64,000 nt of DNA, taken from positions 186,001 through 250,000 of the forward strand of contig NZ_BAUX01000002.1 of assembly GCF_002897035.1 (NCBI RefSeq), given 5' to 3'. The notes beneath the pieces were generated by a model. The model was not told the origin of the DNA and ran no database searches. It worked only from the letters and a program-made list of their open reading frames with translations. Position 1 is the stretch's first letter. Every line of letters begins with the position of its first letter. This document shows positions 1-64,000 of this stretch, one piece after another. A program made the translations under genes and the position numbers. This DNA is from Methylopila sp. Yamaguchi (GTDB taxonomy: Bacteria; Pseudomonadota; Alphaproteobacteria; Rhizobiales; Methylopilaceae).

Positions 1-280
1 CCTTGTGCGCCTGAAGCCCGAGAGGCGCGACCGCCGACTCCCGTAACCATCGGACCGCCTGCAAAATGGGGTGCGGCTTGCCGGCGTGAGGGTCGAAGAA
101 CGCGATCTCCCGCATGAGCTTGTCCGCGCTCGGGGAGGCCCGGGAGCCGTAGAGAATTTCAGTGTTGTAGCCGAGCTCCTTGCATTCGAAGCTCAGATTT
201 CGGGCGTAGGTCGCCACTCCGGTCCCTTTTTCCAGGGCCAGATTGTAGCCGTCGAGCATGATCGATCGGCGGTTCGCCAT
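1..280 (-). CDS. Glycosyltransferase family 4 protein, N-terminal fragment (runs off window)
   Basis: Reading the minus strand from an ATG at 280 gives 93 open codons that continue past base 1, so only the N-terminus is present. The protein opens with a basic MANRR followed by MLDGYNLALEKGTGVATY, which resembles the start of GT-B (GT4-like) glycosyltransferases, where a glycine-rich turn ends the first beta strand and begins the acceptor side. A second in-frame ATG at 259 could also be the start. It would add a sugar to a growing glycan in the cytoplasm. Its position head-to-head with pyruvyl-transferase and capsule-export genes supports a role in the same surface polysaccharide. The C-terminal donor-binding domain is outside the window, so the subfamily is uncertain. 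Confidence 0.7.
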   Translation of the reverse strand, partial: MANRRSIMLDGYNLALEKGTGVATYARNLSFECKELGYNTEILYGSRASPSADKLMREIAFFDPHAGKPHPILQAVRWLRESAVAPLGLQAHK

Positions 281-542
281 ACGAGAACACCTCTTCTCCG
301 CACCCAAAGGTCCGCGACGGAGCGACATTTTGCGACCCGCCGACGAACGCGCACGATCTGAACCACGCCGCCCGACGTAGGCAAGCGAAAGCGTGTCACG
401 GGGGACAAAAGGCGCTACTGCAACGGGTAGACTTCCCAGTGCGGGTTCGGCGCCATAGGGTCGCCGCTTGCTTTGGACGATTCAATCCTCCGTTCCTCGC
501 TACCGGGCCGATAAGAAGCCCCCGCATTCACCTCAAGGCTCC

Positions 543-1616
543 ATGCTCCCCGAGACCGTCAGTTCGCCGCTTTCCAAGTCCTCTCCTGAGGATCGGCCGC
601 AGCCCTCATCATCCCCCGCGGCCACTCTGGTGCGCATGAACCCCGGCGTCCTCTCGGTGCCCCTCTCATGGGTGGCGACGACGCGGGAGCATCCGCACGC
701 CAATGTGGGCGACGCCCTGAGCGCCTTTGTGGTCGCGGTCATGGCCGGACTGCCCGTGAGGCGCGCCGGGTTCGACCAGCCCGCAGAGCGGATGGTCGCG
801 GTTGGCACCATCGGCCACAACCAGCGCAACGGGGTGCTGCATTTCTGGGGAACCGGGGTCGACGCGGAGCGCAATCCAGTCGATCCGGCCCATCGCGGCT
901 ACATCCGGCCTCCGGACACCGAGTTCAACGTCTACGCCCTGCGCGGACCCCGGAGCGCCGCGACGTTCCGCAGCCAGGGGATCTCCGTTCCCGACATCTA
1001 CGGCGACCCCGTGTGGGTTCTCCCGCGGATTTGGCCGATGACGGACGTGGAGAAGACGCACGATCTCGGCGTCATCCTGCACATCTCCGAACTCGAGAGC
1101 GCCGATCCGGAGGCGACCGCCAAGGCGATCCTCAAGCGCTACTACATCCCGCCGCATCTCCAGGATCGCATTCGCCTGATCAACACCTATTGCCCGGCCA
1201 CGCCCGAGGCGATGCGCGCGAAGATCGCCGAGATCGTGTCGTGCCGGCGCGTGGTGTCGACCAGCCTGCATGGGCTCGTCATTTCCGAAACCTACGGCAT
1301 CCCCTGCGCCTGGTTTGGGACCTATGGCGACAGCTACGGCGCCTTGCTGGATCTCAACGACCCCCAGGCGCACATCGACCACCGCATGCGCGACTTCTAC
1401 ACCGGCGCGGGGCGGGACCGTCTTTCGGCCTTCTTGCTCGACCGCGCGCGCATGACGGATTGGGACGCCGTCATGCGCTGGGTCGACGAAAGCTGGCGGC
1501 CGCTCTCCTACGACGACCGGCCGCTGATTGAGGCGTTTCCGCTGCCGCTCGCGGTCTCGCCGGACTCGCGCGTGTGGAGCGCGCCGGCTGCGACGATCGC
1601 CAAGATCCCGTTTTGA
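543..1616 (+). CDS. Polysaccharide pyruvyl transferase family protein (paralogue 1)
   Basis: The 357-residue protein belongs to the PF04230-type pyruvyl transferases (ExoV/GumL/WcaK-like), which add a pyruvate ketal from phosphoenolpyruvate to exopolysaccharide sugars. Seen here are the N-terminal SWVATTREHPHANVGDALS segment, the GTIGH and WGTG motifs, and the hallmark VSTSLHGLVISETYGIPC at about residues 237-254. I chose the ATG at 543 because CAAGG lies about 7 bases upstream; an ATG at 636 would drop a Pro/Ser-rich 31-residue leader and fits the paralogues better. A start at 468 is also open. It is the first of three paralogues in 13 kb. The exact acceptor sugar cannot be read from sequence. 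Confidence 0.85.
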   Translation: MLPETVSSPLSKSSPEDRPQPSSSPAATLVRMNPGVLSVPLSWVATTREHPHANVGDALSAFVVAVMAGLPVRRAGFDQPAERMVAVGTIGHNQRNGVLHFWGTGVDAERNPVDPAHRGYIRPPDTEFNVYALRGPRSAATFRSQGISVPDIYGDPVWVLPRIWPMTDVEKTHDLGVILHISELESADPEATAKAILKRYYIPPHLQDRIRLINTYCPATPEAMRAKIAEIVSCRRVVSTSLHGLVISETYGIPCAWFGTYGDSYGALLDLNDPQAHIDHRMRDFYTGAGRDRLSAFLLDRARMTDWDAVMRWVDESWRPLSYDDRPLIEAFPLPLAVSPDSRVWSAPAATIAKIPF

Positions 1617-1792
1617 CGCCACAACCTGCATCGCCACGTCGAAAGCTCTTGCTGCACCGCAGCGCGTGACCATAAAATGGTCACTTAACGAGGTGATGCT
1701 CCGTAAGCGACACCGCAATCCGGGCGCGCTGCTGGCGCCTGCCAAGCGGCGCGCTCGTTTGGCCAGGCGTCCGGGGGACAGTAGGAGACGTC

Positions 1793-2899
1793 ATGCGGGG
1801 AAGTCTGGCCGACTACGCGCGAAGCAACGGCGTCGTCCCTCTCGGGTGGGCCGGCTCCACCATGCAGATGGATTATCTGAATTTCGGCGACGCGCTGAGC
1901 CCGGTCATGGTCGCCCTCGGCTGCGGGCTGCCCGTCCGTCGCGTGCCCTTCAAGTCCACCACGCTCCGCATGGCTGCGGTCGGGACCATCGGCCACGGAT
2001 TTTCCGGCGGCGAGACCTGGTTCTGGGGCACCGGCAGTTCGAACTGGGCCAATCCTTCGGCTCCGGCTGCGGAACATGTGCCGTTTACGCCCTCGGCCGA
2101 TTCCGTGTTCAAGGTCTCGGCGACCCGCGGGCCCGTCTCGGAGCGTCTGCTCAACGGCGGCGGCCGAGGCACGGGCGTCTATGGCGATCCCGTCTGGCTG
2201 CTCCCGCGATTCTACGCCCCGAAAATCGAGAAAAAGTGGAAGATCGGGGTCATCCTGCATCTCTCCGAGCTCGCCGACCGGACCTATGAGGCGCATCCCC
2301 GCGACCACATCGTTCGATGCGTGGTCGAACCGGAGCTCGCGGACGACGTTCGCCTGATCACCACGGTGACGCCGATCTCGATCAGGTCGCTTCAGGACAA
2401 GATCGACGAGATTCTCGCCTGCGAGCGGATCGTCTCGACCAGCCTGCACGGCATGGTGATCGCCGAGAGCTACGGCATTCCATGTCTCTACTTCTCGCCC
2501 AACGGCGCGGGGCCGCTCGACCTCGATCTCGATCCCGACGGCGCCACGGACCTGCGGATCGTCGACCTGTACACGGGTCTTGGTCTCAAGACGCGCCGGG
2601 CTTACGGGCAGAGCCGCGCCGCGCGAACGGACTGGGACGCGCTGATGCGCGCGGTCGACGCCAATTGGACGCCGGTCGACCTTCTTGACGGAGACGCCCT
2701 GCTCGAGGCCCTGCCGGTCGACGTGGCGCCGATCGCGGCCCGCGCAGGCGAGACCATTTGGGAGCACCCCGTACTCACCGGCTTGACGCTGCAGCATGAC
2801 GTGACGGAACTGCGCCGCGCCGACAAGGCGGCGGCGAAGGCGGCGGCCGCGAAGACGACCGCTTCACCGCCGCGAGCGCCCGTTGGAGCGGCGAAATGA
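1793..2899 (+). CDS. Polysaccharide pyruvyl transferase family protein (paralogue 2)
   Basis: This 368-residue member of the pyruvyl transferase family aligns throughout with the genes at 543 and 12284. It carries the early LNFGDALSPVMVAL segment, WGTGSSNW, YGDPVWLLPRFY and the family signature VSTSLHGMVIAESYGIPC near residue 212. AGGAG precedes the ATG by about 8 bases. The stop overlaps the start of the ABC permease gene by 4 bases (ATGA), so the transferase is translationally coupled to the export machinery. That suggests its product acts on the exported glycan. The C-terminus carries an Ala/Lys-rich tail of roughly 25 residues. Transfer of pyruvate is the family role; a related transferase activity is possible. 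Confidence 0.88.
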   Translation: MRGSLADYARSNGVVPLGWAGSTMQMDYLNFGDALSPVMVALGCGLPVRRVPFKSTTLRMAAVGTIGHGFSGGETWFWGTGSSNWANPSAPAAEHVPFTPSADSVFKVSATRGPVSERLLNGGGRGTGVYGDPVWLLPRFYAPKIEKKWKIGVILHLSELADRTYEAHPRDHIVRCVVEPELADDVRLITTVTPISIRSLQDKIDEILACERIVSTSLHGMVIAESYGIPCLYFSPNGAGPLDLDLDPDGATDLRIVDLYTGLGLKTRRAYGQSRAARTDWDALMRAVDANWTPVDLLDGDALLEALPVDVAPIAARAGETIWEHPVLTGLTLQHDVTELRRADKAAAKAAAAKTTASPPRAPVGAAK

Positions 2900-3753
2900 C
2901 GATCTGGGCGAACGACCGCTCGGAAAGCTGGTTTGTCGCCGCGGCGCGGAACCAGGTCCGCACGGTGATCGCGCTGGTCGGCACCGAGGCTTCGGCGCGG
3001 TTCGCGCGGAAGACCTTCGGCGTGGTCGAGGAAGTCGGCGGCCTCGCCATCGTGGTCGCAGGCCTCGCCGCCCTGCGCTACTTCACCGGCTCCCGGACGC
3101 ACCACGGCATGCCGATGGTGCCGTTCCTTACCTGCGGCGTGTTCATCTTCTGGACCTTCAAGACGACGCTGTCGCAATCGTCGACCTTCGCCTCCGCGAA
3201 GGCGCGCTACGAGTTCATGCCGCGCGTCACGCAGCTGGACGTGCTGATCGCGCGCTCCATCGTGAACACGTTGTTCTACGTGGGCCTCGCCTTGGGAGCC
3301 TTCACGGCGTTCTACTTCATCGGCATTTCCGACTGGATGGAGCAGCCGTTCCTCGTGATCGCGGTGCTGCTCGTTTCGTCGCTCCTTGGCTTCGGCGTGG
3401 GAATGATCTTCGGAGCGATCAACACCTTCGCGCCGTTCTTCCGCACGATCCAGCACGTCTTAATGCGGGTACTGATGTTCACGAGCGGCGTGCACTTCAT
3501 CTGGCCCGAAGTGCCGTATATGTTCCGCTGGATCATCATCGAGAACCCGCTGTTCCACCTGTGCGAGTTCATTCGCAGCGGCTATTTCGTGGCCTATGAA
3601 TCGCCGGTGGCGAGCAGCCTCTACCTCGGCGTCTGGATAACCTCGACGCTCGCCATCGGCTTGATGTGCGAGCGGCTTTGTCGTCCCTTCTACGAACGTG
3701 ACCGTAGACGGGCCACCGAGAACGAAGATCCCTTCGCGCTGGACGGCCTATGA
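2896..3753 (+). CDS. Capsular polysaccharide ABC exporter, permease (KpsM-like)
   Basis: The 285-residue inner-membrane protein is the transmembrane half of an ABC-2 type polysaccharide exporter. Six hydrophobic segments can be picked out, for example around residues 45-62, 115-140, 150-175 and 245-262, with the ABC-2 feature of long paired helices and a re-entrant aromatic stretch (FRWIIIENPLFHLCEFIRSGYF) before the last helix. KpsM proteins are usually about 260 residues; the extra length is at the N-terminus. It overlaps the transferase upstream and the ATPase downstream by 4 bases each, so the three are one translational unit. It would move a lipid-linked glycan across the inner membrane with the ATPase and the KpsE-like protein. 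Confidence 0.88.
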   Translation: MTIWANDRSESWFVAAARNQVRTVIALVGTEASARFARKTFGVVEEVGGLAIVVAGLAALRYFTGSRTHHGMPMVPFLTCGVFIFWTFKTTLSQSSTFASAKARYEFMPRVTQLDVLIARSIVNTLFYVGLALGAFTAFYFIGISDWMEQPFLVIAVLLVSSLLGFGVGMIFGAINTFAPFFRTIQHVLMRVLMFTSGVHFIWPEVPYMFRWIIIENPLFHLCEFIRSGYFVAYESPVASSLYLGVWITSTLAIGLMCERLCRPFYERDRRRATENEDPFALDGL

Positions 3754-4529
3754 TCGCGCGCTTGCTAAAAAAAGGCGGCGCGGCCGCGACGTTACAGGAG
3801 GACCCCGCGGGCTTCGCCGAGATTGGCGGCGGCGAGCGGGATACGATCCGCCTGCGGGGCGTGACGAAGGTCCTCGGCGCCGGGCGGAAGCAGACGCTGG
3901 TGTTCGACCGCGCGGACGCTGAGTTCCCCCGTGGCGTGTCGATCGGCGTTCTCGGGGGCGCGAGCTCGGGCAAGACGACGCTGGTCAACTTGCTGAACGG
4001 CAACCAGTCGCCGACCGAAGGGCGGATCGACTGCGGAATGTCGGTGTCCTGGCCGCTGGCGTCGCGCACGATTTTCACCAAACGCTTCAGCATCCGCCAG
4101 AACGTGCGGTTCGTGTCGGCGATCTACAACGCCTGGCCGCCTGATATGCTTGACGCAGTGACCGACCTCGGTAAGATCAAAAGGCAAGATCTGGACACCG
4201 CGCTCGACCTTTTGCCGGATGAATTGAACACCCGGGCGACGATCAGTCTGTGCTTGGCGCTTTCTTTTGATTGTTACGTTGTTGATGAGCGGGTTGCGTT
4301 GGGCAACAAGCCGTTTCGCGATCTGGTCCAGGAAAAGCTGCTCGAGATGAGGGGCGACCGCAGCCTCATCGTGGTCACCCGGACAGCGCAGACCATTCGT
4401 GAGATGTGCGACGAGTGCTATGTGATCATCGATCGTAAATTGCAGAAGTTCGGCAGTAAGGGGGAAGCGATCTTGGCGTTCCGCGGGGCGACCGGCGGAC
4501 AAGATCTCTCCGACCCGCTCGGCGAGTGA
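3750..4529 (+). CDS. KpsT-like ABC ATPase of the capsule exporter, degenerate
   Basis: The 259-residue protein aligns with KpsT-type nucleotide-binding domains. The Walker A motif (GGASSGKTT, about residues 69-77) and a Walker B with the catalytic glutamate (FDCYVVDE) are clear. Other essential elements are altered. The signature region reads LPDELNTRATISL where KpsT has SSGMRSR, the Q-loop region has lost its Gln, and the switch histidine position reads VVTRT instead of VSH. The second half, around 4240-4330, is also less GC-rich than its surroundings. A run of seven A lies at codons 6-8. It overlaps kpsM-like and sits 13 bases before the kpsE-like gene. It is intact as an ORF, so I annotate it as expressed, possibly with weak or altered ATPase activity. 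Confidence 0.82.
   Translation: MIARLLKKGGAAATLQEDPAGFAEIGGGERDTIRLRGVTKVLGAGRKQTLVFDRADAEFPRGVSIGVLGGASSGKTTLVNLLNGNQSPTEGRIDCGMSVSWPLASRTIFTKRFSIRQNVRFVSAIYNAWPPDMLDAVTDLGKIKRQDLDTALDLLPDELNTRATISLCLALSFDCYVVDERVALGNKPFRDLVQEKLLEMRGDRSLIVVTRTAQTIREMCDECYVIIDRKLQKFGSKGEAILAFRGATGGQDLSDPLGE
3767..3773 (+). other. A7 homopolymer near the start of the kpsT-like gene
   Basis: Seven consecutive A bases in the codons CTA AAA AAA GGC, in otherwise very GC-rich DNA. Such a tract can slip during replication (phase variation) or translation. Only the tract itself is seen; function is inference. Confidence 0.5.
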
Positions 4530-4542
4530 TGGCGGAGGTCCA

Positions 4543-5880
4543 ATGAAGATCGCGAACATGAACCCCATCGGCGCGCGTCGTCGGGCTCCGCGTTCCGGCG
4601 CAACCGCCGACGCCCTCGCGCTGCGGACGCCCGCTGCGGCGGCCCCCGCGGCGCCGTCGACGGCGGTGGCGACGCCCGCCGAGGATTATGTCGACACCCG
4701 GCGTCCTTCGCCCCCGCCCCTCCGGCGCGGCCGCATCGAGGACGTGGAGAGCTTCGAGCGCCCCTCCTCGCGCGAGGCCTGGCGCAAGAAGATGCGCCTC
4801 TTCAACGCGCTCTTCCTTTCGGTGCCGCTCGTCGTCGCCTGCGTCTACCTGTTCGGGATCGCCTCGAACCGATACGTCGCGGAAAGCGTCATCGCCATCC
4901 GCAACCCGGCCAGCGGCGTTTCTGGCGTGCCCGGATCGATGGTCGGCCAGGTCGGGCAGCCGGTGCCAAGCCAGGTCGAGCGCGCGATCGACGAGTCCTA
5001 CGCGGTCGTCAACTACATCAAATCGCGCGAGGCGTTCGACGAGCTGAACAAGCGGATCAACCTGACGCCACGGATGCAGGAGACCTCGATCGACTGGTTC
5101 GGACGGCTTTCCCCCGAAGCCCGCCACGAGCGGCAGTACCAACACTACCTCTCGCAGATCGAGGTCTCTTACGACGACCTTCAGGGCCAGATCAGCCTGA
5201 CGAGCTACGGCTACGACGCGGACACCGCCTTCAAGATCGGCTCCGAGCTGTCGCGGATGAGCGAGCAGCTGGTCAACCAGTTCAACGAGCGCGCCCGCGC
5301 GGACATGATCAAGCTGGCGCAGGACCAGGTCGCGGAAGCGTCCAATGAGATGCGCCGCACGAACCAGGCGATCACGGACTTCCAGCTCGCGAACGGCATG
5401 ATCGATCCGACGATGGAGACCACGTCGTACGGCACGATCATCCAGACCTTGCGTGATCAGATCGCGAGCAAGCGCGCCGAGATGACGGCGCTTTCGAAGA
5501 CCTCGACGCCCAATTCGCCCCGAACGTCCGAAATCCGCAACATGCTCGAGGCGCTGGAGGCGCAGCTCGTCGTCGAGCAACAGCGCCTGACCGGCAAGAC
5601 CGACGCCCTCGCGCCGCTGATCGGCTCGTACAAGACGCTGAGCGTCGATCAGGGCCTGGCGCAGCAGAAGTACTCTTCGGCGGTCGCGATGCTGCAAAGC
5701 TCGCTCGTGCAGGCCGAAATGAAGAAGCTTTATATCGTCAACATCGTCTCGCCCCGCCTTCCCGTGGATCCGATCCTGCCGAACAAGCCAAAGAGCCTGA
5801 TGTGGGTCATTGCGGGCACGATCATCGCCTGGATCATCGCGCGGCTGGCGCTGGCGTCGATCCGCGACCACCGAGTCTAA
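4543..5880 (+). CDS. Capsule export inner-membrane protein (KpsE/Wzz-like co-polymerase)
   Basis: The 445-residue protein has the polysaccharide co-polymerase layout. A Pro/Ala-rich cytoplasmic N-terminus of about 85 residues leads to a membrane helix (LFLSVPLVVACVYLFGIA, about 90-107). A long periplasmic region follows, rich in heptad-like helices (about 230-390), and a second membrane helix (MWVIAGTIIAWIIARLAL) ends close to the C-terminus. In capsule systems this protein links the ABC exporter to the outer-membrane Wza/KpsD pore. GGAGG sits 7 bases before the ATG. It is the last gene of the tight transferase-permease-ATPase operon, which supports the assignment. Confidence 0.88.
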   Translation: MKIANMNPIGARRRAPRSGATADALALRTPAAAAPAAPSTAVATPAEDYVDTRRPSPPPLRRGRIEDVESFERPSSREAWRKKMRLFNALFLSVPLVVACVYLFGIASNRYVAESVIAIRNPASGVSGVPGSMVGQVGQPVPSQVERAIDESYAVVNYIKSREAFDELNKRINLTPRMQETSIDWFGRLSPEARHERQYQHYLSQIEVSYDDLQGQISLTSYGYDADTAFKIGSELSRMSEQLVNQFNERARADMIKLAQDQVAEASNEMRRTNQAITDFQLANGMIDPTMETTSYGTIIQTLRDQIASKRAEMTALSKTSTPNSPRTSEIRNMLEALEAQLVVEQQRLTGKTDALAPLIGSYKTLSVDQGLAQQKYSSAVAMLQSSLVQAEMKKLYIVNIVSPRLPVDPILPNKPKSLMWVIAGTIIAWIIARLALASIRDHRV

Positions 5881-5884
5881 AGCG

Positions 5885-5919
5885 CTCGAGCCCTGTCGGC
5901 GTCGCCGAGAGGGCTCGAG
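5885..5919 (+). promoter_or_regulatory. Stable intercistronic stem-loop without U-tract
   Basis: CTCGAGCCCT (5885-5894) and AGGGCTCGAG (5910-5919) form a perfect 10-bp stem, extended inside by CGGC/GCCG. It begins a few bases after the kpsE-like stop codon. No T-run follows, so it is more likely an mRNA-protecting or processing structure than a Rho-independent terminator. Confidence 0.55.
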
Positions 5920-5989
5920 GAATGTCGGCCGTGGTCTCACGCGAAGCCTTGCTGTAACCTCGCGCCATAGTCCACGCGGCGGTCATAAG

Positions 5990-7543
5990 ATGTTGAAATT
6001 CCTATTCTCCCGCCGAGTTTCGCGGCCGGAAGAAAGCGCTCCTGCGCTTTCCACGCCGCTTCGGCGTCGATCTCCTACTCTTGTGATAAAGCAGATGCTG
6101 TCGTTGAGAAAAGCGAAGGAAGCCGCCCTCGAAGGCGACTGGGAGAGCATTGTCAAGCTGGTCGATGCGGATCCGCCATTAGCCGAAAATGTCCGGTTAC
6201 TTGAGCTTTACATCCTCGCCGGCCAAGAGATGAAGGACACGCGGGCGCTCGACGCGGCCGCGGCCATTGCGCTCGCAAACCCGTGGGCGGTCCGCCAGCG
6301 GTTTGGTCTCGTGCGCAAGTTCATGAAGGCTGGGCGGCCGGAAGACGCTTGGCGCCTCCTGGCGACCAATCCGGAAGCGTCGAAAGACGCGGGGTTTATC
6401 CGGCAGGCGAAGAGGCTCTATGGCGCCGTCAAGGACCCCGGCGTGAAGCGTGAGATCCACGGCCGGCTGACCGAGGCGACGGGCGGCGGCATGTCCGCGA
6501 AGCCGACGCTTTCGGCAATCGCGTTCGTCGGCGTCGGTCGTCCCTCCGCCCGGTTGGGCGCGACGCGCGCTGCGGCGAGCGCGGAGGTTCCCCCACGCCA
6601 CCTGGCGGGCTTTGAAAGCGAGATGCTTCTCCTGCAATCCCGCCTTCGCTCGCCGACGCCGCCGAAGGTCGTGGAGTTCAACGACGTCTTCGTTGATCGG
6701 TTCGGGCAGATCTGGCGTGAGGGAGGCGAGATCATCCAGACAAACGGGCGCCCGATTCCGGATATGGCCGCGGCCGGCGCCGCGAGCGTCGAGGCCGCAT
6801 GCCACGCCATCATGGGCACCCGCGGCATCTATCACTGGCTTGTCGACCAGACGCCGCGGTTCGGCATGTATCTCGATAAAGCCGCAAAGAATGTTCCTGT
6901 CGTCATCGCCGCGGGATCGCCGCGCTTCGAGCGCGAGACGTTGAACCTTCTTAAGCGTTCCCTCGGCGTCCGCTACGTTGAGGTCGACGAGCCGCTGTTC
7001 GTGCGCCGCCTGCTGATGCCGCGTGTGGGGTTCGCGGGCCTTATGTACCCCGACGCTACCAAAGGCGTCTTCGACGGCCTTCGATCCGAAGCGCTGAAGG
7101 CGGCGCGCGGAAAATCGTTCGGCGAGAAGATCTATATTTCCCGCCGCGACGCCAAGAGGCGGCCGATGGTCAACGAAGAGTTGGTCGAACAGGCGATGAG
7201 CGCGCGGGGCTTCAACGTGCTGCGGATGGCCGATCTGCCGATCGCGGATCAGATCGCTGCTGCGGCCGGCGCGAAGGTCATAGCGGGCCCGCACGGCGCC
7301 GGATTGGCGCACATCCTGTTCGCGGCCCGCGGATCAAAGATCGTCGAGATTCTTCCCATCATGGACGGCGCCTACGCCCTGCGCTTCAATTACGCTCGAC
7401 TGTCCACCGCGCTTGGCCACGACTATCACGCGTGGCTGGAACCGCAGCTCGCGGGCGCTGACCGTTGGACCACGGAGTTGTCGGAATTCCTCCCGTTCCT
7501 GGACGAGGCTCTCGCCGCCCAATCCGGTATGCCGCTTCTGTGA
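5990..7543 (+). CDS. Glycosyltransferase family 61 protein
   Basis: The 517-residue protein shows GT61 (DUF563) features in its C-terminal half: IYISRRDAKRRPMVNEEEL-type segment (here YISRRDAKRRPMVNEELVEQ, about 378-397), then VIAGPHGAGLAHILFA at about 430-445, the most conserved motif of the family. The N-terminal 200 residues are helical and resemble repeats of small helical pairs, but I do not recognise a named domain. GT61 enzymes act in plant and bacterial glycan synthesis, often as xylosyl-type or capsule transferases. The frame is open from 5810, but the ATG at 5990 (MLKFLFSRR) is the first reasonable start outside the hairpin region. Position between kpsE-like and the rest of the locus suggests a role in the same polysaccharide. 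Confidence 0.82.
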   Translation: MLKFLFSRRVSRPEESAPALSTPLRRRSPTLVIKQMLSLRKAKEAALEGDWESIVKLVDADPPLAENVRLLELYILAGQEMKDTRALDAAAAIALANPWAVRQRFGLVRKFMKAGRPEDAWRLLATNPEASKDAGFIRQAKRLYGAVKDPGVKREIHGRLTEATGGGMSAKPTLSAIAFVGVGRPSARLGATRAAASAEVPPRHLAGFESEMLLLQSRLRSPTPPKVVEFNDVFVDRFGQIWREGGEIIQTNGRPIPDMAAAGAASVEAACHAIMGTRGIYHWLVDQTPRFGMYLDKAAKNVPVVIAAGSPRFERETLNLLKRSLGVRYVEVDEPLFVRRLLMPRVGFAGLMYPDATKGVFDGLRSEALKAARGKSFGEKIYISRRDAKRRPMVNEELVEQAMSARGFNVLRMADLPIADQIAAAAGAKVIAGPHGAGLAHILFAARGSKIVEILPIMDGAYALRFNYARLSTALGHDYHAWLEPQLAGADRWTTELSEFLPFLDEALAAQSGMPLL

Positions 7544-7661
7544 AGAGCGGCTCGCCCGTGCGATCATAATTTCTCCATCCCCAGAGCGAAGGGTGCGCTG
7601 CAGCACGCCGTAGAAGGTGTGCTGACGGCCGCCGGCCGCGATCTTACGGGATGGAGGGTTC

Positions 7662-9176
7662 ATGGAACCGACGCATCCGTCGCTTCTCGCGGTCGGACGG
7701 TTTGGCCTAGGCGTGTCGAAGGACGGCCCGCCGTCCGATCCGCGCGCCGATGTGGAGCGGCAGCTTGACGTGGCGCTGCCGTCGTATCGCGGCGAGCTGC
7801 GCGATACGCCCGGCCAGCTCCGCACCATGGTCGAGCGCCGGCAGTACCAGCGCGAGAAGATCAACGAGAAGGTCGCGGCGAACCGCGAGGCCCAACGTAA
7901 GGGCGGGGCCGACGTCGCCGCGGCGGGCACAGGCGGCGGAGAGATGGCCGGCGGCGAGATGGCGGCCGGCGGCGGCATGGCCGGCGACGGCGACATGGCG
8001 ATGGACGGGGGCATGGACCGTCGCCAGAAGCGGGACAAACGCCGGGGCGAGTTCGACATCGATCTGTCCGGCGTGGCGAAGGCGAACAACCGCGCCGAGG
8101 ACTTTCACGCCTGGCTGGAGGCGGTGCGCGACAGCCCCTGCCCCTACCAGGAGCGGCTGGCGCTCTATTGGGGCAATCATTTCACGGTCGCGGCGGTGAA
8201 GGGCAAGGTGGCGATCACTGTCGGCCCGTTCCAGCGCGAAGTGGTTCGGCCGAACGTGCTCGGCTCGTTCCACGACATGCTGGTCGCCTCCACCACGCAC
8301 CCGTCGATGATCTTCTATCTCGACAACGAGCGCTCGATCGGCCCGAAGTCGAAGGTCGGCCAGCGCGGCAAGCGCGGGGTCAACGAGAACCTGGCGCGCG
8401 AGGTGCTCGAGCTGCATTCGCTCGGCGCCGACGGCGGCTACACGCAGGCCGACGTCACGTCGTTCGCCAAGGTCCTGAGCGGCTGGACGGTCGATCTCAA
8501 CCCGGAGAGCGACGCCTGCGGCACGACGGTCTTCAAGGAGGCCTGGCACGAGCCGGGGGCCAAGACGATCCTGGGCAAGCGCTACGCCGACGATGGCGAG
8601 GGCCAGCTCCGCGCCGTCTTGAAAGATTTGGCGGAGCATCCCTCGACCGCGCGGCATGTGTCGCGCCGCTTCTCGCGCGCCTTCGTCGCCGACGACGCTT
8701 CGCCTGCGCTGCTCACGGCGCTCGAGCGCAGCTTCACGGACACGAACGGCGATCTGAAAGCGCTCGCCCGCACCTTGGTCCGCCACGACGAGGCCTGGAG
8801 CACGCCGCCGGCCAAGCTTCGGCCGCCGATCGAGTTCGTCGCCAGCGTCGCCCGCCTGCTCGACGCCACGCCGCGGCCGCCGGTCCCCTATGTCGCGCTC
8901 GTCGCCATGGGCCAGCCCTATCTCACGGCGCCCTCCCCCAAGGGCTGGTCCGACGACGACGACGCCTGGGCGACCTCGGACGGCATCAAGACCCGTCTGG
9001 ACTGGGCGCAGGATCTGTCCGCCCGCCATGCCGACCGACTGAACATGAAGCAGCTGGTCGACACGCAGCTCGCCGGCCTGCTCTCCGACGAGACCCGCAC
9101 CGCCGTGCTGCGCGGCGAGAGCCAGGAACAGGCGCTTACGCTTCTGCTGCTGAGCCCTGATTTCCAGAGGAGATAG
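7662..9176 (+). CDS. DUF1800 family protein
   Basis: The 504-residue protein is a DUF1800 member. Typical segments are the N-terminal HLLxRxxFG-like stretch (LLAVGRFGLGVS), LALYWGNHFTV, the WLxxVRxSPC-like helix, NENLAREVLELHSLG, and ADVTSFAKVLSGWT. These proteins nearly always pair with a DUF1501 protein, which follows 3 bases downstream. The biochemical function of the pair is unknown. Residues about 81-118 form a Gly/Ala/Met-rich insert with six Met in 24 residues, followed by a basic patch (RRQKRDKRRGE). No signal peptide is evident, although the partner has one. GGAGG precedes the ATG by 6 bases. It lies between capsule genes, but nothing in the sequence proves a link. Confidence 0.88.
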   Translation: MEPTHPSLLAVGRFGLGVSKDGPPSDPRADVERQLDVALPSYRGELRDTPGQLRTMVERRQYQREKINEKVAANREAQRKGGADVAAAGTGGGEMAGGEMAAGGGMAGDGDMAMDGGMDRRQKRDKRRGEFDIDLSGVAKANNRAEDFHAWLEAVRDSPCPYQERLALYWGNHFTVAAVKGKVAITVGPFQREVVRPNVLGSFHDMLVASTTHPSMIFYLDNERSIGPKSKVGQRGKRGVNENLAREVLELHSLGADGGYTQADVTSFAKVLSGWTVDLNPESDACGTTVFKEAWHEPGAKTILGKRYADDGEGQLRAVLKDLAEHPSTARHVSRRFSRAFVADDASPALLTALERSFTDTNGDLKALARTLVRHDEAWSTPPAKLRPPIEFVASVARLLDATPRPPVPYVALVAMGQPYLTAPSPKGWSDDDDAWATSDGIKTRLDWAQDLSARHADRLNMKQLVDTQLAGLLSDETRTAVLRGESQEQALTLLLLSPDFQRR

Positions 9177-9179
9177 GCG

Positions 9180-10400
9180 ATGACCGGCACAACCCGCCGC
9201 CACTTCCTGGCGGCCACCAGCGCGGCGCTCTTTGCCTCGCCCTTCATTCCCAAAGCTTGGGCCGCAGGAAGCCGCGATCCGCGGCTGCTCGTCGTCATCC
9301 TGCGGGGCGGTCTCGACGGCCTCGGCGCGGTCATGCCGATTGGCGATCCGGATTTCGCGGCGTTGCGCGCGGATTTCCAGAGCCCGAGGCTCGGCGAGGC
9401 CCACAGGCTGGACGCCATGTTCGCGCTCAACCCGAGCATGCCGGCGCTCGCGAACCTCTACGACCGCAAGGAAGCGCTGATCTTCCACGCGGTCGCCACG
9501 CCTTACCGGGCGCGCTCGCACTTCGACGGGCAGGAGGTGCTGGAGAACGGCATGCCCAAGTCGGGCACCGGCGAGGACAGCGGTTGGCTCAACCGCGCGC
9601 TCGCCGCCATGCAGCCCCAGAAGGGCGTCCGTCTCGCCCCGAAGCGCGGTCTTGCCGTCGCGGCGACCACGCCGCTCATTCTCCGCGGGGCCGCGCCCGT
9701 CGAAAGCTGGCAGCCGCAGGCCATGAACTACGCGCGCGCCGACACGCTCCAGCGGTTGGAGGCGCTCTACGACGCGCGCGATCTCAAGCTGGCCGCCGCG
9801 CTGCGCGAGGGCGCCCGGGTCGACCTCTTCCTGGGCGACGAACCCTCGATGAAGCGGCTGCAGCAGGAGGCGCCGGCCTCGTCGAAGGGCTTCGCGCTCG
9901 CCGCCAACGCCGCCGCGCGGTTGATGGCGGCGCCGGACGGCCCCAGGATCGCGGTCATGAACTTCGACGGTTGGGACACCCACACGGCCGAGGGCCCTTA
10001 CGACGGCCGGCTGGCGAAGAACCTCGTCGCGCTGGACGAAGGCGTGACCGCGCTTCGCACGGGCATGGGGCCGGTCTGGTCCGACACCAGCGTCCTGATC
10101 ATCACGGAGTTTGGCCGGACGGCGCGGGTAAACGGCACGAAAGGCACCGACCACGGCAACGGCGGCGTCGCCTTCCTCGTCGGCGGCCGGGTGAACGGCG
10201 GCCGCGTCATCGCCGACTGGCCGGGGCTCAGCGAGAAGGCGCTGTTCGAGGACCGCGACCTGGCCCCCACGACCGACATGCGGGCCGTGCTCAAGGGGCT
10301 TCTGGCCGACCAGCTGGACATCGACGAGAAGACGCTCGGCAGCACGATCTTCCCGGGCAGCGAACAGGTTCGGCCGATGCGGGGCTTGATCCGCGCCTGA
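9180..10400 (+). CDS. DUF1501 family protein with Tat signal
   Basis: The 406-residue protein is a DUF1501 member (sulfatase/alkaline-phosphatase-like fold). The N-terminus TTRRHFLAATSAALFASP is a twin-arginine signal, so the folded protein should be exported. Family segments include LLVVILRGGLDGLGAV, the YRARSHFDGQEVLENG stretch, MNFDGWDTHTAEG, LIITEFGRTARVNGTKGTDHGNGGVAFLVGG and the end of the fold near GLLADQLDIDE. The His/Asp residues in FDGWDTH and TDHGNG are candidate metal ligands. It is co-transcribed with the DUF1800 gene 3 bases upstream and ends at a bidirectional terminator. The role of DUF1800/DUF1501 pairs is not established. Confidence 0.9.
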   Translation: MTGTTRRHFLAATSAALFASPFIPKAWAAGSRDPRLLVVILRGGLDGLGAVMPIGDPDFAALRADFQSPRLGEAHRLDAMFALNPSMPALANLYDRKEALIFHAVATPYRARSHFDGQEVLENGMPKSGTGEDSGWLNRALAAMQPQKGVRLAPKRGLAVAATTPLILRGAAPVESWQPQAMNYARADTLQRLEALYDARDLKLAAALREGARVDLFLGDEPSMKRLQQEAPASSKGFALAANAAARLMAAPDGPRIAVMNFDGWDTHTAEGPYDGRLAKNLVALDEGVTALRTGMGPVWSDTSVLIITEFGRTARVNGTKGTDHGNGGVAFLVGGRVNGGRVIADWPGLSEKALFEDRDLAPTTDMRAVLKGLLADQLDIDEKTLGSTIFPGSEQVRPMRGLIRA

Positions 10401-10463
10401 CGCGCGGGCGTCCAGCCGCCGCTCGACGGGGCGGCATGGCTGGTCCGAGGCGTTCGAACCAAA

Positions 10464-10492
10464 AAAAGGGGCGCTGTGAAGCGCCCCTTTTT
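10464..10492. terminator. Bidirectional Rho-independent terminator
   Basis: AAAAAGGGGCGC, a 6-base loop (TGTGAA) and GCGCCCCTTTTT form a 12-bp stem with A-run on the left and T-run on the right. It works for both converging genes, DUF1501 (plus) and the Wza-like gene (minus). Confidence 0.9.
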
Positions 10493-10515
10493 GCATGCGT
10501 GGATCTGGATCGGCT

Positions 10516-11730
10516 CTATTGGCCGAAGGTCTGGCCAGTCTTGGCGATCGTGGCGCCGGTCAACACCGGGCTCACCGTCATCCGGAACAGGTCGAGCATC
10601 TTCGACAGCTCCACCGAGCCGGCGTTCGAGAGATAGACGATGTCTTTCTGCCGCAGGTTGAAGCGGTCGGTCAGGAAGAAGCCGCCCGCGCTTCCCATGT
10701 CGAACTGGTAGACGACCGGCACGAAGGCGCCGCCTCCCGGGCCGCCCGGCGCAAGCTGGTCGGCGATCGCCCGCGGCTCGTAGCGCAGCACGAAGATGCC
10801 CTTCGCGTCTGCGCGCGCGTCGTTGAGGCCGCCTGCGCGCCCGAGCGCGCCGGCGAGGCTTAGAGGCTCTGCCGGCAGCGGGAACTCCGCGGAAGTGCCG
10901 GAAGCGCCGAGCATCAGATACGTGCGCGCCACGGTCGAGACGTTGATGAAGTCGCCCTTCTGGACGCGGATATCCGAACTGGGGTTCTGCAGCAGCGCGT
11001 GCAGACGCACGGAGCGCGTGGTCGAGCCGCGGGTCAGCGAGACCACCGTGTCGCTCGGCCTGGCGGCCGGGCCGCCGGCGCGCGTCACGAGCTGGAGAAG
11101 CGTCTCGCCGGCCGGCGTGATGTCGAACTCGCCCGGCGACTTCACGTCGCCGCCGACGACCACGCGATTGGCGAGGTTGGCCGACAGGCGCACGAGAACC
11201 TGCGGTTGAACCGCGTTCTCCTTGAGTTTTGATTCAATCTCGAGGCCGAGTTGGGTCGGCGTCTTCCCCGCCGCCTTCACGCGGCCGACGAACGGGAAGA
11301 CGATCATTCCGCTGCCATCGATCTGGATGTCCGGCAGGGTCACGATTTTGGACCCTTCGCCGCCGGCGCTGGCGCTGCTGATGCCCGTGAAGAGGCCGCC
11401 CGAAGTCGGTTCGATCACCGTGACCGAGATCGCGTCGCCCGCCCCAAGCTTGCCGGCGCCCCCGCCGCCACGGAAAAACCCGTCGGTGGACATCCCGACT
11501 TCACCGTAGGCCGACAGGATGCTGCTGGCCTGGGCGGAATATTTCACGAGGCGGAAGGGCAGCGTTTTCGGGGACTGCGCTTCACGTTCGACCGCGCTCG
11601 CCTGCGGGCCGCTGGACGGCAGCGAGGTGCAGCCGGCGAGAGGAGCCGTCGCGAGAGCGACGCTAAGGCAGGCGACCGACGCCTGCCGAGAACTCGGACG
11701 CCAGTAAGCACGACGCTTGAACGCATACAT
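10516..11730 (-). CDS. Polysaccharide export outer-membrane lipoprotein (Wza/KpsD-like)
   Basis: The 404-residue protein starts with a signal peptide ending in the lipobox LAGC (Cys 34), so it should be an outer-membrane-anchored lipoprotein. After it comes a polysaccharide export domain (LGAGDAISVTVIEPTSGGLF, then ITLPDIQIDGSG-like IVTLPDIQIDGSGMIVFPFVG) and SLBB-type repeats (VVVGGDVKSPGEFDI; YLMLGASGTSAEFPL). This family forms the exit pore for capsule across the outer membrane. It is on the opposite strand to the exporter genes but in the same locus and is the only pore component seen. GAGAAGG lies about 8 bases before the ATG at 11730. Confidence 0.9.
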   Translation of the reverse strand: MYAFKRRAYWRPSSRQASVACLSVALATAPLAGCTSLPSSGPQASAVEREAQSPKTLPFRLVKYSAQASSILSAYGEVGMSTDGFFRGGGGAGKLGAGDAISVTVIEPTSGGLFTGISSASAGGEGSKIVTLPDIQIDGSGMIVFPFVGRVKAAGKTPTQLGLEIESKLKENAVQPQVLVRLSANLANRVVVGGDVKSPGEFDITPAGETLLQLVTRAGGPAARPSDTVVSLTRGSTTRSVRLHALLQNPSSDIRVQKGDFINVSTVARTYLMLGASGTSAEFPLPAEPLSLAGALGRAGGLNDARADAKGIFVLRYEPRAIADQLAPGGPGGGAFVPVVYQFDMGSAGGFFLTDRFNLRQKDIVYLSNAGSVELSKMLDLFRMTVSPVLTGATIAKTGQTFGQ

Positions 11731-12283
11731 TCAGTTCGCCTTCTCAGTTTCGCGCGCGCCCACATTGCTCATCCGCACGGCTGCGGCAAGAGCCACAAAC
11801 GCAGGCGGTCGGCGAAACGCAAGGGAAGCTCCCAAGCCCTGTCCGAACGCCCCGACGACGGATCGACGTTCGAGCGCCCCCGCCACGACGACGTGGGGCG
11901 ATCGAAGACCGGTCCGCTGGAGAGGCGTCCGACACGCCAAGGCCGCAAGCTTCCCCGCCAATCAATGCCCCGATAACGGTCTTGAACCCTTTAATTGAGC
12001 GTAAATGAGGCCTTACGAACCGTGCCAGCAAACGCCCGGTCGTCCACAAGTCTTTCTGGGGAGGTGTTGAGACGCGGCAACAGTTCTCGGAATCAGGCGA
12101 CTTTGTGGCCGGACTAGCCGTCGAGTCCGTGTTTCACGGCGGCGATCTATTGCTGCGTTTCATCAAGGTGTTGAGCCTCGGCGCGAATTGGGCCATGCAG
12201 AGCGCATGTCAGTTGCGGGTCGGGCGACCACGCCACGCCCCCGGCGCCCGGCGGCGCCCGCTGGCGAGACGAGGAGTTCATTT
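11731..12283. other. 553-bp divergent intergenic region
   Basis: Separates the Wza-like gene (minus) from the third pyruvyl transferase gene (plus), so it should hold promoters for both. It contains one AT-richer island around 11965-12010 (TTGAACCCTTTAATTGAG). No convincing ORF, RNA gene or repeat was found. Exact promoters could not be assigned. Confidence 0.5.
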
Positions 12284-13369
12284 TTGCATTCGACTGAGAT
12301 CGCCGAAGTCGCGGCGTCCATCGGCGCAGCGCCCGTGAGCTGGGTGGCGGCGACTCAGGACCAGACCTATCTCAACCTTGGCGACGCACTGAGTCCCCTC
12401 ATGGTTGCGATGCTGTCGGGCCTCCCGATCTTCCACGAGGCCCACCGCTCCGACCTGCCGCGGCTCGCGGCGGTCGGAACGATCGCTCACAGCTTCGAGA
12501 AGGGATCGGTCTCGGTTTGGGGAACGGGGACTTCCGCGAACCGGAATCCGCTGCACCACGGCGACAAAATCCCGTTCGTTCCCAGCGCGGACACCGCCTA
12601 CAAGGTCTACGCCACCCGTGGGCCGGTGACCCGGGCGATCCTCAAGGAGGAGAACGCGGTCGGGCCGGCGGCGTTCGGCGATCCCGTGTGGGCGCTGCCG
12701 CGGTTCTATGCTTCCAAGACCGAGAAGAAGTATGATCTGGGAGTGATCGTCCACCTCTCCGACCTGGTCGACCGCAGCCTCGATGCGCAGCCGAAGCCCG
12801 AGATGCTGCGTTACGAGATCCCCGAGGAGTTCGAGGGTCGGATCAAGATCATCAACACGGTGACGGACGTCTCCCTCACGGCGATGAAGGACCGGCTCGA
12901 CGAGATCCTGTCCTGCCGCCGCCTGGTGTCGACCAGCCTGCACGGCCTTGTCTTTGCGGAGAGCTACGGCATTCCCTGCCTCTACTTCGCGCCGCGCGGC
13001 GCGGAGGGGAAGGGGCTCCAGACGCGTCCGATGGATCCCAACGACGGCTATGATCTTCGGATCACCGACCTGTACCTGGGCGTCGGGCGGACGAGCATTC
13101 CGATCTACCATCAGCCGCGCCGCCAGAGGACCGACTGGGCCAAGCTGATGGCCGCGGTCGACACGGCATGGGAGCCGATCGACTTCGACCTCGACCCGCT
13201 GCTCGAGGCCTTCCCCCTGCCCTACGCTCCGATCTCCGCGGAGCCGGGCAAGACCGTCTTCGACCATCCCGCGATCAAGGCCGTCCCGCTGCGCCATGGC
13301 CAGCCGAGCCCGGCGCGCGACTTGCTGCGCACCCTGTGGCGCAAGAAAACGGCGGCCGCCGCGCGATAG
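12284..13369 (+). CDS. Polysaccharide pyruvyl transferase family protein (paralogue 3)
   Basis: This is the third member of the family in the locus, with NLGDALSPLMVAMLSG, WGTGTSANRNP, FGDPVWALPRFY and VSTSLHGLVFAESYGIPC. The reading frame is open from an ATG at 12188, but I chose the TTG at 12284. GGAG lies 8 bases before it, and the resulting protein has exactly 16 residues before the PVSW motif and the signature near residue 213, matching paralogue 2 (PLGW after 16, signature near 212). The longer start would add an Arg/Pro-rich leader with no counterpart. The protein is 361 residues. It is monocistronic and ends at a hairpin terminator. Pyruvyl transfer to the same glycan is the likely role. 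Confidence 0.86.
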   Translation: MHSTEIAEVAASIGAAPVSWVAATQDQTYLNLGDALSPLMVAMLSGLPIFHEAHRSDLPRLAAVGTIAHSFEKGSVSVWGTGTSANRNPLHHGDKIPFVPSADTAYKVYATRGPVTRAILKEENAVGPAAFGDPVWALPRFYASKTEKKYDLGVIVHLSDLVDRSLDAQPKPEMLRYEIPEEFEGRIKIINTVTDVSLTAMKDRLDEILSCRRLVSTSLHGLVFAESYGIPCLYFAPRGAEGKGLQTRPMDPNDGYDLRITDLYLGVGRTSIPIYHQPRRQRTDWAKLMAAVDTAWEPIDFDLDPLLEAFPLPYAPISAEPGKTVFDHPAIKAVPLRHGQPSPARDLLRTLWRKKTAAAAR

Positions 13370-13411
13370 GCCTTCGCCCCGAGACCGGCCTCAGGGAGTT
13401 AGAACGACGAA

Positions 13412-13439
13412 GGGCGCGGCCATGGCCGCGCCCTTTTTT
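13412..13439 (+). terminator. Rho-independent terminator after the third pyruvyl transferase gene
   Basis: GGGCGCGGC, loop CATG, GCCGCGCCC, then six T. The stem also directly abuts the htpG stop on the other strand and may serve both directions. Confidence 0.85.
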
Positions 13440-13442
13440 CGT

Positions 13443-15344
13443 TCAGGACAGCGCCTTCTGCAGCACCCGCGCGAGCCGCGCAGAGAACCCCGCGGCGTCG
13501 TCCGGCCGCTCTCCATCGAGGATCCGCGCCTCGTCAAACAACAGGCCGACAGCGTCCTCCTTGAACGCCGCGTCGACGTCCGCGCGCTCCGCCAGAGCGG
13601 CGACGAGCGCGTGCGACGGGTTGATCTCGAGCACGGGCTTCGCGGCGGAGGCGGCCCGCCCCGCGCCCGCAAGGATCTTCTCGAGCTGGCGGTCGGGTCC
13701 GTGGTCCGGAGCGACCAGGCAGACGGGGCTTTCGGTCAGCCGATCCGAGGCGCGCACGTCCGAGACTTTCTCGCCGAGGGTCGCCTTCGCGAAGTCGATG
13801 AAGGCGGCGACGGCGGGCGTCGTCTCCGCGGCCGAGGCGTCGTCGGCGGACTCGGGCTTCGCGATCAGCGACAGATCCGCCGCGCCCTGCGTCACCGACT
13901 TGAAGGGCTTGCCTTCGAAGCCCTGGACGGAGGACGTCCAGAAGCTGTCGATCGCGTCCGACAGCAGCAGCACCTCGACGCCTCTCGCCCGGAAGCCTTC
14001 GAGGTGCGGCGAGGCCTTCAGCCGCTCGGGCTCGGCGCCCGCAAGGTAGTAGATCGCGGTCTGGTTGTCCTTGAGGTCGGCGAGATACTGCTTCAGCGTC
14101 CGGTAGCCGTCGCCGGAGGCTGTGGTCCGGAAGCGCGCCAGCGCAAGCAGCTGGTCGCGGCGCTCGAAATCCTCGTAGACGCCCTCCTTCACGACCGCGC
14201 CGAAAGCCTCCCAGACCTTCGCGAAGCTTTCGGCGTCATTGTCCGCCAGCTTCTCCAGATCGCTGAGGACGCGGTTGGTGACGCCCTTGCGGATGGCGGC
14301 GAGGACCGGGCTTTCCTGGATCATCTCGCGCGAGACGTTCAGCGGCAGGTCGGAGGAGTCGACTAGCCCACGCACGAACCGCAGGTAGCGAGGGAGCAGC
14401 TCCGCGTCGTCGGTGATGAACACGCGCTTGACGTAGAGCTTCATCCGGCCGGAGCGCTCGGCGTCGAACAGGTCGTACGGCGGGGCCGAGGGGGTGAAGG
14501 CGAGCGCGACGTACTCGTGGCGGCCCTCGGCGCGGAAATGGGTGGTCACGGCCGGCTCGTCGAAAGCGCCGAGGCCACGGTAGAACTCGGCGTAGTCTTC
14601 CTTCGAGATTTCCGCTTTCGGCTTAAGCCACAGGGCGGCGCCGTCGGAGAGCGCGCGGGGCTCCGCGCCGGGGCTTTCGACCAGATAGACGGGCGCGGGT
14701 ACGTGGCCCGACTGCGTCTTCACCGCGCGCTCCAGCGTCCAGGCTTCGGCGTAGGAAGCGGCGTCCTCGAGCAGGTGGAGCGTCACGCGCGTGCCGCGGG
14801 CGGGAGCTTCGTTGAGATCGGCCGCCGCGATCGTGAACGCGCCCTGCCCGTCCGACGACCAAACCGAGGCCTCGTCGGCGCCGGCCCGGCGCGACACGAC
14901 TTCGACCCGCTCCGCGACCATGAAGGCGGAATAGAACCCGACGCCGAACTGCCCGATGAGGTGCGCGCCCTCCTTGCCCTGGGCCGCCTCGACCCGCTCG
15001 ATGAAGGCCTTGGTGCCCGAGCGCGCAATGGTGCCGAGCGCCTCGACCATCTCCTCGCCGCTCATGCCGACGCCGTTGTCCTCAATCGACAGGCGGCGGT
15101 TGGCGGCGTCCGCCGTCAGGGTGATCCGCGGCTTCGGATCGTCGGCGAGCAGTTCGGGTCGGGAGATCGCTTCGAAGCGGAGCTTCTCGCAGGCGTCGGC
15201 GGCGTTCGAGACCAGCTCGCGCAGGAAGACGTCCTTATCGGAGTAGACCGAATGCACCATCAGGTGCAGCAGCTTGGCGACATCCGCCTCGAAGGGGCGG
15301 CTCTCGGGGGTCGTCGGCTGCGAGGCGGGGGCGTCGACGGTCAT
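13443..15344 (-). CDS. htpG: Molecular chaperone HtpG (Hsp90)
   Basis: The 633-residue protein is bacterial Hsp90, an ATP-dependent cytosolic chaperone. The GHKL ATP site is clear: FLRELVSNAADACEKLRFEA, IEDNGVGMSGEEMVEALGTIARSGT and GQFGVGFYSAFMVAERVEVV. The middle domain has KRVFITDD, LPRYLRFVRGLVDSSDLPLN and VSREMIQES, with the catalytic-loop Arg. The C-terminal dimerisation region is complete. The frame opens at 15410, but the ATG at 15344 has GGAG about 9 bases upstream and gives the normal N-terminus. It follows the DegT-like gene by 94 bases on the same strand. No heat-shock promoter element was assigned. Confidence 0.95.
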   Translation of the reverse strand: MTVDAPASQPTTPESRPFEADVAKLLHLMVHSVYSDKDVFLRELVSNAADACEKLRFEAISRPELLADDPKPRITLTADAANRRLSIEDNGVGMSGEEMVEALGTIARSGTKAFIERVEAAQGKEGAHLIGQFGVGFYSAFMVAERVEVVSRRAGADEASVWSSDGQGAFTIAAADLNEAPARGTRVTLHLLEDAASYAEAWTLERAVKTQSGHVPAPVYLVESPGAEPRALSDGAALWLKPKAEISKEDYAEFYRGLGAFDEPAVTTHFRAEGRHEYVALAFTPSAPPYDLFDAERSGRMKLYVKRVFITDDAELLPRYLRFVRGLVDSSDLPLNVSREMIQESPVLAAIRKGVTNRVLSDLEKLADNDAESFAKVWEAFGAVVKEGVYEDFERRDQLLALARFRTTASGDGYRTLKQYLADLKDNQTAIYYLAGAEPERLKASPHLEGFRARGVEVLLLSDAIDSFWTSSVQGFEGKPFKSVTQGAADLSLIAKPESADDASAAETTPAVAAFIDFAKATLGEKVSDVRASDRLTESPVCLVAPDHGPDRQLEKILAGAGRAASAAKPVLEINPSHALVAALAERADVDAAFKEDAVGLLFDEARILDGERPDDAAGFSARLARVLQKALS

Positions 15345-15438
15345 GGGCGGTCTCCGGTTCGTCCAGCGCGTTTCGGCGGCTGAGATGGCTGGCGTCCCGG
15401 CGAAGATCAAGAGCCGCGGCGCAAGCCGCGCGCCGGGC

Positions 15439-16650
15439 TCAGGCGAAGCTGCGCTTCAGCACCGCGACGACCCGCGCGAAGCCGGCGTCGTCCAGCATCT
15501 CGCTGTTCGTCACCGTCAGCGCCCGCGCGGCCAGCGCCTGCGCGTTCGGCGCGTTCGCCGGCGGCACGATCGTCTTGAGGTAGTCATAGTCCGGCAGCGC
15601 GCAGCGATAGAGGCGGCTCACGCCGTAACCGCTCGGCCACAGACGGGCTAGCGCCGTCTCGCAGGCGGAAGCGTGCGGCGCGAGCACCAGGAAGAACGGC
15701 CAGACCCCCGCCTCCTGCGGACGGTCGTAGAACACCGTCGCGTTCGGGATGGCGGCCAGCGCGCTCAGGCGCACCCGCGCGCGCTCGGCGGCGTCCGCCT
15801 GGAACTTCGCCAGCCGCGAGATCGCGCGGGCGCCCACGCCACTCCGCCACCGGCCGACGCGGTGCATGGGGATGCGGAGCGGAAAGACGTCGCCAACCGC
15901 GGAAGCGACGTCCCCGGCCGCGAGCGCGCGGCGCCGGGGGGACCCGTAGACCCGCCCGAGCCCGCGCGGGTTGTAGAGCGCCCAGTAGAACAGCAGTTGC
16001 AGCGCGGCGCGCCGCTCGGCCTCGGCGTCCGGCGCGATCGTCTGCGCCGAGGTCAGCGCCAGTTCCTTGCGCAGGGCGTCGTCATGGGCCCAGAGCAGGC
16101 CGCCGTCGAAGATCGACAAACCATCGCCCACCCCGAGGCTGAAAAAGCCGAGATCGCCGATCGCCCCCACCGCGCCAGCGGCGGAGACCGCGCCGAAGGC
16201 GTGCGAGGCGTCCTCGATGACGAAGGCCCCGACGGAGCGGGCGACCGCGATGGTCGGCGCGACCGCCGTGACACGGCCCGCGAGATGGGTGGGCACCACC
16301 GCGAGCGTGTCGGAATCGCACAGGCTCGCGAGCTGCGTCAGGTCGAGGTCGAGACTGTCGGCCGCGAGATCGCAGACGCGCAGCTCCAGCCCGCACTGGG
16401 CCACGGCGATCGCGATCTGCGGCGAGGTGTAGGCGGGCACGACGACAGCCCGACGGCCGCTCAGCCGGTGCAGGGTCTTCAGCGCGACGACGAACGCGGC
16501 GGCGGCCGAGCTCTCCAGCTGCAGGCGCTGGACGCCGATGTGGCGCGCCGCCGCCGCCGCGAGGTCGCCCCATCCGAGCAGATCGCTTGCGACGAGAGGC
16601 AGGCCGGCGCTCGGCGCCGCTTCCTTCCGAAATGTTGGAAACAGTGACAT
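15439..16650 (-). CDS. DegT/DnrJ/EryC1-fold protein lacking the PLP lysine
   Basis: The 403-residue protein has the fold of sugar aminotransferases (fold-type I). The strand carrying the cofactor aspartate and histidine (VIEDASHAFGA) is conserved, as is the start of the small-domain loop (FSLG...IFDGGLLW). In active family members this loop has the Schiff-base lysine (FSFxxxKxLxxGEGG-like). Here the aligned position is Asp 176 (codon at 16123-16125). The protein is otherwise complete, so it looks like a PLP-binding-fold relative with another job, a pseudoenzyme, or a lysine-independent catalyst (ColD is a known example, with His). No strong Shine-Dalgarno was seen before the ATG at 16650. It neighbours capsule genes, where nucleotide-sugar enzymes are common. 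Confidence 0.75.
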   Translation of the reverse strand: MSLFPTFRKEAAPSAGLPLVASDLLGWGDLAAAAARHIGVQRLQLESSAAAAFVVALKTLHRLSGRRAVVVPAYTSPQIAIAVAQCGLELRVCDLAADSLDLDLTQLASLCDSDTLAVVPTHLAGRVTAVAPTIAVARSVGAFVIEDASHAFGAVSAAGAVGAIGDLGFFSLGVGDGLSIFDGGLLWAHDDALRKELALTSAQTIAPDAEAERRAALQLLFYWALYNPRGLGRVYGSPRRRALAAGDVASAVGDVFPLRIPMHRVGRWRSGVGARAISRLAKFQADAAERARVRLSALAAIPNATVFYDRPQEAGVWPFFLVLAPHASACETALARLWPSGYGVSRLYRCALPDYDYLKTIVPPANAPNAQALAARALTVTNSEMLDDAGFARVVAVLKRSFA

Positions 16651-16815
16651 TCAGACGCGCGCCGGCGCGCCGGCGCCTAAGCGACGCGAGGCGTCGGAGA
16701 AGGCCGCGAAATGGGAGCGCCGCGGGGACGGGGGAGCGAACATCAAAACCTCAGGCGCGTGAGCGCGCGGAACCTACGTAGTCCACCGGACTGACGCAAG
16801 CGACCGGCGCGCGCG

Positions 16816-17349
16816 TCACCACCCCTCCACTCGGAGCGCCACGGGAAGCCGGCGCTCCTCGGTGTCTCGGCCGCCGCCCGCCTCCCACATCCACATCGCG
16901 AACAGGGCGTCGCCGCCGAAAGCCGCCATCGGCATGTGCCAGACGCCCGGCGCGTAGTGCACGCCGACGTCCGGCGGCGCGACGAAGGCCTCGGCCCGGT
17001 CGGTCGCCGGCTCCCCATCTGCCCGCGACGGCGCCACGACGACGAGATAGGGCCCGGCGAGCCGCATCGGGACGAAGGTCTGCGACGCGAGCGGGTGGCG
17101 CTCGAGCAGATCGATCTCGAACGGCTTGGGCGACGCGGTCACGGCGTAGAGGGCGAGCACGGGTTCGGCGGCGTACGGGTCATGCGTAAGCCGCGCAACG
17201 CCGTCGTAGCGCAGTGCGCGGCCATCGTTGACCTGGCGGCTTATAGGTCCCGGCGCGACCACATTCCCAAAGGCGGCGAAAGCCTCTCCGGTAAGCGGAC
17301 GCGCCTGGAGCGCGCCTCCTGTCGCGGCATTCGCCCAATCATTAGGCAT
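16816..17349 (-). CDS. allA: Ureidoglycolate lyase
   Basis: The 177-residue protein is an AllA-type ureidoglycolate lyase, which splits ureidoglycolate to glyoxylate and urea at the end of allantoin breakdown. Seen are the N-terminal LTGEAFAAFGNVV segment, the LERHPLASQTFVPM motif, YLVVVAP, and the core HYAPGVWHMPMAAFGG, all typical. Length (E. coli about 160) fits. The frame is open from 17436, but the ATG at 17349 has GAGGAA directly upstream in good position and leaves room for the divergent sigma-54 promoter of the neighbouring importer. Together with the allantoate-amidohydrolase-like gene at 23768 it points to use of purine-derived ureides as nitrogen source. Confidence 0.85.
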   Translation of the reverse strand: MPNDWANAATGGALQARPLTGEAFAAFGNVVAPGPISRQVNDGRALRYDGVARLTHDPYAAEPVLALYAVTASPKPFEIDLLERHPLASQTFVPMRLAGPYLVVVAPSRADGEPATDRAEAFVAPPDVGVHYAPGVWHMPMAAFGGDALFAMWMWEAGGGRDTEERRLPVALRVEGW

Positions 17350-17411
17350 TTCCTCGCTCCTTCGACTTTCGTCGTACATGTGAGCCTGCGCAGAACCACG
17401 GTTTGCCCCGA

Positions 17412-17427
17412 TGGCACGACGCTTGCT
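17412..17427 (+). promoter_or_regulatory. Sigma-54 (-24/-12) promoter of the first ABC importer operon
   Basis: TGGCACGACGCTTGCT matches the consensus TGGCACG-N4-TTGCW at every fixed position. The predicted transcription start is near 17437, giving a leader of about 35 bases before the ATG at 17472. Sigma-54 control implies activation by an NtrC-type protein, in line with nitrogen scavenging. Confidence 0.88.
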
Positions 17428-17471
17428 GCGCCGCACTCAACGGCGCGATGGCGCCGGACCGCGGGGAGAGC

Positions 17472-19085
17472 ATGATGTTTCGAACGACACTGACGCGCGC
17501 AGCCCTTGCGGCGTCCCTGATCGTCGGCGCGCACGGCGCGGCCTCGGCGCAAGGCACGCTGCGGATCGGCATGACCGCGTCCGACATTCCGCTGACGACA
17601 GGTCAGACGGACAACGGCGGCGAAGGCATGCGGTTCATGGGCTACACGGTCTATGACGGGCTCATCAACTGGGATCTGACCAGCGCCGACAAGCCCTCCG
17701 ACATCGTACCCGGGCTCGCCACCGAGTGGGGCATCGCGCCCGGCGACGAGAGCAAGACGAAGTGGATCTTCAAGATCCGGCCTGGCGTGAAGTTCCACGA
17801 CGGATCGGACTTCACGGCCGAGTCGGTGGTGTGGAACCTCGACAAGCTGATGAAGACGGACGCGCCGCAGTACGATCAGCGCCAGTCGGCGCAGGGCAAG
17901 TCGCGCATTCCGGCGGTCGCCTCCTACCGCGTCGTCGACCCGATGACCGTCGAGATCGTCACCAAGGCGCCCGACGCCACCCTGCCGTACCAGCTCGCCT
18001 GGATCATGATGTCGTCCCCCGGACAATGGGAGAAGCTCGGCAAGAGCTGGGAGGCCTTCGCCAAGACGCCGTCCGGCACGGGCCCGTGGAAGCTGACCGG
18101 CTTCGCGCCGCGCGAGCGCGCCGAGATGGTTCCGAACAAGGAGTACTGGGACAAGACCCGCGTCCCGAAGCTCGACAAGCTGATCCTGATGCCGCTGCCG
18201 GAGCCGAACGCCCGCGTCGCGGCGCTCCGCGCCGGCCAGGTCGACTGGATCGAGGCCCCGGCGCCGGACGCCGTGGAGTCGCTGAAGGGCGCCGGCTTCC
18301 AGATCGTCACCAACGCCTACCCGCACAACTGGACTTGGCATCTGTCGCGCGTCGAGGGATCGCCGTGGAACGACATCCGCGTGCGCAAGGCCGCGAACCT
18401 CGCCATCGACCGCGAGGGCATGAAGGAGCTGCTGTCGGGCATGATGATCCCGGCGCAGGGCTGGCTGCCGCCCGGGCACCAGTGGTTCGGCGAGCCGACC
18501 TTCAAGATCACCTATGACGTCGAGCAGGCCAAGAAGCTGCTCGCCGAGGCCGGTTACGGGCCGGACAAGCCGATCCGGACGAAGATTTTGATCTCCCCCT
18601 CGGGCTCCGGCCAGATGCTGCCGCTGCCGATGAACGAGTTCATTCAGCAAAGCCTCGCCGAGGTCGGCATCATGGTCGACTACGAAGTGGTCGAGTGGAA
18701 CCAGATGATCAACATCTGGCGCGCCGGCGCGAAGGATCCTTCCGCCCGCGGCACGACGGCGATCAACTACTCCTATTTCATCCAGGATCCGTTCAGCGGC
18801 TTCATCCGGCAGACCCAGTGCAACCTCTCGGCGCCGGCGGGCGTGAACTGGGGATACTACTGCGACCCCGAGACCGACAAGCTGTTCGATCAGGTCCGCA
18901 ACACCTTCGATCCGGCCGCCCAGACCGAGATCCTGAAGAAGGTGCACGAGAAGTTCGTCAACGACGCGCTGTTCCTGTTCGTCACCCACGACGTCGCCCC
19001 GCGCGCCATGAGCGCCAAGGTGAAGGGCTTCGTTCAGGCGCAGAACTGGTTCCAGAACTTCGGGACCATCACGGTCGAGCCGTAA
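17472..19085 (+). CDS. ABC importer, solute-binding protein (family 5), operon 1
   Basis: The 537-residue protein starts with a Sec signal peptide (MMFRTTLTRAALAASLIVGA, cleavage likely after ASA) and is a periplasmic SBP_bac_5-type peptide/nickel/opine receptor. Typical family blocks are the MGYTVYDGL start of lobe 1, KWIFKIRPGVKFHDGSDF, GTGPWKLTGF and the lobe-2 DIRVRKAANLAIDRE stretch. The frame opens at 17403, but the two ATGs at 17472/17475 follow GGGGAGAG and start exactly at the signal peptide. Substrate is not readable from sequence. The operon lies between ureidoglycolate lyase and a ureide-type amidohydrolase and has a sigma-54 promoter, so a nitrogenous solute is likely. A strong hairpin follows. 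Confidence 0.9.
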   Translation: MMFRTTLTRAALAASLIVGAHGAASAQGTLRIGMTASDIPLTTGQTDNGGEGMRFMGYTVYDGLINWDLTSADKPSDIVPGLATEWGIAPGDESKTKWIFKIRPGVKFHDGSDFTAESVVWNLDKLMKTDAPQYDQRQSAQGKSRIPAVASYRVVDPMTVEIVTKAPDATLPYQLAWIMMSSPGQWEKLGKSWEAFAKTPSGTGPWKLTGFAPRERAEMVPNKEYWDKTRVPKLDKLILMPLPEPNARVAALRAGQVDWIEAPAPDAVESLKGAGFQIVTNAYPHNWTWHLSRVEGSPWNDIRVRKAANLAIDREGMKELLSGMMIPAQGWLPPGHQWFGEPTFKITYDVEQAKKLLAEAGYGPDKPIRTKILISPSGSGQMLPLPMNEFIQQSLAEVGIMVDYEVVEWNQMINIWRAGAKDPSARGTTAINYSYFIQDPFSGFIRQTQCNLSAPAGVNWGYYCDPETDKLFDQVRNTFDPAAQTEILKKVHEKFVNDALFLFVTHDVAPRAMSAKVKGFVQAQNWFQNFGTITVEP

Positions 19086-19108
19086 GGGCCGACGACACGC
19101 AAGGCCCG

Positions 19109-19131
19109 CCCCCGGCCGTCTCGGCCGGGGG
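19109..19131 (+). promoter_or_regulatory. Intercistronic hairpin after the operon-1 binding protein
   Basis: CCCCCGGCC, loop GTCTC, GGCCGGGGG, a perfect 9-bp stem without T-run, between binding protein and permease. Such structures commonly stabilise the upstream mRNA and let the binding protein be made in excess. Confidence 0.7.
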
Positions 19132-19169
19132 AAAGCTGAGCCGCTCGACCGCGTCGGAGAACAGGCCTC

Positions 19170-20123
19170 ATGCTGCTCTACATCCTGAAGCGGATCGTCT
19201 ACGTCGCGCCTGTCGCGCTCGGCGTCAGCCTCGTCTGCTTCATGCTGGTCCACCTCGCCCCGGGCGATCCGCTCACCGCGATCATGCCGGTGGACGCCAC
19301 CGCCGAGCAGCAGGCGGAGATGCGGACGATCTACGGCTTCGACCGACCGCTCCCCGTGCAGTTCGGCATCTGGCTCGGCAAGGTGCTGACCGGCGACCTC
19401 GGCGTCTCGATCGCGACCGGGCGGCCCGTGCTGGGCGAGGTCGCGCGGGCGGTCAAGAACTCGCTGATCCTCGCCGCCGTCGCCACCCTCATCGGGTTCG
19501 CGCTTGGCTCGTTCTTCGGCTTCGTCGCCGGCTACTTCCGCAACAGCGTGATGGACCGCCTCGCCTCGGCGGTCTCGGTGCTCGGCGTCTCCGTGCCGCA
19601 TTATTGGCTCGGCATGGTGATGGTGATCATCTTCTCGGCCCAGCTCAACTGGCTGCCGCCGACCGGCGCGGGGCCCGGCGGCTCCGCGGACTGGCGGCCG
19701 GATTTCGAGCATCTGCGCTACATCATCCTGCCCGCCATCACGATGTCGGTGATCCCGATGGGCATCATCGCCCGCACCGTGCGGGCGCTGGTCGCCGACA
19801 TCCTTTCCCAGGAGTTCGTGCAGGCGCTGCGCGCCAAGGGACTCGGCGAATGGGGCGTGTTCAAGCACGTCGTCACCAACGCCGCCCCGACCGCGCTCGC
19901 CGTCATGGGCCTCCAGCTCGGCTACCTGCTCGGCGGCTCGATCCTGATCGAGACCGTGTTCGCCTGGCCCGGCGCGGGCTTCCTGCTCAACGCCGCGATC
20001 TTCCAGCGCGACCTGCCGCTGCTGCAGGGCACGATCCTCGTGCTGGCGATGTTCTTCGTGAGCCTCAACCTGATCGTGGACGTCGCCCAGACGGCGCTCG
20101 ATCCGCGCATCCAGAGGGCCTGA
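19170..20123 (+). CDS. ABC importer permease, DppB-like, operon 1
   Basis: The 317-residue inner-membrane protein matches DppB/OppB permeases. The first helix follows a short start (MLLYILKRIVYVAPVALGVS), then the family motif LVHLAPGDPLTAIM, and the coupling-helix EAA-type region (VQALRAKGLGEWGVFKHVVTNA) that docks on the ATPase. About six membrane helices are visible, ending with LDPRIQRA. It lies 84 bases after the binding protein, past a hairpin, and 4 bases before the second permease. It forms half of the membrane channel. Confidence 0.92.
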   Translation: MLLYILKRIVYVAPVALGVSLVCFMLVHLAPGDPLTAIMPVDATAEQQAEMRTIYGFDRPLPVQFGIWLGKVLTGDLGVSIATGRPVLGEVARAVKNSLILAAVATLIGFALGSFFGFVAGYFRNSVMDRLASAVSVLGVSVPHYWLGMVMVIIFSAQLNWLPPTGAGPGGSADWRPDFEHLRYIILPAITMSVIPMGIIARTVRALVADILSQEFVQALRAKGLGEWGVFKHVVTNAAPTALAVMGLQLGYLLGGSILIETVFAWPGAGFLLNAAIFQRDLPLLQGTILVLAMFFVSLNLIVDVAQTALDPRIQRA

Positions 20124-20127
20124 CGCC

Positions 20128-21018
20128 ATGGCCGCCATCGCCGACAGCGTCGCCCTCGAACCGGCCCCCACGAAGCCGAGCCGAGGCTATTGGGGCAGCG
20201 TGCTCCAGCGCCTGCGGCGCGACCCCGTTGCGATGGTCGCTCTCGGCGTCATCCTGCTGATCGTGCTCGCCGCCGTGTTCGCGCCCTGGATCGCGCCGGC
20301 GGACCCGTTCAAGGGCTCCATGATCCGCCGGCTCCGCCCGATCGGGACGCCGGGCTACCCGCTCGGATCCGACGAGCTCGGCCGCGACATGCTAAGCCGC
20401 CTCCTCTACGGCGGCCGGCTGTCGCTGTTCCTCGGCGTCATGCCCGTCATCCTCGCCTTCGGCATCGGCTCCACCATCGGCATCGTCGCCGGCTACCTCG
20501 GCGGCTGGATCAACACGGTGACGATGCGCACCATCGACGTGTTCTTCGCCTTCCCCTCCGTGCTGCTGGCGATCGCGCTGTCGGGCGCCCTCGGCGCCGG
20601 CATCCTGAACTCGATCGTCTCGCTCACCGTGGTGTTCGTGCCGCAGATCGCTCGCGTGGCGGAGAGCGTGACGACCCAGATCCGCACCCGCGACTATGTG
20701 GAGGCGGCCCGAATCTCCGGGGCGGGCGGTTTCACGATCGTCCGGGTGCACGTGCTCGGCAACGTTCTGGGACCGATCTTCGTCTACGCGACCAGCCTCA
20801 TCAGCGTGTCGATGATCCTGGCCTCAGGCCTCTCGTTCCTCGGCCTCGGCGTGCGTCCGCCAGAGCCGGAATGGGGCCTGATGCTGAACACGCTCCGGAC
20901 CGCGATCTACAATCAGCCGCTCGTGGCCGCGCTCCCCGGCGCGATGATTTTCCTGACCTCGATCTCGTTCAACCTGTTCTCGGACGGCCTACGCTCGGCC
21001 ATGGAGGTCCGCCAGTGA
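20128..21018 (+). CDS. ABC importer permease, DppC-like, operon 1
   Basis: The 296-residue protein is the second, DppC-type permease. It has the N-terminal helix (VALGVILLIVLAAVFAPWIAP), the YPLGSDELGRDMLSRLLYGGR block that marks DppC proteins, and the EAA-type loop (YVEAARISGAGGFTIVRVHVLGN). The conserved FLGLGVRPPEPEWGLML segment is near the C-terminus. Its stop overlaps the GTG start of the following ATPase by 4 bases. It pairs with the DppB-like protein to form the channel. Confidence 0.92.
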   Translation: MAAIADSVALEPAPTKPSRGYWGSVLQRLRRDPVAMVALGVILLIVLAAVFAPWIAPADPFKGSMIRRLRPIGTPGYPLGSDELGRDMLSRLLYGGRLSLFLGVMPVILAFGIGSTIGIVAGYLGGWINTVTMRTIDVFFAFPSVLLAIALSGALGAGILNSIVSLTVVFVPQIARVAESVTTQIRTRDYVEAARISGAGGFTIVRVHVLGNVLGPIFVYATSLISVSMILASGLSFLGLGVRPPEPEWGLMLNTLRTAIYNQPLVAALPGAMIFLTSISFNLFSDGLRSAMEVRQ

Positions 21019-22070
21019 TCATCGGCGAACCCGCTCCGCCGCCCGGCGGCCCGACCCGGGACCGCGGCGGCCCCGGCCAGCCCCTGCTGTCCGTGAAGGG
21101 CCTTATCAAGCACTTCGGCCAGAAGAAGGGCTTCCTCACCAAGGCCGGCCCCGTGGTTCGCGCCGTCGACGGCGTCGACTTCGACGTCGCGAAGGGCGAG
21201 ACGCTCGGCATCGTCGGCGAGTCGGGCTGCGGCAAGTCCACCACGGCGCGTCTCGTCATGCAGATCATCAAGCCGGACGCCGGAGAGATCCTGTTCGACG
21301 GCGAGGCGGTGGGCTCGCGGGCGCTGGAGCTGAACGCCTTCCGCCGGCAGGTGCAGATGGTGTTTCAGGACAGCTACGCCTCGCTCAACCCGCGGCTGAC
21401 CGTCGAGGACACCATCGCCTTCGGGCCGCGGGTGCACGGCGCGACGCGGCGCGCGGCGGCGACCCGCGCCCACGACCTGCTTCACCGCGTCGGCCTCGAG
21501 CCCGCCCGCTTCGCGGGGCGCTACCCGCACGAACTTTCCGGCGGCCAGCGCCAGCGCGTGAACATCGCCCGCGCGCTCGCGCTCGATCCGCGCCTGCTCA
21601 TCCTCGACGAAGCGGTCTCCGCGCTCGACAAGTCGGTCGAGGCGCAGGTGCTGAACCTGCTGCTCGACCTGAAGGACGAGTTCGGCCTGACTTATATGTT
21701 CATCAGCCACGACCTCAACGTCGTGCGGTTCATGTCGAACCGGGTGATGGTGATGTACCTCGGCAAGGTCGCCGAGTTCGGGCCGTCCGAAGCGCTGTTC
21801 GAGACTCCGCGGCATCCCTACACCGGAGCGCTCCTCGCCTCGATGCCGTCGATGGACCCGGACGCGCGCACCGAGGTGGCGCCTCTGGCGGGCGACCCGC
21901 CGAACCCCATCAACCCGCCGCCCGGCTGCCGCTTCAACCCCCGCTGCGCTAAGAGCGCGGCGCTGTGCGCGCACGAGGAGCCGACGCTGCTGGCGGCCGG
22001 CGAGGGCGACCACCGCGCGGCGTGCTGGCTCGTCGACCCTTCCTCCGGCCATCCGAGGCTCGCGGCATGA
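21015..22070 (+). CDS. ABC importer ATP-binding protein, DppF/OppF-like, operon 1
   Basis: The 351-residue ATPase has Walker A GESGCGKST, signature LSGGQRQRVNIARALA, Walker B LLILDEAVSALD and switch His in FISHDLNVV. The C-terminal oligopeptide-type extension (NPPPGCRFNPRCAKSAALC) with its cysteines is present. A much longer frame is open upstream, but it overlaps the permease gene; the GTG at 21015 overlaps the permease stop by 4 bases, has GGAGG 6 bases upstream, and gives a normal-length protein. It energises uptake together with the next gene. Confidence 0.92.
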   Translation: MIIGEPAPPPGGPTRDRGGPGQPLLSVKGLIKHFGQKKGFLTKAGPVVRAVDGVDFDVAKGETLGIVGESGCGKSTTARLVMQIIKPDAGEILFDGEAVGSRALELNAFRRQVQMVFQDSYASLNPRLTVEDTIAFGPRVHGATRRAAATRAHDLLHRVGLEPARFAGRYPHELSGGQRQRVNIARALALDPRLLILDEAVSALDKSVEAQVLNLLLDLKDEFGLTYMFISHDLNVVRFMSNRVMVMYLGKVAEFGPSEALFETPRHPYTGALLASMPSMDPDARTEVAPLAGDPPNPINPPPGCRFNPRCAKSAALCAHEEPTLLAAGEGDHRAACWLVDPSSGHPRLAA

Positions 22071-23068
22071 GCGACGGGCTGATGGTCGACGTCGCCGGGC
22101 TCACCGTCGACTTCAAGGGTCCCAAGGGGCCGATCCGCGCGGTCGACGGCGTCGACCTGCACCTGAAGCGGGGCGAGACCGTCGCGTTGCTGGGCGAATC
22201 CGGCTCGGGCAAGAGCGTGACGCTGCGCTCGCTGATGCGGCTCCACCCTTCCTCCGCCAGGATCGGCGGCAAGGTGGAGGTCGACGGCCGCGACGTGCTC
22301 AAGCTGTCGTCGCGGGAGCTCGCTGGACTGCGCGGCCCGATCGTCTCCATGATCTTCCAGGATCCGGGGCTCGCCTTCGATCCGGTCTACCGCATCGGCG
22401 ACCAGATCATGGAAGCCGTCCGCCGGCATGAGAAGCTGTCGAAAGCCGAGGCGCGCGCGCGGGCGCTCGCGCTGTTCGAGCGGGTGCGCATCCCCTCGCC
22501 CGACAAGCGCCTCGACAACTACCCGCACGAGATGTCCGGCGGCATGCGGCAGCGCGCGATGATCGCGCTCGCCCTCGCCTGCCGCCCCAAGGTGCTGCTG
22601 GCCGACGAGCCGACCACCGCGCTCGACGCCACCGTGCAGATCCAGGTGCTGCTGCTCCTGCGCGAGTTGCAGCGGGAGCTCGGCCTGGCGGTGGTGTTCG
22701 TCACCCACGACATCGGCGTCGCGGTCGAGGTCGCCGACCGGATCGCGGTGATGTACGCGGGCCGCATCGTCGAGATGGGCCCGGCGCGGGACGTCATCCG
22801 CGAGCCGCGCCACCCTTACACGCAGGGGCTCCTGCTCTCGCGCGCAAGCCATGCGCCGACCCCCGGCGCACGGTTGGCCGCGATCCCCGGCGCGCCGCCC
22901 GACCTCGCCGATCTGCCGCCGGGCTGTTCCTTCCGCCCGCGCTGCGGCCACGCCATCGACGACTGCGCGGAGCTCCAGCCCGAAGCGGTCTCGGTCGGCG
23001 CCGCCCACTTCGCGCGCTGCATCCGCACCCGGACGACGGCAGAGGCTTACGAAGCCGTGGGCGCATGA
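22067..23068 (+). CDS. ABC importer ATP-binding protein, DppD/OppD-like, operon 1
   Basis: The 333-residue ATPase has Walker A GESGSGKS, signature MSGGMRQRAMIALALA, Walker B VLLADEPTTALDATVQIQ and switch region VFVTHDIGVA. A C-terminal LPPGCSFRPRCGHAIDDC segment is typical of DppD/OppD. The ATG at 22067 overlaps the upstream stop (ATGA), so it is the fifth gene of the translationally coupled operon. The next gene, the racemase-like protein, is convergent and ends 17 bases away. Confidence 0.92.
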   Translation: MSDGLMVDVAGLTVDFKGPKGPIRAVDGVDLHLKRGETVALLGESGSGKSVTLRSLMRLHPSSARIGGKVEVDGRDVLKLSSRELAGLRGPIVSMIFQDPGLAFDPVYRIGDQIMEAVRRHEKLSKAEARARALALFERVRIPSPDKRLDNYPHEMSGGMRQRAMIALALACRPKVLLADEPTTALDATVQIQVLLLLRELQRELGLAVVFVTHDIGVAVEVADRIAVMYAGRIVEMGPARDVIREPRHPYTQGLLLSRASHAPTPGARLAAIPGAPPDLADLPPGCSFRPRCGHAIDDCAELQPEAVSVGAAHFARCIRTRTTAEAYEAVGA

Positions 23069-23085
23069 CCCGGGCGGCGCGGCGT

Positions 23086-23745
23086 TCAGCTCATGCGTCG
23101 CGCCGCGAGCGCCGCCTCGACCGCAGCCGCCACGCCGTCGAGCACGGGCGCGCCGGCCTCCGCCGCGATCTCCGCCGCGAAGCCCGCGAAGGGCGCGCCG
23201 CCGAGCAGCACCGCTTCGGCGCCGTCCTGCTCCACGCAGGCTCGGACGGCCGCCAGAACCTCCGCGCGATGGCCCGCGCGGTCGGCGATCAGATCCCGCA
23301 CCCCGGCGCGCACGAGGCGAAGGCCCGCAAGCTGCGGCGTCAGGCCGAGGTCGTCGATGCGCGCGCGCACCGCGTCCTCCATCGCCGCGCCGGCGGTGAC
23401 CAGCGCGAAGCGCCTTCCCCCGGCGCCTGCGGCGCGGAGGCCCGCGCGGCCGAAGCCGACCACGGGCATGACCTCCAGCGCGGTCGCCTCCTCAAATCCT
23501 GGATCGAGGAACGCGGCCGTGATAGCCGCGTCGCATCCGGCGTTCGCGCGCAGGGCGTCGAGCACGGCGCGGACGGCGGTTCTCGCCTCCTCGACCGTCT
23601 GGATGCCGGGCGCGCCGAAGGCCGCCGTCACGGCGACGATCTCCGCGCGGGGCCCCGCCACGCGGCGCGCTTCGGCCGCGAGCAGGGCCGTAACGGATTC
23701 TGCAGTGTTGGGATTGATCAGTAAGATGCGCGTTTCGCCCGCCAC
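23086..23745 (-). CDS. Hydantoin/Asp-Glu racemase-family protein without the catalytic cysteines
   Basis: The 219-residue protein aligns with HyuE-type racemases: ILLINPNTAESVTALL at the start, the loop AAFLDPGFEEA, and VLLGGAPFAGFA before the last domain. Active hydantoin/allantoin racemases have Cys in both loops (IACFxDPG and LGCAG-like). Here the positions are Ala 78 and Gly 183. The other two cysteines (71 and 170) are not at these positions. The fold should be intact. It may be a binding protein, a regulator or a differently catalysed isomerase. The start codon is GTG at 23745, only 22 bases from the divergent amidohydrolase. The gene context (importers, amidohydrolase, ureidoglycolate lyase) suggests a role around ureides or hydantoins. 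Confidence 0.8.
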   Translation of the reverse strand: MAGETRILLINPNTAESVTALLAAEARRVAGPRAEIVAVTAAFGAPGIQTVEEARTAVRAVLDALRANAGCDAAITAAFLDPGFEEATALEVMPVVGFGRAGLRAAGAGGRRFALVTAGAAMEDAVRARIDDLGLTPQLAGLRLVRAGVRDLIADRAGHRAEVLAAVRACVEQDGAEAVLLGGAPFAGFAAEIAAEAGAPVLDGVAAAVEAALAARRMS

Positions 23746-23767
23746 GACGTCTGCCTTCGATCCTCAG

Positions 23768-25042
23768 ATGCTCACGCCTCCTAGCACGACTTCGACCTCG
23801 CCCGGCACCTCGGCCTCTATGGGCGCCCGCATCTGCGAGCGGGTGGACGCCCTCGCGGCGATCTCCGCCGAAAAAGGCGCGATCACGCGCGTCTTCATGA
23901 GCCCCGAGCAGAAGCGCGCCAGCGACCTCGTTCTCGGCTGGATGACGGAGGCGGGCATGGACGCTCGCGTCGACGCGATCGGCAACGTCGTCGGCCGTTA
24001 CGAAGGCGCGACGCCGGGCGCCCCGGCGATCCTCTTGGCCTCGCACCTCGACACGGTGCGCAACGCCGGCCGGTGGGACGGGGTCCTCGGCGTGGTGACG
24101 GGCATCGAGTGCGTCGCCGCGCTGGCGCGCGACGGCATCCGCCTGCCCCATGCGATCGAGGTCGTCGGCTTCTCCGACGAGGAGGGCGCGCGGTTCGGCG
24201 CCACGATGCTCGGCAGCAAAGCGCTCGCCGGTGCCTTCGACCCGAGCCTGCTGAAGCTGCGCGACGGGAACGGCGTCACCATGGCCGACGCGATCCGGGC
24301 CTACGGGCTCGACCCGGAGCGGATCGGCGCGGCGCGGCGCGATCCGTCCGAGATCGCGGCCTATCTCGAACTTCACATCGAACAGGGGCCGGTGCTGGAG
24401 AACTGCAAGCTGCCCATCGGCTGCGTCAGCGCCATCTGCGGCGCGACGCGGCTCGCGGTGACGCTGACCGGCGCCGCGGGCCATGCCGGCACCGTGCCCA
24501 TGAACCAGCGCGCCGACGCGCTCGTCGGCGCCGCTGCGGCCGTTCTCGCCGTCGAGCAGGCAGCGACCGCGACCCGCGGGCTGGTGGCGACCGTCGGCCG
24601 GCTGATGGTTGAGCCCGGCGGCGCGAACGTCATTCCGGGGCATGTCGCCTTCACCGTCGACGTCCGGGCGCCGCAGGACAACCAGCGCTTCTCGACGCTG
24701 AAGCGCATCGAGGAGTCGATCGTCGCGATCGCCTCGACGCGCGGCCTCGGGGTGTCGATCGAACGCATCCACGACGAATCGGCGGCGCTCTGCGACCGCG
24801 CCCTGCAGGACCGCATCGACGCCGCGATCGAGGCCCAGCGCTACGAGCCGCTGCGGCTTGCGAGCGGCGCCGGCCACGACGCCATGGTGATGAGCCGGAT
24901 CGCGCCGATCGGCATGATCTTCGTCCGCTGCCGCGCCGGGCTCAGCCACCATCCTGACGAGCACGCCGAGCCGCGCGACGTGGACGCGGGAGCGCGCGCG
25001 CTCCTCCACGTTCTCAAGAGCTTCGAGAACGCGCCCCTCTGA
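23768..25042 (+). CDS. allC: Allantoate amidohydrolase / N-carbamoyl amidohydrolase-like M20 enzyme
   Basis: The 424-residue protein is a metal-dependent amidohydrolase of the M20 family. Metal ligands and catalytic residues are visible: ASHLDTV, SDEEGARFG, the ELHIEQGPVLE histidine, GAGHDAM and HHPDEHAE. The dimer-domain segment GAAGHAGTVPMNQRADAL is typical of the AllC/HyuC group. These enzymes hydrolyse allantoate or N-carbamoyl amino acids, releasing ammonia and CO2. The presence of AllA nearby favours allantoate, but N-carbamoyl substrates cannot be excluded, so the symbol is tentative. The frame is open from 23093; I chose ATG 23768. An ATG at 23726 would overlap the divergent racemase gene. 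Confidence 0.82.
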   Translation: MLTPPSTTSTSPGTSASMGARICERVDALAAISAEKGAITRVFMSPEQKRASDLVLGWMTEAGMDARVDAIGNVVGRYEGATPGAPAILLASHLDTVRNAGRWDGVLGVVTGIECVAALARDGIRLPHAIEVVGFSDEEGARFGATMLGSKALAGAFDPSLLKLRDGNGVTMADAIRAYGLDPERIGAARRDPSEIAAYLELHIEQGPVLENCKLPIGCVSAICGATRLAVTLTGAAGHAGTVPMNQRADALVGAAAAVLAVEQAATATRGLVATVGRLMVEPGGANVIPGHVAFTVDVRAPQDNQRFSTLKRIEESIVAIASTRGLGVSIERIHDESAALCDRALQDRIDAAIEAQRYEPLRLASGAGHDAMVMSRIAPIGMIFVRCRAGLSHHPDEHAEPRDVDAGARALLHVLKSFENAPL

Positions 25043-25163
25043 GCCCGCGTCTCACGGGTACGTGAACTCGAACTGCTCAACAATGCGCCGGATTGCCCAA
25101 AAGTCGTAGGCACTTCGCCGTCCAAGCTTCCAGCCGCCGCCTCGTTTTCGGGCGACTGGCGTT

Positions 25164-25179
25164 TGGCATACCGCTTGCC
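25164..25179 (+). promoter_or_regulatory. Sigma-54-type (-24/-12) promoter of the second ABC importer operon
   Basis: TGGCATACCGCTTGCC has the invariant GG and GC dinucleotides at correct spacing and matches TGGCA and TTGC, with two differences in the -24 half. The predicted start is near 25190, about 75 bases before the ATG at 25264. It follows the same plan as the first importer operon. Confidence 0.75.
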
Positions 25180-25263
25180 TCTCCGATCCCGAAACGCGGG
25201 GCTTACCCCGTATTTTTGGCGCCCGCCTCCAAGGCCGCGCAGGACAGCGGAGACGTTTCTCTC

Positions 25264-26859
25264 ATGACGGACCACAAGGCGATCCTGGCCGAACGTTTTC
25301 TCGGAGGCCTCAACCGCCGCGATCTCATGAAAGGCCTTGCGGCCGGCGGCGTGGTGATGGCGGCCGGCGGCCTCGCCCGGCCCGCCCATGCGGCCGGCAA
25401 CGAGATCAAGCTCGCCTGGGTCGACCACATCGACACGCTGGACCCGCACTTCACCGGCTTCCTCGGCGCCGTGAAGGTCCACAACAACATCTACAACGGC
25501 CTGCTCAAGGTCACCTACGACGGGAAGAAGGTCGGCTTCGTCCCCGACCTCGCCGAGAGCTGGGACATCACGGACGGCGTGATCCACACCTTCAAGCTGC
25601 GCCCGAACGTCAAGTTCCACGACGGCACCCCCTGCGACGCGGAAGCGGTGAAGTGGAACGTCGAGCGGGTGTGGAAGGGCGAGCCGAAGTCGCCCCACGG
25701 CTGGAAGTTCAAGTCGCTCGAGAAGGTCGAGGTGGTCGATCCCCTCACCGTCAAGCTGACCTTCAAGCAGCCCTACGCCTTCCTGCCCGTGGCGCTGACC
25801 GGCTCGACGGGACGCGCGGGCACGATCGTCTCCCCGGCCGCGGTGCAGAAGTTCGGCGCCAGCTTCGGCCGCAACCCGGTCGGCACCGGACCGTTCAAGT
25901 TCGTCTCGTGGAAGGAGAACGATTCGATCCTCCTCGAGAAGAACCCGGACTACTTTGAGGCCGGCCTGCCGAAGCTCGACAAGGTCACCATCCTGATCAT
26001 GAAGGAGGCCTCCTCCGCGATCGCCGCCGTAATGTCCGGTCAGGTCGACGGCATGAGCGACAGCCCGGTGCAGTTCATTCCTCAGCTGAAGGCCAACCCG
26101 AACCTTCAGGTCTTCGGCGAGATCGAAGGCAACTACGTCTACATCGCCATGAACTGCCGCAAGGCGCCGTTCGACGACATCAACCTCCGCCGCGCCGTGG
26201 CTTTCGCGCTCAACCGCGAGCAGATCATCAAGCAGGCGTTCTTCGGCCAAGGCATCCCGGCCTACACGCCCATCTCGCCCCCGATGACCGACTTCTACGA
26301 TCCGAACGTGGCGAAGACCGGCCGGGGCCAGCGCTTCGACCTCGCCAAGGCCAAGGAGTTCCGCGCCAAGGCCAAGGTGCAGGACGTGATCGAGCCGAAG
26401 TTCATGGTGACGGAGGAAGGCACCTACGGCTCGCGCCTCGCGCAGACCGTGCTGCCGATGCTGGCCGAGATCGGGATCAAGCCGAAGCTGGAGCTCGTCG
26501 AGCGCGCGGCCTGGGTCAGCCGCCGCAACGCCGGCGACTTCGAGATGCTGGACTTCAACTGGTGGGCGGATCTCGACCCCGACGAGACGCTGTTCCCGGA
26601 GTTCCACACCGGCGCGGCCTGGAACTATCCGGGCTGGTCGAACAAGCGCTTCGACGAATGCGTCGAGCAGGCGCAGGTCATCCTCGACGTCGCCCAGCGC
26701 AAGGCGCTTTACGAGGAAGCCAGCGACATCATCATGGACGAGGCCCCGATCGCCATCACGTCGCACATGCCCGTGTTCAAGATCTTCGCCAAGAAGGTGA
26801 AGGGCTTCAACTACATTCCGGTCGACAGCCTGAACCTGCACACCGTCACGGTGTCGTAA
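25264..26859 (+). CDS. ABC importer, solute-binding protein (family 5) with Tat signal, operon 2
   Basis: The 531-residue protein has a twin-arginine signal (LNRRDLMKGLAAGGVVMAAGG) and so is exported folded to the periplasm. The rest is an SBP_bac_5-type receptor with FKLRPNVKFHDGTPCDAEAVKWN, NPVGTGPFKFVSW, DINLRRAVAFALNRE and the C-terminal IMDEAPIAIT. The frame opens at 25093, but only the ATG at 25264 starts at the signal and leaves the sigma-54 promoter upstream. GGAGA precedes it by about 12 bases. It shares the operon with a gamma-glutamyltransferase, so gamma-glutamyl compounds or small peptides are possible substrates (inference). Confidence 0.9.
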   Translation: MTDHKAILAERFLGGLNRRDLMKGLAAGGVVMAAGGLARPAHAAGNEIKLAWVDHIDTLDPHFTGFLGAVKVHNNIYNGLLKVTYDGKKVGFVPDLAESWDITDGVIHTFKLRPNVKFHDGTPCDAEAVKWNVERVWKGEPKSPHGWKFKSLEKVEVVDPLTVKLTFKQPYAFLPVALTGSTGRAGTIVSPAAVQKFGASFGRNPVGTGPFKFVSWKENDSILLEKNPDYFEAGLPKLDKVTILIMKEASSAIAAVMSGQVDGMSDSPVQFIPQLKANPNLQVFGEIEGNYVYIAMNCRKAPFDDINLRRAVAFALNREQIIKQAFFGQGIPAYTPISPPMTDFYDPNVAKTGRGQRFDLAKAKEFRAKAKVQDVIEPKFMVTEEGTYGSRLAQTVLPMLAEIGIKPKLELVERAAWVSRRNAGDFEMLDFNWWADLDPDETLFPEFHTGAAWNYPGWSNKRFDECVEQAQVILDVAQRKALYEEASDIIMDEAPIAITSHMPVFKIFAKKVKGFNYIPVDSLNLHTVTVS

Positions 26860-26878
26860 CCGACGCTCGTCTCGATGC

Positions 26879-26900
26879 GCCCGGACCCAAGGGTCCGGGC
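26879..26900 (+). promoter_or_regulatory. Intercistronic hairpin after the operon-2 binding protein
   Basis: GCCCGGACCC, AA, GGGTCCGGGC, a perfect 10-bp inverted repeat (stem of about 9 bp with a 4-base loop) without T-run. It sits between binding protein and permease, exactly as in operon 1. Confidence 0.7.
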
Positions 26901-26992
26901 GGCCGCCGACTTCACCGACGCTCTCCGCCCGCCTGTTCGGCCCCGCCGGACGTGGCGATCGGCGCGTCGCCGCATGAGGGCCGCTTCGCCTG

Positions 26993-27940
26993 ATGGCCTG
27001 GTTCGTCTCCAAGAAAATCCTGCAGACCCTGATGGTTCTGCTGATCGTCTCGATCGCGAGTTTCGCGCTTCTGAAGTTCGCGCCGGGCGATCCGGTGCAG
27101 CTGATGCTGGGGTCGGAGTACTCCGCCGAAGCGCATGCTTCGCTGGTGAAGCAGCTCGGCCTCGACCGCCCGATCCCCGAGCAGTACGCGCGCTGGCTCG
27201 CGGGCTTCCTCAGCGGCGACTGGGGGACCTCCTTCGTCAGCAAGGCGCCGATCTTCCGCTACGCCTTCCTCGAGGCGCTGCCGGTCACGCTGACGCTGGC
27301 CGCCTCCGCGCTCGGCCTCGCGATCGTCATAGGCGTGCCGCTCGGCGTGCTCTCCGCCACCCGCAAGGACACCGGCTGGGACGCGGCGGTCGCGACCCTG
27401 ACGCTGACCGGCACCTCGTTTCCGAGCTTCTATCTCGGCATCCTGCTGATCTGGCTTTTCGGCGTGCAGCTCGGCTGGTTCCCGACGCTCGGCTTCGTCG
27501 CGCCCTGGGACGACCTGTGGGGCGGGATCGTGCACATGACGCTGCCCGCGATCACGCTCTCCACCTACTTCCTCGCCATGATCGTGCGCCTCACCCGCGC
27601 GAACCTGATCGAGCAGCTGGAGCAGCCCTACGTCGCCGCCGCCCGCGCCCGCGGCGAGCCGCGCTGGCGCGTGGTTTGGGTGCATGGCCTGCGCAACGTC
27701 ATGCTGCCGCTCGTCACCATCCTCGGCCTTCAGCTCGGCGCGCTGCTCCAGGGCGCGGTGCTGACCGAAACCGTGTTCTCGCTGCCCGGCGTCGGCCAGA
27801 TGATGACGAGCGCTGTGCTGAACCGGGAGTACGGCGTGGTCCAGGCCGGCGTGATGATGACCGCCTGCCTGTTCGTGCTGACCAACCTTCTGGTCGACCT
27901 CGCCTATCCCTTCCTCGATCCACGCCTGAGGCCACGCTGA
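26993..27940 (+). CDS. ABC importer permease, DppB-like, operon 2
   Basis: The 315-residue membrane protein is a DppB/OppB-type permease. It begins with MAWFVSKKILQTLMVLLIVS, carries LLKFAPGDPVQLMLG, and has the coupling-helix region YVAAARARGEPRWRVVWVHG. The C-terminal VDLAYPFLDPRLR is typical. Its stop and the start of the next permease share bases (TGATG at 27938-27942). Substrate is unknown and is probably that of the Tat-exported receptor upstream. Confidence 0.92.
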   Translation: MAWFVSKKILQTLMVLLIVSIASFALLKFAPGDPVQLMLGSEYSAEAHASLVKQLGLDRPIPEQYARWLAGFLSGDWGTSFVSKAPIFRYAFLEALPVTLTLAASALGLAIVIGVPLGVLSATRKDTGWDAAVATLTLTGTSFPSFYLGILLIWLFGVQLGWFPTLGFVAPWDDLWGGIVHMTLPAITLSTYFLAMIVRLTRANLIEQLEQPYVAAARARGEPRWRVVWVHGLRNVMLPLVTILGLQLGALLQGAVLTETVFSLPGVGQMMTSAVLNREYGVVQAGVMMTACLFVLTNLLVDLAYPFLDPRLRPR

Positions 27941-28824
27941 TGGCGGACGTCGCTCTCTCGTCGCCCCGCGCGGCGCCCTCCCGCGCCGCCAACGTCTGGA
28001 CCTACGTCCGCGGCCACGTCTGGTTCGTGATCGCGGCCGTCGTCGTCGCGGCCTACGTGTTCGCCGCGGCCTTCGCGCCCTTCGTCGCCCCCTTCGCCCC
28101 GACCGAGCAGGACATGATGAGCTTCATGGCCCCGCCGGCCTGGGGGCCGCACCTCCTCGGCACCGACAGCTTCGGGCAGGACCTGCTGTCGCGCACCATC
28201 TACGGCGCCCGCTACGCGCTGCTGATCGGTCTCGGAGCCGTATTGATAGGCGCCGGCGGCGGGCTGGTGGTCGGCCTCGCCGCGGGGTTGATCGGGGGCC
28301 GCGTGGAGTGGGCGCTGATGCGCCTCGTGGATTCGCTGCTGGCCCTGCCGTCGCTGATCATGGCGATCGCCTTCATCTCGATCCTCGGTCAGGGCGTCGA
28401 CAAGGTGGTGCTCGCGGTCGGCGTGGCGCTGATCGGGCCGTTCTCGCGCACCGTGCGCGGCGACGTGCTGCAGGTGAAGGCGCAGCCTTTCGTGGAGGCC
28501 GCGCGCCTGATGGGCGTCGGCACGCTCGCCATCGTCTGGCGGCACATCATCCCCAACGTGATCTTCCCGCTCGCGGTACAGGCGACGATCCGCGTGAGCT
28601 ACGCGATTCTCGTCTCCTCCGGCCTGTCGTTCATCGGCATCGGCGTGACCCCGCCGACGCCCGACTGGGGCCTGATGATCGCGGAGGGCCGCAGCTTCGT
28701 CAGCTTCGCGCCGTGGATCGCCGGCGTGCCGGGCGCCGCGCTCGCCGTGCTTCTGATCGCGCTCAGCGTCGTCGGCGACGGCGTGCGCGAGCAGTTCGAC
28801 CCCAAGCTCAAGAAGGAGGGGTGA
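27940..28824 (+). CDS. ABC importer permease, DppC-like, operon 2
   Basis: The 294-residue protein has the DppC pattern: an N-terminal helix ending near APFVAPFAPTEQD, then HLLGTDSFGQDLLSRTIYGAR, the EAA-type loop FVEAARLMGVGTLAIVWRHI and FIGIGVTPPTPDWGLMI. A longer frame is open upstream but lies within the first permease gene. The ATG at 27940 overlaps the upstream stop, indicating coupled translation. The ATPase follows 2 bases after the stop. Confidence 0.92.
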   Translation: MADVALSSPRAAPSRAANVWTYVRGHVWFVIAAVVVAAYVFAAAFAPFVAPFAPTEQDMMSFMAPPAWGPHLLGTDSFGQDLLSRTIYGARYALLIGLGAVLIGAGGGLVVGLAAGLIGGRVEWALMRLVDSLLALPSLIMAIAFISILGQGVDKVVLAVGVALIGPFSRTVRGDVLQVKAQPFVEAARLMGVGTLAIVWRHIIPNVIFPLAVQATIRVSYAILVSSGLSFIGIGVTPPTPDWGLMIAEGRSFVSFAPWIAGVPGAALAVLLIALSVVGDGVREQFDPKLKKEG

Positions 28825-28826
28825 CC

Positions 28827-29837
28827 ATGGCGCTCGCTCTCGCCCGCCCCGCCTCCGCCCCGCCCGAAACGCCGTCGTCGACGCCCGCGCCCGCGCCGCT
28901 TCTGACGGTCGAGCGCCTCTCGCTCAGCCGCGGCGAGAAGCTGATCCTCGACGAAGTCTCGTTCACGCTGAAGCGCGGCGCCACGCTTGGCCTCGTCGGC
29001 GAGTCCGGCGCCGGCAAATCCACGATCGCGTTGGCTCTCATAGGCTTGCTGCAGAAGCCTCAGGTCGGGCTTGAGGGCACGATGGCGCTCGACGGCTCCG
29101 CCAATCTGGTCGACGCGACCGAGAAGGACTGGCTGAAGCTGCGAGGCCGCCGCGTCTCGATGATCTTCCAGGACGCCTCCTCGGCGCTGAACCCCTGCTT
29201 CACGGTCGGCAGCCAGCTGACGTCGCCGCTCCGCCGGCTTCTCGGCATGGGCGCGAAGGAGGCACGGGGGCGGGCGATCGATCTGCTCGAGAGCGTCGGC
29301 CTTAACGACGCGGCCTCGCGCCTCGACGCCTACCCGCACCAGCTCTCCGGCGGCATGCAGCAGCGCGTGATGATCGCCATCGCGCTCGCCACCAACCCGG
29401 AGCTGCTGCTCGCTGACGAGCCCACCAGCGCGCTCGACGTCACCATCCAGGCGCAGATCGTCCGGCTCATCCTCGACGAGACCCGCAAGCGCGGCGCGAG
29501 CTGCATCTTCGTGCTGCATGACCTCGCGCTCGCCAGCCAGGCCTGCGACGAGATCGTGGTGCTCTATGGCGGGCAGGTGATGGAGGCCGGCCCGAGCGAC
29601 GTGTTGCTGGCCGAGCCGCTTCACCCCTACACGCGGGGCCTCAAGGCCTGCGTGCTGGAACTCGACACCGACGAGCTCGTTCCCTTGCCGAGCGGGGCGC
29701 CGTCTTTCGCCTCGAAGACGCCCGGCTGCCGCTTCGCGCCCCGGTGCGGCAACGCCTTGCCGAAGTGCGTCGACGAGAAGCCGCCGCTCGAAACCGTGCG
29801 CGGCCGCAAGCTCGCCTGCTGGAACCCCGCCGCATGA
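28827..29837 (+). CDS. ABC importer ATP-binding protein, DppD-like, operon 2
   Basis: The 336-residue ATPase has Walker [10 protein letters not shown], signature [16 protein letters not shown], Walker [19 protein letters not shown] and the switch His in FVLHDLALA. The C-terminal [17 protein letters not shown] segment is typical of peptide importers. The ATG at 28827 has AAGGAGGGG upstream and lies 2 bases after the permease stop. A Pro/Ala-rich 25-residue N-terminal tail precedes the fold. It overlaps the next ATPase by 4 bases. Confidence 0.92.
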
Positions 29838-30829
29838 GCATGCCCTCGGAACTGTTTCGCCTGCTCGACGTCGAGAAGGCCTACGACGTCGGCCGCAAGG
29901 GCGGTCTGTTCGCGTCCGGCCCGAGGCGGCGGCTCGCCGCGCTCGACGGCGTGCGTCTGTCGCTGAAGGCGGGGGAGAGCGTCGCGATCGTCGGCGAAAG
30001 CGGCTCGGGCAAGACTACGCTGCTGCGGGTGCTGCTCGGCCTCACCTCGCCCTCGGACGGGCGCGCGCTCTATCGGGAGAAGGACATCACCCTGCTGCAG
30101 GGCGAGGACCGCGACCGCTTCTGCCGCGAAGTCGCGATGATCTACCAGGACGCCCGCGGCTCGCTCAATCCGCGGATGAGCATCCTCGATCTCGTCGCCG
30201 AGCCCTTGGATCACCACGGTCTGTGCAAACCCTCGGAGCGGCGCGACCGGGTGGCGGCCCTGCTGTCGCGAGTCGGCCTGCCTCCGGAAATGATGGAGCG
30301 CTACACCTCGGCCCTCTCCGGCGGGCAGGTGCGGCGCGTCGCGATCGCCCGCGCGCTCGCCTCCTCGCCCGCCGTCCTGGTCGCGGACGAAGCCGTATCC
30401 GGCCTCGACGTCTCGACCCAAGCCCAGCTCCTCAAGCTGCTGCGCGACCTGCAGCGCGAAATGGGGGTGAGCCTGCTGTTCATCACCCACGACCTCGGCG
30501 TCGCGGCCTATCTCTGCGAGCGGATCGCAGTGATGTACCTCGGTCGCATCGTCGAGACCGGCCTGACCAAGGACGTGCTCTCGGCCCCGGCGCACCCCTA
30601 CACCCGCGCCCTGCTCAACGCCGCCCCGAAGTTCTTCGAGCCGATCGCGGAGCCGCTCGGCGGCGAGATCCCGAGCCCAATCGACCTGCCGCCCGGGTGC
30701 CGTTTCGCCGGCCGCTGCCCCGAGGCGCGCGACGATTGCCGGGCCAGTGACCCGGAGCTTGTGGCCGGCGCGCCGAACCGCGAATTCGCCTGCCTCCACC
30801 CGCTGATCGGCGAACCCGCATTCGCCTGA
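29834..30829 (+). CDS. ABC importer ATP-binding protein, DppF-like, operon 2
   Basis: The 331-residue ATPase has Walker A GESGSGKTT, signature LSGGQVRRVAIARALA, Walker B VLVADEAVSGLDVSTQAQ, switch region FITHDLGVA and the C-terminal LPPGCRFAGRCPEARDDC. The ATG at 29834 overlaps the previous stop (ATGA). A pair of inverted palindromic repeats separates it from the gamma-glutamyltransferase gene 172 bases downstream, so the latter may be read at a different level. Confidence 0.92.
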   Translation: MSMPSELFRLLDVEKAYDVGRKGGLFASGPRRRLAALDGVRLSLKAGESVAIVGESGSGKTTLLRVLLGLTSPSDGRALYREKDITLLQGEDRDRFCREVAMIYQDARGSLNPRMSILDLVAEPLDHHGLCKPSERRDRVAALLSRVGLPPEMMERYTSALSGGQVRRVAIARALASSPAVLVADEAVSGLDVSTQAQLLKLLRDLQREMGVSLLFITHDLGVAAYLCERIAVMYLGRIVETGLTKDVLSAPAHPYTRALLNAAPKFFEPIAEPLGGEIPSPIDLPPGCRFAGRCPEARDDCRASDPELVAGAPNREFACLHPLIGEPAFA

Positions 30830-30844
30830 TAGACAGGGCGGCCG

Positions 30845-30960
30845 CGTGCGTGCTTCGCGACGCCTGCCTCTGGCAGGCGCCTCGGCATGAGGAGTTCGGA
30901 GCTTGCTCCAACATCCTCAATGCTGAAGAGCGACCTGTAAGGTCGCGTCTCGAGCACGCG
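30845..30960. repeat. Palindromic repeat family A, inverted pair (BIME-like)
   Basis: Copy 1 (30845-30894) has GTGCTTCGCGACGC, a hairpin (GCCTGCCTCTGGCAGGC) and CTCGGCATGAGGAG. Copy 2 (30913-30960) is inverted, with CCTCAATGCTGA, CGACCT/AGGTCG hairpin and GTCTCGAGCACGCG. The same elements recur at 39223-39345, so this is an interspersed palindromic repeat, not a gene-specific structure. Confidence 0.75.
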
Positions 30961-31001
30961 CCGCGCCGCCGCCACGCTGACCGACGTTCAAGGACTTCGA
31001 A

Positions 31002-32591
31002 ATGAGAGACCTGTTCCGCCCCGGCCGCAGCACGCTGCTCGCCCCGAACGCCGCGATCGCGACGTCCCACCCGCTCTCGACCGCGGCGGGGCTCGCCGTG
31101 CTGCGCGAGGGCGGCAACGCCGTGGACGCGGCGCTCGCGGCGGTCTCGGTCCAGTGCGTGGTCGAGCCCCACATGACCGGAATCGCGGGCGATTGCTTCG
31201 TGCTCTACGCGCCAGCCGGCGGCGAGGTGATCGCCCTCAACGGCAGCGGCCGCGCCCCGGCGGCGGCGACCGTCGAAGCCCTGAAGGCGCTCGGGCTCTC
31301 CGACATCCCGCCGACGAGCGCCCACGCCGTCACCGTCCCCGGCGCGATCTCGGCCTGGATGAAGCTGCACGGCGACCACGGTTCGCTGCCGCTCGAGCGC
31401 CTGTTCCGTGACGCGATCGCCTACGCCGAGAACGGCTACCCCGTGACCCAGCGCGTTGCCTTCGACTGGGCCCGCGCGGTTCCGCTGCTGGCGCTGGACG
31501 AAGGCGCGGCCCAAGTGATGCTGGTCGACGGCGGCCGCGCGCCGCGCGCCGGCGAGCGCCACGCCCAGCCGAAGATCGGCGCGCGCCTGCGTGAGATCGC
31601 GAAGAACGGCGCCGCGGCGTTCTACACGGGCGCGGTGGCCGAGAGCCTCGTGAAGCGGCTGAACGCCCTCGGCGGTCTGCACACGATGGATGACTTCGCC
31701 GCCGGCATGACCGTCGCGGACTACGTCACGCCGATCCGCTCCAACTACCGCGGCTACGACGTCTACGAGTGCCCGCCGAACGGCCAGGGCGTCGCCGCGC
31801 TGATGATCCTGAACGTGCTCGGCGGCTTCGACCTCGGCCCGGACCTGCCGATGGCGGAGCGCATCCACCTGCACGCCGAAGCGACGAAGCTCGCCTATCA
31901 CCACCGCGACCACCTGATCGCGGACCACGACCACCTGCCCCACCCGACCGAGACGCTGCTCTCGGACGAGACCACCGCGGCGCTGCGCAAGCGCGTCTCG
32001 CGCGAGACGGCGCGCCCGGCGACGCTCTGGACCGAGCCCGAGCACAAGGACACCGTCTACCTCTCGGTGGTCGACCGCGACGGCAACGCGATCTCCTTCA
32101 TCAACTCGATCTTCAACTCGTTCGGCTCGACGCGCCTCGACCCGGAGACCGGCATCCTGCTGCACAACCGCGGGGCGTCGTTCCGCCTGATCGAGGGCCA
32201 TCCCAACGCGATCGGCCCGCGCAAGCGCCCGATGCACACCATCATCCCCGGCATGCTGCGCAAGGACGGCCAGACCGTCGCGCCCTTCGGCGTCATGGGA
32301 GGGCACTATCAGGCGGCGGGTCAGGCGGCGTTGCTGTCGGGCCTGCTCGACCGCGGGCTGGGCGTGCAGGAGGCGATCGACGCCCCGCGCTCCTTCGCCT
32401 TCGACGGCGTGCTGGAGGTCGAGCCGACGATCGATCCGATCGTGCTGGAGCGCCTTGGCGCGCTCGGTCATCGCATCCAGGTGGCGGACTCGCCGATCGG
32501 CGGCGCCCAAGCGATCTGGATCGACCGCGCCAATGGTCTGCTGCTCGCGGGCTCCGACCCTCGCAAGGATGGCTGCGCGCTGGGGTTCTGA
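31002..32591 (+). CDS. ggt: Gamma-glutamyltransferase-family protein (YwrD-type), cytosolic
   Basis: The 529-residue protein is an N-terminal nucleophile (Ntn) hydrolase of the gamma-glutamyltransferase family, which cleaves gamma-glutamyl bonds after autocatalytic processing. The new N-terminus would be Thr 351, seen in HKDTVYLSVVDRDG. Other blocks are HPLSTAAGLAVLREGGNAVDAA, ECPPNGQGVAALMIL, NSFGSTRLDPETG, and the C-terminal GVMGGHYQAAGQ, which marks the YwrD-like clade. There is no signal peptide, unlike E. coli Ggt, so it should act in the cytoplasm on imported compounds. It follows importer operon 2 on the same strand, so it may process the transported solute. Confidence 0.88.
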   Translation: MRDLFRPGRSTLLAPNAAIATSHPLSTAAGLAVLREGGNAVDAALAAVSVQCVVEPHMTGIAGDCFVLYAPAGGEVIALNGSGRAPAAATVEALKALGLSDIPPTSAHAVTVPGAISAWMKLHGDHGSLPLERLFRDAIAYAENGYPVTQRVAFDWARAVPLLALDEGAAQVMLVDGGRAPRAGERHAQPKIGARLREIAKNGAAAFYTGAVAESLVKRLNALGGLHTMDDFAAGMTVADYVTPIRSNYRGYDVYECPPNGQGVAALMILNVLGGFDLGPDLPMAERIHLHAEATKLAYHHRDHLIADHDHLPHPTETLLSDETTAALRKRVSRETARPATLWTEPEHKDTVYLSVVDRDGNAISFINSIFNSFGSTRLDPETGILLHNRGASFRLIEGHPNAIGPRKRPMHTIIPGMLRKDGQTVAPFGVMGGHYQAAGQAALLSGLLDRGLGVQEAIDAPRSFAFDGVLEVEPTIDPIVLERLGALGHRIQVADSPIGGAQAIWIDRANGLLLAGSDPRKDGCALGF

Positions 32592-32660
32592 AGACGCTCG
32601 TCGCTTCCAACGTCACGCGGGCGTAGCCAGCGTGGCGTCGGACACGCCGTCGGGAGCGCG

Positions 32661-33446
32661 TCACGACGACGTCGCGAGCGCCTCGACCTCCGGGGCGGCC
32701 GACACGACGACGCGGTCGCGCCCCGCCCTCTTCGCCTCGTAAAGCCGCGCGTCGGCGCGGGTGTAGGCCTCGCGGACCGGGAGCGCCGGATCGATCGCCG
32801 CCCCGCCGACGCTGATCGTCACGGTCAATCGGACGTCGCCCTCGACCAGGATCGGCGTTCGTGCGACCGCGGCGCGCAGACGTTCGGCCGCGTCCGCGGC
32901 GTGGCGTTCGTCCGCCGCGATCAAGAGCACCGCAAACTCTTCGCCGCCGAGCCGCCCGACCGCGTCGCCCTCGCCGAGCGTGGACGAGAGCCGGGAGGCC
33001 ACCTGCGTCAACACATCGTCGCCGACGGCGTGGCCGTAACGATCGTTGATCGCCTTGAAGTGGTCGAGGTCGGCGACGAGCAGCCACGCCCCCGCCGACG
33101 ACGAGCGCGCCTGCTCCACGACGGCGAGCAGGCTCTCGCGGTTGAGCAAGCCAGTAAGGCCGTCGCGGCGCGCGGTCTCGGCCAGCGCGTCATGCGCTCG
33201 CTGGAGCTCCTCGTGCGCCGCCACGAGCGCGGCGCGCGCCACACGCAGCTGCTCATGCTGCCAGAGCTGCCACGCGCTGGCGGGCCAGGCGATCAGGAGC
33301 GGGCAGAGGACGCACATCAGCCAAGCGTTGCCGTCGACGACGCCGCCGACCGCCGGAACGACGGTGACGGCAAGGCCGAGCGAGAGGGCGACCGACAGGA
33401 ACGCGACGCCGGTCGACCGCAACAGCACCCGCCGCATCACGGACAT
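32661..33446 (-). CDS. Membrane-anchored diguanylate cyclase (GGDEF)
   Basis: The 261-residue protein has two N-terminal hydrophobic segments (about 10-35 and 42-58), a short coiled linker, and a complete GGDEF domain that makes cyclic di-GMP. Seen are DGLTGLLNRESLL, the metal-binding DLDHFKAINDRYGH and the active site GGEEF at about 165-169. The inhibitory I-site RxxD five residues before the active site is absent here (GEGD), so product feedback through this site is not expected. There is no sensory domain, only the membrane part. It lies tail-to-tail with the gamma-glutamyltransferase gene. Confidence 0.9.
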   Translation of the reverse strand: MSVMRRVLLRSTGVAFLSVALSLGLAVTVVPAVGGVVDGNAWLMCVLCPLLIAWPASAWQLWQHEQLRVARAALVAAHEELQRAHDALAETARRDGLTGLLNRESLLAVVEQARSSSAGAWLLVADLDHFKAINDRYGHAVGDDVLTQVASRLSSTLGEGDAVGRLGGEEFAVLLIAADERHAADAAERLRAAVARTPILVEGDVRLTVTISVGGAAIDPALPVREAYTRADARLYEAKRAGRDRVVVSAAPEVEALATSS

Positions 33447-33515
33447 GGTTCACCCCGCCCGAATCGGCGATGCGCCGATGGGTCAGCCCTGTCTTAGCGC
33501 GTCAGCCCGCAGTTG

Positions 33516-33551
33516 TGGAGCGGCGGAAGGCCGGCGCGCGCCGCCGCTCCA
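33516..33551 (-). terminator. Strong hairpin at the end of the cyn operon
   Basis: TGGAGCGGCGG (33516-33526) pairs perfectly with CCGCCGCTCCA (33541-33551), an 11-bp stem with a 14-base loop starting 6 bases after the cynS stop. There is no clear T-run, so it is either a terminator of unusual type or a 3-prime mRNA-protecting structure. Confidence 0.6.
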
Positions 33552-33557
33552 TGGCTG

Positions 33558-34007
33558 TCAGTAGCGCTTGTAGCTCAGGAACTTGCCGGACATCCCGATC
33601 TTGACGCGGTCGCCCTTCTGGTCGGGCTGGCGCTCCAGCGTCATGTCGAAGTCGATCGCCGACATGATGCCGTCGCCGAATTCCTCGTGGATCAGCTCCT
33701 TCCACGTCGTGCCGTACACCTGGATGAGCTCATAGAACCGGTAGATCACCGGATCCGTCGGCGGCACCTCGGGCAGCGACCCGCGATACGGGATCTCCGT
33801 CAGCAGGATCTCGGCCTCCTTCGGCAGATCGAGCAGCTCGGCGGCCTTGGCGGCCTCGTTCGGCTCGAGCCGCATCTGCCCGAGCATCGCGGCGGTGATG
33901 ACGATCTGCGACGTCGAGATCGAGACCTTCTCGTGGATCTGCTTCCAGGTCAGGCCCTTCATCCGCTTGGCGGACAGCACAAGTTCGGTCACTTCGGCGC
34001 GGGTCAT
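33558..34007 (-). CDS. cynS: Cyanase (cyanate hydratase)
   Basis: The 149-residue enzyme converts cyanate and bicarbonate to ammonia and CO2. The catalytic residues Arg 90, Glu 93 and Ser 116 sit in VIYRFYELIQVYGTTW and GDGIMSAIDF, with exactly the spacing of E. coli Arg96/Glu99/Ser122. The N-terminal helical domain (LTWKQIHEKVSISTSQIV) is complete. The frame is open from 34157, but the ATG at 34007 has AGGAGGAAG just upstream and gives the family's normal length. It is the last gene of the cynABDS operon, 46 bases after cynD, and lets the cell use cyanate as nitrogen. Confidence 0.95.
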   Translation of the reverse strand: MTRAEVTELVLSAKRMKGLTWKQIHEKVSISTSQIVITAAMLGQMRLEPNEAAKAAELLDLPKEAEILLTEIPYRGSLPEVPPTDPVIYRFYELIQVYGTTWKELIHEEFGDGIMSAIDFDMTLERQPDQKGDRVKIGMSGKFLSYKRY

Positions 34008-34053
34008 AGCGCTTCCTCCTTCAGGGATGGCGTTGGGGTCGAGCGCTGCCGCC

Positions 34054-34950
34054 TCAGATGGAGGCCGCAGCCGGCAGCGGGTCTTCGGCTGTGGCGCGCG
34101 GACGCACCACAGCGGGCTTGCGAGGATCGTAGGGTCGGCCCTCGATCTCGCTCGCAAAGCTCTTCGAGCGGGTCACCAGGAACTCCAGCAGGTGGTTCCG
34201 CAGCGGGTAGTAGTCGGCGTGCCTATGCATTGAGGCCGCCAGGCGGTCGCGCGGCAGCGGGTTCTCGACGATCTCGGCGATCTTCGCCTGCGGCCCGTTC
34301 GTCATGAGCACGATCCGGTCGGCCAGCAGCATGGCCTCGTCGATGTCGTGGGTGATCATGAACACGGTCTGCCCGGTCTCCCGGCAGATGCGGCGCGCCT
34401 CCTCCTGCAACGAACCGCGGGTCAGCGCGTCGAGCGCCGAGAACGGCTCGTCCATCAGCAGCATCTTGGGCTCGATCGCGAGCGCCCGGGCGATGCCCAC
34501 GCGCTGCTTCATGCCGCCGGACAGCTCCGCGGGCTTCTTGTGCTCCGAGCCCGAGAGGTGGACGAGGTCGACGTAGCGCTGGCAATGCGCCCGGACCGTC
34601 TCCCGCGACCACTCCGGGCGGCGGGACGACACCGCGAGGGCGATGTTGCCCAACACGGTCATCCAGGGCAGCAGCGAATGACCTTGGAAGATCACCGCAC
34701 GGTCGAGGCTGGGGCCGGAAATCTCGCGGCCGTCGACGATGACGGAGCCGGAGGACGGCTGGTCGAGACCGGCGAGCACATTGAGGATGGTGGTCTTGCC
34801 GCAGCCCGAATGGCCGATCAGACAGACGAACTCGCCCTTCTGGATTGGCAGCCACAGGTCCTCGAACACCGTGGTCTCGCCGCCGCCGCGCTTGGGATAG
34901 CGCCGGGCGAGCGCTTCGATGGAGATGAGGGGCTTGTCCGTCATCGCCAT
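34054..34950 (-). CDS. cynD: Cyanate/nitrate-type ABC importer, ATP-binding protein
   Basis: The 298-residue ATPase has Walker A GHSGCGKTT, signature LSGGMKQRVGIARALA, Walker B LLMDEPFSALD and switch region MITHDIDEA, as in NrtD/CynD proteins. The ATG at 34950 overlaps the permease stop (TGATG) and a second Met follows two codons later. A longer frame upstream overlaps the permease gene and is not used. The C-terminus is Arg/Pro/Ala-rich. With cynA and cynB it forms the cyanate uptake system. A nitrate/bicarbonate role is possible from the family, but the linked cyanase favours cyanate. Confidence 0.9.
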   Translation of the reverse strand: MAMTDKPLISIEALARRYPKRGGGETTVFEDLWLPIQKGEFVCLIGHSGCGKTTILNVLAGLDQPSSGSVIVDGREISGPSLDRAVIFQGHSLLPWMTVLGNIALAVSSRRPEWSRETVRAHCQRYVDLVHLSGSEHKKPAELSGGMKQRVGIARALAIEPKMLLMDEPFSALDALTRGSLQEEARRICRETGQTVFMITHDIDEAMLLADRIVLMTNGPQAKIAEIVENPLPRDRLAASMHRHADYYPLRNHLLEFLVTRSKSFASEIEGRPYDPRKPAVVRPRATAEDPLPAAASI

Positions 34951-35822
34951 CACTCCCGGTAGGCCACGAGACGCGCGGCGCGGGCGAGCGCGAGGTCGAG
35001 CGCCATGCCCACAAGCCCGATCAGCAGGATCGCCGTGATGATGTTGCCGATCGAGAGGTTGTTCCACTCGTTCCAGACGAAGTAGCCGATGCCGGTGCCG
35101 CCCACGAGCATCTCGGCCGCCACGATGACGAGCCAGGCGATGCCGATCGAGATCCGCATGCCCGTCATGATCGTGGGGGCCGCGGCCGGGAGGATCACGA
35201 GGAACGCCTTTCGAAAGGCGCCCACCTCGAGCGTGGCGGCGACGTTCAGCCACTCCTTCCGGACGCTCGCGACGCCAAAGGCGGTGTTGATCAGCATCGG
35301 CCAGAGCGAGCAGATGAAGATTACGAAGATCGCCGAGACGCCCGAATCCTTGATCGTGTAGAGCGCGAGCGGCATCCAGGCCAAAGGCGAGATCGGCTTC
35401 AGGATCTGGATGAACGGGTCCAGCGCCTTGTAGGTCAGCGGCGACATGCCGATCAGGAAGCCGAGCGGGATGGCGACGGCGGCCGCGAGCAGATAGCCGA
35501 CGAGCACCCGGCCGAGCGAATAGGCGAGTTGGATCCCGACGCCCTGGTCGTTGGCGCCGCGGACATAGAACGGGTCCTTCAGGTGCCCCCACAGCGTGGC
35601 GGCGACGTCCGCGGGCGTCGGGAACGCGCTCTTGGCCCCCTGCGCCGCAGCGCCCGAGACGAGCGCCGCGTACTCCGGGTCGACGGCGCCGCCGCCCGGG
35701 CCGGCGCCCGGCAGCGTCGCCCACTGCCAGGCCCCGACGAACGCGGCGAAAATCAGCACCGACAGCAGCCCTGCGCGCAGGGAAAGAGACGACGCCACCC
35801 TCTCAGCTCCGCTTGATCGCAA
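34950..35822 (-). CDS. cynB: Cyanate/nitrate-type ABC importer, permease
   Basis: The 290-residue protein is an NrtB/CynB-type permease. About six helices are visible, with N-terminal LLSVLIFAAFVGAWQWATL and the conserved inner blocks LKPISPLAWMPLALYTIKDS, LWPMLINTAFGVASV and the coupling-helix segment VAATLEVGAFRKAFLVILPAAAP. Its start overlaps the end of cynA, and its stop overlaps the start of cynD, so the operon is translationally coupled. It forms the membrane channel for the solute caught by CynA. Confidence 0.9.
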   Translation of the reverse strand: MRSSGAERVASSLSLRAGLLSVLIFAAFVGAWQWATLPGAGPGGGAVDPEYAALVSGAAAQGAKSAFPTPADVAATLWGHLKDPFYVRGANDQGVGIQLAYSLGRVLVGYLLAAAVAIPLGFLIGMSPLTYKALDPFIQILKPISPLAWMPLALYTIKDSGVSAIFVIFICSLWPMLINTAFGVASVRKEWLNVAATLEVGAFRKAFLVILPAAAPTIMTGMRISIGIAWLVIVAAEMLVGGTGIGYFVWNEWNNLSIGNIITAILLIGLVGMALDLALARAARLVAYRE

Positions 35823-37161
35823 AGGAGGCGACGTACTCGTCCGGCTTCGTCGGGTCGAAGGGCTTGCCCATGACGGAGAAGGTCTTGGTGGTCGTCTCTG
35901 GCGGCATGAGCCCTGCTTCCGCCATCAACCTCTTGGCGTCCGTCGCGAGGAACACGTCGTTCGCGACCTTGGCGTAGTCGACGTCGCCCTTGATCTGACC
36001 CCAGCGCTTCATCTGGGTGAGGATCCAGACCGCGAAGCTCTCCCACGGGAAGGGATCGAAGGCGATGCGGTTCGGGTCCTTCTTGACGCCGCCGAGGCCG
36101 TCCGCGTAGGTGCCGGTCAGCACTTGCTCCACCACCGTCTGCGGCTGGTTGAGATAGTTCGTGGGCGCGATCGCCGCGGCGATCTCCTTCCGGTTCTCGG
36201 CCTTTTGCGCGAAGGCGGTGGCCTCGATGATCGCCTTCAGCAGCGCCTGGTAGGTCCCGGGCATTTCGGTCACGAACTGCTTCGAGGCCGAGAACGCGCA
36301 GCAGGGGTGGCCGTCCCAGATCTCCTTGGACAGGATGTGGATGAAGCCGACGCCGTCGTAGACCGCGCGCTGGTTGACCGGGTCCGGCGCCAGGAAGCCG
36401 TCGATGTTGTCGGCGCGCAGGTTCGCGACCATCTCGGGCGGCGGCACGGCGCGGATCTGCACGTCGCGGTCGGGGTCGATCCCTGCTTCCGCCAGGTAGT
36501 AGCGCAGCAGGTAGTTGTGCATGGAGTAGTCGAAGGGCACGGCGAACTTCATGCCCTTCCAATCCTTCGGGTCGCGCTTGTCCTTGTGCTTGACCGCGAG
36601 CGTGATCGCCTGGCCGTTGACGTTCTCGACCGCCGGCATGGTCCACGGGATCGGGTTCGAGCCGACCCCCATGGAGATCGCCAGCGGCATCGGCGAGAGC
36701 ATGTGGGCGGCGTCGTATTCCTTGTTGATCGCCTTATCGCGGATCACGGCCCAGCCGGCGGTCTTCACCACTTCGACGTTCAGACCCTGCTTCTCGTAGA
36801 AGCCCATCGGCTTCGCCATGATGATCGGCGTCGCGCAGGTGATCGGAATGAAGCCGACCTTGAGGTCCGTCTTCTCAGGCTTCGCCGCTTGCGCGAAGGC
36901 TTCGGTGGCGGAGGCCAGCGGGAACAGCGCGTTCACCGCCGCGAAAGCTGTCCCGGCCCCGACCGCGCTGAGGAAAGCGCGTCGCGTGGCGTCGTGCGGA
37001 AACAGCGCGCGCATGACTGCGCCCTCGACGACGCGGGTCGTCCGCGCGTCTTCGGAGGCCTGCGCCTGCACATGCTCGGCCTCGCTGCCGTGTTGGCCGC
37101 AGGAGCAGCCGCGGCTGTTGAGGCGATAGCGGGCGTCGAACGGGTCTTTGAAGGTGGTCAT
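35803..37161 (-). CDS. cynA: Cyanate/nitrate-type ABC importer, Tat-exported binding protein
   Basis: The 452-residue receptor belongs to the CmpA/NrtA family. It has a long N-terminal leader with a Cys-X-Cys-X2-His motif (SRGCSCGQHGSEAEH), followed by a twin-arginine signal (DATRRAFLSAVGAGTAFAA, Arg-Arg at about 60-61). The mature part has LKVGFIPITCATPIIMAKPMG and MLSPMPLAISMGVGS, typical of this group. The presence of the family in a cluster with cyanase and cynF supports cyanate as ligand. The predicted sigma-54 promoter lies 38 bases upstream. The leader Cys motif is common to this family, but its role is unknown to me. Confidence 0.9.
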   Translation of the reverse strand: MTTFKDPFDARYRLNSRGCSCGQHGSEAEHVQAQASEDARTTRVVEGAVMRALFPHDATRRAFLSAVGAGTAFAAVNALFPLASATEAFAQAAKPEKTDLKVGFIPITCATPIIMAKPMGFYEKQGLNVEVVKTAGWAVIRDKAINKEYDAAHMLSPMPLAISMGVGSNPIPWTMPAVENVNGQAITLAVKHKDKRDPKDWKGMKFAVPFDYSMHNYLLRYYLAEAGIDPDRDVQIRAVPPPEMVANLRADNIDGFLAPDPVNQRAVYDGVGFIHILSKEIWDGHPCCAFSASKQFVTEMPGTYQALLKAIIEATAFAQKAENRKEIAAAIAPTNYLNQPQTVVEQVLTGTYADGLGGVKKDPNRIAFDPFPWESFAVWILTQMKRWGQIKGDVDYAKVANDVFLATDAKRLMAEAGLMPPETTTKTFSVMGKPFDPTKPDEYVASFAIKRS

Positions 37162-37198
37162 CGGCGCGGGCTCCGGGTGAACGGTCGTGCCGGATCCG

Positions 37199-37216
37199 TT
37201 GCAGGGGCCGTGCCAA
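37199..37216 (-). promoter_or_regulatory. Sigma-54 (-24/-12) promoter of cynABDS
   Basis: Read on the minus strand the site is TTGGCACGGCCCCTGCAA. It matches TGGCACG-N4-TTGCA at all but one position, with exact spacing. The start is predicted near 37190, about 29 bases before the cynA ATG. It fits the sigma-54-dependent regulator encoded next door. Confidence 0.9.
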
Positions 37217-37274
37217 GCGCGTGGCTTCGGGCAAGAGCGTGAGATCCGAACGAACTTGCGCCCTCGGCGGATTC

Positions 37275-37325
37275 ACGAAATATCGTCGGCCACGACTTTT
37301 CGTGCGGGGAGGGACGAAATCTCGT
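37275..37325. promoter_or_regulatory. Three ACGA-N4-TCGT palindromes, likely CynF upstream activator sites
   Basis: ACGAAATATCGT (37275-37286), ACGACTTTTCGT (37292-37303) and ACGAAATCTCGT (37314-37325) share the half-sites ACGA/TCGT with a 4-base spacer. Their centres lie about 90, 107 and 129 bases upstream of the predicted cynA start, a normal place for enhancer sites of sigma-54 activators. The third overlaps the GTG start of cynF, which suggests autoregulation. Confidence 0.75.
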
Positions 37326-39186
37326 GACTTCGCCCAGCGCGCTCGCCTTCGAGACAACCCCCGACGCGGCTCTGATCGTGGACCCGCACCAAGACGCGAT
37401 CGTCGCCGCGAACGCCGTCGCACGACGGCTGTTCGGGAGCGACGACGGGCCGTTGGAGGGGCATTCCTTCGCCGCGCTTCACCCAGGGCAGCGCCCCGCC
37501 CTTGTCGTCTTCACAGAGGCCGTGCTCACGCTCGGCCGGCATTGGACGCGCTCGCTCAAGCCGAGGCTCGCGTCCGACGGGCCTCGCGACGTCGAATATG
37601 TCGGCGTCCGGCTTCCCGAAGGCGACCAGATCCTCGTCACCCTCTCGGATCTCGACGAACGCCGCCGCCGCGACGCGAACGCCGAAGCCGACCGCTACAT
37701 TCGCGACGGCATCGCCGAATGGCGGCGGGTGGAACGCTTCTTCCAGGACGTGGAGCGGGAGAACCAGCTCATACTCCGCGCGGCCGGCGAAGGCGTCTAT
37801 GGCGTCAACGCCGACGGGATCACCACCTTCCTCAACCCGGCGGCCGAGCGGATGCTGGGGTGGACGGCGGAGGAGCTGGTCGGGCGCAACATGCACGCGA
37901 CCGTGCATCACAAGCACCCCGACGGCGCGCATTACCCCCACCACGACTGCCCGATCTACGCCGCCTTCCGGGACGGCGCGGTGCATCAGGTCGCGGACGA
38001 GGTGTTCTGGCGGAAGGACGGCGCGCCGCTCTGGGTCGAGTACACCTCGACGCCGATCCGAGACCGGGGGGCGGTGGTCGGCGCGGTCGTGGTGTTCCGC
38101 GACATCGGCCAGCGCCGCGAGGCCGAGGCGAAGCTGAAGGCCGCCCTCGCCGAGGTCGAGAGCCTGCGCGAGCGGCTGGAGTTGGAGAACGCCTACCTGC
38201 AGGAGGAGATCCGTCTGGAAGGCCGCCACCACGGCATCATCGGCACCAGCGCCGCGATCGAGACCGTGCTGCGGCAGGTCGAGCTCGTGGCGCCGACCGA
38301 CGCCTCGGTCCTCGTCACCGGAGAGAGCGGCACGGGCAAGGAGCTGATCGCCCGCGCGATCCATGAAGCCAGCGGTCGGCGCGAGCGGCCGCTGATCCGC
38401 GTGAACTGCGCGGCGATTCCGCGCGAGCTGTTCGAAAGCGAGTTCTTCGGCCACGTGAAGGGCGCCTTTACCGGCGCCTTCCGCGACCGCGTCGGCCGGT
38501 TCGAACTCGCGAACGGCGGGACGCTGTTTCTGGACGAGGTCGGCGAGATTCCGCTGGAGCTGCAGAGCAAGCTGCTGCGCGTGCTGCAGGAGGGCCAGAT
38601 CGAGCGCGTGGGCGAGGAGCGGACGCGAAAGGTCGACGTTCGCGTCATCGCCGCCACAAACCGCGACCTCGACGCCGAAGTGCGGAAGGGCGCGTTCCGC
38701 CGCGATCTCTATTTCCGGCTGAACGTGTTCCCGCTGCACTCGGCCCCGTTGCGCGAAAGACCCGAGGACATCCCGCTGCTGGCGCTCAACATCCTGCGCC
38801 GGCCGGGTCGCGCCGCCGCCGGCGCGCCGCTGGCGCTCACCGAAGGCGACGTGCGCCGGCTCACCGCCTACGACTGGCCGGGCAACGTGCGGGAGCTTGA
38901 GAACGTCATGGAGCGCGCGATCATCCTGGCGCGCGACGGCAAACTCAGGATCGACCTGCCCGCCGCGTCCGCCGGCCGGGTCGCGGCTCCGGCGCCGTCG
39001 AAGGCGGCGGGCCATGAGATTCTTACGGCGCAGGAGCTCCGCGCCCGCGACGCCGCCAACATCCGCGCGGCGCTCGCTGCGGCGGGCGGCAAGGTCTCGG
39101 GCCCCGGCGGGGCGGCGGAACGGCTCGGCCTAAAGCCCACCACCCTCGCCTCCCGCATGAAGGCGTTGGGGGTGGGACGGGGCTGA
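37324..39186 (+). CDS. cynF: Sigma-54-dependent Fis-family activator with two PAS domains (CynF-type)
   Basis: The 620-residue protein has a PAS-like domain (about 5-110), a second PAS domain (about 150-265) with a Cys/His-rich insert (HHKHPDGAHYPHHDCP), a coiled linker, and a sigma-54-interacting AAA+ domain (about 300-545). The latter has Walker A GESGTGKE, the GAFTGA loop that touches sigma-54, Walker B TLFLDEVGEI and the arginine-finger region. A Fis-type helix-turn-helix ends the protein (VSGPGGAAERLGLKPTTLAS). GTG at 37324 is preceded by GGGGAGGGA. It is divergent from cynABDS, as expected for CynF, the sigma-54-type regulator known from the cynFABDS cluster of Pseudomonas pseudoalcaligenes. 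Confidence 0.88.
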   Translation: MTSPSALAFETTPDAALIVDPHQDAIVAANAVARRLFGSDDGPLEGHSFAALHPGQRPALVVFTEAVLTLGRHWTRSLKPRLASDGPRDVEYVGVRLPEGDQILVTLSDLDERRRRDANAEADRYIRDGIAEWRRVERFFQDVERENQLILRAAGEGVYGVNADGITTFLNPAAERMLGWTAEELVGRNMHATVHHKHPDGAHYPHHDCPIYAAFRDGAVHQVADEVFWRKDGAPLWVEYTSTPIRDRGAVVGAVVVFRDIGQRREAEAKLKAALAEVESLRERLELENAYLQEEIRLEGRHHGIIGTSAAIETVLRQVELVAPTDASVLVTGESGTGKELIARAIHEASGRRERPLIRVNCAAIPRELFESEFFGHVKGAFTGAFRDRVGRFELANGGTLFLDEVGEIPLELQSKLLRVLQEGQIERVGEERTRKVDVRVIAATNRDLDAEVRKGAFRRDLYFRLNVFPLHSAPLRERPEDIPLLALNILRRPGRAAAGAPLALTEGDVRRLTAYDWPGNVRELENVMERAIILARDGKLRIDLPAASAGRVAAPAPSKAAGHEILTAQELRARDAANIRAALAAAGGKVSGPGGAAERLGLKPTTLASRMKALGVGRG

Positions 39187-39222
39187 AGCTGGACAGGGAT
39201 TAAGGCTGCGCGCGTTGACGCA

Positions 39223-39345
39223 GTGCGTGCTTCGAGACGCCTCGCCAACGCTAGGCTCCTCATCATGAGGAGGTCACCCTATCGAAGAGCTCGGACCGTC
39301 CCCAGGCTGAGAAGCAGCCGCCAGGCTGCCTCTCGACGCATGCAG
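39223..39345. repeat. Palindromic repeat family A, inverted pair
   Basis: Copy 1 (39223-39273) reads GTGCGTGCTTCGAGACGC then CTCCTCATCATGAGGAGG. Copy 2 (about 39301-39345) is inverted: GGCTGAGAA, a GCAGCC/GGCTGC hairpin, then CTCTCGACGCATGC. It matches the pair at 30845-30960 in order, orientation and spacing. Located between cynF and the DUF4394 gene, which converge here. Confidence 0.7.
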
Positions 39346-39356
39346 TTGGCCGCGGC

Positions 39357-39391
39357 GTCGTCATGCCCGCGCTTTCGTCGGGCATGACGAC
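39357..39391. repeat. Palindromic repeat family B, single copy (REP-like)
   Basis: GTCGTCATGCCCG, a short loop, CGGGCATGACGAC. The perfect 13-bp arms carry the same CGTCATGCCCG core seen at 61781-61873. Confidence 0.75.
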
Positions 39392-39421
39392 CGGGCCGTG
39401 AGAGGCGTTTGAGCCTCTGGC

Positions 39422-40225
39422 TCAGCTCTTCGGCCACCAGGCGATGTCGGTGACGTCCTTGCCGCCCGCGACGTCGCCGGCCTTGGTGGTCTTGCCCGAG
39501 GCGAGGTCGATCGAATAGAGCGCGCCGCCCGTCATGAGCCAGCCCGTGTTCTTGCCGTCCGCCGAGGCGGCGATCTCGAAGCCCACAGGGCCGGAGAGCT
39601 TCACATCGATCTTGCCGATGGCGGAGAGGACGCCGTCGTTCGGCGGGGCCTGCTTCACCAGCGCCGGAATGGTGGCGTCGATGTCGAATAGCTCGGTCTT
39701 CTCGGCCTTCTTGCCGTTCACGGAGTTCGTGTAGGCGCCCGCCACGATGTTGGGCTTTTCGCCCTTGTGCATGTCGGTCTCGGCGTACTTCAGCGACCCG
39801 TCGACCGTCGCCTTGCCGTCGTCGACGTTGACGCGCAGGCTCATGCCGCCGTCGGTCAGGATGCGCAGGCGATCCGCCATGGGGTTGAAGTCCACGGTCA
39901 CCTTGGCGCCCGCCGGAATCTTCTCGCTCAGCGCGCTCTTCTTCGTCGCCGCGCCTGACTTCGGATCGATCGTGACGATGTCGCCCGCGGCGGTGACGCC
40001 GTAGAGCATGCCGTCGGCGGGACGGACGTCGATGCCGACGAGGTCGCTTGCGCCGGTCAACTCGACCGTGCCGGAGACCTTGAGCGTCGCGGCGTCGACC
40101 AGCGCGAGCGCCTTGCCGCCGACCAGCGCGATTACGGTGTCGGCGGAGGCGGGGGCCGCGGCGGCGAGGCTAAGGGCGCCGACGGCGGCGGCGAGGCGGA
40201 GCTTGGACGAAAGGGCGAAGGACAT
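39422..40225 (-). CDS. DUF4394 domain-containing exported protein
   Basis: The 267-residue protein has a Sec signal peptide (MSFALSSKLRLAAAVGALSL, cleaved near ASA) and one DUF4394 domain. Blocks of the family are LVGIDVRPADGMLYGVTAAG, VTVDFNPMADRLRILTDGG and SLRVNVDDGKATVDG, and the last third repeats the beta-propeller-like pattern (GWLMTGGALYSIDLASGK). The function of the family is not established. AGGAG precedes the ATG at 40225. It is divergent from an ECF sigma factor/anti-sigma pair, so it is a candidate member of that regulon. Confidence 0.88.
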   Translation of the reverse strand: MSFALSSKLRLAAAVGALSLAAAAPASADTVIALVGGKALALVDAATLKVSGTVELTGASDLVGIDVRPADGMLYGVTAAGDIVTIDPKSGAATKKSALSEKIPAGAKVTVDFNPMADRLRILTDGGMSLRVNVDDGKATVDGSLKYAETDMHKGEKPNIVAGAYTNSVNGKKAEKTELFDIDATIPALVKQAPPNDGVLSAIGKIDVKLSGPVGFEIAASADGKNTGWLMTGGALYSIDLASGKTTKAGDVAGGKDVTDIAWWPKS

Positions 40226-40309
40226 CGGGTGCGTCTCCTGTCGTGTCGTGGCGCGCCGCGGAACGCGACCCGCGCTGGCCCTACCCGCGGGACGCCGGCG
40301 GCGGATGCA

Positions 40310-40365
40310 GCGGATGCGATGTCTTTTTCGTGAGCGGGGATTTTTTTGACGGCCCCCGCATCCGC
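40310..40365. promoter_or_regulatory. 9-bp inverted repeat between DUF4394 and the sigma-factor gene
   Basis: GCGGATGCG (40310-40318) and CGCATCCGC (40357-40365) are perfect inverted copies separated by 38 bases with a T-rich centre. It may be an operator or an RNA structure in the divergent promoter region. Confidence 0.45.
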
Positions 40366-40429
40366 GAGGCGGTCGCTCGGGTATGAGTTTGGACCCGCCC
40401 GCCGACCGCGGCTCCGGAGATCGACGAGC

Positions 40430-40990
40430 ATGACGGCCGACGTTTTCGCCACCGACCGGGCCGACCCCTGCGCCGCGGACCTCGCCGCCTGCGCGCGCGG
40501 CGACCGGGCGGCGCTGCGCGCGATCTACGAACGCGAGGCCGGGACGCTGATCGCGGTCGCGGCGCGCATCGTGCGCCGGCGCGAGGTCGCCGAGGAGGTG
40601 GTGCAGGAGGCCTTCGTGCAGATCTGGCGGCGCGCGGGAAGCTTCGATCCCGCGCTCGGCTCTGGCCGAGGTTGGGTGTTCTCGATCGTCCGCAACCGCG
40701 CCCTCAACGCCGTCCGCGACGAGCGCCACGTGCCGGTGGAGGATGATGCGCTCGCGGCCTATGCGGAGGCGGCGACCGACGTCGACGACGCCTTCGGCCG
40801 GCTCGCCGCTTCCAGCGCGCTCCGCCGCTGCCTCGGCGGGCTGGAGCCCCGGCGGCGCGCGAGCCTGCTGCTCGCTTATGTGGCGGGCCTCAGCCATGGC
40901 GAGATCGCCGAGCGCCTCAACGTGCCGCTTGGCACCGCCAAGGCCTGGGTGCGGCGCTCGCTGCTCGCCCTGAAGGAGTGCATGGCGTGA
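40430..40990 (+). CDS. ECF RNA polymerase sigma factor
   Basis: The 186-residue protein has sigma region 2 (VAARIVRRREVAEEVVQEAFVQIWRR, about 36-63) and region 4 with its helix-turn-helix (LSHGEIAERLNVPLGTAKAWVRRSLLALKE, about 150-180), without regions 1 and 3. It steers RNA polymerase to a small regulon, commonly stress or envelope genes. The ATG at 40430 has GGAGA upstream. It overlaps the anti-sigma gene by 4 bases (GTGA), the usual arrangement for sigma/RskA pairs. Confidence 0.92.
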   Translation: MTADVFATDRADPCAADLAACARGDRAALRAIYEREAGTLIAVAARIVRRREVAEEVVQEAFVQIWRRAGSFDPALGSGRGWVFSIVRNRALNAVRDERHVPVEDDALAAYAEAATDVDDAFGRLAASSALRRCLGGLEPRRRASLLLAYVAGLSHGEIAERLNVPLGTAKAWVRRSLLALKECMA

Positions 40991-41727
40991 GCGACCCGCG
41001 CGCCCACCCCGATCTCGCGGGCGAATACGTCCTCGGCTTGCTGCCGCCCGCCGAGCACGAGGCGTTCGAGCTGCGGCTCGCGACCGACCGGCCCTTGGCG
41101 CTCGCCGTCGCCGCATGGCGCGACCGCCTCCACGAGCTCGACGCCGCGGCGGCGCCGATCCCGCCCTCGCCCGACCTCTGGGCGAAGATCGAAGGCGCAG
41201 TCGCAGCACCCCAGGGCGCCGCGACCGCCCCCGCAGCTTCCGTCTACCCGCGGGCGGAGGCTCAAGGTCGCCCGTCGTTCTTCCGCGGCCTCTGGGAGAG
41301 CCTTACGCTCTGGCGCGGCGTGGGTTTCGCCGGCGCGGCCGCGAGCGTCGCGCTCGGCCTCGTGCTGGTCGCGGCGCCCAAACCCCGCGCGCCGATCGCG
41401 ATCGCGGTCCTGCTGACATCAGACGGCGTCCCCGGCGCGGTCGTCGACATCTACGCCGACGGCGAGTCGCTGGTCGCGCCGCTGCAGGACGTCTCCGTGC
41501 CGGACGGGCGGACCCTGCAGGTGTGGACCCTGCCGGACGTCCAGCGCGGCCCGGTCTCCATCGGGCTGATGCCACGGGCGGCGCGGACGCGGCTCGCCTC
41601 CATGGAGCTGCCGGCCCCGAAGCCGCGCCAGCTTTACGAGATCACCCTCGAGCCCGCCGGCGGATCGCCGACCGCGCGGCCGACCGGGCCGATCCTTTAC
41701 AAGGGCTACGCTGAACCCCCGCGTTGA
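40987..41727 (+). CDS. Anti-sigma factor, RskA family
   Basis: The 246-residue protein has an N-terminal cytoplasmic anti-sigma part (AGEYVLGLLPPAEHEAFELRL), one membrane helix (GVGFAGAAASVALGLVLVA, about 107-125) and a periplasmic RskA-C domain (LQVWTLPDVQRGPVSIGLMP, LYEITLEPAGGSPTARPTGPI). It would hold the sigma factor inactive until an envelope signal. I chose the GTG at 40987, which overlaps the sigma stop and has GGAG 8 bases upstream; a GTG at 40978 is an alternative. Confidence 0.9.
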   Translation: MSDPRAHPDLAGEYVLGLLPPAEHEAFELRLATDRPLALAVAAWRDRLHELDAAAAPIPPSPDLWAKIEGAVAAPQGAATAPAASVYPRAEAQGRPSFFRGLWESLTLWRGVGFAGAAASVALGLVLVAAPKPRAPIAIAVLLTSDGVPGAVVDIYADGESLVAPLQDVSVPDGRTLQVWTLPDVQRGPVSIGLMPRAARTRLASMELPAPKPRQLYEITLEPAGGSPTARPTGPILYKGYAEPPR

Positions 41728-41781
41728 CGCGCCCTTGCGGGTGTCCGAGGGTCCGCGCCCCGACTGTTGAAGGAGACACGC

Positions 41782-42621
41782 ATGCGCGCAGCGCCGTTCG
41801 GCCCCACCGGCCGCGAGGTCTCCGCCATCGGTCAGGGCACCTGGCTGATCGACGAGGAGGACCGCGTCGGGCCCGTGGAGGCGCTGCGCGCCGGCCTCGA
41901 CGCCGGCATGACGCATATCGACACTGCGGAGATGTACGGCGACGCCGAAGTCATGGTGGCGGAGGCGATCGCCGGCCGCCGCGACGAGGTCTTCCTGGTC
42001 TCGAAGGTCCTTCCGGAGAACGCCTCTGCGCGCGGGACGATCGCCGCCTGCGAGCGCTCGCTGAAGCGGCTCAAGACCGACCGGCTCGACTGCTACCTGC
42101 TGCACTGGCGCGGCTCCTATCCGCTCGCCGACACCGTCGAGGCCTTCGAGCGCCTGGTCGAGGCCGGCAAGATCGCCTCGTGGGGCGTCAGCAACTTCGA
42201 CGCCAAGGACCTCGACGAGTTGCTCGCCGTCACCGAGCCCGGCCGCATCGCCTGCAATCAGGTGCTCTACCATCTGGGGGAGCGCGCCATCGAGCACCGC
42301 GTGCTTCCGTGGTGCGAGGCCAACGGGGTCGCGCTCGTCGCCTACAGCCCCTTCGGCCACGACGATTTCCCGCCGCCGAACTCGCCCGGAGGGCGCGCCC
42401 TGGGGGAAATCGGCGCCGCCCACGGCGCCACGGCTCGGCAAGTGGCGCTCGCCGCCCTCTCTCGGCGGCCGTCTGTGTTCGTCATCCCGAAGGCGTCCAG
42501 CGTCGCCCACGCCCGCGACAACGCCGCCGCCGCCGACCTCGATCTGACGCCCGCCGAACTCACCCGGATCGACGCCGTGTTTCCCCGCGGCCGGGAGCCG
42601 CGTCGCCTGCCGATGATCTGA
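41782..42621 (+). CDS. Aldo/keto reductase
   Basis: The 279-residue enzyme belongs to the aldo-keto reductase family, NADPH-dependent reductases with a beta/alpha barrel. The catalytic tetrad is in place: Asp and Tyr in HIDTAEMYGDAE, Lys in FLVSKVLPEN and His in YLLHWRG. The cofactor segment GVSNFDAKDL and the C-terminal PKASSVAHARDNAAAADLDL are typical. AAGGAG precedes the ATG by 7 bases. Substrate cannot be deduced. Confidence 0.9.
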   Translation: MRAAPFGPTGREVSAIGQGTWLIDEEDRVGPVEALRAGLDAGMTHIDTAEMYGDAEVMVAEAIAGRRDEVFLVSKVLPENASARGTIAACERSLKRLKTDRLDCYLLHWRGSYPLADTVEAFERLVEAGKIASWGVSNFDAKDLDELLAVTEPGRIACNQVLYHLGERAIEHRVLPWCEANGVALVAYSPFGHDDFPPPNSPGGRALGEIGAAHGATARQVALAALSRRPSVFVIPKASSVAHARDNAAAADLDLTPAELTRIDAVFPRGREPRRLPMI

Positions 42622-42754
42622 CGTCGGCGGCCATGCGCGGCCGCAAAGTGGCGCCCGCGGCGCGAGCGCTTGCCCCAGCCGCCGCGCCGGCTAGCTTTGG
42701 CCTCACGACGAGGCCCGCGCCGCAGGCGGGCCGCTCTCAGCCAAGGAGGCCGCA

Positions 42755-43468
42755 ATGGCCGAAGTGACGACCCCGCCGATCGACCTGTTCTACTGGCCTA
42801 CGCCCAACGGCTGGAAGATCACCATCATGCTCGAGGAGTGCGGCCTGCCCTACGCCGTTCATCCCGTGAATATCGGCAAGGGGGACCAGTTCAAGCCCGA
42901 GTTCCTGAGCATCTCCCCGAACAACAAGATGCCGGCGATCGTCGACCCCGACGGCCCCGGCGGCCAGCCGATCTCGGTCTTCGAGTCGGGCGCGATCCTG
43001 CAGTACCTCGGCCGCAAGACCGGCAAGTTCTATCCGTCCGACGAGCGCGGCCGCGTCGAGGTCGACGAGTGGCTGTTCTGGCAGATGGGCGGCTTCGGTC
43101 CCATGCTCGGCCAGACGCATCACTTCCGCCAGTACGCGCCGGAGAAGGTGCCCTACGCGATCGAGCGCTACACCAATGAGACCCACCGGCTTTATGGCGT
43201 GCTGAACGAGCGCCTGAAGGACCGCGAGTTCGTCTGCGGCGACTATTCGATCGCCGATATGGCGATCGTAGGATGGGCGAAGCTTTGGGAGCGCCAGGGC
43301 CAGGACATCGCCGAGTTCCCGCATGTGAAGCGCTGGCTCGACGTCATGCTGGCCCGGCCTGCGGTCGCGCGCGGTCTTGAGGTGAAGGTGGACCAGCCGC
43401 CGATGGACCTCGCGACCGACAAGGACGCGCAGAAGATGCTGTTCGGACAGCGCGCCCGCGCGGGTTGA
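42755..43468 (+). CDS. Glutathione S-transferase (YfcG/YghU-type)
   Basis: The 237-residue protein has the N-terminal thioredoxin-like domain of this disulfide-reductase-type GST group (WPTPNGWKITIMLEECGLPY, about 14-33; NNKMPAIVDPDG; VFESGAILQYLG) and a helical C-terminal domain (YSIADMAIVGW). The Asn/Thr-based YWPTPN segment and the ESGAI motif bind glutathione. AAGGAGGCC precedes the ATG. A perfect 9-bp stem-loop (43502-43529) follows its stop. Confidence 0.92.
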   Translation: MAEVTTPPIDLFYWPTPNGWKITIMLEECGLPYAVHPVNIGKGDQFKPEFLSISPNNKMPAIVDPDGPGGQPISVFESGAILQYLGRKTGKFYPSDERGRVEVDEWLFWQMGGFGPMLGQTHHFRQYAPEKVPYAIERYTNETHRLYGVLNERLKDREFVCGDYSIADMAIVGWAKLWERQGQDIAEFPHVKRWLDVMLARPAVARGLEVKVDQPPMDLATDKDAQKMLFGQRARAG

Positions 43469-43501
43469 AGCTTCGCCGACCGTTTCGACCTTTCTCCGCG
43501 T

Positions 43502-43529
43502 GCGGGGGCGTTTTTCCGGGCGCCCCCGC
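43502..43529 (+). terminator. Stem-loop after the GST gene, no T-run
   Basis: GCGGGGGCG (43502-43510), a 10-base loop with five T, CGCCCCCGC (43521-43529). Perfect 9-bp stem. The T-run lies in the loop, not after it, so termination is uncertain. Confidence 0.5.
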
Positions 43530-43609
43530 TCGACGGGAAGACCGCGCGATCCAGTTATGCGCTCGGGCGCTCACGCGCGAACCGTTTACGCTTCCCAGGA
43601 GTAGACTTG

Positions 43610-43888
43610 ATGTCTGAAACCACCGGAACCGGCGCCGCCACTCTCGAAAACGATTTGGCGACGCTTCGCGAAGACGTCTCGCGTCTCGCCGACACGATCT
43701 CGATCCTCGTCTCCGACAGCGCGGCGACCGCAAAGGTGGCCGCCGCCGACGCCGCGACCGCCGCGCGGGACAAGGCGGTCTCCGCCGTCGACGAGGTCAG
43801 CGCCTCCATCGAGCAGAACCCGCTCACCGCCGTCCTGATTGCGCTTGGCGTGGGCTACGTGGTCGGCGCTCTCGGGCGTCGCCGCTGA
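43610..43888 (+). CDS. Small DUF883/ElaB-like membrane protein
   Basis: The 92-residue protein has a heptad-rich Ala/Asp helix (about 10-65), NPLTAVLIALGVGYVVGAL as the single C-terminal membrane helix, and a basic GRRR end. This is the ElaB/YqjD (DUF883) architecture, linked in E. coli to ribosomes at the inner membrane in stationary phase. ATG 43610 has AGGAG 9 bases upstream. Its stop shares an A with the start of the next gene. Confidence 0.8.
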   Translation: MSETTGTGAATLENDLATLREDVSRLADTISILVSDSAATAKVAAADAATAARDKAVSAVDEVSASIEQNPLTAVLIALGVGYVVGALGRRR

Positions 43889-44322
43889 TGTGGCGCTTCC
43901 TGCTTCAGGCCGGCATGGGGGCGGCGACGCTGAACGTCGCCGGCCGCATTGCGCGGCTGAAGCGCATGGCGGTCTATTTCGCGATCGCCGGGGTGCTGGG
44001 GCTTCTCGCCCTCGGCGCGCTGCTGTTCGCCTTGGGCGCGCTGCTTGAGCCCCGCTTCGGCGCCGCGGGCGCGGCGGCGATCGTCGGCGGCCTAACGCTC
44101 GTCGTCGCGGCGTTCGTTGCTTGGGCCGCCACCTGGACTCCGAGACCGGCGCGCCCGACCGTGGCGCCGATCGCCGATCGCGTGCGGTCGGAGCTCAGCG
44201 CGGTGGGATCGGCCTTCTCCGGCTCGGACCGCCCGCGTCTGCCGGGCGAACGGCGCACCCGCGGGGTCAACATGATCCTGATCGCGGCGCTGGCCGGGAT
44301 CGTGCTGGGCCGCCGGCTGTGA
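43888..44322 (+). CDS. Small membrane protein (phage-holin-superfamily-like)
   Basis: The 144-residue protein has two hydrophobic helices (YFAIAGVLGLLALGALLFALG, about 31-51; AAIVGGLTLVVAAFVAWAA, about 62-80) and a third at the C-terminus (MILIAALAGIVLG). This resembles the small holin-X/DUF1469-type proteins that often sit beside DUF883 genes. Identity is only partly recognised. It overlaps the upstream gene by one base, so co-expressed. No evidence of prophage nearby. Confidence 0.7.
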   Translation: MWRFLLQAGMGAATLNVAGRIARLKRMAVYFAIAGVLGLLALGALLFALGALLEPRFGAAGAAAIVGGLTLVVAAFVAWAATWTPRPARPTVAPIADRVRSELSAVGSAFSGSDRPRLPGERRTRGVNMILIAALAGIVLGRRL

Positions 44323-44389
44323 CCGAGGTTTCGTCCGCGGCTCACCGGGCTCGGACGGAACCTCGCCCCGGCCCCACCGTTGCGTCGCC

Positions 44390-44596
44390 ATGAAAAACCC
44401 GTGGATGAGCTTCTGGCTGACCGCGGCGAACGCTCAGATGTCCGTCGCCCGCGGCGTGTTCGCCGCCAATCTGGCGCGCGCGCAGAAAGCGGCGGTCGAG
44501 GACATGACACGCCAGACCGTCGCCTTCTGGACGGGCGGCGCGGCGCCGGCGCCGTCGAAGACCCCCCGAAAGGCGCGCCGGCGCGCTCGCGCCTGA
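44390..44596 (+). CDS. Small basic hypothetical protein
   Basis: A 68-residue protein, MKNPWMSFWLTAANAQMSVA at the start, then helical, with a strongly basic C-terminus (KTPRKARRRARA). I do not recognise it. It resembles small phasin-like or membrane-associated proteins in length and composition. It follows the holin-like gene by 67 bases on the same strand and may be part of its operon. Confidence 0.5.
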   Translation: MKNPWMSFWLTAANAQMSVARGVFAANLARAQKAAVEDMTRQTVAFWTGGAAPAPSKTPRKARRRARA

Positions 44597-44599
44597 CGC

Positions 44600-45034
44600 T
44601 CAGTTCGCCGGCGTCCAAACCTGCGTCTTGCAGACCAGGCCGGCCAGCGCGCATCCCTCGATCTTGAGCCCGCCGTCGGCCTGCGGGGTCATGTAGGCTT
44701 TGTACGTCTTGCCGTCCTCGGGGTTGTAGATCTGGCCCGCCCAGCGATCGCCGTCCGGAATCATGCCGCTGAGCAGCGACAGGCCGACGATCGGGCGGCC
44801 CCGCTTCGCCGCGTCGGCGTTGTTGATGTCAAGCTTGGGCTTGCCGGTCTCGTCCGTCGGCTCGCGCAGAGAGACGATCGCGCCGCAGAGCGCGGCTCCG
44901 CAGGCGCTGATTTTGACTTTCGCCTTGCCTCCGGGCGTGCTCCAGAGGCCAAGCGGATCCGCGCGCGCCGGCGCGGCCCCGAGCGTCGCGAGGACGGCGA
45001 CGGCTGTCGCGAAGCGGCGGAACAGGGCGGACAT
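44600..45034 (-). CDS. DUF2147-type exported protein
   Basis: The 144-residue protein has a Sec signal peptide (cleavage after ARA) and a DUF2147 domain: GLWSTPGGKAKVKISACGAALCGAIVSL and GQIYNPEDGKTYKAYM, with two conserved cysteine pairs (ACGAALCG and CALAGLVCK). The family is periplasmic and of unknown function. GGGAGAG precedes the ATG at 45034. It converges with the small basic protein gene. Confidence 0.88.
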   Translation of the reverse strand: MSALFRRFATAVAVLATLGAAPARADPLGLWSTPGGKAKVKISACGAALCGAIVSLREPTDETGKPKLDINNADAAKRGRPIVGLSLLSGMIPDGDRWAGQIYNPEDGKTYKAYMTPQADGGLKIEGCALAGLVCKTQVWTPAN

Positions 45035-45446
45035 GCGACTCTCCCGGAAGCCGAACGCGTCGGCGCAGCGTTCTTCGTGAGGCTGCGCGATCGCGCGTTC
45101 AACCAATCTTCAATCGCGCGCCGCGCCAACCCCGCCTTTTGCCGACAAGAGCCGGCCTGCGTCATCGTCCGGCGTGGTTCACGATCCCTGAAGACGTCGC
45201 CTTGCGTCGCGGCCGCCGGACGGCCGAAATTGCTCGATCCTCAGCATCGTTCACGGTGAATGACTCTCTAATTTAACGTCCGGTTTTCACTTTATTGAAC
45301 TCTCATTTACGTCGACTTTTAATAGCATTGTAGAAATCTGCTGCGATCCTTCGATCAAGCCGGACGCTGCAAAGCAAACCGGAGATCAACGCCCGAGGCG
45401 ACGGCTGAAAGCTTGGCGCCCGCCGACAGGACGAAGGTTCGCAGAG
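45035..45446. other. 412-bp intergenic region with an AT-rich promoter segment
   Basis: Lies between the DUF2147 gene (minus) and the Sel1 gene (plus). The 45240-45340 portion is clearly AT-richer than the rest of the window and holds the promoter listed separately. No further ORF or RNA gene was seen. Confidence 0.6.
45295..45323 (+). promoter_or_regulatory. Sigma-70-type promoter upstream of the Sel1 gene
   Basis: TTGAAC (45295-45300), a 17-base spacer, TTTAAT (45318-45323). It is close to the consensus TTGACA/TATAAT and stands out in the GC-rich background. The predicted start near 45330 leaves a leader of about 115 bases before 45447. Confidence 0.65.
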
Positions 45447-45713
45447 ATGGCCCGTTATGAAATCTCCTCGGTGGACTGCGGCGCGCTCGGCGCCGTCGCG
45501 ACCGGCACCGTGCTCTTCCAGCTCGGCCTGATGTACGCGGTCGGACGTTCGGTCCCGACCGACCGCGTCGCCGCGCACAAGTGGTTCAACCTCGCGGCCC
45601 GCGAGGGCGTCGCCGAGGCCGCACGGCTGCGCAAGGAGCTCGCGCTCGAGATGACCTCCGACGAGGTCGCCGAAGCCCAGCGCGCGGCCCGCGCATGGCT
45701 CGCGCAGGGCTGA
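45447..45713 (+). CDS. Small Sel1-repeat protein
   Basis: The 88-residue protein holds one to one-and-a-half Sel1-like repeat (FQLGLMYAVGRSVPTDRVAAHKWFNLAAREG, about 25-55), a helical-pair motif used in protein binding. Sel1 proteins usually have several repeats and a signal peptide; here there is neither. The N-terminal 24 residues are not part of the repeat. It has its own promoter and a 117-base leader. Function unknown. Confidence 0.75.
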   Translation: MARYEISSVDCGALGAVATGTVLFQLGLMYAVGRSVPTDRVAAHKWFNLAAREGVAEAARLRKELALEMTSDEVAEAQRAARAWLAQG

Positions 45714-45834
45714 CGCGGACCCGCGCGCACGCCTCGCGGCGCGCCGCCCGACGACACCCCCCGCCCGTCTCCGTCTCTTCGGCGCCGCAGGCCCGTTGAC
45801 CCGCCCATCCGACGCGTGTACCCCTCCCTGCGCC

Positions 45835-45926
45835 GGAGACGTGGCCGAGAGGCTGAAGGCACTCGTTTGCTAAATGAGCAGACCTGGAAACGGGTCTCGA
45901 GGGTTCGAATCCCTCCGTCTCCGCCA
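45835..45926 (+). tRNA. tRNA-Ser, anticodon GCT
   Basis: A complete type II tRNA with a 7-bp acceptor stem (GGAGACG/CGTCTCC), discriminator G and encoded CCA. The anticodon stem (CTCGT/ATGAG) holds the loop TTGCTAA with anticodon GCT at 45869-45871. A long variable arm follows and GGGTTCGAATCCC forms the T arm. It reads AGC/AGU codons. Confidence 0.97.
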
Positions 45927-45974
45927 CCTGCCCGCTAGCCTGGCGCGGATTCGCTCCGGGGCTTCGACATCCGC

Positions 45975-46271
45975 TCACACGCCGATCGCAAGATGCGCCG
46001 CATAGAGCGCGGGCGAAAGAGCGACGGGCGCCAGCAGCCAAATGGGCCAGGCCCGCATGCCGAACCTGGCCGTCGCCATGACCAGCACGGTCAGGAACGC
46101 CAACGGCAAACCAAACGCGAGCAGGTGGAGGGCTCCGCCGATGGCGCGACGCAGCGCCAGCGTCGGGCCGCCGCTTCCGGCAGTCAACATCAGCGTCCAC
46201 CACAGCACGGACGTCGCGGCGAGAAGACTCGCCGCCGTGAAGGCCGGCCAGCGCCTTGCAGGTGCGGTCAC
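45975..46271 (-). CDS. Small hypothetical membrane protein
   Basis: The 98-residue protein starts with GTG and has three likely membrane helices (about 12-31, 44-68, 74-95). It matches no family I recognise. It lies alone between a tRNA gene and nadE, with an otherwise featureless 180-base upstream gap. Expression is not proven; it is a plausible gene from its membrane pattern. Confidence 0.5.
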   Translation of the reverse strand: MTAPARRWPAFTAASLLAATSVLWWTLMLTAGSGGPTLALRRAIGGALHLLAFGLPLAFLTVLVMATARFGMRAWPIWLLAPVALSPALYAAHLAIGV

Positions 46272-46451
46272 AGCGCTACGCCTCGTTTGATGGTCCGAGT
46301 TTGCGATCTAGAGAACACCGCGCGCCTCGACGCCATCGAAAACGTCGCCCTCAATGCGCGAGTTCGCCGCCGCTTTGACGGCGTCGGGTCGGCGACCTAG
46401 GGTCCGGCGCGACCGTTCCCCAGACCGGGCGAGCGCCGAAGAGGTCGCCTC

Positions 46452-48512
46452 ATGCCGTCCCATCGTCCGGATTTCTTCGCGCTTCACCGGCATGGCTTCG
46501 TCAGGGTCGGCGTCGCGACGCCCGCGGTCGCGGTGGCGGACCCGGAGCGCAACGCCGCGGCGATCCTGCAAGCGATGACGCGGGCGGCGGGCGACGGCGT
46601 CGACCTGCTGATCTTCCCCGAGCTCGCGCTGTCGAGCTACGCGATCGACGACCTGCTGCTGCAGGACGCTTTGCTCGAGGGCGTGGAGCGGGCGATCGAG
46701 ACCCTCGCCGCGCAGACGCAGGCGCTCGGCGTCGTGGCGCTGATCGGCGCGCCAATCCGGCGCAACGGGCGCGTCTACAACTGCGCGGTGGCGCTCGCGC
46801 GCGGCAAGATCCTCGGCGTCGTGCCGAAAACCTTCCTCCCGAACTACCGGGAGTATTACGAGAAGCGGTGGTTCGCCTCCGGGGCGGGCCTCGCCGGGCT
46901 CACGGTCGAGGTCGCCGGGCAGACCGCGCCGTTCGGGGCGGACCTCATTTTCGCCGCGGAAGACCTGGCCGACTTCACGTTTCACGTCGAGATCTGCGAG
47001 GACTATTGGGCGCCGACCCCGCCCTCGACGCGCGGCGCTCTCGCCGGCGCGCTGATCCTGTGCAACCTCTCGGCCTCCAACATCGTGATCGGCAAGGCCG
47101 ACGATCGGTCGCTGCTGTCGGCCGCCCAATCCATGCGCTGCGTGGCGGCCTACGCCTATTCGGCCGCGGGCGCCGGCGAGAGCACGACCGACCTCGCCTG
47201 GGACGGACAGGGCTCGATCCACGAGCTCGGCGAGCTCCTCGCGCAGTCCGAGCGCTTCGCGCGCGAGCCGCAGCTGATCGTGGCCGACGTGGACGTGCAG
47301 CGGCTGCGGCTGGAGCGCGCGCGGTTCGGCACCTTCAACGACGCCGCCGCCTTCGCCGGCCATCCGGAGACCGGCTTTCGCACCGTGCGGTTTCGCCACC
47401 AGCCAAGCTTCGCCGACCTGGGGCTGAAGCGCCCGCTCCGGCGGTTCCCCTACGTGCCGGACACGCCCGCCCGGCTCGATCAGGACTGCTACGAGGCCTT
47501 TAACATCCAGGTCCACGGGCTCGTCCGCCGGTTCGAAGCGACCAAGGGACGGACGATGGTGATCGGCGTCTCCGGCGGGCTCGATTCCACGCAAGCGTTG
47601 ATCGTGGCGGCCAAGGCCTGCGACCTGATGGGCCTGCCGCGGACGACCATTCTCGGCTTCACCATGCCGGGCTTCGCCACCGGCGAGGACACCCGCGCCA
47701 ACGCCTGGAGCCTGATGCGCGCGCTCGGCGTCGTCGCGGAGGAGATCGACATCCGCCCGGCGGCGAAGCAGATGCTGGCCGACATGGACCATCCCTTCGC
47801 CCGCGGCGAACCGGTCTACGACATCGCGTTCGAGAACGTGCAGGCGGGCCTGCGCACCGACTACCTGTTCCGCCTGGCGAACCAGCGCAACGGCTTCGTG
47901 GTGGGCACCGGCGACCTGTCGGAGCTCGCGCTGGGGTGGTGCACCTACGGCGTCGGCGATCACATGAGCCACTACGCGATCAACGCCGGGCTGCCGAAGA
48001 CGCTGATCCAGCACCTGATCCGCTGGACGGTCCGCGCCGGCGAGTTTCGCGGCGCGACGGCCGAGGTGCTCCAAGCGATCCTCGGCACCGAGATCTCGCC
48101 GGAGCTCGTGCCGGCGGACGCCTCGGGCGCGATCCAGAGCACCCAGTCCAAGATCGGCCCCTACGAGCTGCACGACTTCTTCCTGTTCCACATCCTGCGC
48201 TACGGCCTGCCGCCGTCGAAGGTCGCGTTCCTCGCCTGGCGCGCCTGGGCCGAGGTCGAGGGCGGGGCGTGGCCGGCGGGCTTTCCGGAGGAGGAGCGGC
48301 ACGCCTACGATCTCCCGACGATCGTTCGGTGGCTGGAAGCCTTCATCACGCGTTTCTTCGCCACCAGCCAGTTCAAGCGCAGCGCGATCCCGAACGGCCC
48401 GAAGATCTCGTCCGGCGGGGCGCTCTCGCCGCGGGGCGATTGGCGCGCCCCCTCCGACGGCCTGCCCGACGCTTGGCTGAAGGAGCTGCGCGACGCATTG
48501 CCCCCGCGGTAA
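46452..48512 (+). CDS. nadE: Glutamine-dependent NAD+ synthetase
   Basis: The 686-residue enzyme makes NAD+ from deamido-NAD+, ATP and glutamine. The N-terminal nitrilase-type glutaminase domain has its triad Glu 57 (LLIFPELALSSY), Lys 126 (VPKTFLPNYREYYE) and Cys 182 (HVEICEDYWAP). The C-terminal synthetase has the P-loop GVSGGLDST and the conserved GTGDLSELALGWCTYGVGDHMSHY. Length is normal for the two-domain form. Start ATG at 46452. Confidence 0.96.
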   Translation: MPSHRPDFFALHRHGFVRVGVATPAVAVADPERNAAAILQAMTRAAGDGVDLLIFPELALSSYAIDDLLLQDALLEGVERAIETLAAQTQALGVVALIGAPIRRNGRVYNCAVALARGKILGVVPKTFLPNYREYYEKRWFASGAGLAGLTVEVAGQTAPFGADLIFAAEDLADFTFHVEICEDYWAPTPPSTRGALAGALILCNLSASNIVIGKADDRSLLSAAQSMRCVAAYAYSAAGAGESTTDLAWDGQGSIHELGELLAQSERFAREPQLIVADVDVQRLRLERARFGTFNDAAAFAGHPETGFRTVRFRHQPSFADLGLKRPLRRFPYVPDTPARLDQDCYEAFNIQVHGLVRRFEATKGRTMVIGVSGGLDSTQALIVAAKACDLMGLPRTTILGFTMPGFATGEDTRANAWSLMRALGVVAEEIDIRPAAKQMLADMDHPFARGEPVYDIAFENVQAGLRTDYLFRLANQRNGFVVGTGDLSELALGWCTYGVGDHMSHYAINAGLPKTLIQHLIRWTVRAGEFRGATAEVLQAILGTEISPELVPADASGAIQSTQSKIGPYELHDFFLFHILRYGLPPSKVAFLAWRAWAEVEGGAWPAGFPEEERHAYDLPTIVRWLEAFITRFFATSQFKRSAIPNGPKISSGGALSPRGDWRAPSDGLPDAWLKELRDALPPR

Positions 48513-48589
48513 AGCTCAGCCCGTGACTTCCGGGCCTGCTCCCCTAGTTTGCGGTCGCTGTTCCCTCCGCGTTGAAGATCGCGTCGCCG

Positions 48590-51208
48590 ATGACTGATGG
48601 CTCGTTCGCTTCCGATCCTCTCCGCGGTTTTGGCGGCGAGGTCGCGACCATGCTCAGGGGCATGGATCTCGCGGCGACGCCGTTGGGCGATCAGCGGGGA
48701 TGGCCCCAGAGCCTCCGGACGACCGTCGGACTCATGCTGTCGGCCCGGGCGCAGATCGTGCTGTTCTGGGGCCCCGACTACCTGGCGCTGTACAACGACG
48801 CTTACGCCCCGACGATCGGCGACAAGCACCCGCGCGCCCTCACCCGGCCGGCGCGCGAGAACTGGAGCGAGCTCTGGGACGATCTCGAGCCCCTGCTGCG
48901 GAACGTGCGGGAAACCGGCGAGACCTTCCACGCGGAGGACCGCCCGTTCTACATCGAGCGCGGCAAGCGCCCCGAGACCGTCTGGTTCGACATCTCCTAC
49001 CAGGCGGTGCGCGACGAGGCCGGGGCCGTCGCGGGCATCCTCTGCATCGTCAGCGAGCAGACCAGGCGCGTGCTCACCGAGATGCGTCTCAACTTCTTGG
49101 TCGAGCTGTCGGATCGTCTGCGCGCCCACTCCGACCCGATCAGCGTCAAGCGCGCCGCGGCCGAGCTGGTGGGCCGGAAGCTGGGCGGCGGCCGCGCCGG
49201 CTACGCCGAGATCGTTGACGAGGCGCGGGGCTTCGTCATCGACGAGGATTGGACCGACGGCGTCATGCCGAGCCTCGCTGGCCGCCACGACCTTTCGGCC
49301 TTCGGCCAGCCGCTGCTTGAGAGGCTGCGGTCGGGCGCCGTCCTGCGCATCGACGACGTCGCTGGGGACGCGGTCGCGCAGAGCGGCCAGCAGGCCTTTG
49401 ACCGCCTCGGCGCGCCGGGGATGATCGCCGTGCCGCTGGTCAAGGACGGCGCCCCCCGCGCCGTGTTCTATCTCCACGCCGCGGCGCCGCGGTTCTGGAG
49501 CGACGAGGAGGTCGAGATCGTCGCGGGCGCCGCGGAGCGCACCTGGGCGGCGGTCGAGCAGGCGCGCGCGGAGCAGCTCGTCGTCGCGAGCGAGGCGCGC
49601 TTCCAGGCGATCGCCAACTCGATCGACCAAATGATCTGGTCGACCCAGGCCGACGGCTATCACGACTACTTCAACGACCGCTGGTACGAGTTCACCGGCG
49701 CGCCGTACGGCTCCACTGACGGCGCGGCGTGGACCGGCATGTTTCATCACGAGGACCAGGAGCGCACTTGGTCCACTTGGCGACATTCGCTCGAGACGGG
49801 CGCGCCCTATTACATCGAGTACCGGCTGCGGCACCGGTCCGGGCAGTACCGCTGGGTCATCGGCCGCGCGCAGTGCGTGCGCGACGCGACGGGCGCGATT
49901 GTCCGCTGGTACGGCACCTGCACCGACATTCACGATCTCAAGACCGCCGAGGCGGCTCTGCGCGAGCTGAACGAGACGCTCGAAGCGCGCGTCGCGTCCG
50001 CGATCGCCGAGCGCCGGACCGCGGAGGACGCGCTGCGGCAGGCGCAGAAGATGGAGTCGCTCGGCCAGCTCACGGGCGGCGTCGCCCACGACTTCAACAA
50101 CCTGCTGCAGGTCGTGGTGGGCAACCTCGAGATCCTCAGGCGCAACCTGCCGGAGGAGTTTGGCCGCCTGCGCCGCGCGGCGGAGAACGCCACCACAGGC
50201 GCGAACCGCGCCGCGATGCTGACGCAGCGGCTCCTCGCCTTTTCGCGCCGGCAGCCGCTCGCGCCTCAGCCGATCGACGCCAACCGGCTGGTCACCGGAA
50301 TGGCGGAGCTGCTCGCGCGAACGCTCGGCGAGACGATCCATCTCGAGACCGTCCAAGGCGCGGGCGCGTGGCGGGTCGAGGCCGACCCCAACCAGCTCGA
50401 AGCGGCGATCCTCAACCTGGCGGTCAACGCCCGTGACGCGATGCCGAACGGCGGCAAGCTGACCATCGAGACCTCGAACACCCATCTCGACAAGGCCTAC
50501 ACCGCCGAACACCTCGAAGTGCCGGTGGGCCAGTACGTCGCGCTCAGCGTGTCCGACAACGGGTCGGGCATGACGAAGGAGACCCTCGCCAAGGCCTTCG
50601 AGCCTTTCTTCACCACCAAGGAGGTGGGCAAGGGCACGGGGCTCGGGCTGTCGATGGTCTACGGCTTCGTGAAGCAGTCCGGCGGACACGTGAAGATCTA
50701 TTCCGAGGTCGGCGAAGGCACGACCGTGAAGATCTATCTTCCTCGCCTCGTGGGCGAGACGCTGGAAGAGGCGGCGGTCGCCGAGACCATCGTGCCTGAA
50801 GGCTCGCGCTCGGAGACGGTCCTCGTGGTGGAGGACGACGACGACGTGCGGATGTATTCGGTCGAGGTGCTCCGCGAACTCGGCTACCGCGTGCTCGAGG
50901 CCTACGACGGATCGTCGGCGCTGCGGCTCTTGGCCCGCCCGGAGAGCCGCGTCGACCTGCTGTTCACCGACGTCGTGCTGCCCGGCGACATGAACGGCGA
51001 ACAGATCGCGAAGCAGGCCCGTGCGCTGAGGCCCGACCTGAAGGTGCTGTTCACCACCGGCTACGCCCGCAACGCGATCGTGCACCACGGGCGGCTGGAC
51101 GTCGGCGTGGAGCTGATCACCAAGCCGTTCACCTACGCCGATCTCGCCGCCCGGATCCGCGACGTCCTGGACGCGCCGCCGCCGAAGCCGCAGCCGCCGA
51201 GGGGGTAA
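48590..51208 (+). CDS. Hybrid histidine kinase, PAS-GAF-PAS-HisKA-HATPase-REC
   Basis: The 872-residue cytoplasmic sensor begins with a PAS-like domain (about 20-160), a GAF domain (about 165-320), a PAS/PAC pair (about 330-455), a coiled helix, HisKA with the phospho-His in GGVAHDFNNLLQ (about 490), a HATPase domain with its N and G boxes (NLAVNARDAM; SDNGSGM; GKGTGLGLSMVYG) and a C-terminal receiver (VLVVEDDDDVRMYS, phospho-Asp in LLFTDVVLP). No membrane helices. The TTG at 48572 is an alternative start; I prefer the ATG at 48590. Its partner regulator and signal are unknown. It ends only 4 bases from the convergent transpeptidase gene. Confidence 0.9.
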   Translation: MTDGSFASDPLRGFGGEVATMLRGMDLAATPLGDQRGWPQSLRTTVGLMLSARAQIVLFWGPDYLALYNDAYAPTIGDKHPRALTRPARENWSELWDDLEPLLRNVRETGETFHAEDRPFYIERGKRPETVWFDISYQAVRDEAGAVAGILCIVSEQTRRVLTEMRLNFLVELSDRLRAHSDPISVKRAAAELVGRKLGGGRAGYAEIVDEARGFVIDEDWTDGVMPSLAGRHDLSAFGQPLLERLRSGAVLRIDDVAGDAVAQSGQQAFDRLGAPGMIAVPLVKDGAPRAVFYLHAAAPRFWSDEEVEIVAGAAERTWAAVEQARAEQLVVASEARFQAIANSIDQMIWSTQADGYHDYFNDRWYEFTGAPYGSTDGAAWTGMFHHEDQERTWSTWRHSLETGAPYYIEYRLRHRSGQYRWVIGRAQCVRDATGAIVRWYGTCTDIHDLKTAEAALRELNETLEARVASAIAERRTAEDALRQAQKMESLGQLTGGVAHDFNNLLQVVVGNLEILRRNLPEEFGRLRRAAENATTGANRAAMLTQRLLAFSRRQPLAPQPIDANRLVTGMAELLARTLGETIHLETVQGAGAWRVEADPNQLEAAILNLAVNARDAMPNGGKLTIETSNTHLDKAYTAEHLEVPVGQYVALSVSDNGSGMTKETLAKAFEPFFTTKEVGKGTGLGLSMVYGFVKQSGGHVKIYSEVGEGTTVKIYLPRLVGETLEEAAVAETIVPEGSRSETVLVVEDDDDVRMYSVEVLRELGYRVLEAYDGSSALRLLARPESRVDLLFTDVVLPGDMNGEQIAKQARALRPDLKVLFTTGYARNAIVHHGRLDVGVELITKPFTYADLAARIRDVLDAPPPKPQPPRG

Positions 51209-51212
51209 GGCT

Positions 51213-52046
51213 TTAGCGCGGCTCGTAGTACGCCGGCTCCGCCGCATAGGAGCGGTCGGCGGCGGCGAACCGGTCGGCGGCGAGGCTCGCCTGGGCCTCG
51301 CAGGCGTAGGGGTCGAGGGCGCGGCCGGCGGGCGCGAACACGTAGCGGCCGGGACAGGCGCCGACCCGCGGCGGGCGACCGGTCGCCGCGAACATGTCGT
51401 GGCCCTCCTTCAGCATGACCCAGAACGGCATGTTCGGGTTGTCCGCGTGCCGGAGCATGTTGCTCTCGGTCATGCGAAACGGAAACGCCTGGATCGGCAC
51501 GCTGGTCTGGCCGCTCAGCAGCGCCTCGCGCACGAGCCCGTAGATCTCCTCCATGTTCTTGTGGGTCATGGCGTAGCAGCCGACCGACTTGCAGCCGCCG
51601 TGCACCATCAGATGGCTGCCGGTGCGGCCGAGGGAGCGATCGAAGGCGTTGGGGAAGCCGACGTCGAAGGCGAGATGGTTGCGCGAGAAGGGGTTCAGGC
51701 TCTTCGCGGAGATCTCGTAGAAGCCCTCGGGCGCCTGGCGGTCGCCTTCGCGGATCTTGGGACCGAGCTTACCCGAGAACTTGCAGATCTCGTAGGAGCG
51801 CAGAAGGCCGTAGTGCCCCGCCCTCTCCTGCTTCCAGACCTCGAGGACCCCCTCTTCCTTGAACACGCGGATCAGGATCGGAGCCTGCCGCGGCATGTCG
51901 CGCTCCTTCATCAGGCTGACCGTCGCGTAGGACACCGACCCGGTCTTCACGCGCCGCGCGCGATCGGAGGAGCAGCCCGCGATCGCGAGGGCGAGGCCTG
52001 CAAGCATCAGGACGACAAGCGGATTGCGGCGCGACGAGGCGGCCAT
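51213..52046 (-). CDS. L,D-transpeptidase (YafK-like) lipoprotein
   Basis: The 277-residue protein has a lipoprotein signal (VVLMLAGLALAIAGC) and a YkuD catalytic domain whose active site is SHLMVHGGCKSVGCYAM (about 148-164), with the nucleophilic Cys and the preceding His. It is a YafK-type L,D-transpeptidase-family protein, which acts on peptidoglycan or its attached proteins. GGAG lies upstream of the ATG at 52046. It is tail-to-tail with the histidine kinase and divergent from a diguanylate cyclase. The Tyr-rich C-terminal 25 residues are low-complexity. Confidence 0.9.
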   Translation of the reverse strand: MAASSRRNPLVVLMLAGLALAIAGCSSDRARRVKTGSVSYATVSLMKERDMPRQAPILIRVFKEEGVLEVWKQERAGHYGLLRSYEICKFSGKLGPKIREGDRQAPEGFYEISAKSLNPFSRNHLAFDVGFPNAFDRSLGRTGSHLMVHGGCKSVGCYAMTHKNMEEIYGLVREALLSGQTSVPIQAFPFRMTESNMLRHADNPNMPFWVMLKEGHDMFAATGRPPRVGACPGRYVFAPAGRALDPYACEAQASLAADRFAAADRSYAAEPAYYEPR

Positions 52047-52309
52047 GACAAGCTCCGTGCTACGCGGCCGCACAGCGCGGCCAACGGAGAGACGCGAGCC
52101 GCGGACACAACACGCCCACGGCCGGCTCCAGTCCCAACCGGGGCTGAGAACCAAGCCCGAAGTTTTCCTAGAATCTTTAACGAACGGTGAAGCTTGTCCG
52201 CGCTGCGCCGCCCGGAGCGCTGCGGCGCGCCGCGTCGGTTTGCGCCCAAGCCCGTTAAGAAAACGGCGAACGGTCCCGGTCTATATCGAAACGTCACGAG
52301 AGATCGCCG

Positions 52310-53968
52310 GTGCGCCTGCAGCACATCCTGTCCGTTTTCGGCATTCGCTCCAGACTGATCGTTCTGGTCACTGGCGCGGTCCTGCCTCTGCTGGCCCTGC
52401 TCATCGCAGGGGCGATCGACGATCGCCGGCTCGCCATCGAGCGCGCCGCGGACGATGTGCGCGCCACCGCGCGTCTCGTCGCCGAACGACAGTCCCAGGT
52501 TTTCGACGACGCCGTCGTGCTGCTCTCGACGCTGTCCACGCTCGCCGGCATCGACGCCGCCGGTCCGGCCGAATGCGGCGGACTTGTCGCCAGAGCCGCC
52601 GACCGCAACAAGCAGTTCATGACGATCGGCGTGGTCGACCGGAGCGGCGACGTCGTTTGCCACAGCAGGCTGGACAAACGTGTCCGCTTTACGGATGTCG
52701 AACTGCTCGCTCGGGCGTTGAGCGGACGCCCGGGCGACACGCTGATCGGCCGCTTGGTGGTGGGCCGCGTCACCGGACGCCCGACGATCGCCGTGGCGAC
52801 GCCCACGGCCAAGGACGGCGCGGCCGTGGACGGGATGCTGTTCGCGTCGATCGATCTCGGCGCGATGAGCGATCTTGCGGACCAGTCGGATCAGGGCGGC
52901 GCCCGCAGCGTGTCCGTCATCGACGCGCGCGACGGGAAGGTCGTCGCCGGCTCCGGCGCGCTTCGTCGCCTCATCAACGCGTCGGTCGAGGGCCATCCTT
53001 TGCTCACGGCCCTCGTCGGGGCGCGCTACGAAGGATCGGCCGAGGTTCGCGGGCTCAACGGCGTCGACGAGATCGTCGGCTTCGCGCCTCTCCGCATCCA
53101 GGGGCTGTCCCGGCCAGTCGTCGTCGTCGGCGCGCCTTTGGACGCCGTCCTGAAAGACGCCGCGGCGATCGCAGCGAAGCGTCTTGCGATCGCGCTCTTC
53201 GTCGCGCTTGTCGCCCTGCTCGCCGCATGGGGGCTGGGATACTGGACGCTCGCCCGTCCGATCCGCATGTTGACGGGCGCGGCCGAGCAGATCGGCGCGG
53301 GCGATCTCACCGCCCGGACGCGCATCGGAGCCGTCCAGCCGGCCGAGATCCGCGTGCTCGGAGCGACGCTTAACGAGACCGCCGAACGGCTGTCCGCCGC
53401 GCAAGGGCGTCTCCAGTCACTTGCGGACGAGGACGGGCTGACGGGCCTCGCGAACCGCCGGCGGTTCGACGATGAGATGAAGGCCGCCTGCGCCCGGGCG
53501 GAACGTGACGGCGCTCCGCTGTCCACGCTGCTGATCGACGTGGATCACTTCAAATCGTTCAACGACAACTTCGGCCATTTGGCGGGCGACGACGCGCTGC
53601 GTCGGATCGGCGCCGCGATCCGCGCCTGCGCCAACAGGCCGGGCGACGTCGCCGCGCGCTACGGTGGCGAGGAGTTCGCCGTGATCCTGCCGAACACCGG
53701 CGCGGACGGCGCGGCGTCGGTCGCCGCCCGCATCCTGTCGAGCGTGCGGGACCTCAGGATCGCGCACGGCGGGGCGCCGGGCGGCGTGGCGACCGTCAGC
53801 ATCGGCAGCGCCTCGTCGTCGCCGACGCGGCGCGGCGCGCTCACCCCCGAGATGTTCGTGCGGACCGCCGACGAGGCGCTCTATGCGGCTAAGGCCGGCG
53901 GCCGCAACCGCCACGCCGCCGGTCAGGGCCCGGGACTGGCCTTGGTTCCTCGGGCCGAGGGCGCCTGA
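52310..53968 (+). CDS. Membrane diguanylate cyclase with periplasmic sensor, HAMP and GGDEF
   Basis: The 552-residue protein has a membrane helix at about 15-34, a periplasmic sensor region of dCache type (about 35-280), a second helix (about 287-312), HAMP (about 310-365) and a GGDEF domain with DVDHFKSFNDNFGH and GGEEF. The inhibitory site RxxD is present (RPGD, five residues before GGEEF), unlike in the cyclase at 32661. It starts with GTG at 52310 and ends 6 bases before the convergent glycosidase gene. It would convert an external signal to c-di-GMP. Confidence 0.92.
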   Translation: MRLQHILSVFGIRSRLIVLVTGAVLPLLALLIAGAIDDRRLAIERAADDVRATARLVAERQSQVFDDAVVLLSTLSTLAGIDAAGPAECGGLVARAADRNKQFMTIGVVDRSGDVVCHSRLDKRVRFTDVELLARALSGRPGDTLIGRLVVGRVTGRPTIAVATPTAKDGAAVDGMLFASIDLGAMSDLADQSDQGGARSVSVIDARDGKVVAGSGALRRLINASVEGHPLLTALVGARYEGSAEVRGLNGVDEIVGFAPLRIQGLSRPVVVVGAPLDAVLKDAAAIAAKRLAIALFVALVALLAAWGLGYWTLARPIRMLTGAAEQIGAGDLTARTRIGAVQPAEIRVLGATLNETAERLSAAQGRLQSLADEDGLTGLANRRRFDDEMKAACARAERDGAPLSTLLIDVDHFKSFNDNFGHLAGDDALRRIGAAIRACANRPGDVAARYGGEEFAVILPNTGADGAASVAARILSSVRDLRIAHGGAPGGVATVSIGSASSSPTRRGALTPEMFVRTADEALYAAKAGGRNRHAAGQGPGLALVPRAEGA

Positions 53969-53974
53969 GAGCGC

Positions 53975-55717
53975 CTATCGGACGTCGGACGTGGCATCGA
54001 TCCGGGCCGCGGCGGTCTGGGTGCTGAGCGCCGCGATCAGCGCCTCCATGAAAGGCCTCGGCTTCCGGTCGAGGTCGAGCACCCCTGACGGATTGTGCAC
54101 GGCGGCGGCCCTCGGCTGCGACAGCCCCATCTCCCAGCCCCAGGTGTCCAAGAGGGGATAGAGCGTGTAGCCGAGCAGCGGCACGCCCTGCTCCATCGCG
54201 GCCGCGCATTCGAGCAGCATCTGCTGATGCCAGCGCGCGCCGTAGCTGTAATAGGGCGTGCCCGTCTCGCCGATCATCATCGGCAGCCGGTAGCGGTCGT
54301 AGTAGGCCATCAGCAGGGGATAGAGCCCGACCCGTTCGCCGGATTGCACCTGCGCGGCGTAGAGCTGCGGCTCGGGCGACAGCCAGGCGCCGCTCGCAGC
54401 CCCAGCGTCCTCGTTGTGCGCGTAGTAGTCCGCCGCGAACACCGTCTCCGACGTCATCGTCTTGCCGAACGCGCGCCGCAAGTCATCGTGAAGCTCGCGG
54501 AGAAGGCGCAGCCGCTCGACGAGACGGTCCCGCGCGCGGGCCTGCGCGACCGGGTCTTCCTCCGCTCCGACGTAGTGAAGCGCCAGCCAATCGAGCGCGG
54601 TGTGCGACGTCTCGGGTTTCAGCCGCGCGACCGCGATGAGCCGTGACGGAGCCGCCGCGGCGAAGCGGACGAGATCGGCCTCCATCAGCCAGCGGTGACC
54701 GAGTATGAGGTCGCTCGGGAAAAAGCGGACGACGCGGTCGAAGGCCACCCGGCTGGGCTTCGTCACCACCGCCTCTGTGTGCATGAACACCACGTCCTGC
54801 GGCCGGCGGCGGCGTTCGGCCTCGATGGCGATCCGCGCCTTGACGGCGCCGATGGCCACCTGGAACGCGCGCTCGACATAGATCACGTCATGCTCGGCCG
54901 ATCCCCAGCCAGGAAAGCCGCCGTGCCACATCTCGCTGTTGAAGCCGATGGTGGTCTCCGGTTCGTTCACCAGCGTCACCGCCTTGATCGCGCCGCCGTA
55001 GCGCGCGAAGGCGGCGCCGGCGAACCGGGCGAAGTAATCCGGCCATTCGGGATGCAGGTAATAGCTCGCGCGCGGATCTGTGCGGCCGTCGGGTCCCAGC
55101 GTGCGGAAGCGGTCCTCGACCCCGAAATGATGCATGTCCAGGCTGACGTTGATCCCGGCGCCAACGAAGTCGCCGATGAGCGCGTCGTGCTCCGCCCAAC
55201 TCTCCGGGCGGTCGAGGTCGATGTCGTGGTTGGCCAGGCCGAGGCGCACGTTCGTCAGCCCGAGCGCCTGCAATTCGTCGGTCACCGCGCGGCGGACCGT
55301 CGCCTCGAACAGATTCTGATCCTGCAGGGCGTTCCAGCGATAGTCCTCGGACCTCGTCAGCGGGTTCGCGGTCTCAACGCCGGTCCAGAGCAGGCTGCGC
55401 GACGTGTTCGCCCCGATCAGACGCTCATAGGCTCGGGTCGTGGCGTCCTGGAGCGCGCGCTCCGACCGGGACGATCGGCGAAGCTCGATCCTGGAGAAGG
55501 ACAGCGGGGTCGGATCCACGAAGGGATTCGTCTCGGCCGGCGCGGCGATGGCGTCCTGCTTTTGCGACGCCCAGTCGGCGAGCCAGCTGTGCTGAGCCGC
55601 GGCGGGCGAGCTCGCGGCGACGGCGCACGCGAGCACGACCGCCGGAAAGGTCGAGTGTCCGGACGTCAAATGGCTTTTCCAAACGCGCTGATGATGATCG
55701 GGCGACCAACCTGTCAT
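53975..55717 (-). CDS. Secreted glycoside hydrolase, GH1/clan A-like
   Basis: The 580-residue protein has a signal peptide (TFPAVVLACAVAASSPAAAQ, about 23-42) and a clan GH-A barrel. The acid/base Glu is in VTLVNEPET and the nucleophile Glu is in MMIGETGTPYYS. Further family-like blocks are SLDMHHFGV and LLGYTLYPLLDTWGWEMGL. These suggest a GH1-type beta-glycosidase or a close clan member; the substrate is unknown. The start ATG at 55717 lies 22 residues before the signal core, and a later start is possible. It is divergent from the YihY-family gene. Confidence 0.8.
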   Translation of the reverse strand: MTGWSPDHHQRVWKSHLTSGHSTFPAVVLACAVAASSPAAAQHSWLADWASQKQDAIAAPAETNPFVDPTPLSFSRIELRRSSRSERALQDATTRAYERLIGANTSRSLLWTGVETANPLTRSEDYRWNALQDQNLFEATVRRAVTDELQALGLTNVRLGLANHDIDLDRPESWAEHDALIGDFVGAGINVSLDMHHFGVEDRFRTLGPDGRTDPRASYYLHPEWPDYFARFAGAAFARYGGAIKAVTLVNEPETTIGFNSEMWHGGFPGWGSAEHDVIYVERAFQVAIGAVKARIAIEAERRRRPQDVVFMHTEAVVTKPSRVAFDRVVRFFPSDLILGHRWLMEADLVRFAAAAPSRLIAVARLKPETSHTALDWLALHYVGAEEDPVAQARARDRLVERLRLLRELHDDLRRAFGKTMTSETVFAADYYAHNEDAGAASGAWLSPEPQLYAAQVQSGERVGLYPLLMAYYDRYRLPMMIGETGTPYYSYGARWHQQMLLECAAAMEQGVPLLGYTLYPLLDTWGWEMGLSQPRAAAVHNPSGVLDLDRKPRPFMEALIAALSTQTAAARIDATSDVR

Positions 55718-55846
55718 CCCGGCCAGGGGCGCGAAACCCTCCGACGGCCGCTTTCACGGCATTGCGAAGCGCCTTCGCTGCGGCGCAGCGTCGCGAAACC
55801 GAAAGCCCTCGCGCGCGTTTGGAGATCGTGACGAAAAGAGGGCGAT

Positions 55847-56998
55847 ATGGCGAAAACGGGCGGACGCGGCGCAGGCGCCGACATGGTGGCGGCGGGGGCT
55901 GCGCTGGTGGCGATCGGGGCCGTCGCGCGCGCGGCAATGGCGCAATGGCCGCACCTCGCCCCGCCCCTCGCTCGCCGCGCAACGGTCCCCGCCCACTCCG
56001 GGCGGCTGCCGCTGGAGGAGCCCGCGAACGCGCCGGCCGGGCGGACTGAAACGCGCGGCTCGGCCGATCCGCGCGGCAAGACGGCCGACGCGCCGACCCG
56101 CATCCCGCCCCAGGGCTGGAAGGAAATCGCTCTTCGGGTCTACCAGCAGATGACCGAGGACCGGCTCCTCGCGGTCGCCGCGGGCGTGACGTTCTACGCT
56201 CTGCTCGCCCTTTTCCCCGCGATCGTGGCGCTGGTGTCGCTCTACGGCCTGACCGCCGATCTCGCGACGCTGGACGGTCATCTCGACGCCTTCGCCGGCG
56301 TGGTGCCGGCGTCCTCGCTCGGCTTCGTGCGCGAACAGGTGGCGCGGATCGTGACGAAGAGCGACGGCGCGCTGGGCTTCGCCTTCGCCTTCGGTCTGGT
56401 CGTGGCGTTGTGGAGCGCGAACGCCGGCATGAAGGCCATGTTCGACGCTCTCAACGTTGTCTACGACGAGCGCGAGAAGCGCTCCTTCGTGATGCTCAAC
56501 CTGCTGTCGCTGCTGTTTACTGCCGGCGCGCTGGTGTTCGTCCTGCTGGCCTTCAACGCCGTCGTGGTGCTCCCGATCGTGCTGTCCTACGTCGGCCTCG
56601 GCGGCGTGGAGCCGCTGCTCTCGCTCGGCCGGTGGCCCGCTCTGCTACTGGTGGTGATCCTCGGTTTGTCGGCGCTCTACCGCTTCGGGCCCAGCCGCAG
56701 TCCCGCGAAATGGCGTTGGATCACGCCGGGCTCCCTGCTCGCCTCAGCGCTCTGGATCGCCGGTTCGCTCGCCTTCTCCTGGTACGCGGAGAACATCGCG
56801 ACCTACAACGAGACCTACGGTTCGCTCGGCGCCGCCATCGGCTTCATGACCTGGATCTGGATGTCGGCCATCGTGGTGTTGCTCGGCGGCGAGCTCAACG
56901 CCGAGATCGAGCACCAGACCGCGGTGGACAGCACGACGGGGCGACCGCGCCCCCTTGGCGCCCGCGGTGCCCAGATGGCGGACACCGTCGCGCCCTGA
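55847..56998 (+). CDS. YihY/BrkB family membrane protein
   Basis: The 383-residue protein has a variable N-terminus (about 1-85) with one helix, then the YihY/virulence factor BrkB domain with six helices. Family blocks are LAVAAGVTFYALLALFPAIVA, LWSANAGMKAMFDALNVVYDE, YRFGPSRSPAKWRWITPGS and YGSLGAAIGFMTWIWMSAIV. Once called RNase BN, the family has no firmly known function. The next gene is 82 bases downstream on the same strand. Confidence 0.92.
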   Translation: MAKTGGRGAGADMVAAGAALVAIGAVARAAMAQWPHLAPPLARRATVPAHSGRLPLEEPANAPAGRTETRGSADPRGKTADAPTRIPPQGWKEIALRVYQQMTEDRLLAVAAGVTFYALLALFPAIVALVSLYGLTADLATLDGHLDAFAGVVPASSLGFVREQVARIVTKSDGALGFAFAFGLVVALWSANAGMKAMFDALNVVYDEREKRSFVMLNLLSLLFTAGALVFVLLAFNAVVVLPIVLSYVGLGGVEPLLSLGRWPALLLVVILGLSALYRFGPSRSPAKWRWITPGSLLASALWIAGSLAFSWYAENIATYNETYGSLGAAIGFMTWIWMSAIVVLLGGELNAEIEHQTAVDSTTGRPRPLGARGAQMADTVAP

Positions 56999-57080
56999 GC
57001 GGCGGAGGGAACAGAACGCCGCAGGCGCGGGTTCTCCAATCGAGGGTGCGGAAGACGCCCCTTGAACCCGGGAGATCCAC

Positions 57081-57593
57081 ATGCGCACGAGCGCCCTGCT
57101 CGCCGCGGTCTTGCTCGCCAGCTCAACCGCGGCCGCCACAGCTGGCCCGCCGAAGGTCGCCGCCTTCGACTTCGAACTCTACGACACCAGCACCGAAGGC
57201 GACCTCAACGGCCCGCGCGCCGACGAGGCCCAGCGAATCGCGGAGGTGACGGACCAAATCCGAGCCTTTCTTAAGGCCCAGAAGCTGGAGGTGGTGGACA
57301 CGGCGCCCGCCAAGGCCCAGGTCGAGGCGCAGGTGCTGCGGACCTGCGGCGACTGCCCGGCCGAGATCGCCAAGTCGCTCGGCGCGGACTACGCGCTGAT
57401 GGGCTACGTCCAGAAGGTCTCGAACCTCATCCTGAACATCAACGTCGAGATCCGCGACGTGAAGACCGGCGCGGTCGTGCGCAAGGGCAGCGTCGACATC
57501 CGCGGCAACAACCACGAGTCCTGGCGCCACGGCGCGAGCTACCTCATGCGCAACCAAATCTTCAAGACGCCGCTGGCGCCTGCGGCGGGTTAG
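57081..57593 (+). CDS. DUF2380-like periplasmic protein
   Basis: The 170-residue protein has a Sec signal peptide (LLAAVLLASSTAAATA) and a domain resembling DUF2380/DUF3280: VAAFDFELYDTSTEGD, a CGDCPAEIAKSLGADYALMGYVQKVSNL block and VEIRDVKTGAVVRKGSVDIRGNN. The CGDC pair may form a disulfide. Function is not known. It sits downstream of the YihY gene and is convergent with mmsA. Confidence 0.75.
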   Translation: MRTSALLAAVLLASSTAAATAGPPKVAAFDFELYDTSTEGDLNGPRADEAQRIAEVTDQIRAFLKAQKLEVVDTAPAKAQVEAQVLRTCGDCPAEIAKSLGADYALMGYVQKVSNLILNINVEIRDVKTGAVVRKGSVDIRGNNHESWRHGASYLMRNQIFKTPLAPAAG

Positions 57594-57613
57594 CCGCCGC
57601 AGGAAAGAAGACA

Positions 57614-57635
57614 CGGCTCGCCATACGACGAGCCG
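57614..57635. terminator. Weak hairpin between convergent genes
   Basis: CGGCTCG, loop CCATACGA, CGAGCCG. A 7-bp stem without T-run lying between the DUF2380-like gene and mmsA. Possible terminator for both. Confidence 0.4.
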
Positions 57636-57648
57636 GCTACGGCACCGC

Positions 57649-59145
57649 TCACTTCATCGTCGGGATCGAGAACTCCGCGCCGGTCTTGATGCCGCTCGGC
57701 CAGCGCGACGTGACGGTCTTGGTCTTGGTGTAGAACCGGAACGCGTCCGGGCCGTGCTGGTTGAGGTCGCCCATCCCCGAGCGCTTCCAGCCGCCGAAGG
57801 TGTGATAGGCGATCGGCACCGGGATCGGCACATTGACGCCGACCATGCCGACCTCGACCCGCGCCGCGAAGTCGCGGGCGGCGTCGCCGTCGCGGGTGAA
57901 GATCGCAACGCCGTTGCCGTAGGAGTGCGTGGTCGGCAGCGCCAGCGCCTCCTCGTAGTCCTTGGCGCGGACCACCGAGAGCACGGGACCGAAGATCTCC
58001 TCCTTGTAGATCGTCATCTCCGGCGTCACGCGGTCGAACAGGCAACCACCGAGATAGAAGCCGTTCTCGTAGCCTTGCAGCTTGAAGCCGCGGCCGTCGA
58101 CGGCGAGTTCGGCGCCTTCCGCCACGCCCTTCTCCACATAGGCCGTGACGCGCTCAACCGCCTCGCGGGTCACGAGCGGGCCGTAGTCGGCCGATCCGTC
58201 CGTCGAGGGGCCGATCTTGAGCGACTCCACCCGCGGAACCAGCCGCTCCATAAGCGCATCAGCGGTCTTCTCGCCCACCGGCACCGCGACCGAGATCGCC
58301 ATGCAGCGCTCGCCGGCCGAGCCGTAGCCGGCGCCGATCAGCGCGTCGACCGCCTGGTCGAGGTCGGCGTCCGGCATGACGATCATGTGGTTCTTGGCGC
58401 CGCCGAAGCACTGCGCGCGCTTCCCCGTCTGCGCGGCGCGGACATAGATGTACTCCGCGATCGCCGACGAGCCGACGAAGCCCACCGCCTTGATGTCGTG
58501 ATCGTCCAGAATGGCGTCGACCGCCGCCTTGTCGCCGTTGACGACGTTCAGCACGCCGGCCGGCAGCCCGGCCTCGACGAACAGCTCCGCGATCCGCATG
58601 GGGACGGAGGGATCGCGTTCGGAGGGCTTCAGGATGAAGGCGTTGCCGCATGCGAGCGCGGGCGCGGCTTTCCACAGCGGGATCATCGCCGGGAAGTTGA
58701 ACGGCGTGATGCCGGCGACGACGCCGAGCGGCTGGCGCAGGGAGTAGACGTCAATCCCCGTGCCGGCGCTGTCGGTGAACTCGCCCTTGAGCAGGTGCGG
58801 CGCGCCGATCGCGAACTCCACGACCTCGAGGCCGCGTTGGATGTCGCCCTTGGCGTCCGGCACGGTCTTGCCATGCTCGCTCGCGAGCAGCTCGGCCAGA
58901 GCGTCGTACTCGTCGCGCACGAGCTCCAGGAACCTCATCATCACCCGCGCGCGCTTCTGCGGGTTCTGGGCGGCCCATCCGCGTTGGGCCTCCTTGGCGT
59001 TCTCGACCGCCGCGCGCACCTCGGCGGCGCTCGCCAACGCCACCTGGGCCTGCACGTCGCCGGTGCTGGGATGAAAGACGTCGGCGAAGCACCCGCTCGT
59101 CCCCTCGACGCGACGGCCTCCGATGAAATGACCGATCTGACGCAT
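57649..59145 (-). CDS. mmsA: Methylmalonate-semialdehyde dehydrogenase (CoA-acylating)
   Basis: The 498-residue enzyme belongs to the aldehyde dehydrogenase superfamily, MmsA/IolA group. It oxidises methylmalonate or malonate semialdehyde to propionyl- or acetyl-CoA. The catalytic Cys 281 is in GSAGERCMAISVAVPVG. Other MmsA blocks are QPLGVVAGITPFNFPAMIP, KPSERDPSVPMR, GGAKNHMIVMPDADLDQ and EIFGPVLSVVR. Note the MmsA-type FNFP segment. It is monocistronic and divergent from the DUF971/flavoprotein operon. Confidence 0.95.
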   Translation of the reverse strand: MRQIGHFIGGRRVEGTSGCFADVFHPSTGDVQAQVALASAAEVRAAVENAKEAQRGWAAQNPQKRARVMMRFLELVRDEYDALAELLASEHGKTVPDAKGDIQRGLEVVEFAIGAPHLLKGEFTDSAGTGIDVYSLRQPLGVVAGITPFNFPAMIPLWKAAPALACGNAFILKPSERDPSVPMRIAELFVEAGLPAGVLNVVNGDKAAVDAILDDHDIKAVGFVGSSAIAEYIYVRAAQTGKRAQCFGGAKNHMIVMPDADLDQAVDALIGAGYGSAGERCMAISVAVPVGEKTADALMERLVPRVESLKIGPSTDGSADYGPLVTREAVERVTAYVEKGVAEGAELAVDGRGFKLQGYENGFYLGGCLFDRVTPEMTIYKEEIFGPVLSVVRAKDYEEALALPTTHSYGNGVAIFTRDGDAARDFAARVEVGMVGVNVPIPVPIAYHTFGGWKRSGMGDLNQHGPDAFRFYTKTKTVTSRWPSGIKTGAEFSIPTMK

Positions 59146-59383
59146 GCCGTTCTCCCTTGGCGGTTCTTGACGCGTTGGGGCGGACCTTAGCCCGCCCTGT
59201 GCGCCGGCTGAACAGCCGTTCGTGGCGATCGGCCATGACAGACGGCGCGACGGGAAGGCCCTCCCGGCGCCTCTCCGCCCGCGCCCCCTGCCAAACGGGC
59301 CGATGCGGCAACTAATTGCTGTCGCGCGATCACCCCCTCCTGTCTCCTGACATCAAGGACATCGCGTTCAGGAGCGAACTCCC

Positions 59384-59752
59384 ATGGATCACGGCCTCGC
59401 CGCGCTGGTCGCGCCGCCGCCCTTCGACCCGGCCGATGCGCCGGAGGCCGTGACCGTCGCGCGTGGCGGGCTCGATCTGCGGCTGACCTTCCGCGACGGC
59501 GCGGAGGCGATCGTCGCCGCCGAGACGCTGCGCCTGAACTGCCGTTGCGCCTGGTGCACCCGCGCCCGGATCGAGGATCGCTTCCCCGCGCGCTTCGAAG
59601 CCGTCGCCGCGACCGACGTGAAGCTGATCGGCGGCTACGCCGCGCATCTCAGCTTCTCCGACGGTCACGACCGCGGGATCTACCCTTGGACCTACATCCG
59701 TCGGCTGGCCGCCGGCGACGCCGCGGCGCCTGCGCCCGCCCGCGCCGCCTGA
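59384..59752 (+). CDS. DUF971 protein
   Basis: The 122-residue protein is a DUF971 domain, like the N-terminal domain of gamma-butyrobetaine hydroxylase. It has RLNCRCAWCTRARIEDR (three Cys in a Cys-X-Cys-X2-Cys pattern), LIGGYAAHLSFSDGHDRGIYPWTYIRRL. Such proteins occur near Fe-S assembly or redox genes. CAGGAGC precedes the ATG at 59384. It lies 36 bases before the flavoprotein gene and is probably in its operon. The cysteines may bind metal (inference). Confidence 0.85.
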   Translation: MDHGLAALVAPPPFDPADAPEAVTVARGGLDLRLTFRDGAEAIVAAETLRLNCRCAWCTRARIEDRFPARFEAVAATDVKLIGGYAAHLSFSDGHDRGIYPWTYIRRLAAGDAAAPAPARAA

Positions 59753-59788
59753 GACCGCCACGCCCTCACCAGACAGACGAGACGCCCC

Positions 59789-61528
59789 ATGACCGACACC
59801 AAGACCGAGATCATCGAGGCCGACATTCTGGTCATCGGCGGCGGCACCGGCGGGCCCATGGCCGCCATCAAGGCCAAGGAGGCGAACCCCGGCCTCAAGG
59901 TCGTGCTGATGGAGAAGGCCAACGTGAAGCGCTCCGGCGCGATCTCCATGGGCATGGACGGCCTGAACAACGCGGTCGTCCCGGGCTACGCCACCCCCGA
60001 GCAGTACGTGAAGGAGATCACCGTCGCGAACGACGGCATCGTCAACCAGAAGGCGGTGATGGCCTACGCCACCGGCTCCTTCCCGATGATCCAGTACCTC
60101 GACAAGCTCGGGGTGAAGTTCGAGAAGGACGGCTCCGGCGAATACAACATGCGCAAGGTCCACCACATGGGGACCTATGTGCTGCCCATGCCGGAAGGCC
60201 ACAACGTCAAGAAGGTGCTGTACCGCCAGCTCCGCCGCCTGCAGGTGGCGGTGACCAACCGCTACATGGCGACCCGGCTCCTCAAGGCTCCGGACGGCCG
60301 CATCGCCGGCGCGGTCGGCGTCAACACCCGCACCTCCGAGTTCCTGGTGGTGAAGGCCAAAGCGGTGGTGCTCGCCTGCGGCGCCGCCGGCCGCCTCGGC
60401 CTCCCGGCCTCCGGCTACATGTTCGGCACCTACGAGAACGCCGCCAACTGCGGCGACGGCTACGCCATGGCCTATCACGCCGGCGCCCAGCTCGCGAACC
60501 TCGAGTGCTACCAGATCAACCCGCTGATCAAAGACTACAACGGCCCGTCCTGCGCCTACGTCACGGGTCCGTTCGGTGGCTACACCGCCAACAACAAGGG
60601 CGACCGCTTCATCGAGTGCGACTACTGGTCGGGCCAGATGATGCTGGAGTTCTGGCGCGAGCTGCAGAGCGGCAACGGCCCGGTCTACCTTAAGATGGAC
60701 CACCTCGCCGAGGAGACCATCTCCGAGATCGAGACCATCCTCCACACCAACGAGCGGCCCTCGCGCGGCCGCTTCCATGAGCGTCGCGGGAACGACTACC
60801 GCAAGCGGCCTGTGGAGATGCACATCTCCGAGATCGGCTTCTGCTCGGGCCACTCAGCCTCGGGCGTTTGGGTCGACGAAAACGCCCGCACCACCATCCC
60901 CGGCCTCTACGCCGTCGGCGACATGGCGAGCGTCCCCCACAACTACATGCTCGGCGCCTTCGTGAACGGCGGCATCGCGGGCCGCGACGCCGCCGAGTAC
61001 TGCGCGAACGTCCAGCTCGCCGACTACGACGAGGGCTATCTCGCCGCCGAGCGGGAGCGCGTGCTGGCGCCGACCCGACGCGAAGACGGGCTGACGCCGC
61101 ACGAGATGGAGTTCAAGACCCGCCGGCTCGTGAACGACTACCTTGAGCCGCCGAAGGTCACGGCGAAGATGGAGATCGCGCAGCGCCGTTTCGCGGAGAT
61201 CCGCGACGACCTGTCCGAGCTCTGCGCCCGCGACCCGCATGAGCTGCTGCGCGCGCTCGAGATGCAGACGATCCTGGACTGCGCCGATATGGCCGCCGCG
61301 GCCTCGCTCTACCGCACCGAAAGCCGCTGGGGCTTCTACCACCTCCGCGTCGACCATCCCGAGACCAACGACGAGGAGTGGTTCTGCCACACCGTCCTCT
61401 ACAAGGACGATGCGGGCCGGATGGCCCACGCCAAGCGCGAGGTCGACCCCTACGTCGTCGCCGTCGAGGCCGACGAGATGGCCGCCTACCACCAGCTCCG
61501 CGTCAAGACGCCGGCCGCGGCCGAGTAA
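59789..61528 (+). CDS. Flavoprotein of the fumarate reductase / AprA-like family
   Basis: The 579-residue protein has the FAD-binding Rossmann start (DILVIGGGTGGPMAAIKAKE, about 13-32), the KRSGAISMGMDGLNN block, a capping domain, and the second FAD segment (IPGLYAVGDMASVPHNYMLGAFVNGGIAG). The C-terminal helical domain (KAKMEIAQRRF-like, YRTESRWGFYHLRVDHPETND) follows the plan of succinate dehydrogenase/APS reductase alpha subunits. It is followed directly by a two-cluster ferredoxin, as aprA by aprB. It differs from true AprA in sequence and context, so the substrate is open. FAD binding is well supported; electron partner is the ferredoxin. Confidence 0.82.
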   Translation: MTDTKTEIIEADILVIGGGTGGPMAAIKAKEANPGLKVVLMEKANVKRSGAISMGMDGLNNAVVPGYATPEQYVKEITVANDGIVNQKAVMAYATGSFPMIQYLDKLGVKFEKDGSGEYNMRKVHHMGTYVLPMPEGHNVKKVLYRQLRRLQVAVTNRYMATRLLKAPDGRIAGAVGVNTRTSEFLVVKAKAVVLACGAAGRLGLPASGYMFGTYENAANCGDGYAMAYHAGAQLANLECYQINPLIKDYNGPSCAYVTGPFGGYTANNKGDRFIECDYWSGQMMLEFWRELQSGNGPVYLKMDHLAEETISEIETILHTNERPSRGRFHERRGNDYRKRPVEMHISEIGFCSGHSASGVWVDENARTTIPGLYAVGDMASVPHNYMLGAFVNGGIAGRDAAEYCANVQLADYDEGYLAAERERVLAPTRREDGLTPHEMEFKTRRLVNDYLEPPKVTAKMEIAQRRFAEIRDDLSELCARDPHELLRALEMQTILDCADMAAAASLYRTESRWGFYHLRVDHPETNDEEWFCHTVLYKDDAGRMAHAKREVDPYVVAVEADEMAAYHQLRVKTPAAAE

Positions 61529-61539
61529 GGACGAGACCC

Positions 61540-61773
61540 ATGCCGATCATCACCCAGGCCAAAAGCGCCGCAGTCGTCATCGACGACGCCCTGTGCATCG
61601 CCGAGAAGGGCTGCACCGTCTGCGTGGACGTGTGCCCGCTCGACATCCTCGCGATCGACGAGGGTCGGAAGAAGGCGTTCATGAAGTACGACGAGTGCTG
61701 GTACTGCATGCCCTGCGAAGCCGACTGCCCGACCGGCGCAGTCAAGGTCAACATCCCCTACCTGCTGCGCTGA
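61540..61773 (+). CDS. Two-[4Fe-4S] ferredoxin (AprB-like)
   Basis: The 77-residue protein has eight ligands: C-X5-C-X2-C-X3-CP in CIAEKGCTVCVDVCP and C-X2-C-X2-C-X3-CP in CWYCMPCEADCP. It should bind two [4Fe-4S] clusters and carry electrons for the flavoprotein, whose stop is 11 bases upstream. AAGG lies before the ATG at 61540. The length and order with the flavoprotein are like the core of AprB. The C-terminal tail is short. Confidence 0.88.
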   Translation: MPIITQAKSAAVVIDDALCIAEKGCTVCVDVCPLDILAIDEGRKKAFMKYDECWYCMPCEADCPTGAVKVNIPYLLR

Positions 61774-61780
61774 AGCGTTT

Positions 61781-61873
61781 CGTCATACCCGCCCGCAAGG
61801 CGGGTATCCACGACTTGGCCGGCGCGGCGTTCGGCGTCGCAGTCGTGGATACCCGGCTTCGGCGGGCATGACG
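61781..61873. repeat. Palindromic repeat family B, inverted pair (BIME-like)
   Basis: Left arm CGTCATACCCGCC...GGGTATCCACGACT (61781-61815) and right arm AGTCGTGGATACCCGG...GGCGGGCATGACG (61841-61873) form a long imperfect stem. The CGTCATGCCCGCC core matches the element at 39357. It fills the gap between ferredoxin and HEAT-repeat genes. Confidence 0.8.
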
Positions 61874-61909
61874 GCCGAGAGCTTCGCGGAACCACCGGAG
61901 TTCCAATCC

Positions 61910-62869
61910 ATGCCCGTGTTCGACGCCTTCGACGACGATCTCGACGACCTCCGGGAGCGCTGCTCCGATCCCGACGCCGGCGTCCGGCGGGTCGCCATGA
62001 TGGAGCTCGCCGAGCAGGTGGGCCCGGAAGCGACCGTGCTGTTGCTGAAGGGTCTCGGCGACCCCGACGCGCAGGTGCGCGCCGCCGCGGCCAAGGCGCT
62101 CGACGAACACGACGGTCCCGAGGTCGTCGAGGGCCTCGTGGGCTCGCTCGAAGACCCCGACGACGCGGTGCGCCACGCGGCGGCCGAGACGCTCGCCGAC
62201 AAGAAGGAGCCCGCCTGCGGCCCTCTGCTGATCGAGCGCGCGGAGCACTCCGACCCCTTCGTGCAGGCGGCGGCGCTTCGGGCCCTCCGCGAGCTCACCC
62301 TGCCGGACGCGCTGGCCGCGGCGCTCAAGGCGATACGCAACCCCTCCCCCGAGGTCCGCCGCGAAGGGCTCGGCGTCATCGGCTGGCTGAAGGCCGAGGA
62401 GGCCATGCCCGCGCTGATCGCGACCGCCTCCGACCCAGACCCGTCGGTGCGCCGGGCGACCATGGCCGCGTTGGTGTTCGTGCGGCCGGGCGGACCGGGC
62501 GCGACGACGCTGGTGGCGGGGCTCGCCGATCCGCACTGGCAGGTGCGCGAGGAGGCGGCGATCGTCTCCGCCAAGATCCGGCTGCCGGAAGCGACGACCG
62601 CGCTCATCGGCGCCCTCTCCGACGAGGCCTGGCAGGTCCGCGTAAAGGCGGCGAACGCGCTCGGACGGCTGCGGGCGGAGAGCGCGGTCGAGCCGCTGGC
62701 CAGGGGCCTCGACAGCGAGATCCCCAACCTGCGCAAGGAATCCGCCGCGGCCCTCGGCGAGATCGCCGCTCCCGCCGCGCTGCCCTGGCTGGAGCGCGCG
62801 ATGGACGATCCGGATCCGGATGTCCGCAAGCTGATCCGCTGGGCGATCACGCGCTGCCAGGCGGCCTGA
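61910..62869 (+). CDS. HEAT-repeat protein (31-residue repeats)
   Basis: The 319-residue protein consists of nine full HEAT-like repeats and a tenth partial one, each 31 residues with a DPDxxVRxxAxxAL-type start (for example DPDAQVRAAAAKALDE, DPDDAVRHAAAETLAD). It forms a helical solenoid that binds other proteins, here perhaps the flavoprotein/ferredoxin pair. An ATG at 61868 is open but lies in the palindromic repeat arm. I chose 61910, which has GGAG 9 bases upstream. It ends at a hairpin terminator, so it closes the flavoprotein operon. Confidence 0.88.
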   Translation: MPVFDAFDDDLDDLRERCSDPDAGVRRVAMMELAEQVGPEATVLLLKGLGDPDAQVRAAAAKALDEHDGPEVVEGLVGSLEDPDDAVRHAAAETLADKKEPACGPLLIERAEHSDPFVQAAALRALRELTLPDALAAALKAIRNPSPEVRREGLGVIGWLKAEEAMPALIATASDPDPSVRRATMAALVFVRPGGPGATTLVAGLADPHWQVREEAAIVSAKIRLPEATTALIGALSDEAWQVRVKAANALGRLRAESAVEPLARGLDSEIPNLRKESAAALGEIAAPAALPWLERAMDDPDPDVRKLIRWAITRCQAA

Positions 62870-62900
62870 TCCCACGCGAAGCGACGCTTGGAATGAGACA

Positions 62901-62930
62901 GCCGTCGGAGCGCCCCTCCGGCGGCTTTTT
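62901..62930 (+). terminator. Rho-independent terminator after the HEAT-repeat gene
   Basis: GCCGTCGGAG, loop CGCCC, CTCCGGCGGC (one G-U pair), then five T. Confidence 0.85.
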
Positions 62931-62971
62931 CGCGTCGGGACGGTCACGAAGCCGCGCCTCGCGCCGCAGCT

Positions 62972-62990
62972 GATTGGAATCAAAACAATC
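62972..62990. promoter_or_regulatory. Palindromic GATTG-N9-CAATC site upstream of the Crp/Fnr gene
   Basis: GATTGGAATCAAAACAATC lies 46 bases before the crp-like ATG. The arms TTG and CAA resemble an Fnr/Crp half-site pair, but the spacing is one base longer than the usual TTG-N8-CAA. It may be an autoregulatory operator. Confidence 0.45.
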
Positions 62991-62996
62991 CTATGC

Positions 62997-63046
62997 TCTG
63001 CTGCATCGCACCACCTGCGATGTCGGGAGATCCGCGATGCAGCAGA
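62997..63046 (+). promoter_or_regulatory. Leader with two mutually exclusive hairpins covering the start codon
   Basis: TCTGCTGCATCGC (62997-63009) and GCGATGCAGCAGA (63034-63046) are perfect 13-bp inverted copies; the right arm contains the ATG at 63037. The left arm can instead pair with GCGATG at 63017-63022, a 6-bp hairpin. The Shine-Dalgarno GGGAGA lies in the loop of the long hairpin. This geometry would permit translational control. Confidence 0.6.
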
Positions 63047-63822
63047 CAGCCCCTCTGGCCTGGCCGCCCCAGCTCCGCCCGCAGGCGGCTGCTGAGCAGG
63101 CGCGCGCGTCCGCGCTTCTGCTCGCCGACAGCGAGGCCCCGGAGCGCGGCCCCAAGCCGATGCTCCATGGGCTGACGGAGCGCGAGACCGCGCTGGTGAT
63201 GGAGCGCGCCCGTCGCAGGGTGCTCTACCGCGGCGCGACGCTGTTCACCCAGGAAACGCCGCACGACGGCATTTGGCTGATCGAGACCGGACGCATCCGC
63301 GTGTTCTACGCTGCCCCCACGGGTCGCGAGATTACTTTGGCCTACTGGTACCCCGGCAATTTCGTCGGCGGTCCCGAGGTGTTCGGCGCCGGCCAGCACT
63401 GCTGGTCCGGCATGGCCGCCAGCAACAGCTCCGTGCTGCACCTGCCCGGCCGCACGCTGAAAGAGCTCGTCACGCAGATCCCGACGCTCGCCGTCAACGT
63501 CATCGAGGGCGTCGCGTTCAAGGGCAAGTGCTACTCCGCGCTGGCGCAGATGCTCGGCACCCGCTCGATCACCGAACGTCTGGCGCACCTCCTGCTGCAC
63601 CTCGCCGACCTCTATGGCGTCGAGGAGGAGGGCGGCGGCGTCACGATCGCGGCCGCCTTCACCCACGCCGACCTCGCCCACATGGTCGGGGCCACGCGGC
63701 AGTGGATCACGATCAGCCTGAAGCGCATGAGCGCTCAAGGCGTGCTGGAGGTCCGTCGCTCGCAGATCGTGCTGCGCAAGCCCGACGTCCTGGCGCAGAT
63801 GAAGAGCGGCGGCGACGCCTGA
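63037..63822 (+). CDS. Crp/Fnr family transcription regulator
   Basis: The 261-residue protein has a disordered N-terminus of about 40 residues, a cyclic-nucleotide-type beta barrel (LFTQETPHDGIWLIETGRIRVFYAA, YWYPGNFVGGPEVFG, SSVLHLPGRTLKEL), a dimer helix, and a winged helix-turn-helix (AAFTHADLAHMVGATRQWITISLKRMSAQGVLEV). The Cys pattern of Fnr is not present, so it is not an iron-sulfur sensor of that type. The frame opens at a TTG at 62974; the ATG at 63037 has GGGAGA 6 bases upstream. It lies downstream of the flavoprotein operon, with its own terminator-separated promoter, and may regulate it. Confidence 0.88.
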   Translation: MQQTAPLAWPPQLRPQAAAEQARASALLLADSEAPERGPKPMLHGLTERETALVMERARRRVLYRGATLFTQETPHDGIWLIETGRIRVFYAAPTGREITLAYWYPGNFVGGPEVFGAGQHCWSGMAASNSSVLHLPGRTLKELVTQIPTLAVNVIEGVAFKGKCYSALAQMLGTRSITERLAHLLLHLADLYGVEEEGGGVTIAAAFTHADLAHMVGATRQWITISLKRMSAQGVLEVRRSQIVLRKPDVLAQMKSGGDA

Positions 63823-64000
63823 TCTCGCCGGAGATCGCAGGGGCGGAGCGCTTCGACGCCGCGCCGCTGTCCCGTCGGGCCGCGACAAGCGGTCCTGTCT
63901 TCGTCCTGGAACGCCTCGCCCGCCCCGGCGACGACTGCCGGGCTACAGACGCGCCAGCGCCCTGCCCCACCGGCGCGCCCCGATCTTGCAAGGCGCCACG
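63823..64000. other. 178-bp end segment, no gene recognised
   Basis: Follows the Crp/Fnr gene to the end of the window. No ORF with family resemblance, terminator or repeat was identified; the open frame on the minus strand is Arg/Ser/Ala-rich shadow sequence. Confidence 0.5.

Follow-up and report, generated by a model that had tools for sequence, protein, structure and literature searches.

A conserved flavoprotein–ferredoxin–HEAT gene set linked to an SsuA-like importer: a candidate operon for scavenging sulfur from organic sulfates

A 64,000-nucleotide stretch of Methylopila sp. Yamaguchi DNA (contig NZ_BAUX01000002.1, hereafter the window) had been predicted to encode an undescribed redox system with an APS-reductase-like flavoprotein/ferredoxin pair, and the question raised by this locus is which substrate the pair acts on. 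On the forward strand, genes for a DUF971/GBBH-like_N protein (59384..59752; Pfam PF06155, 62 bits against a cut-off of 22.8), an AprA/PAPS-reductase-like FAD flavoprotein (FLAV; 59789..61528; NCBIfam NF006131, PRK08275, 1071.5 bits against a whole-protein cut-off of 587), an AprB-like two-[4Fe-4S] ferredoxin (FDX; 61540..61773) and a HEAT-repeat protein (HEAT; 61910..62869; PF13646, 204.6 bits) are separated by gaps of 36, 11 and 136 bases. A TTG-opened ORF for a Crp/Fnr-family regulator follows on the same strand (62974..63822; PF13545 and PF00027), and its true start may lie downstream of the TTG at 62974. Genes and spacings are those of the original prediction, but the five genes are not the whole unit that it took them for. 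In the contig continuation the remainder of the operon lies 138 bases beyond the window end, where an SsuA-like binding protein (SBP) starts at window-equivalent position 64139; it encodes an SsuA-like ABC importer, an FdxA-type ferredoxin and a ferredoxin-NADP reductase (FNR). The lack of sulfur genes noted earlier is therefore true of the window only: the SsuA-like importer lies downstream, putative sulfite/sulfate exporters stand near some relatives, and elsewhere this importer goes with a sulfatase.

A comparison of neighbourhoods, as had been proposed, showed that the core of the set is conserved. FDX and HEAT were present alongside FLAV in all 91 loci compared (80 scan loci plus L113–L115 and L117–L124, all selected as FLAV-bearing, and leaving out L125–L179 and the split gene of G008), which excludes a chance grouping. 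These three genes thus make up an invariant core. A single orthologous ABC importer of SsuA-like type is linked to it, as are FdxA and FNR in the Methylopila sp. Yamaguchi genome. The conserved set spans three proteobacterial classes, Cyanobacteria and Actinobacteria, and a DUF971 gene is present in 69 of the 91 loci at E<=1e-4. Regulators are also found nearby, with a Crp/Fnr relative within 10 kb in at least 27 and a GntR-family regulator in at least 46 of the 80 scan loci; all such counts of neighbours are minima, since 23 of these loci are shorter than 21 kb. Across 398 evenly drawn Pseudomonadota genomes (two draws, at limits of 1e-50 and 1e-150, with up to 4 and 3 candidates scored per genome), FLAV occurred in 21 genomes, the importer SBP in 20 and both in 20, and the two genes lay within a few kb of each other in 19 of these 20. 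Of 44 plasmid records with the SBP, 42 have FLAV as well, the FLAV match covering only 25% in two of the 42. No clear characterised orthologue of FLAV emerged, most APS-binding residues being lost, and among the matches listed from the open-access PMC literature (titles and abstract openings) there was no description of this gene set. The idea of an undescribed redox system is therefore borne out in the form of an apparently undescribed set.

The flavoprotein and its partners

The best solved relative of FLAV, by both phmmer and profile, is 8A8O_A, the alpha subunit of Methanothermococcus thermolithotrophicus (Mt) PAPS reductase. The same enzyme was rank 1 in Foldseek with the FLAV model (E 2.4e-33), while A. 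fulgidus AprA came at rank 3–4 and D. gigas AprA only at rank 21. Flavin PAPS/APS reductases are thus the closest solved enzymes, as the original prediction of an APS-reductase-like pair would have it. The Mt enzyme (8A8O; PMC10322725) combines a flavoprotein of about 570 residues with a small two-[4Fe-4S] subunit carrying a relay Trp, a make-up that FLAV and FDX share. Likewise, FLAV and FDX resemble dissimilatory AprBA (2FJA, 1JNR, 3GYX) in having an AprA-fold FAD alpha subunit and an AprB-type two-[4Fe-4S] partner with a relay Trp. However, the curated AprA and AprB models score below their cut-offs (TIGR02061, 157 against 641.75 bits; NF005331, 291.7 against 557; TIGR02060, 34.2 against 135.65), and the gene context of FLAV, unlike that of Mt PAPS reductase, is an ABC importer.

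Active-site residues were compared in 29 sequences picked to be diverse, which came from 23 of the 80 scan loci, the window and five plasmid loci. Passages of PMC2211403 name Asn74, Trp234, Arg265 and His398 of AprA as contacting sulfate, with Arg265 helping to hold it. Arg317 and Leu278 of AprA form an adenine clamp. Only the Asn and His of the four sulfate contacts are kept (Asn60 and His355 of FLAV, 29/29); Trp234 is replaced by Tyr and Arg265 (Mt Arg237) by Leu246, both in all 29 sequences. In the clamp, Arg317 corresponds to Glu287 in 29/29, a site made less sure by a gapped alignment near 317, and Leu278 to Thr, Ala or Gly at FLAV position 259. Among the channel residues, Tyr95 has become Glu and Gly274 Cys; Gln145 is also replaced, as Tyr95 is, in every sequence. 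Of the PAPS-specific residues of the Mt enzyme, Arg121 is His125 in 29/29 and Ser122 is His126 in 26/29, with Arg in the other three. On these losses we rejected FLAV as a member of the APS or PAPS reductases, which we kept as a model of mechanism. The FLAV structure model is of moderate quality (mean pLDDT 72.6, pTM 0.81, with pLDDT <50 in stretches such as 44–59, 125–128, 241–258 and 345–355), and for this reason no pocket argument was built on it.

In public annotation FLAV is a succinate dehydrogenase or fumarate reductase flavoprotein, and it does share with these enzymes the FAD_binding_2 fold and a His (H345, kept in 28/29) aligned with H354 of E. coli SdhA. However, SdhA H45, H242, T254 and E255 are replaced by G, N, A and Y in 29/29, and R286 and R399 have no aligned counterpart. 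These seven SdhA positions (E. coli numbering) we take to be dicarboxylate-site and covalent-FAD residues. On these active-site residues we rejected the database name, and organic acids as substrate, which had been suggested for growth experiments, gain no backing, since most of the succinate/fumarate site is absent. The name itself is all that NF006131/PRK08275 and NF010374/PRK13800 carry. The latter describes a flavoprotein–HEAT fusion, in different halves of which FLAV (834.9 bits) and HEAT (140 bits) align, each below the whole-protein cut-off of 1196.

The matches of FDX include AprB (3GYX_B, 1.3e-8) and the PAPS reductase beta subunit (8A8O_C, 1.7e-6), with two polyferredoxins ranking above. 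A relay Trp follows the first Cys of its second motif (CWYC) in 91/91 loci, and at 77 residues FDX is shorter than the 150–166 residues of solved AprB chains. We propose that FDX is the beta subunit and FLAV the catalytic subunit. The regular 31-residue units described for HEAT were recovered by hydropathy autocorrelation (0.42 at lag 31, <=0.12 at other lags from 20 to 44), and its standing as a partner is upheld by its constant presence and by Tsukamurella (L119), where FLAV and HEAT are a single fused protein; we propose a scaffold or assembly role. The DUF971 protein has the predicted Cys-X-Cys-X2-Cys site (CRCAWC), and in three cyanobacterial loci Mrp/NBP35-type Fe-S carriers come after HEAT. 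DUF971 may accordingly be an Fe-S cluster helper.

The importer and its sulfatase-linked relatives

The importer SBP is nearest to SsuA/TauA, at 124.5 bits against a curated SsuA_fam cut-off of 163.5. Binding proteins can change ligand. In an alignment of 28 SBPs, 15 matched NosL at E<=0.01 in a C-terminal NosL-like domain; we make no case for a copper link through this domain, since by eye its Cys residues are not kept. YeiH-type carriers, putatively sulfate exporters, lie within 10 kb in at least 19–20 of the 80 scan loci. TauE/SafE and YeiH occur together in two cyanobacterial operons, other sulfonate SBPs near some of the operons, and LLM monooxygenases or an amidase near three plasmid loci. 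The Methylopila sp. Yamaguchi genome has its own PAPS_reduct-family genes and two genes over the SsuD cut-off, and therefore the FLAV set is probably not the host's route for sulfate or alkanesulfonates.

Three loci (L134, L136 and L137) were found to have the importer without FLAV, and each of them carries a sulfatase together with a formylglycine-generating enzyme (FGE). Their importer is orthologous to that of the FLAV loci. Two of the three have a GntR-family regulator, as many FLAV loci do. This sulfatase module is hydrolytic, FGly-dependent and yields sulfate, whereas the set in the window is a redox system that would yield sulfite. In a quick SBP tree (100 rows, each reaching 33% identity, 300 aligned residues and 200 bits, plus four outgroup rows that did not form one group), two of the sulfatase-linked SBPs nest firmly among FLAV-linked SBPs; the third, from Gordonia, has a FLAV-linked SBP as its partner at only 86, and the branches there are long. 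The sulfatases of the three loci are 70–86% identical to each other, so that the module may have spread horizontally once. Their best NCBIfam match is far below cut-off (75.5 against 481 bits), and an SGSH_C match of 42 bits keeps N-sulfates among the possible substrates. The two modules are not mutually exclusive. FLAV and the importer are both found on another plasmid record of Paraburkholderia largidicola, NZ_AP023176.1, and in Cupriavidus pinatubonensis HN-2 one plasmid carries FLAV and a second one a sulfatase of 44% identity together with FGE. Mycobacterium adipatum has a 73%-identical sulfatase with FGE and no such importer among the importer-search matches. No sulfatase was found at E<=1e-130 in the 398-genome draw, which contained no known-positive genome.

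Candidate reactions of the operon

Our best reading, to which we give a probability of about 45%, is that the importer and an AprBA-like reductase free sulfite from an organic sulfate or a closely related oxidised sulfur compound, the window holding the catalytic half of a sulfur-scavenging operon. The imported substrate is probably a sulfate ester. More tentatively, FLAV–FDX could be a sulfate-ester reductase, kin to APS/PAPS reductases and sharing its importer with the sulfatase/FGE module, that turns imported organic sulfates into sulfite and alcohol and bypasses ATP sulfurylase and APS reduction. The compound entering through the importer would be an organic sulfate (R-O-SO3-) or close relative, and electrons would pass from NADPH via FNR, FdxA and the AprB-like ferredoxin with its Trp to FAD. 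N5 of the reduced FAD would then attack sulfur, as proposed for APS and PAPS reductase, with an alcohol or phenol leaving in place of the nucleotide. The resulting FAD–sulfite adduct would give off sulfite, to be assimilated or, where YeiH/TauE-type carriers are present, exported. HEAT might keep the enzyme together or aid its assembly, and DUF971 (Mrp/NBP35 in Cyanobacteria) might supply or repair [4Fe-4S] clusters. Compared with APS, a plain sulfate ester is less activated, so low-potential electrons would be needed. This reading draws on the invariant core, the co-occurrence of FLAV and SBP, the PAPS reductase/AprA kinship, the kept Asn, His and Trp, the exporters and the sulfatase-linked importers. 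It is weakened by the invariant Leu at Arg265 and Tyr at Trp234, by there being only three sulfatase-linked loci, which a single horizontal spread may explain, by the loose placement of the Gordonia SBP, by the co-occurrence of the two modules, by the M. adipatum sulfatase, by the sub-threshold scores of SBP and sulfatase, by the lower activation of a sulfate ester, and by the putative status of YeiH as exporter.

The same flavin chemistry could be directed at a C–S bond, the operon importing C-sulfonates and desulfonating them reductively as an oxygen-independent alternative to SsuD/TauD. The kinship of the SBP with aliphatic sulfonate and taurine binding proteins, the other sulfonate SBPs and the cyanobacterial TauE/SafE–YeiH operons agree with this, but we consider it doubtful. 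In the three importer loci that lack FLAV the enzyme present is a sulfatase with FGE, and sulfatases act on S–O or S–N bonds and not on C–S; a carbanion would leave poorly upon N5 attack; and the genome already has its SsuD candidates. It is also unlikely that FLAV works on another part of the imported molecule, dehydrogenating or reducing its carbon skeleton in an incidental sulfur context. The wider flavoprotein family does have many non-sulfur members, and the loss of Arg265, the His aligned with SdhA H354 and the LLM monooxygenases or amidase would fit; yet the sulfur-site Asn and His are kept in 29/29, the nearest enzymes in fold and sequence reduce sulfur compounds, and exporters and sulfatase-linked importers point to sulfur.

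Two further possibilities have little weight. Run oxidatively, the enzyme would add sulfite to oxidised FAD and pass it to an acceptor, giving a sulfated product or detoxifying sulfite. Passages of PMC10322725 describe dissimilatory APS reductases as reversible, and some loci have linked putative exporters of sulfite or sulfate, but in the same passages the nearest characterised enzyme has no measurable reverse reaction. The linked importer and FNR suit uptake and reduction, and in three loci it is a sulfatase that the same importer supplies, which makes this direction improbable. Least credible is that the pair assimilates sulfate as a true APS or PAPS reductase fed by ferredoxin. Its best match and alpha/beta make-up with relay Trp are those of the Mt enzyme, but seven substrate positions (AprA Arg317, Leu278, Arg265, Tyr95 and Gln145, Mt 121 and 122) are replaced in 29/29, the genome contains PAPS_reduct-family genes, such an enzyme would have no use for a dedicated organic importer, and the annotation of 11 FLAV-bearing plasmid stretches, whose gene table is incomplete, shows neither ATP sulfurylase nor APS kinase.

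If organic-sulfate reduction is correct, a large family labelled fumarate reductase/succinate dehydrogenase (at least 595 stretches in one scan) is misnamed, and flavin-N5/sulfite chemistry known from APS reductase gains a new reaction. Microbes would have a new way to gain sulfur: soil, plant and water microbes would possess a second, redox-driven use of organic sulfates, without having to spend ATP on activating sulfate.

Non-coding features of the locus

The terminator predicted after HEAT was upheld in shape only. The fold of 62867–62973 contains an 11-bp hairpin, rich in G+C, that leads into a short run of U (62900..62930, forward strand); a consensus scan reported no terminator there, and the whole 107-nt stretch between HEAT and the Crp/Fnr gene folds no better than shuffles (z -0.46).

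The gap between FDX and HEAT is occupied by a dispersed REP-like palindromic repeat (approximately 61774..61873, without strand), the fold of 61771–61867 reaching -57.4 kcal/mol (z -5.15). With its own copy counted, it occurs at 11 places in the genome at <=3 mismatches, against 0 for a backward control. The HEAT ORF opens at 61868; alignment with relatives makes 61910 the likely start, the HEAT genes of the close relatives L086 and L115 beginning at the equivalent position. The repeat is absent from the equivalent place in these two relatives, and a third, L114, carries a copy there. It is an insertion and no part of the system.

The gene set and its continuation past the window edge

The five genes of the original prediction (DUF971, an AprA/PAPS-reductase-like flavoprotein, an AprB-like ferredoxin, a HEAT-repeat protein and a Crp/Fnr regulator) are present as described, and the proposed 31-residue units of the HEAT protein are borne out by a clear 31-residue period. 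The terminator placed after the HEAT gene is supported in part: the hairpin there folds into a terminator-like shape, but was not reported by a consensus scan. The gap between the ferredoxin gene (61540-61773) and the HEAT gene holds a dispersed palindromic, REP-like repeat (61774-61873) that occurs at 11 places in the genome when up to 3 mismatches are allowed. This repeat is missing at this spot in two close relatives and present in a third. Its right end contributes the ATG that opens the longest HEAT ORF; in the two relatives without the repeat, HEAT starts at the equivalent of 61910.

The operon is truncated by the window end and continues on the same strand in the overlapping stretch L113 (C2:245001-262000 of the 4.42 Mb source genome, in which the window spans C2:186001-250000). 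There, genes for a substrate-binding protein (SBP; L113 5139-6563), a permease (6560-7459), an ATPase (ending at 8367), an FdxA-like ferredoxin (8411-8749) and a ferredoxin-NADP reductase (FNR; 8779-9552) follow in the orientation of the window genes. The SBP is NMT1/SsuA-like, scoring 124.5 bits with SsuA_fam, under the cut-off of 163.5, and its nearest solved chains are sulfonate- and taurine-binding proteins. Methylobacterium radiotolerans has the identical order, DUF971-flavoprotein-ferredoxin-HEAT-Crp-SBP-permease-ATPase-FdxA-FNR, with FdxA and FNR taken from the names in its annotation. Residues 376-466 of the SBP form a C-terminal NosL-like domain on the SsuA-like binding protein, and NosL matches were found in 15 of 28 SBP relatives. 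LysR regulators beside two cyanobacterial operons (L121 7673-9670 and L127 7397-9430, both minus strand) have an additional domain at the C-terminus that shares about 35% identity with SBP, perhaps a ligand-sensing fusion. Judged from ORF translations, a second ABC importer of nitrate/sulfonate appearance lies about 22 kb from the operon (window 34054-37161, minus strand).

Conservation, fusion and co-inheritance

A scan of species genomes for the flavoprotein returned at least 595 stretches, the best 80 of which were kept. Using thresholds of 35% for identity and 60% for coverage, we found the flavoprotein in 80 of these, the ferredoxin in 80, HEAT in 79, SBP in 70, the permease in 68, DUF971 in 48, GntR in 46, FdxA and FNR in 28 each and Crp in 27; neighbours were counted in flanks of up to 10 kb, which were short at 23 of the 80 loci. 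A YeiH-type exporter was present in 19-20 of the same best 80 of at least 595 (E<=1e-8). Among 91 loci selected for the flavoprotein, made up of the 80 and 11 more, ferredoxin and HEAT were both found in all 91 and DUF971 in 69. In Tsukamurella, flavoprotein and HEAT are fused in one 893-residue protein, and a combined flavoprotein-HEAT model, PRK13800, exists in NCBIfam; fusion and model are the best evidence that HEAT works with the flavoprotein. In another genome of the window's genus (locus L094, genome G008), the flavoprotein is encoded in two overlapping frames instead of one, either a broken gene or an assembly error. Among the papers listed by searches of the open PMC literature, no title or opening abstract lines described the gene set.

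Flavoprotein and importer are mostly inherited together. In an even draw of 398 Pseudomonadota genomes, SBP was found in 20 and the flavoprotein in 21 (9 and 10 of 212 genera), and all 20 SBP genomes, the window genome and G005 among them, had the flavoprotein. The sole flavoprotein genome without SBP, G638, keeps GntR-flavoprotein-ferredoxin-HEAT-DUF971. In 19 of the 20 genomes only a few kb separate the two genes; in the remaining one (G342) they are apart. On plasmids, 53 records carry the flavoprotein, 48 of them across at least 80% of its length, with Cyanobacteria and Actinobacteria included; SBP was absent from 11 of the 53 at the limit used, and 42 of 44 SBP records also have the flavoprotein, two of these as a 25% match only. 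Of 61 relatives, 12 exceeded the flavoprotein model cut-off, 11 had SBP and 10 had both, a co-occurrence that counts for little because the carriers all belong to one genus. The flavoprotein is rare and patchy in distribution, occurring in 4 of 289 Alphaproteobacteria genomes (E<=1e-150).

The window's DUF971 bears a CxCxxC motif, which PMC7980591 reports for the DUF971 domains of HCF101, an Fe-S scaffold. Where DUF971 gave no match in three cyanobacterial loci, an Mrp/NBP35 Fe-S carrier follows HEAT, and we infer a role in Fe-S assembly for both proteins. Plasmids of Pseudanabaena and Leptolyngbya carry YeiH-type and TauE/SafE-type exporters past HEAT and Mrp/NBP35; a Nostoc plasmid has sulfonate-binding proteins and methionine-synthesis sulfhydrylase genes near the operon, and a Paraburkholderia locus has 3-mercaptopropionate dioxygenase and rhodanese nearby. 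The window's genome also encodes two members of the PAPS_reduct family, which takes in CysH and CysD, and two genes above the SsuD cut-off, so this genome probably has sulfur routes besides the gene set.

AprBA-type architecture, with active-site residues kept and lost

The solved protein nearest to the flavoprotein is the alpha subunit of Methanothermococcus thermolithotrophicus PAPS reductase (211.8 bits as single sequence, 273 bits by profile), followed by Archaeoglobus fulgidus AprA. A Foldseek search with a predicted structure of moderate quality likewise placed the PAPS reductase (8A8O) at rank 1 (E 2.4e-33, TM 0.79 on the query), followed by A. fulgidus AprA, with succinate dehydrogenases and fumarate reductases lower; in this model-based ranking, Desulfovibrio gigas AprA came no higher than rank 21. 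AprB and the beta subunit of PAPS reductase are among the matches of the ferredoxin, with two polyferredoxins outscoring both. The pair has AprBA-type architecture. In all 91 flavoprotein-selected loci, the first Cys of the ferredoxin's second motif is followed by a Trp; PMC2211403 names Trp-B48 as the electron relay of APS reductase.

AprA residues Asn74, Trp234, Arg265 and His398 are located at the sulfate and Arg317/Leu278 clamp the adenine (PMC2211403). We mapped AprA residues onto 29 family members through printed alignments. Asn74, His398 and His446 are kept in all 29 (Asn60, His355 and His384), and Trp234 and Phe448 are Tyr (Tyr215 and Tyr386) in all 29. In contrast, Arg265, Tyr95, Gly274, Phe261, Trp144 and Arg317 are lost in all 29, giving Leu246, Glu76, Cys255, Gln242, His125 and Glu287. 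The Leu278 position holds Thr, Ala or Gly, and that of Gln145 holds His in 26 and Arg in 3. The adenylate pocket is therefore mostly gone while the sulfur site is partly retained, and on the loss of most adenylate-pocket residues we rejected an APS/PAPS reductase identity. We also rejected fumarate reductase/succinate dehydrogenase. Comparison with Escherichia coli SdhA shows other residues in place of H45, H242, T254 and E255 in all 29 sequences, and nothing aligns with R286 or R399, whereas a His aligned with H354 is retained in 28 of 29. The flavoprotein is accordingly filed under neither enzyme. Cys 240, 255 and 352 are invariant in all 29, one of them at the place of AprA Gly274; from this alignment a redox or catalytic role is possible.

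A candidate substrate and mechanism

The lower activation of a sulfate ester compared with APS would account for a dedicated ferredoxin chain. In the mechanism that we propose, the importer would bring in a sulfate ester, electrons would pass from NADPH through FNR and FdxA to the AprB-like subunit and FAD, FAD N5 would attack the sulfur of the ester, and an alcohol and sulfite would be released. For the M. thermolithotrophicus enzyme, it has been proposed that FAD N5 attacks the sulfur as a nucleophile and forms an FAD-sulfite species (PMC10322725), and a sulfur adduct was seen in APS reductase crystals (PMC7662398). No annotated FNR was found in the three cyanobacterial stretches examined, whose hosts have photosynthetic ferredoxin. 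We give sulfate-ester import with reductive sulfite release, as a whole, a probability of about 45%; the strict form, with O-sulfate esters as substrate, is a more tentative proposal.

A clue to the substrate comes from three loci with the importer and without the flavoprotein: L134 (in G009, a genome of the same genus as the window, searched in its entirety for flavoprotein and SBP), L136 (a Paraburkholderia largidicola plasmid) and L137 (a Gordonia amicalis plasmid). All three encode a sulfatase with a CTPTR motif and a formylglycine-generating enzyme (FGE), checked against Pfam in L134. The module (L134 1140-3509; L136 11128-13480; L137 1-4999) comes straight after the ATPase in L134 and L136 and upstream of SBP in L137. 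Judged from its first residues, the L134 sulfatase has no obvious signal peptide and so would act on imported ester. By BLAST with the L134 sequences, sulfatase and FGE were found in one of the best 80 of at least 595 flavoprotein loci (L073; 24% and 43% identical). In the SBP tree, L134 and L136 group with 8 flavoprotein-linked SBPs in a 10-member clade with strong support, and L137 pairs with a flavoprotein-linked Tsukamurella protein (support 86, long branches). Read most simply, both modules share one type of importer and one ligand class, in which case the flavoprotein module would act on organic sulfate.

The sulfatases of the three loci are 70-86% identical to each other, so their module may have spread once, and a fourth (L176 5344-8569) is 73% identical to that of L134. 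Such close sulfatases across Alpha- and Betaproteobacteria and Actinobacteria suggest horizontal spread. The top NCBIfam match of the sulfatase reaches 75.5 bits (cut-off 481), and a 42-bit match to SGSH_C leaves N-sulfates as possible substrates. The two modules can coexist: another P. largidicola plasmid record (NZ_AP023176.1) has flavoprotein and importer, and in Cupriavidus pinatubonensis HN-2 the flavoprotein is on p2 and p1 carries a sulfatase (44% identical) together with FGE. Neither this coexistence in one species nor the question of the sulfatase substrate moves the odds given above, because each module, where both occur, has its own operon or plasmid. Mycobacterium adipatum has a 73%-identical sulfatase with FGE and no importer of this family among the plasmid SBP matches. 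In Massilia niastensis (L073 10440-13225, minus strand), the different, 24%-identical sulfatase and its FGE adjoin the flavoprotein operon.
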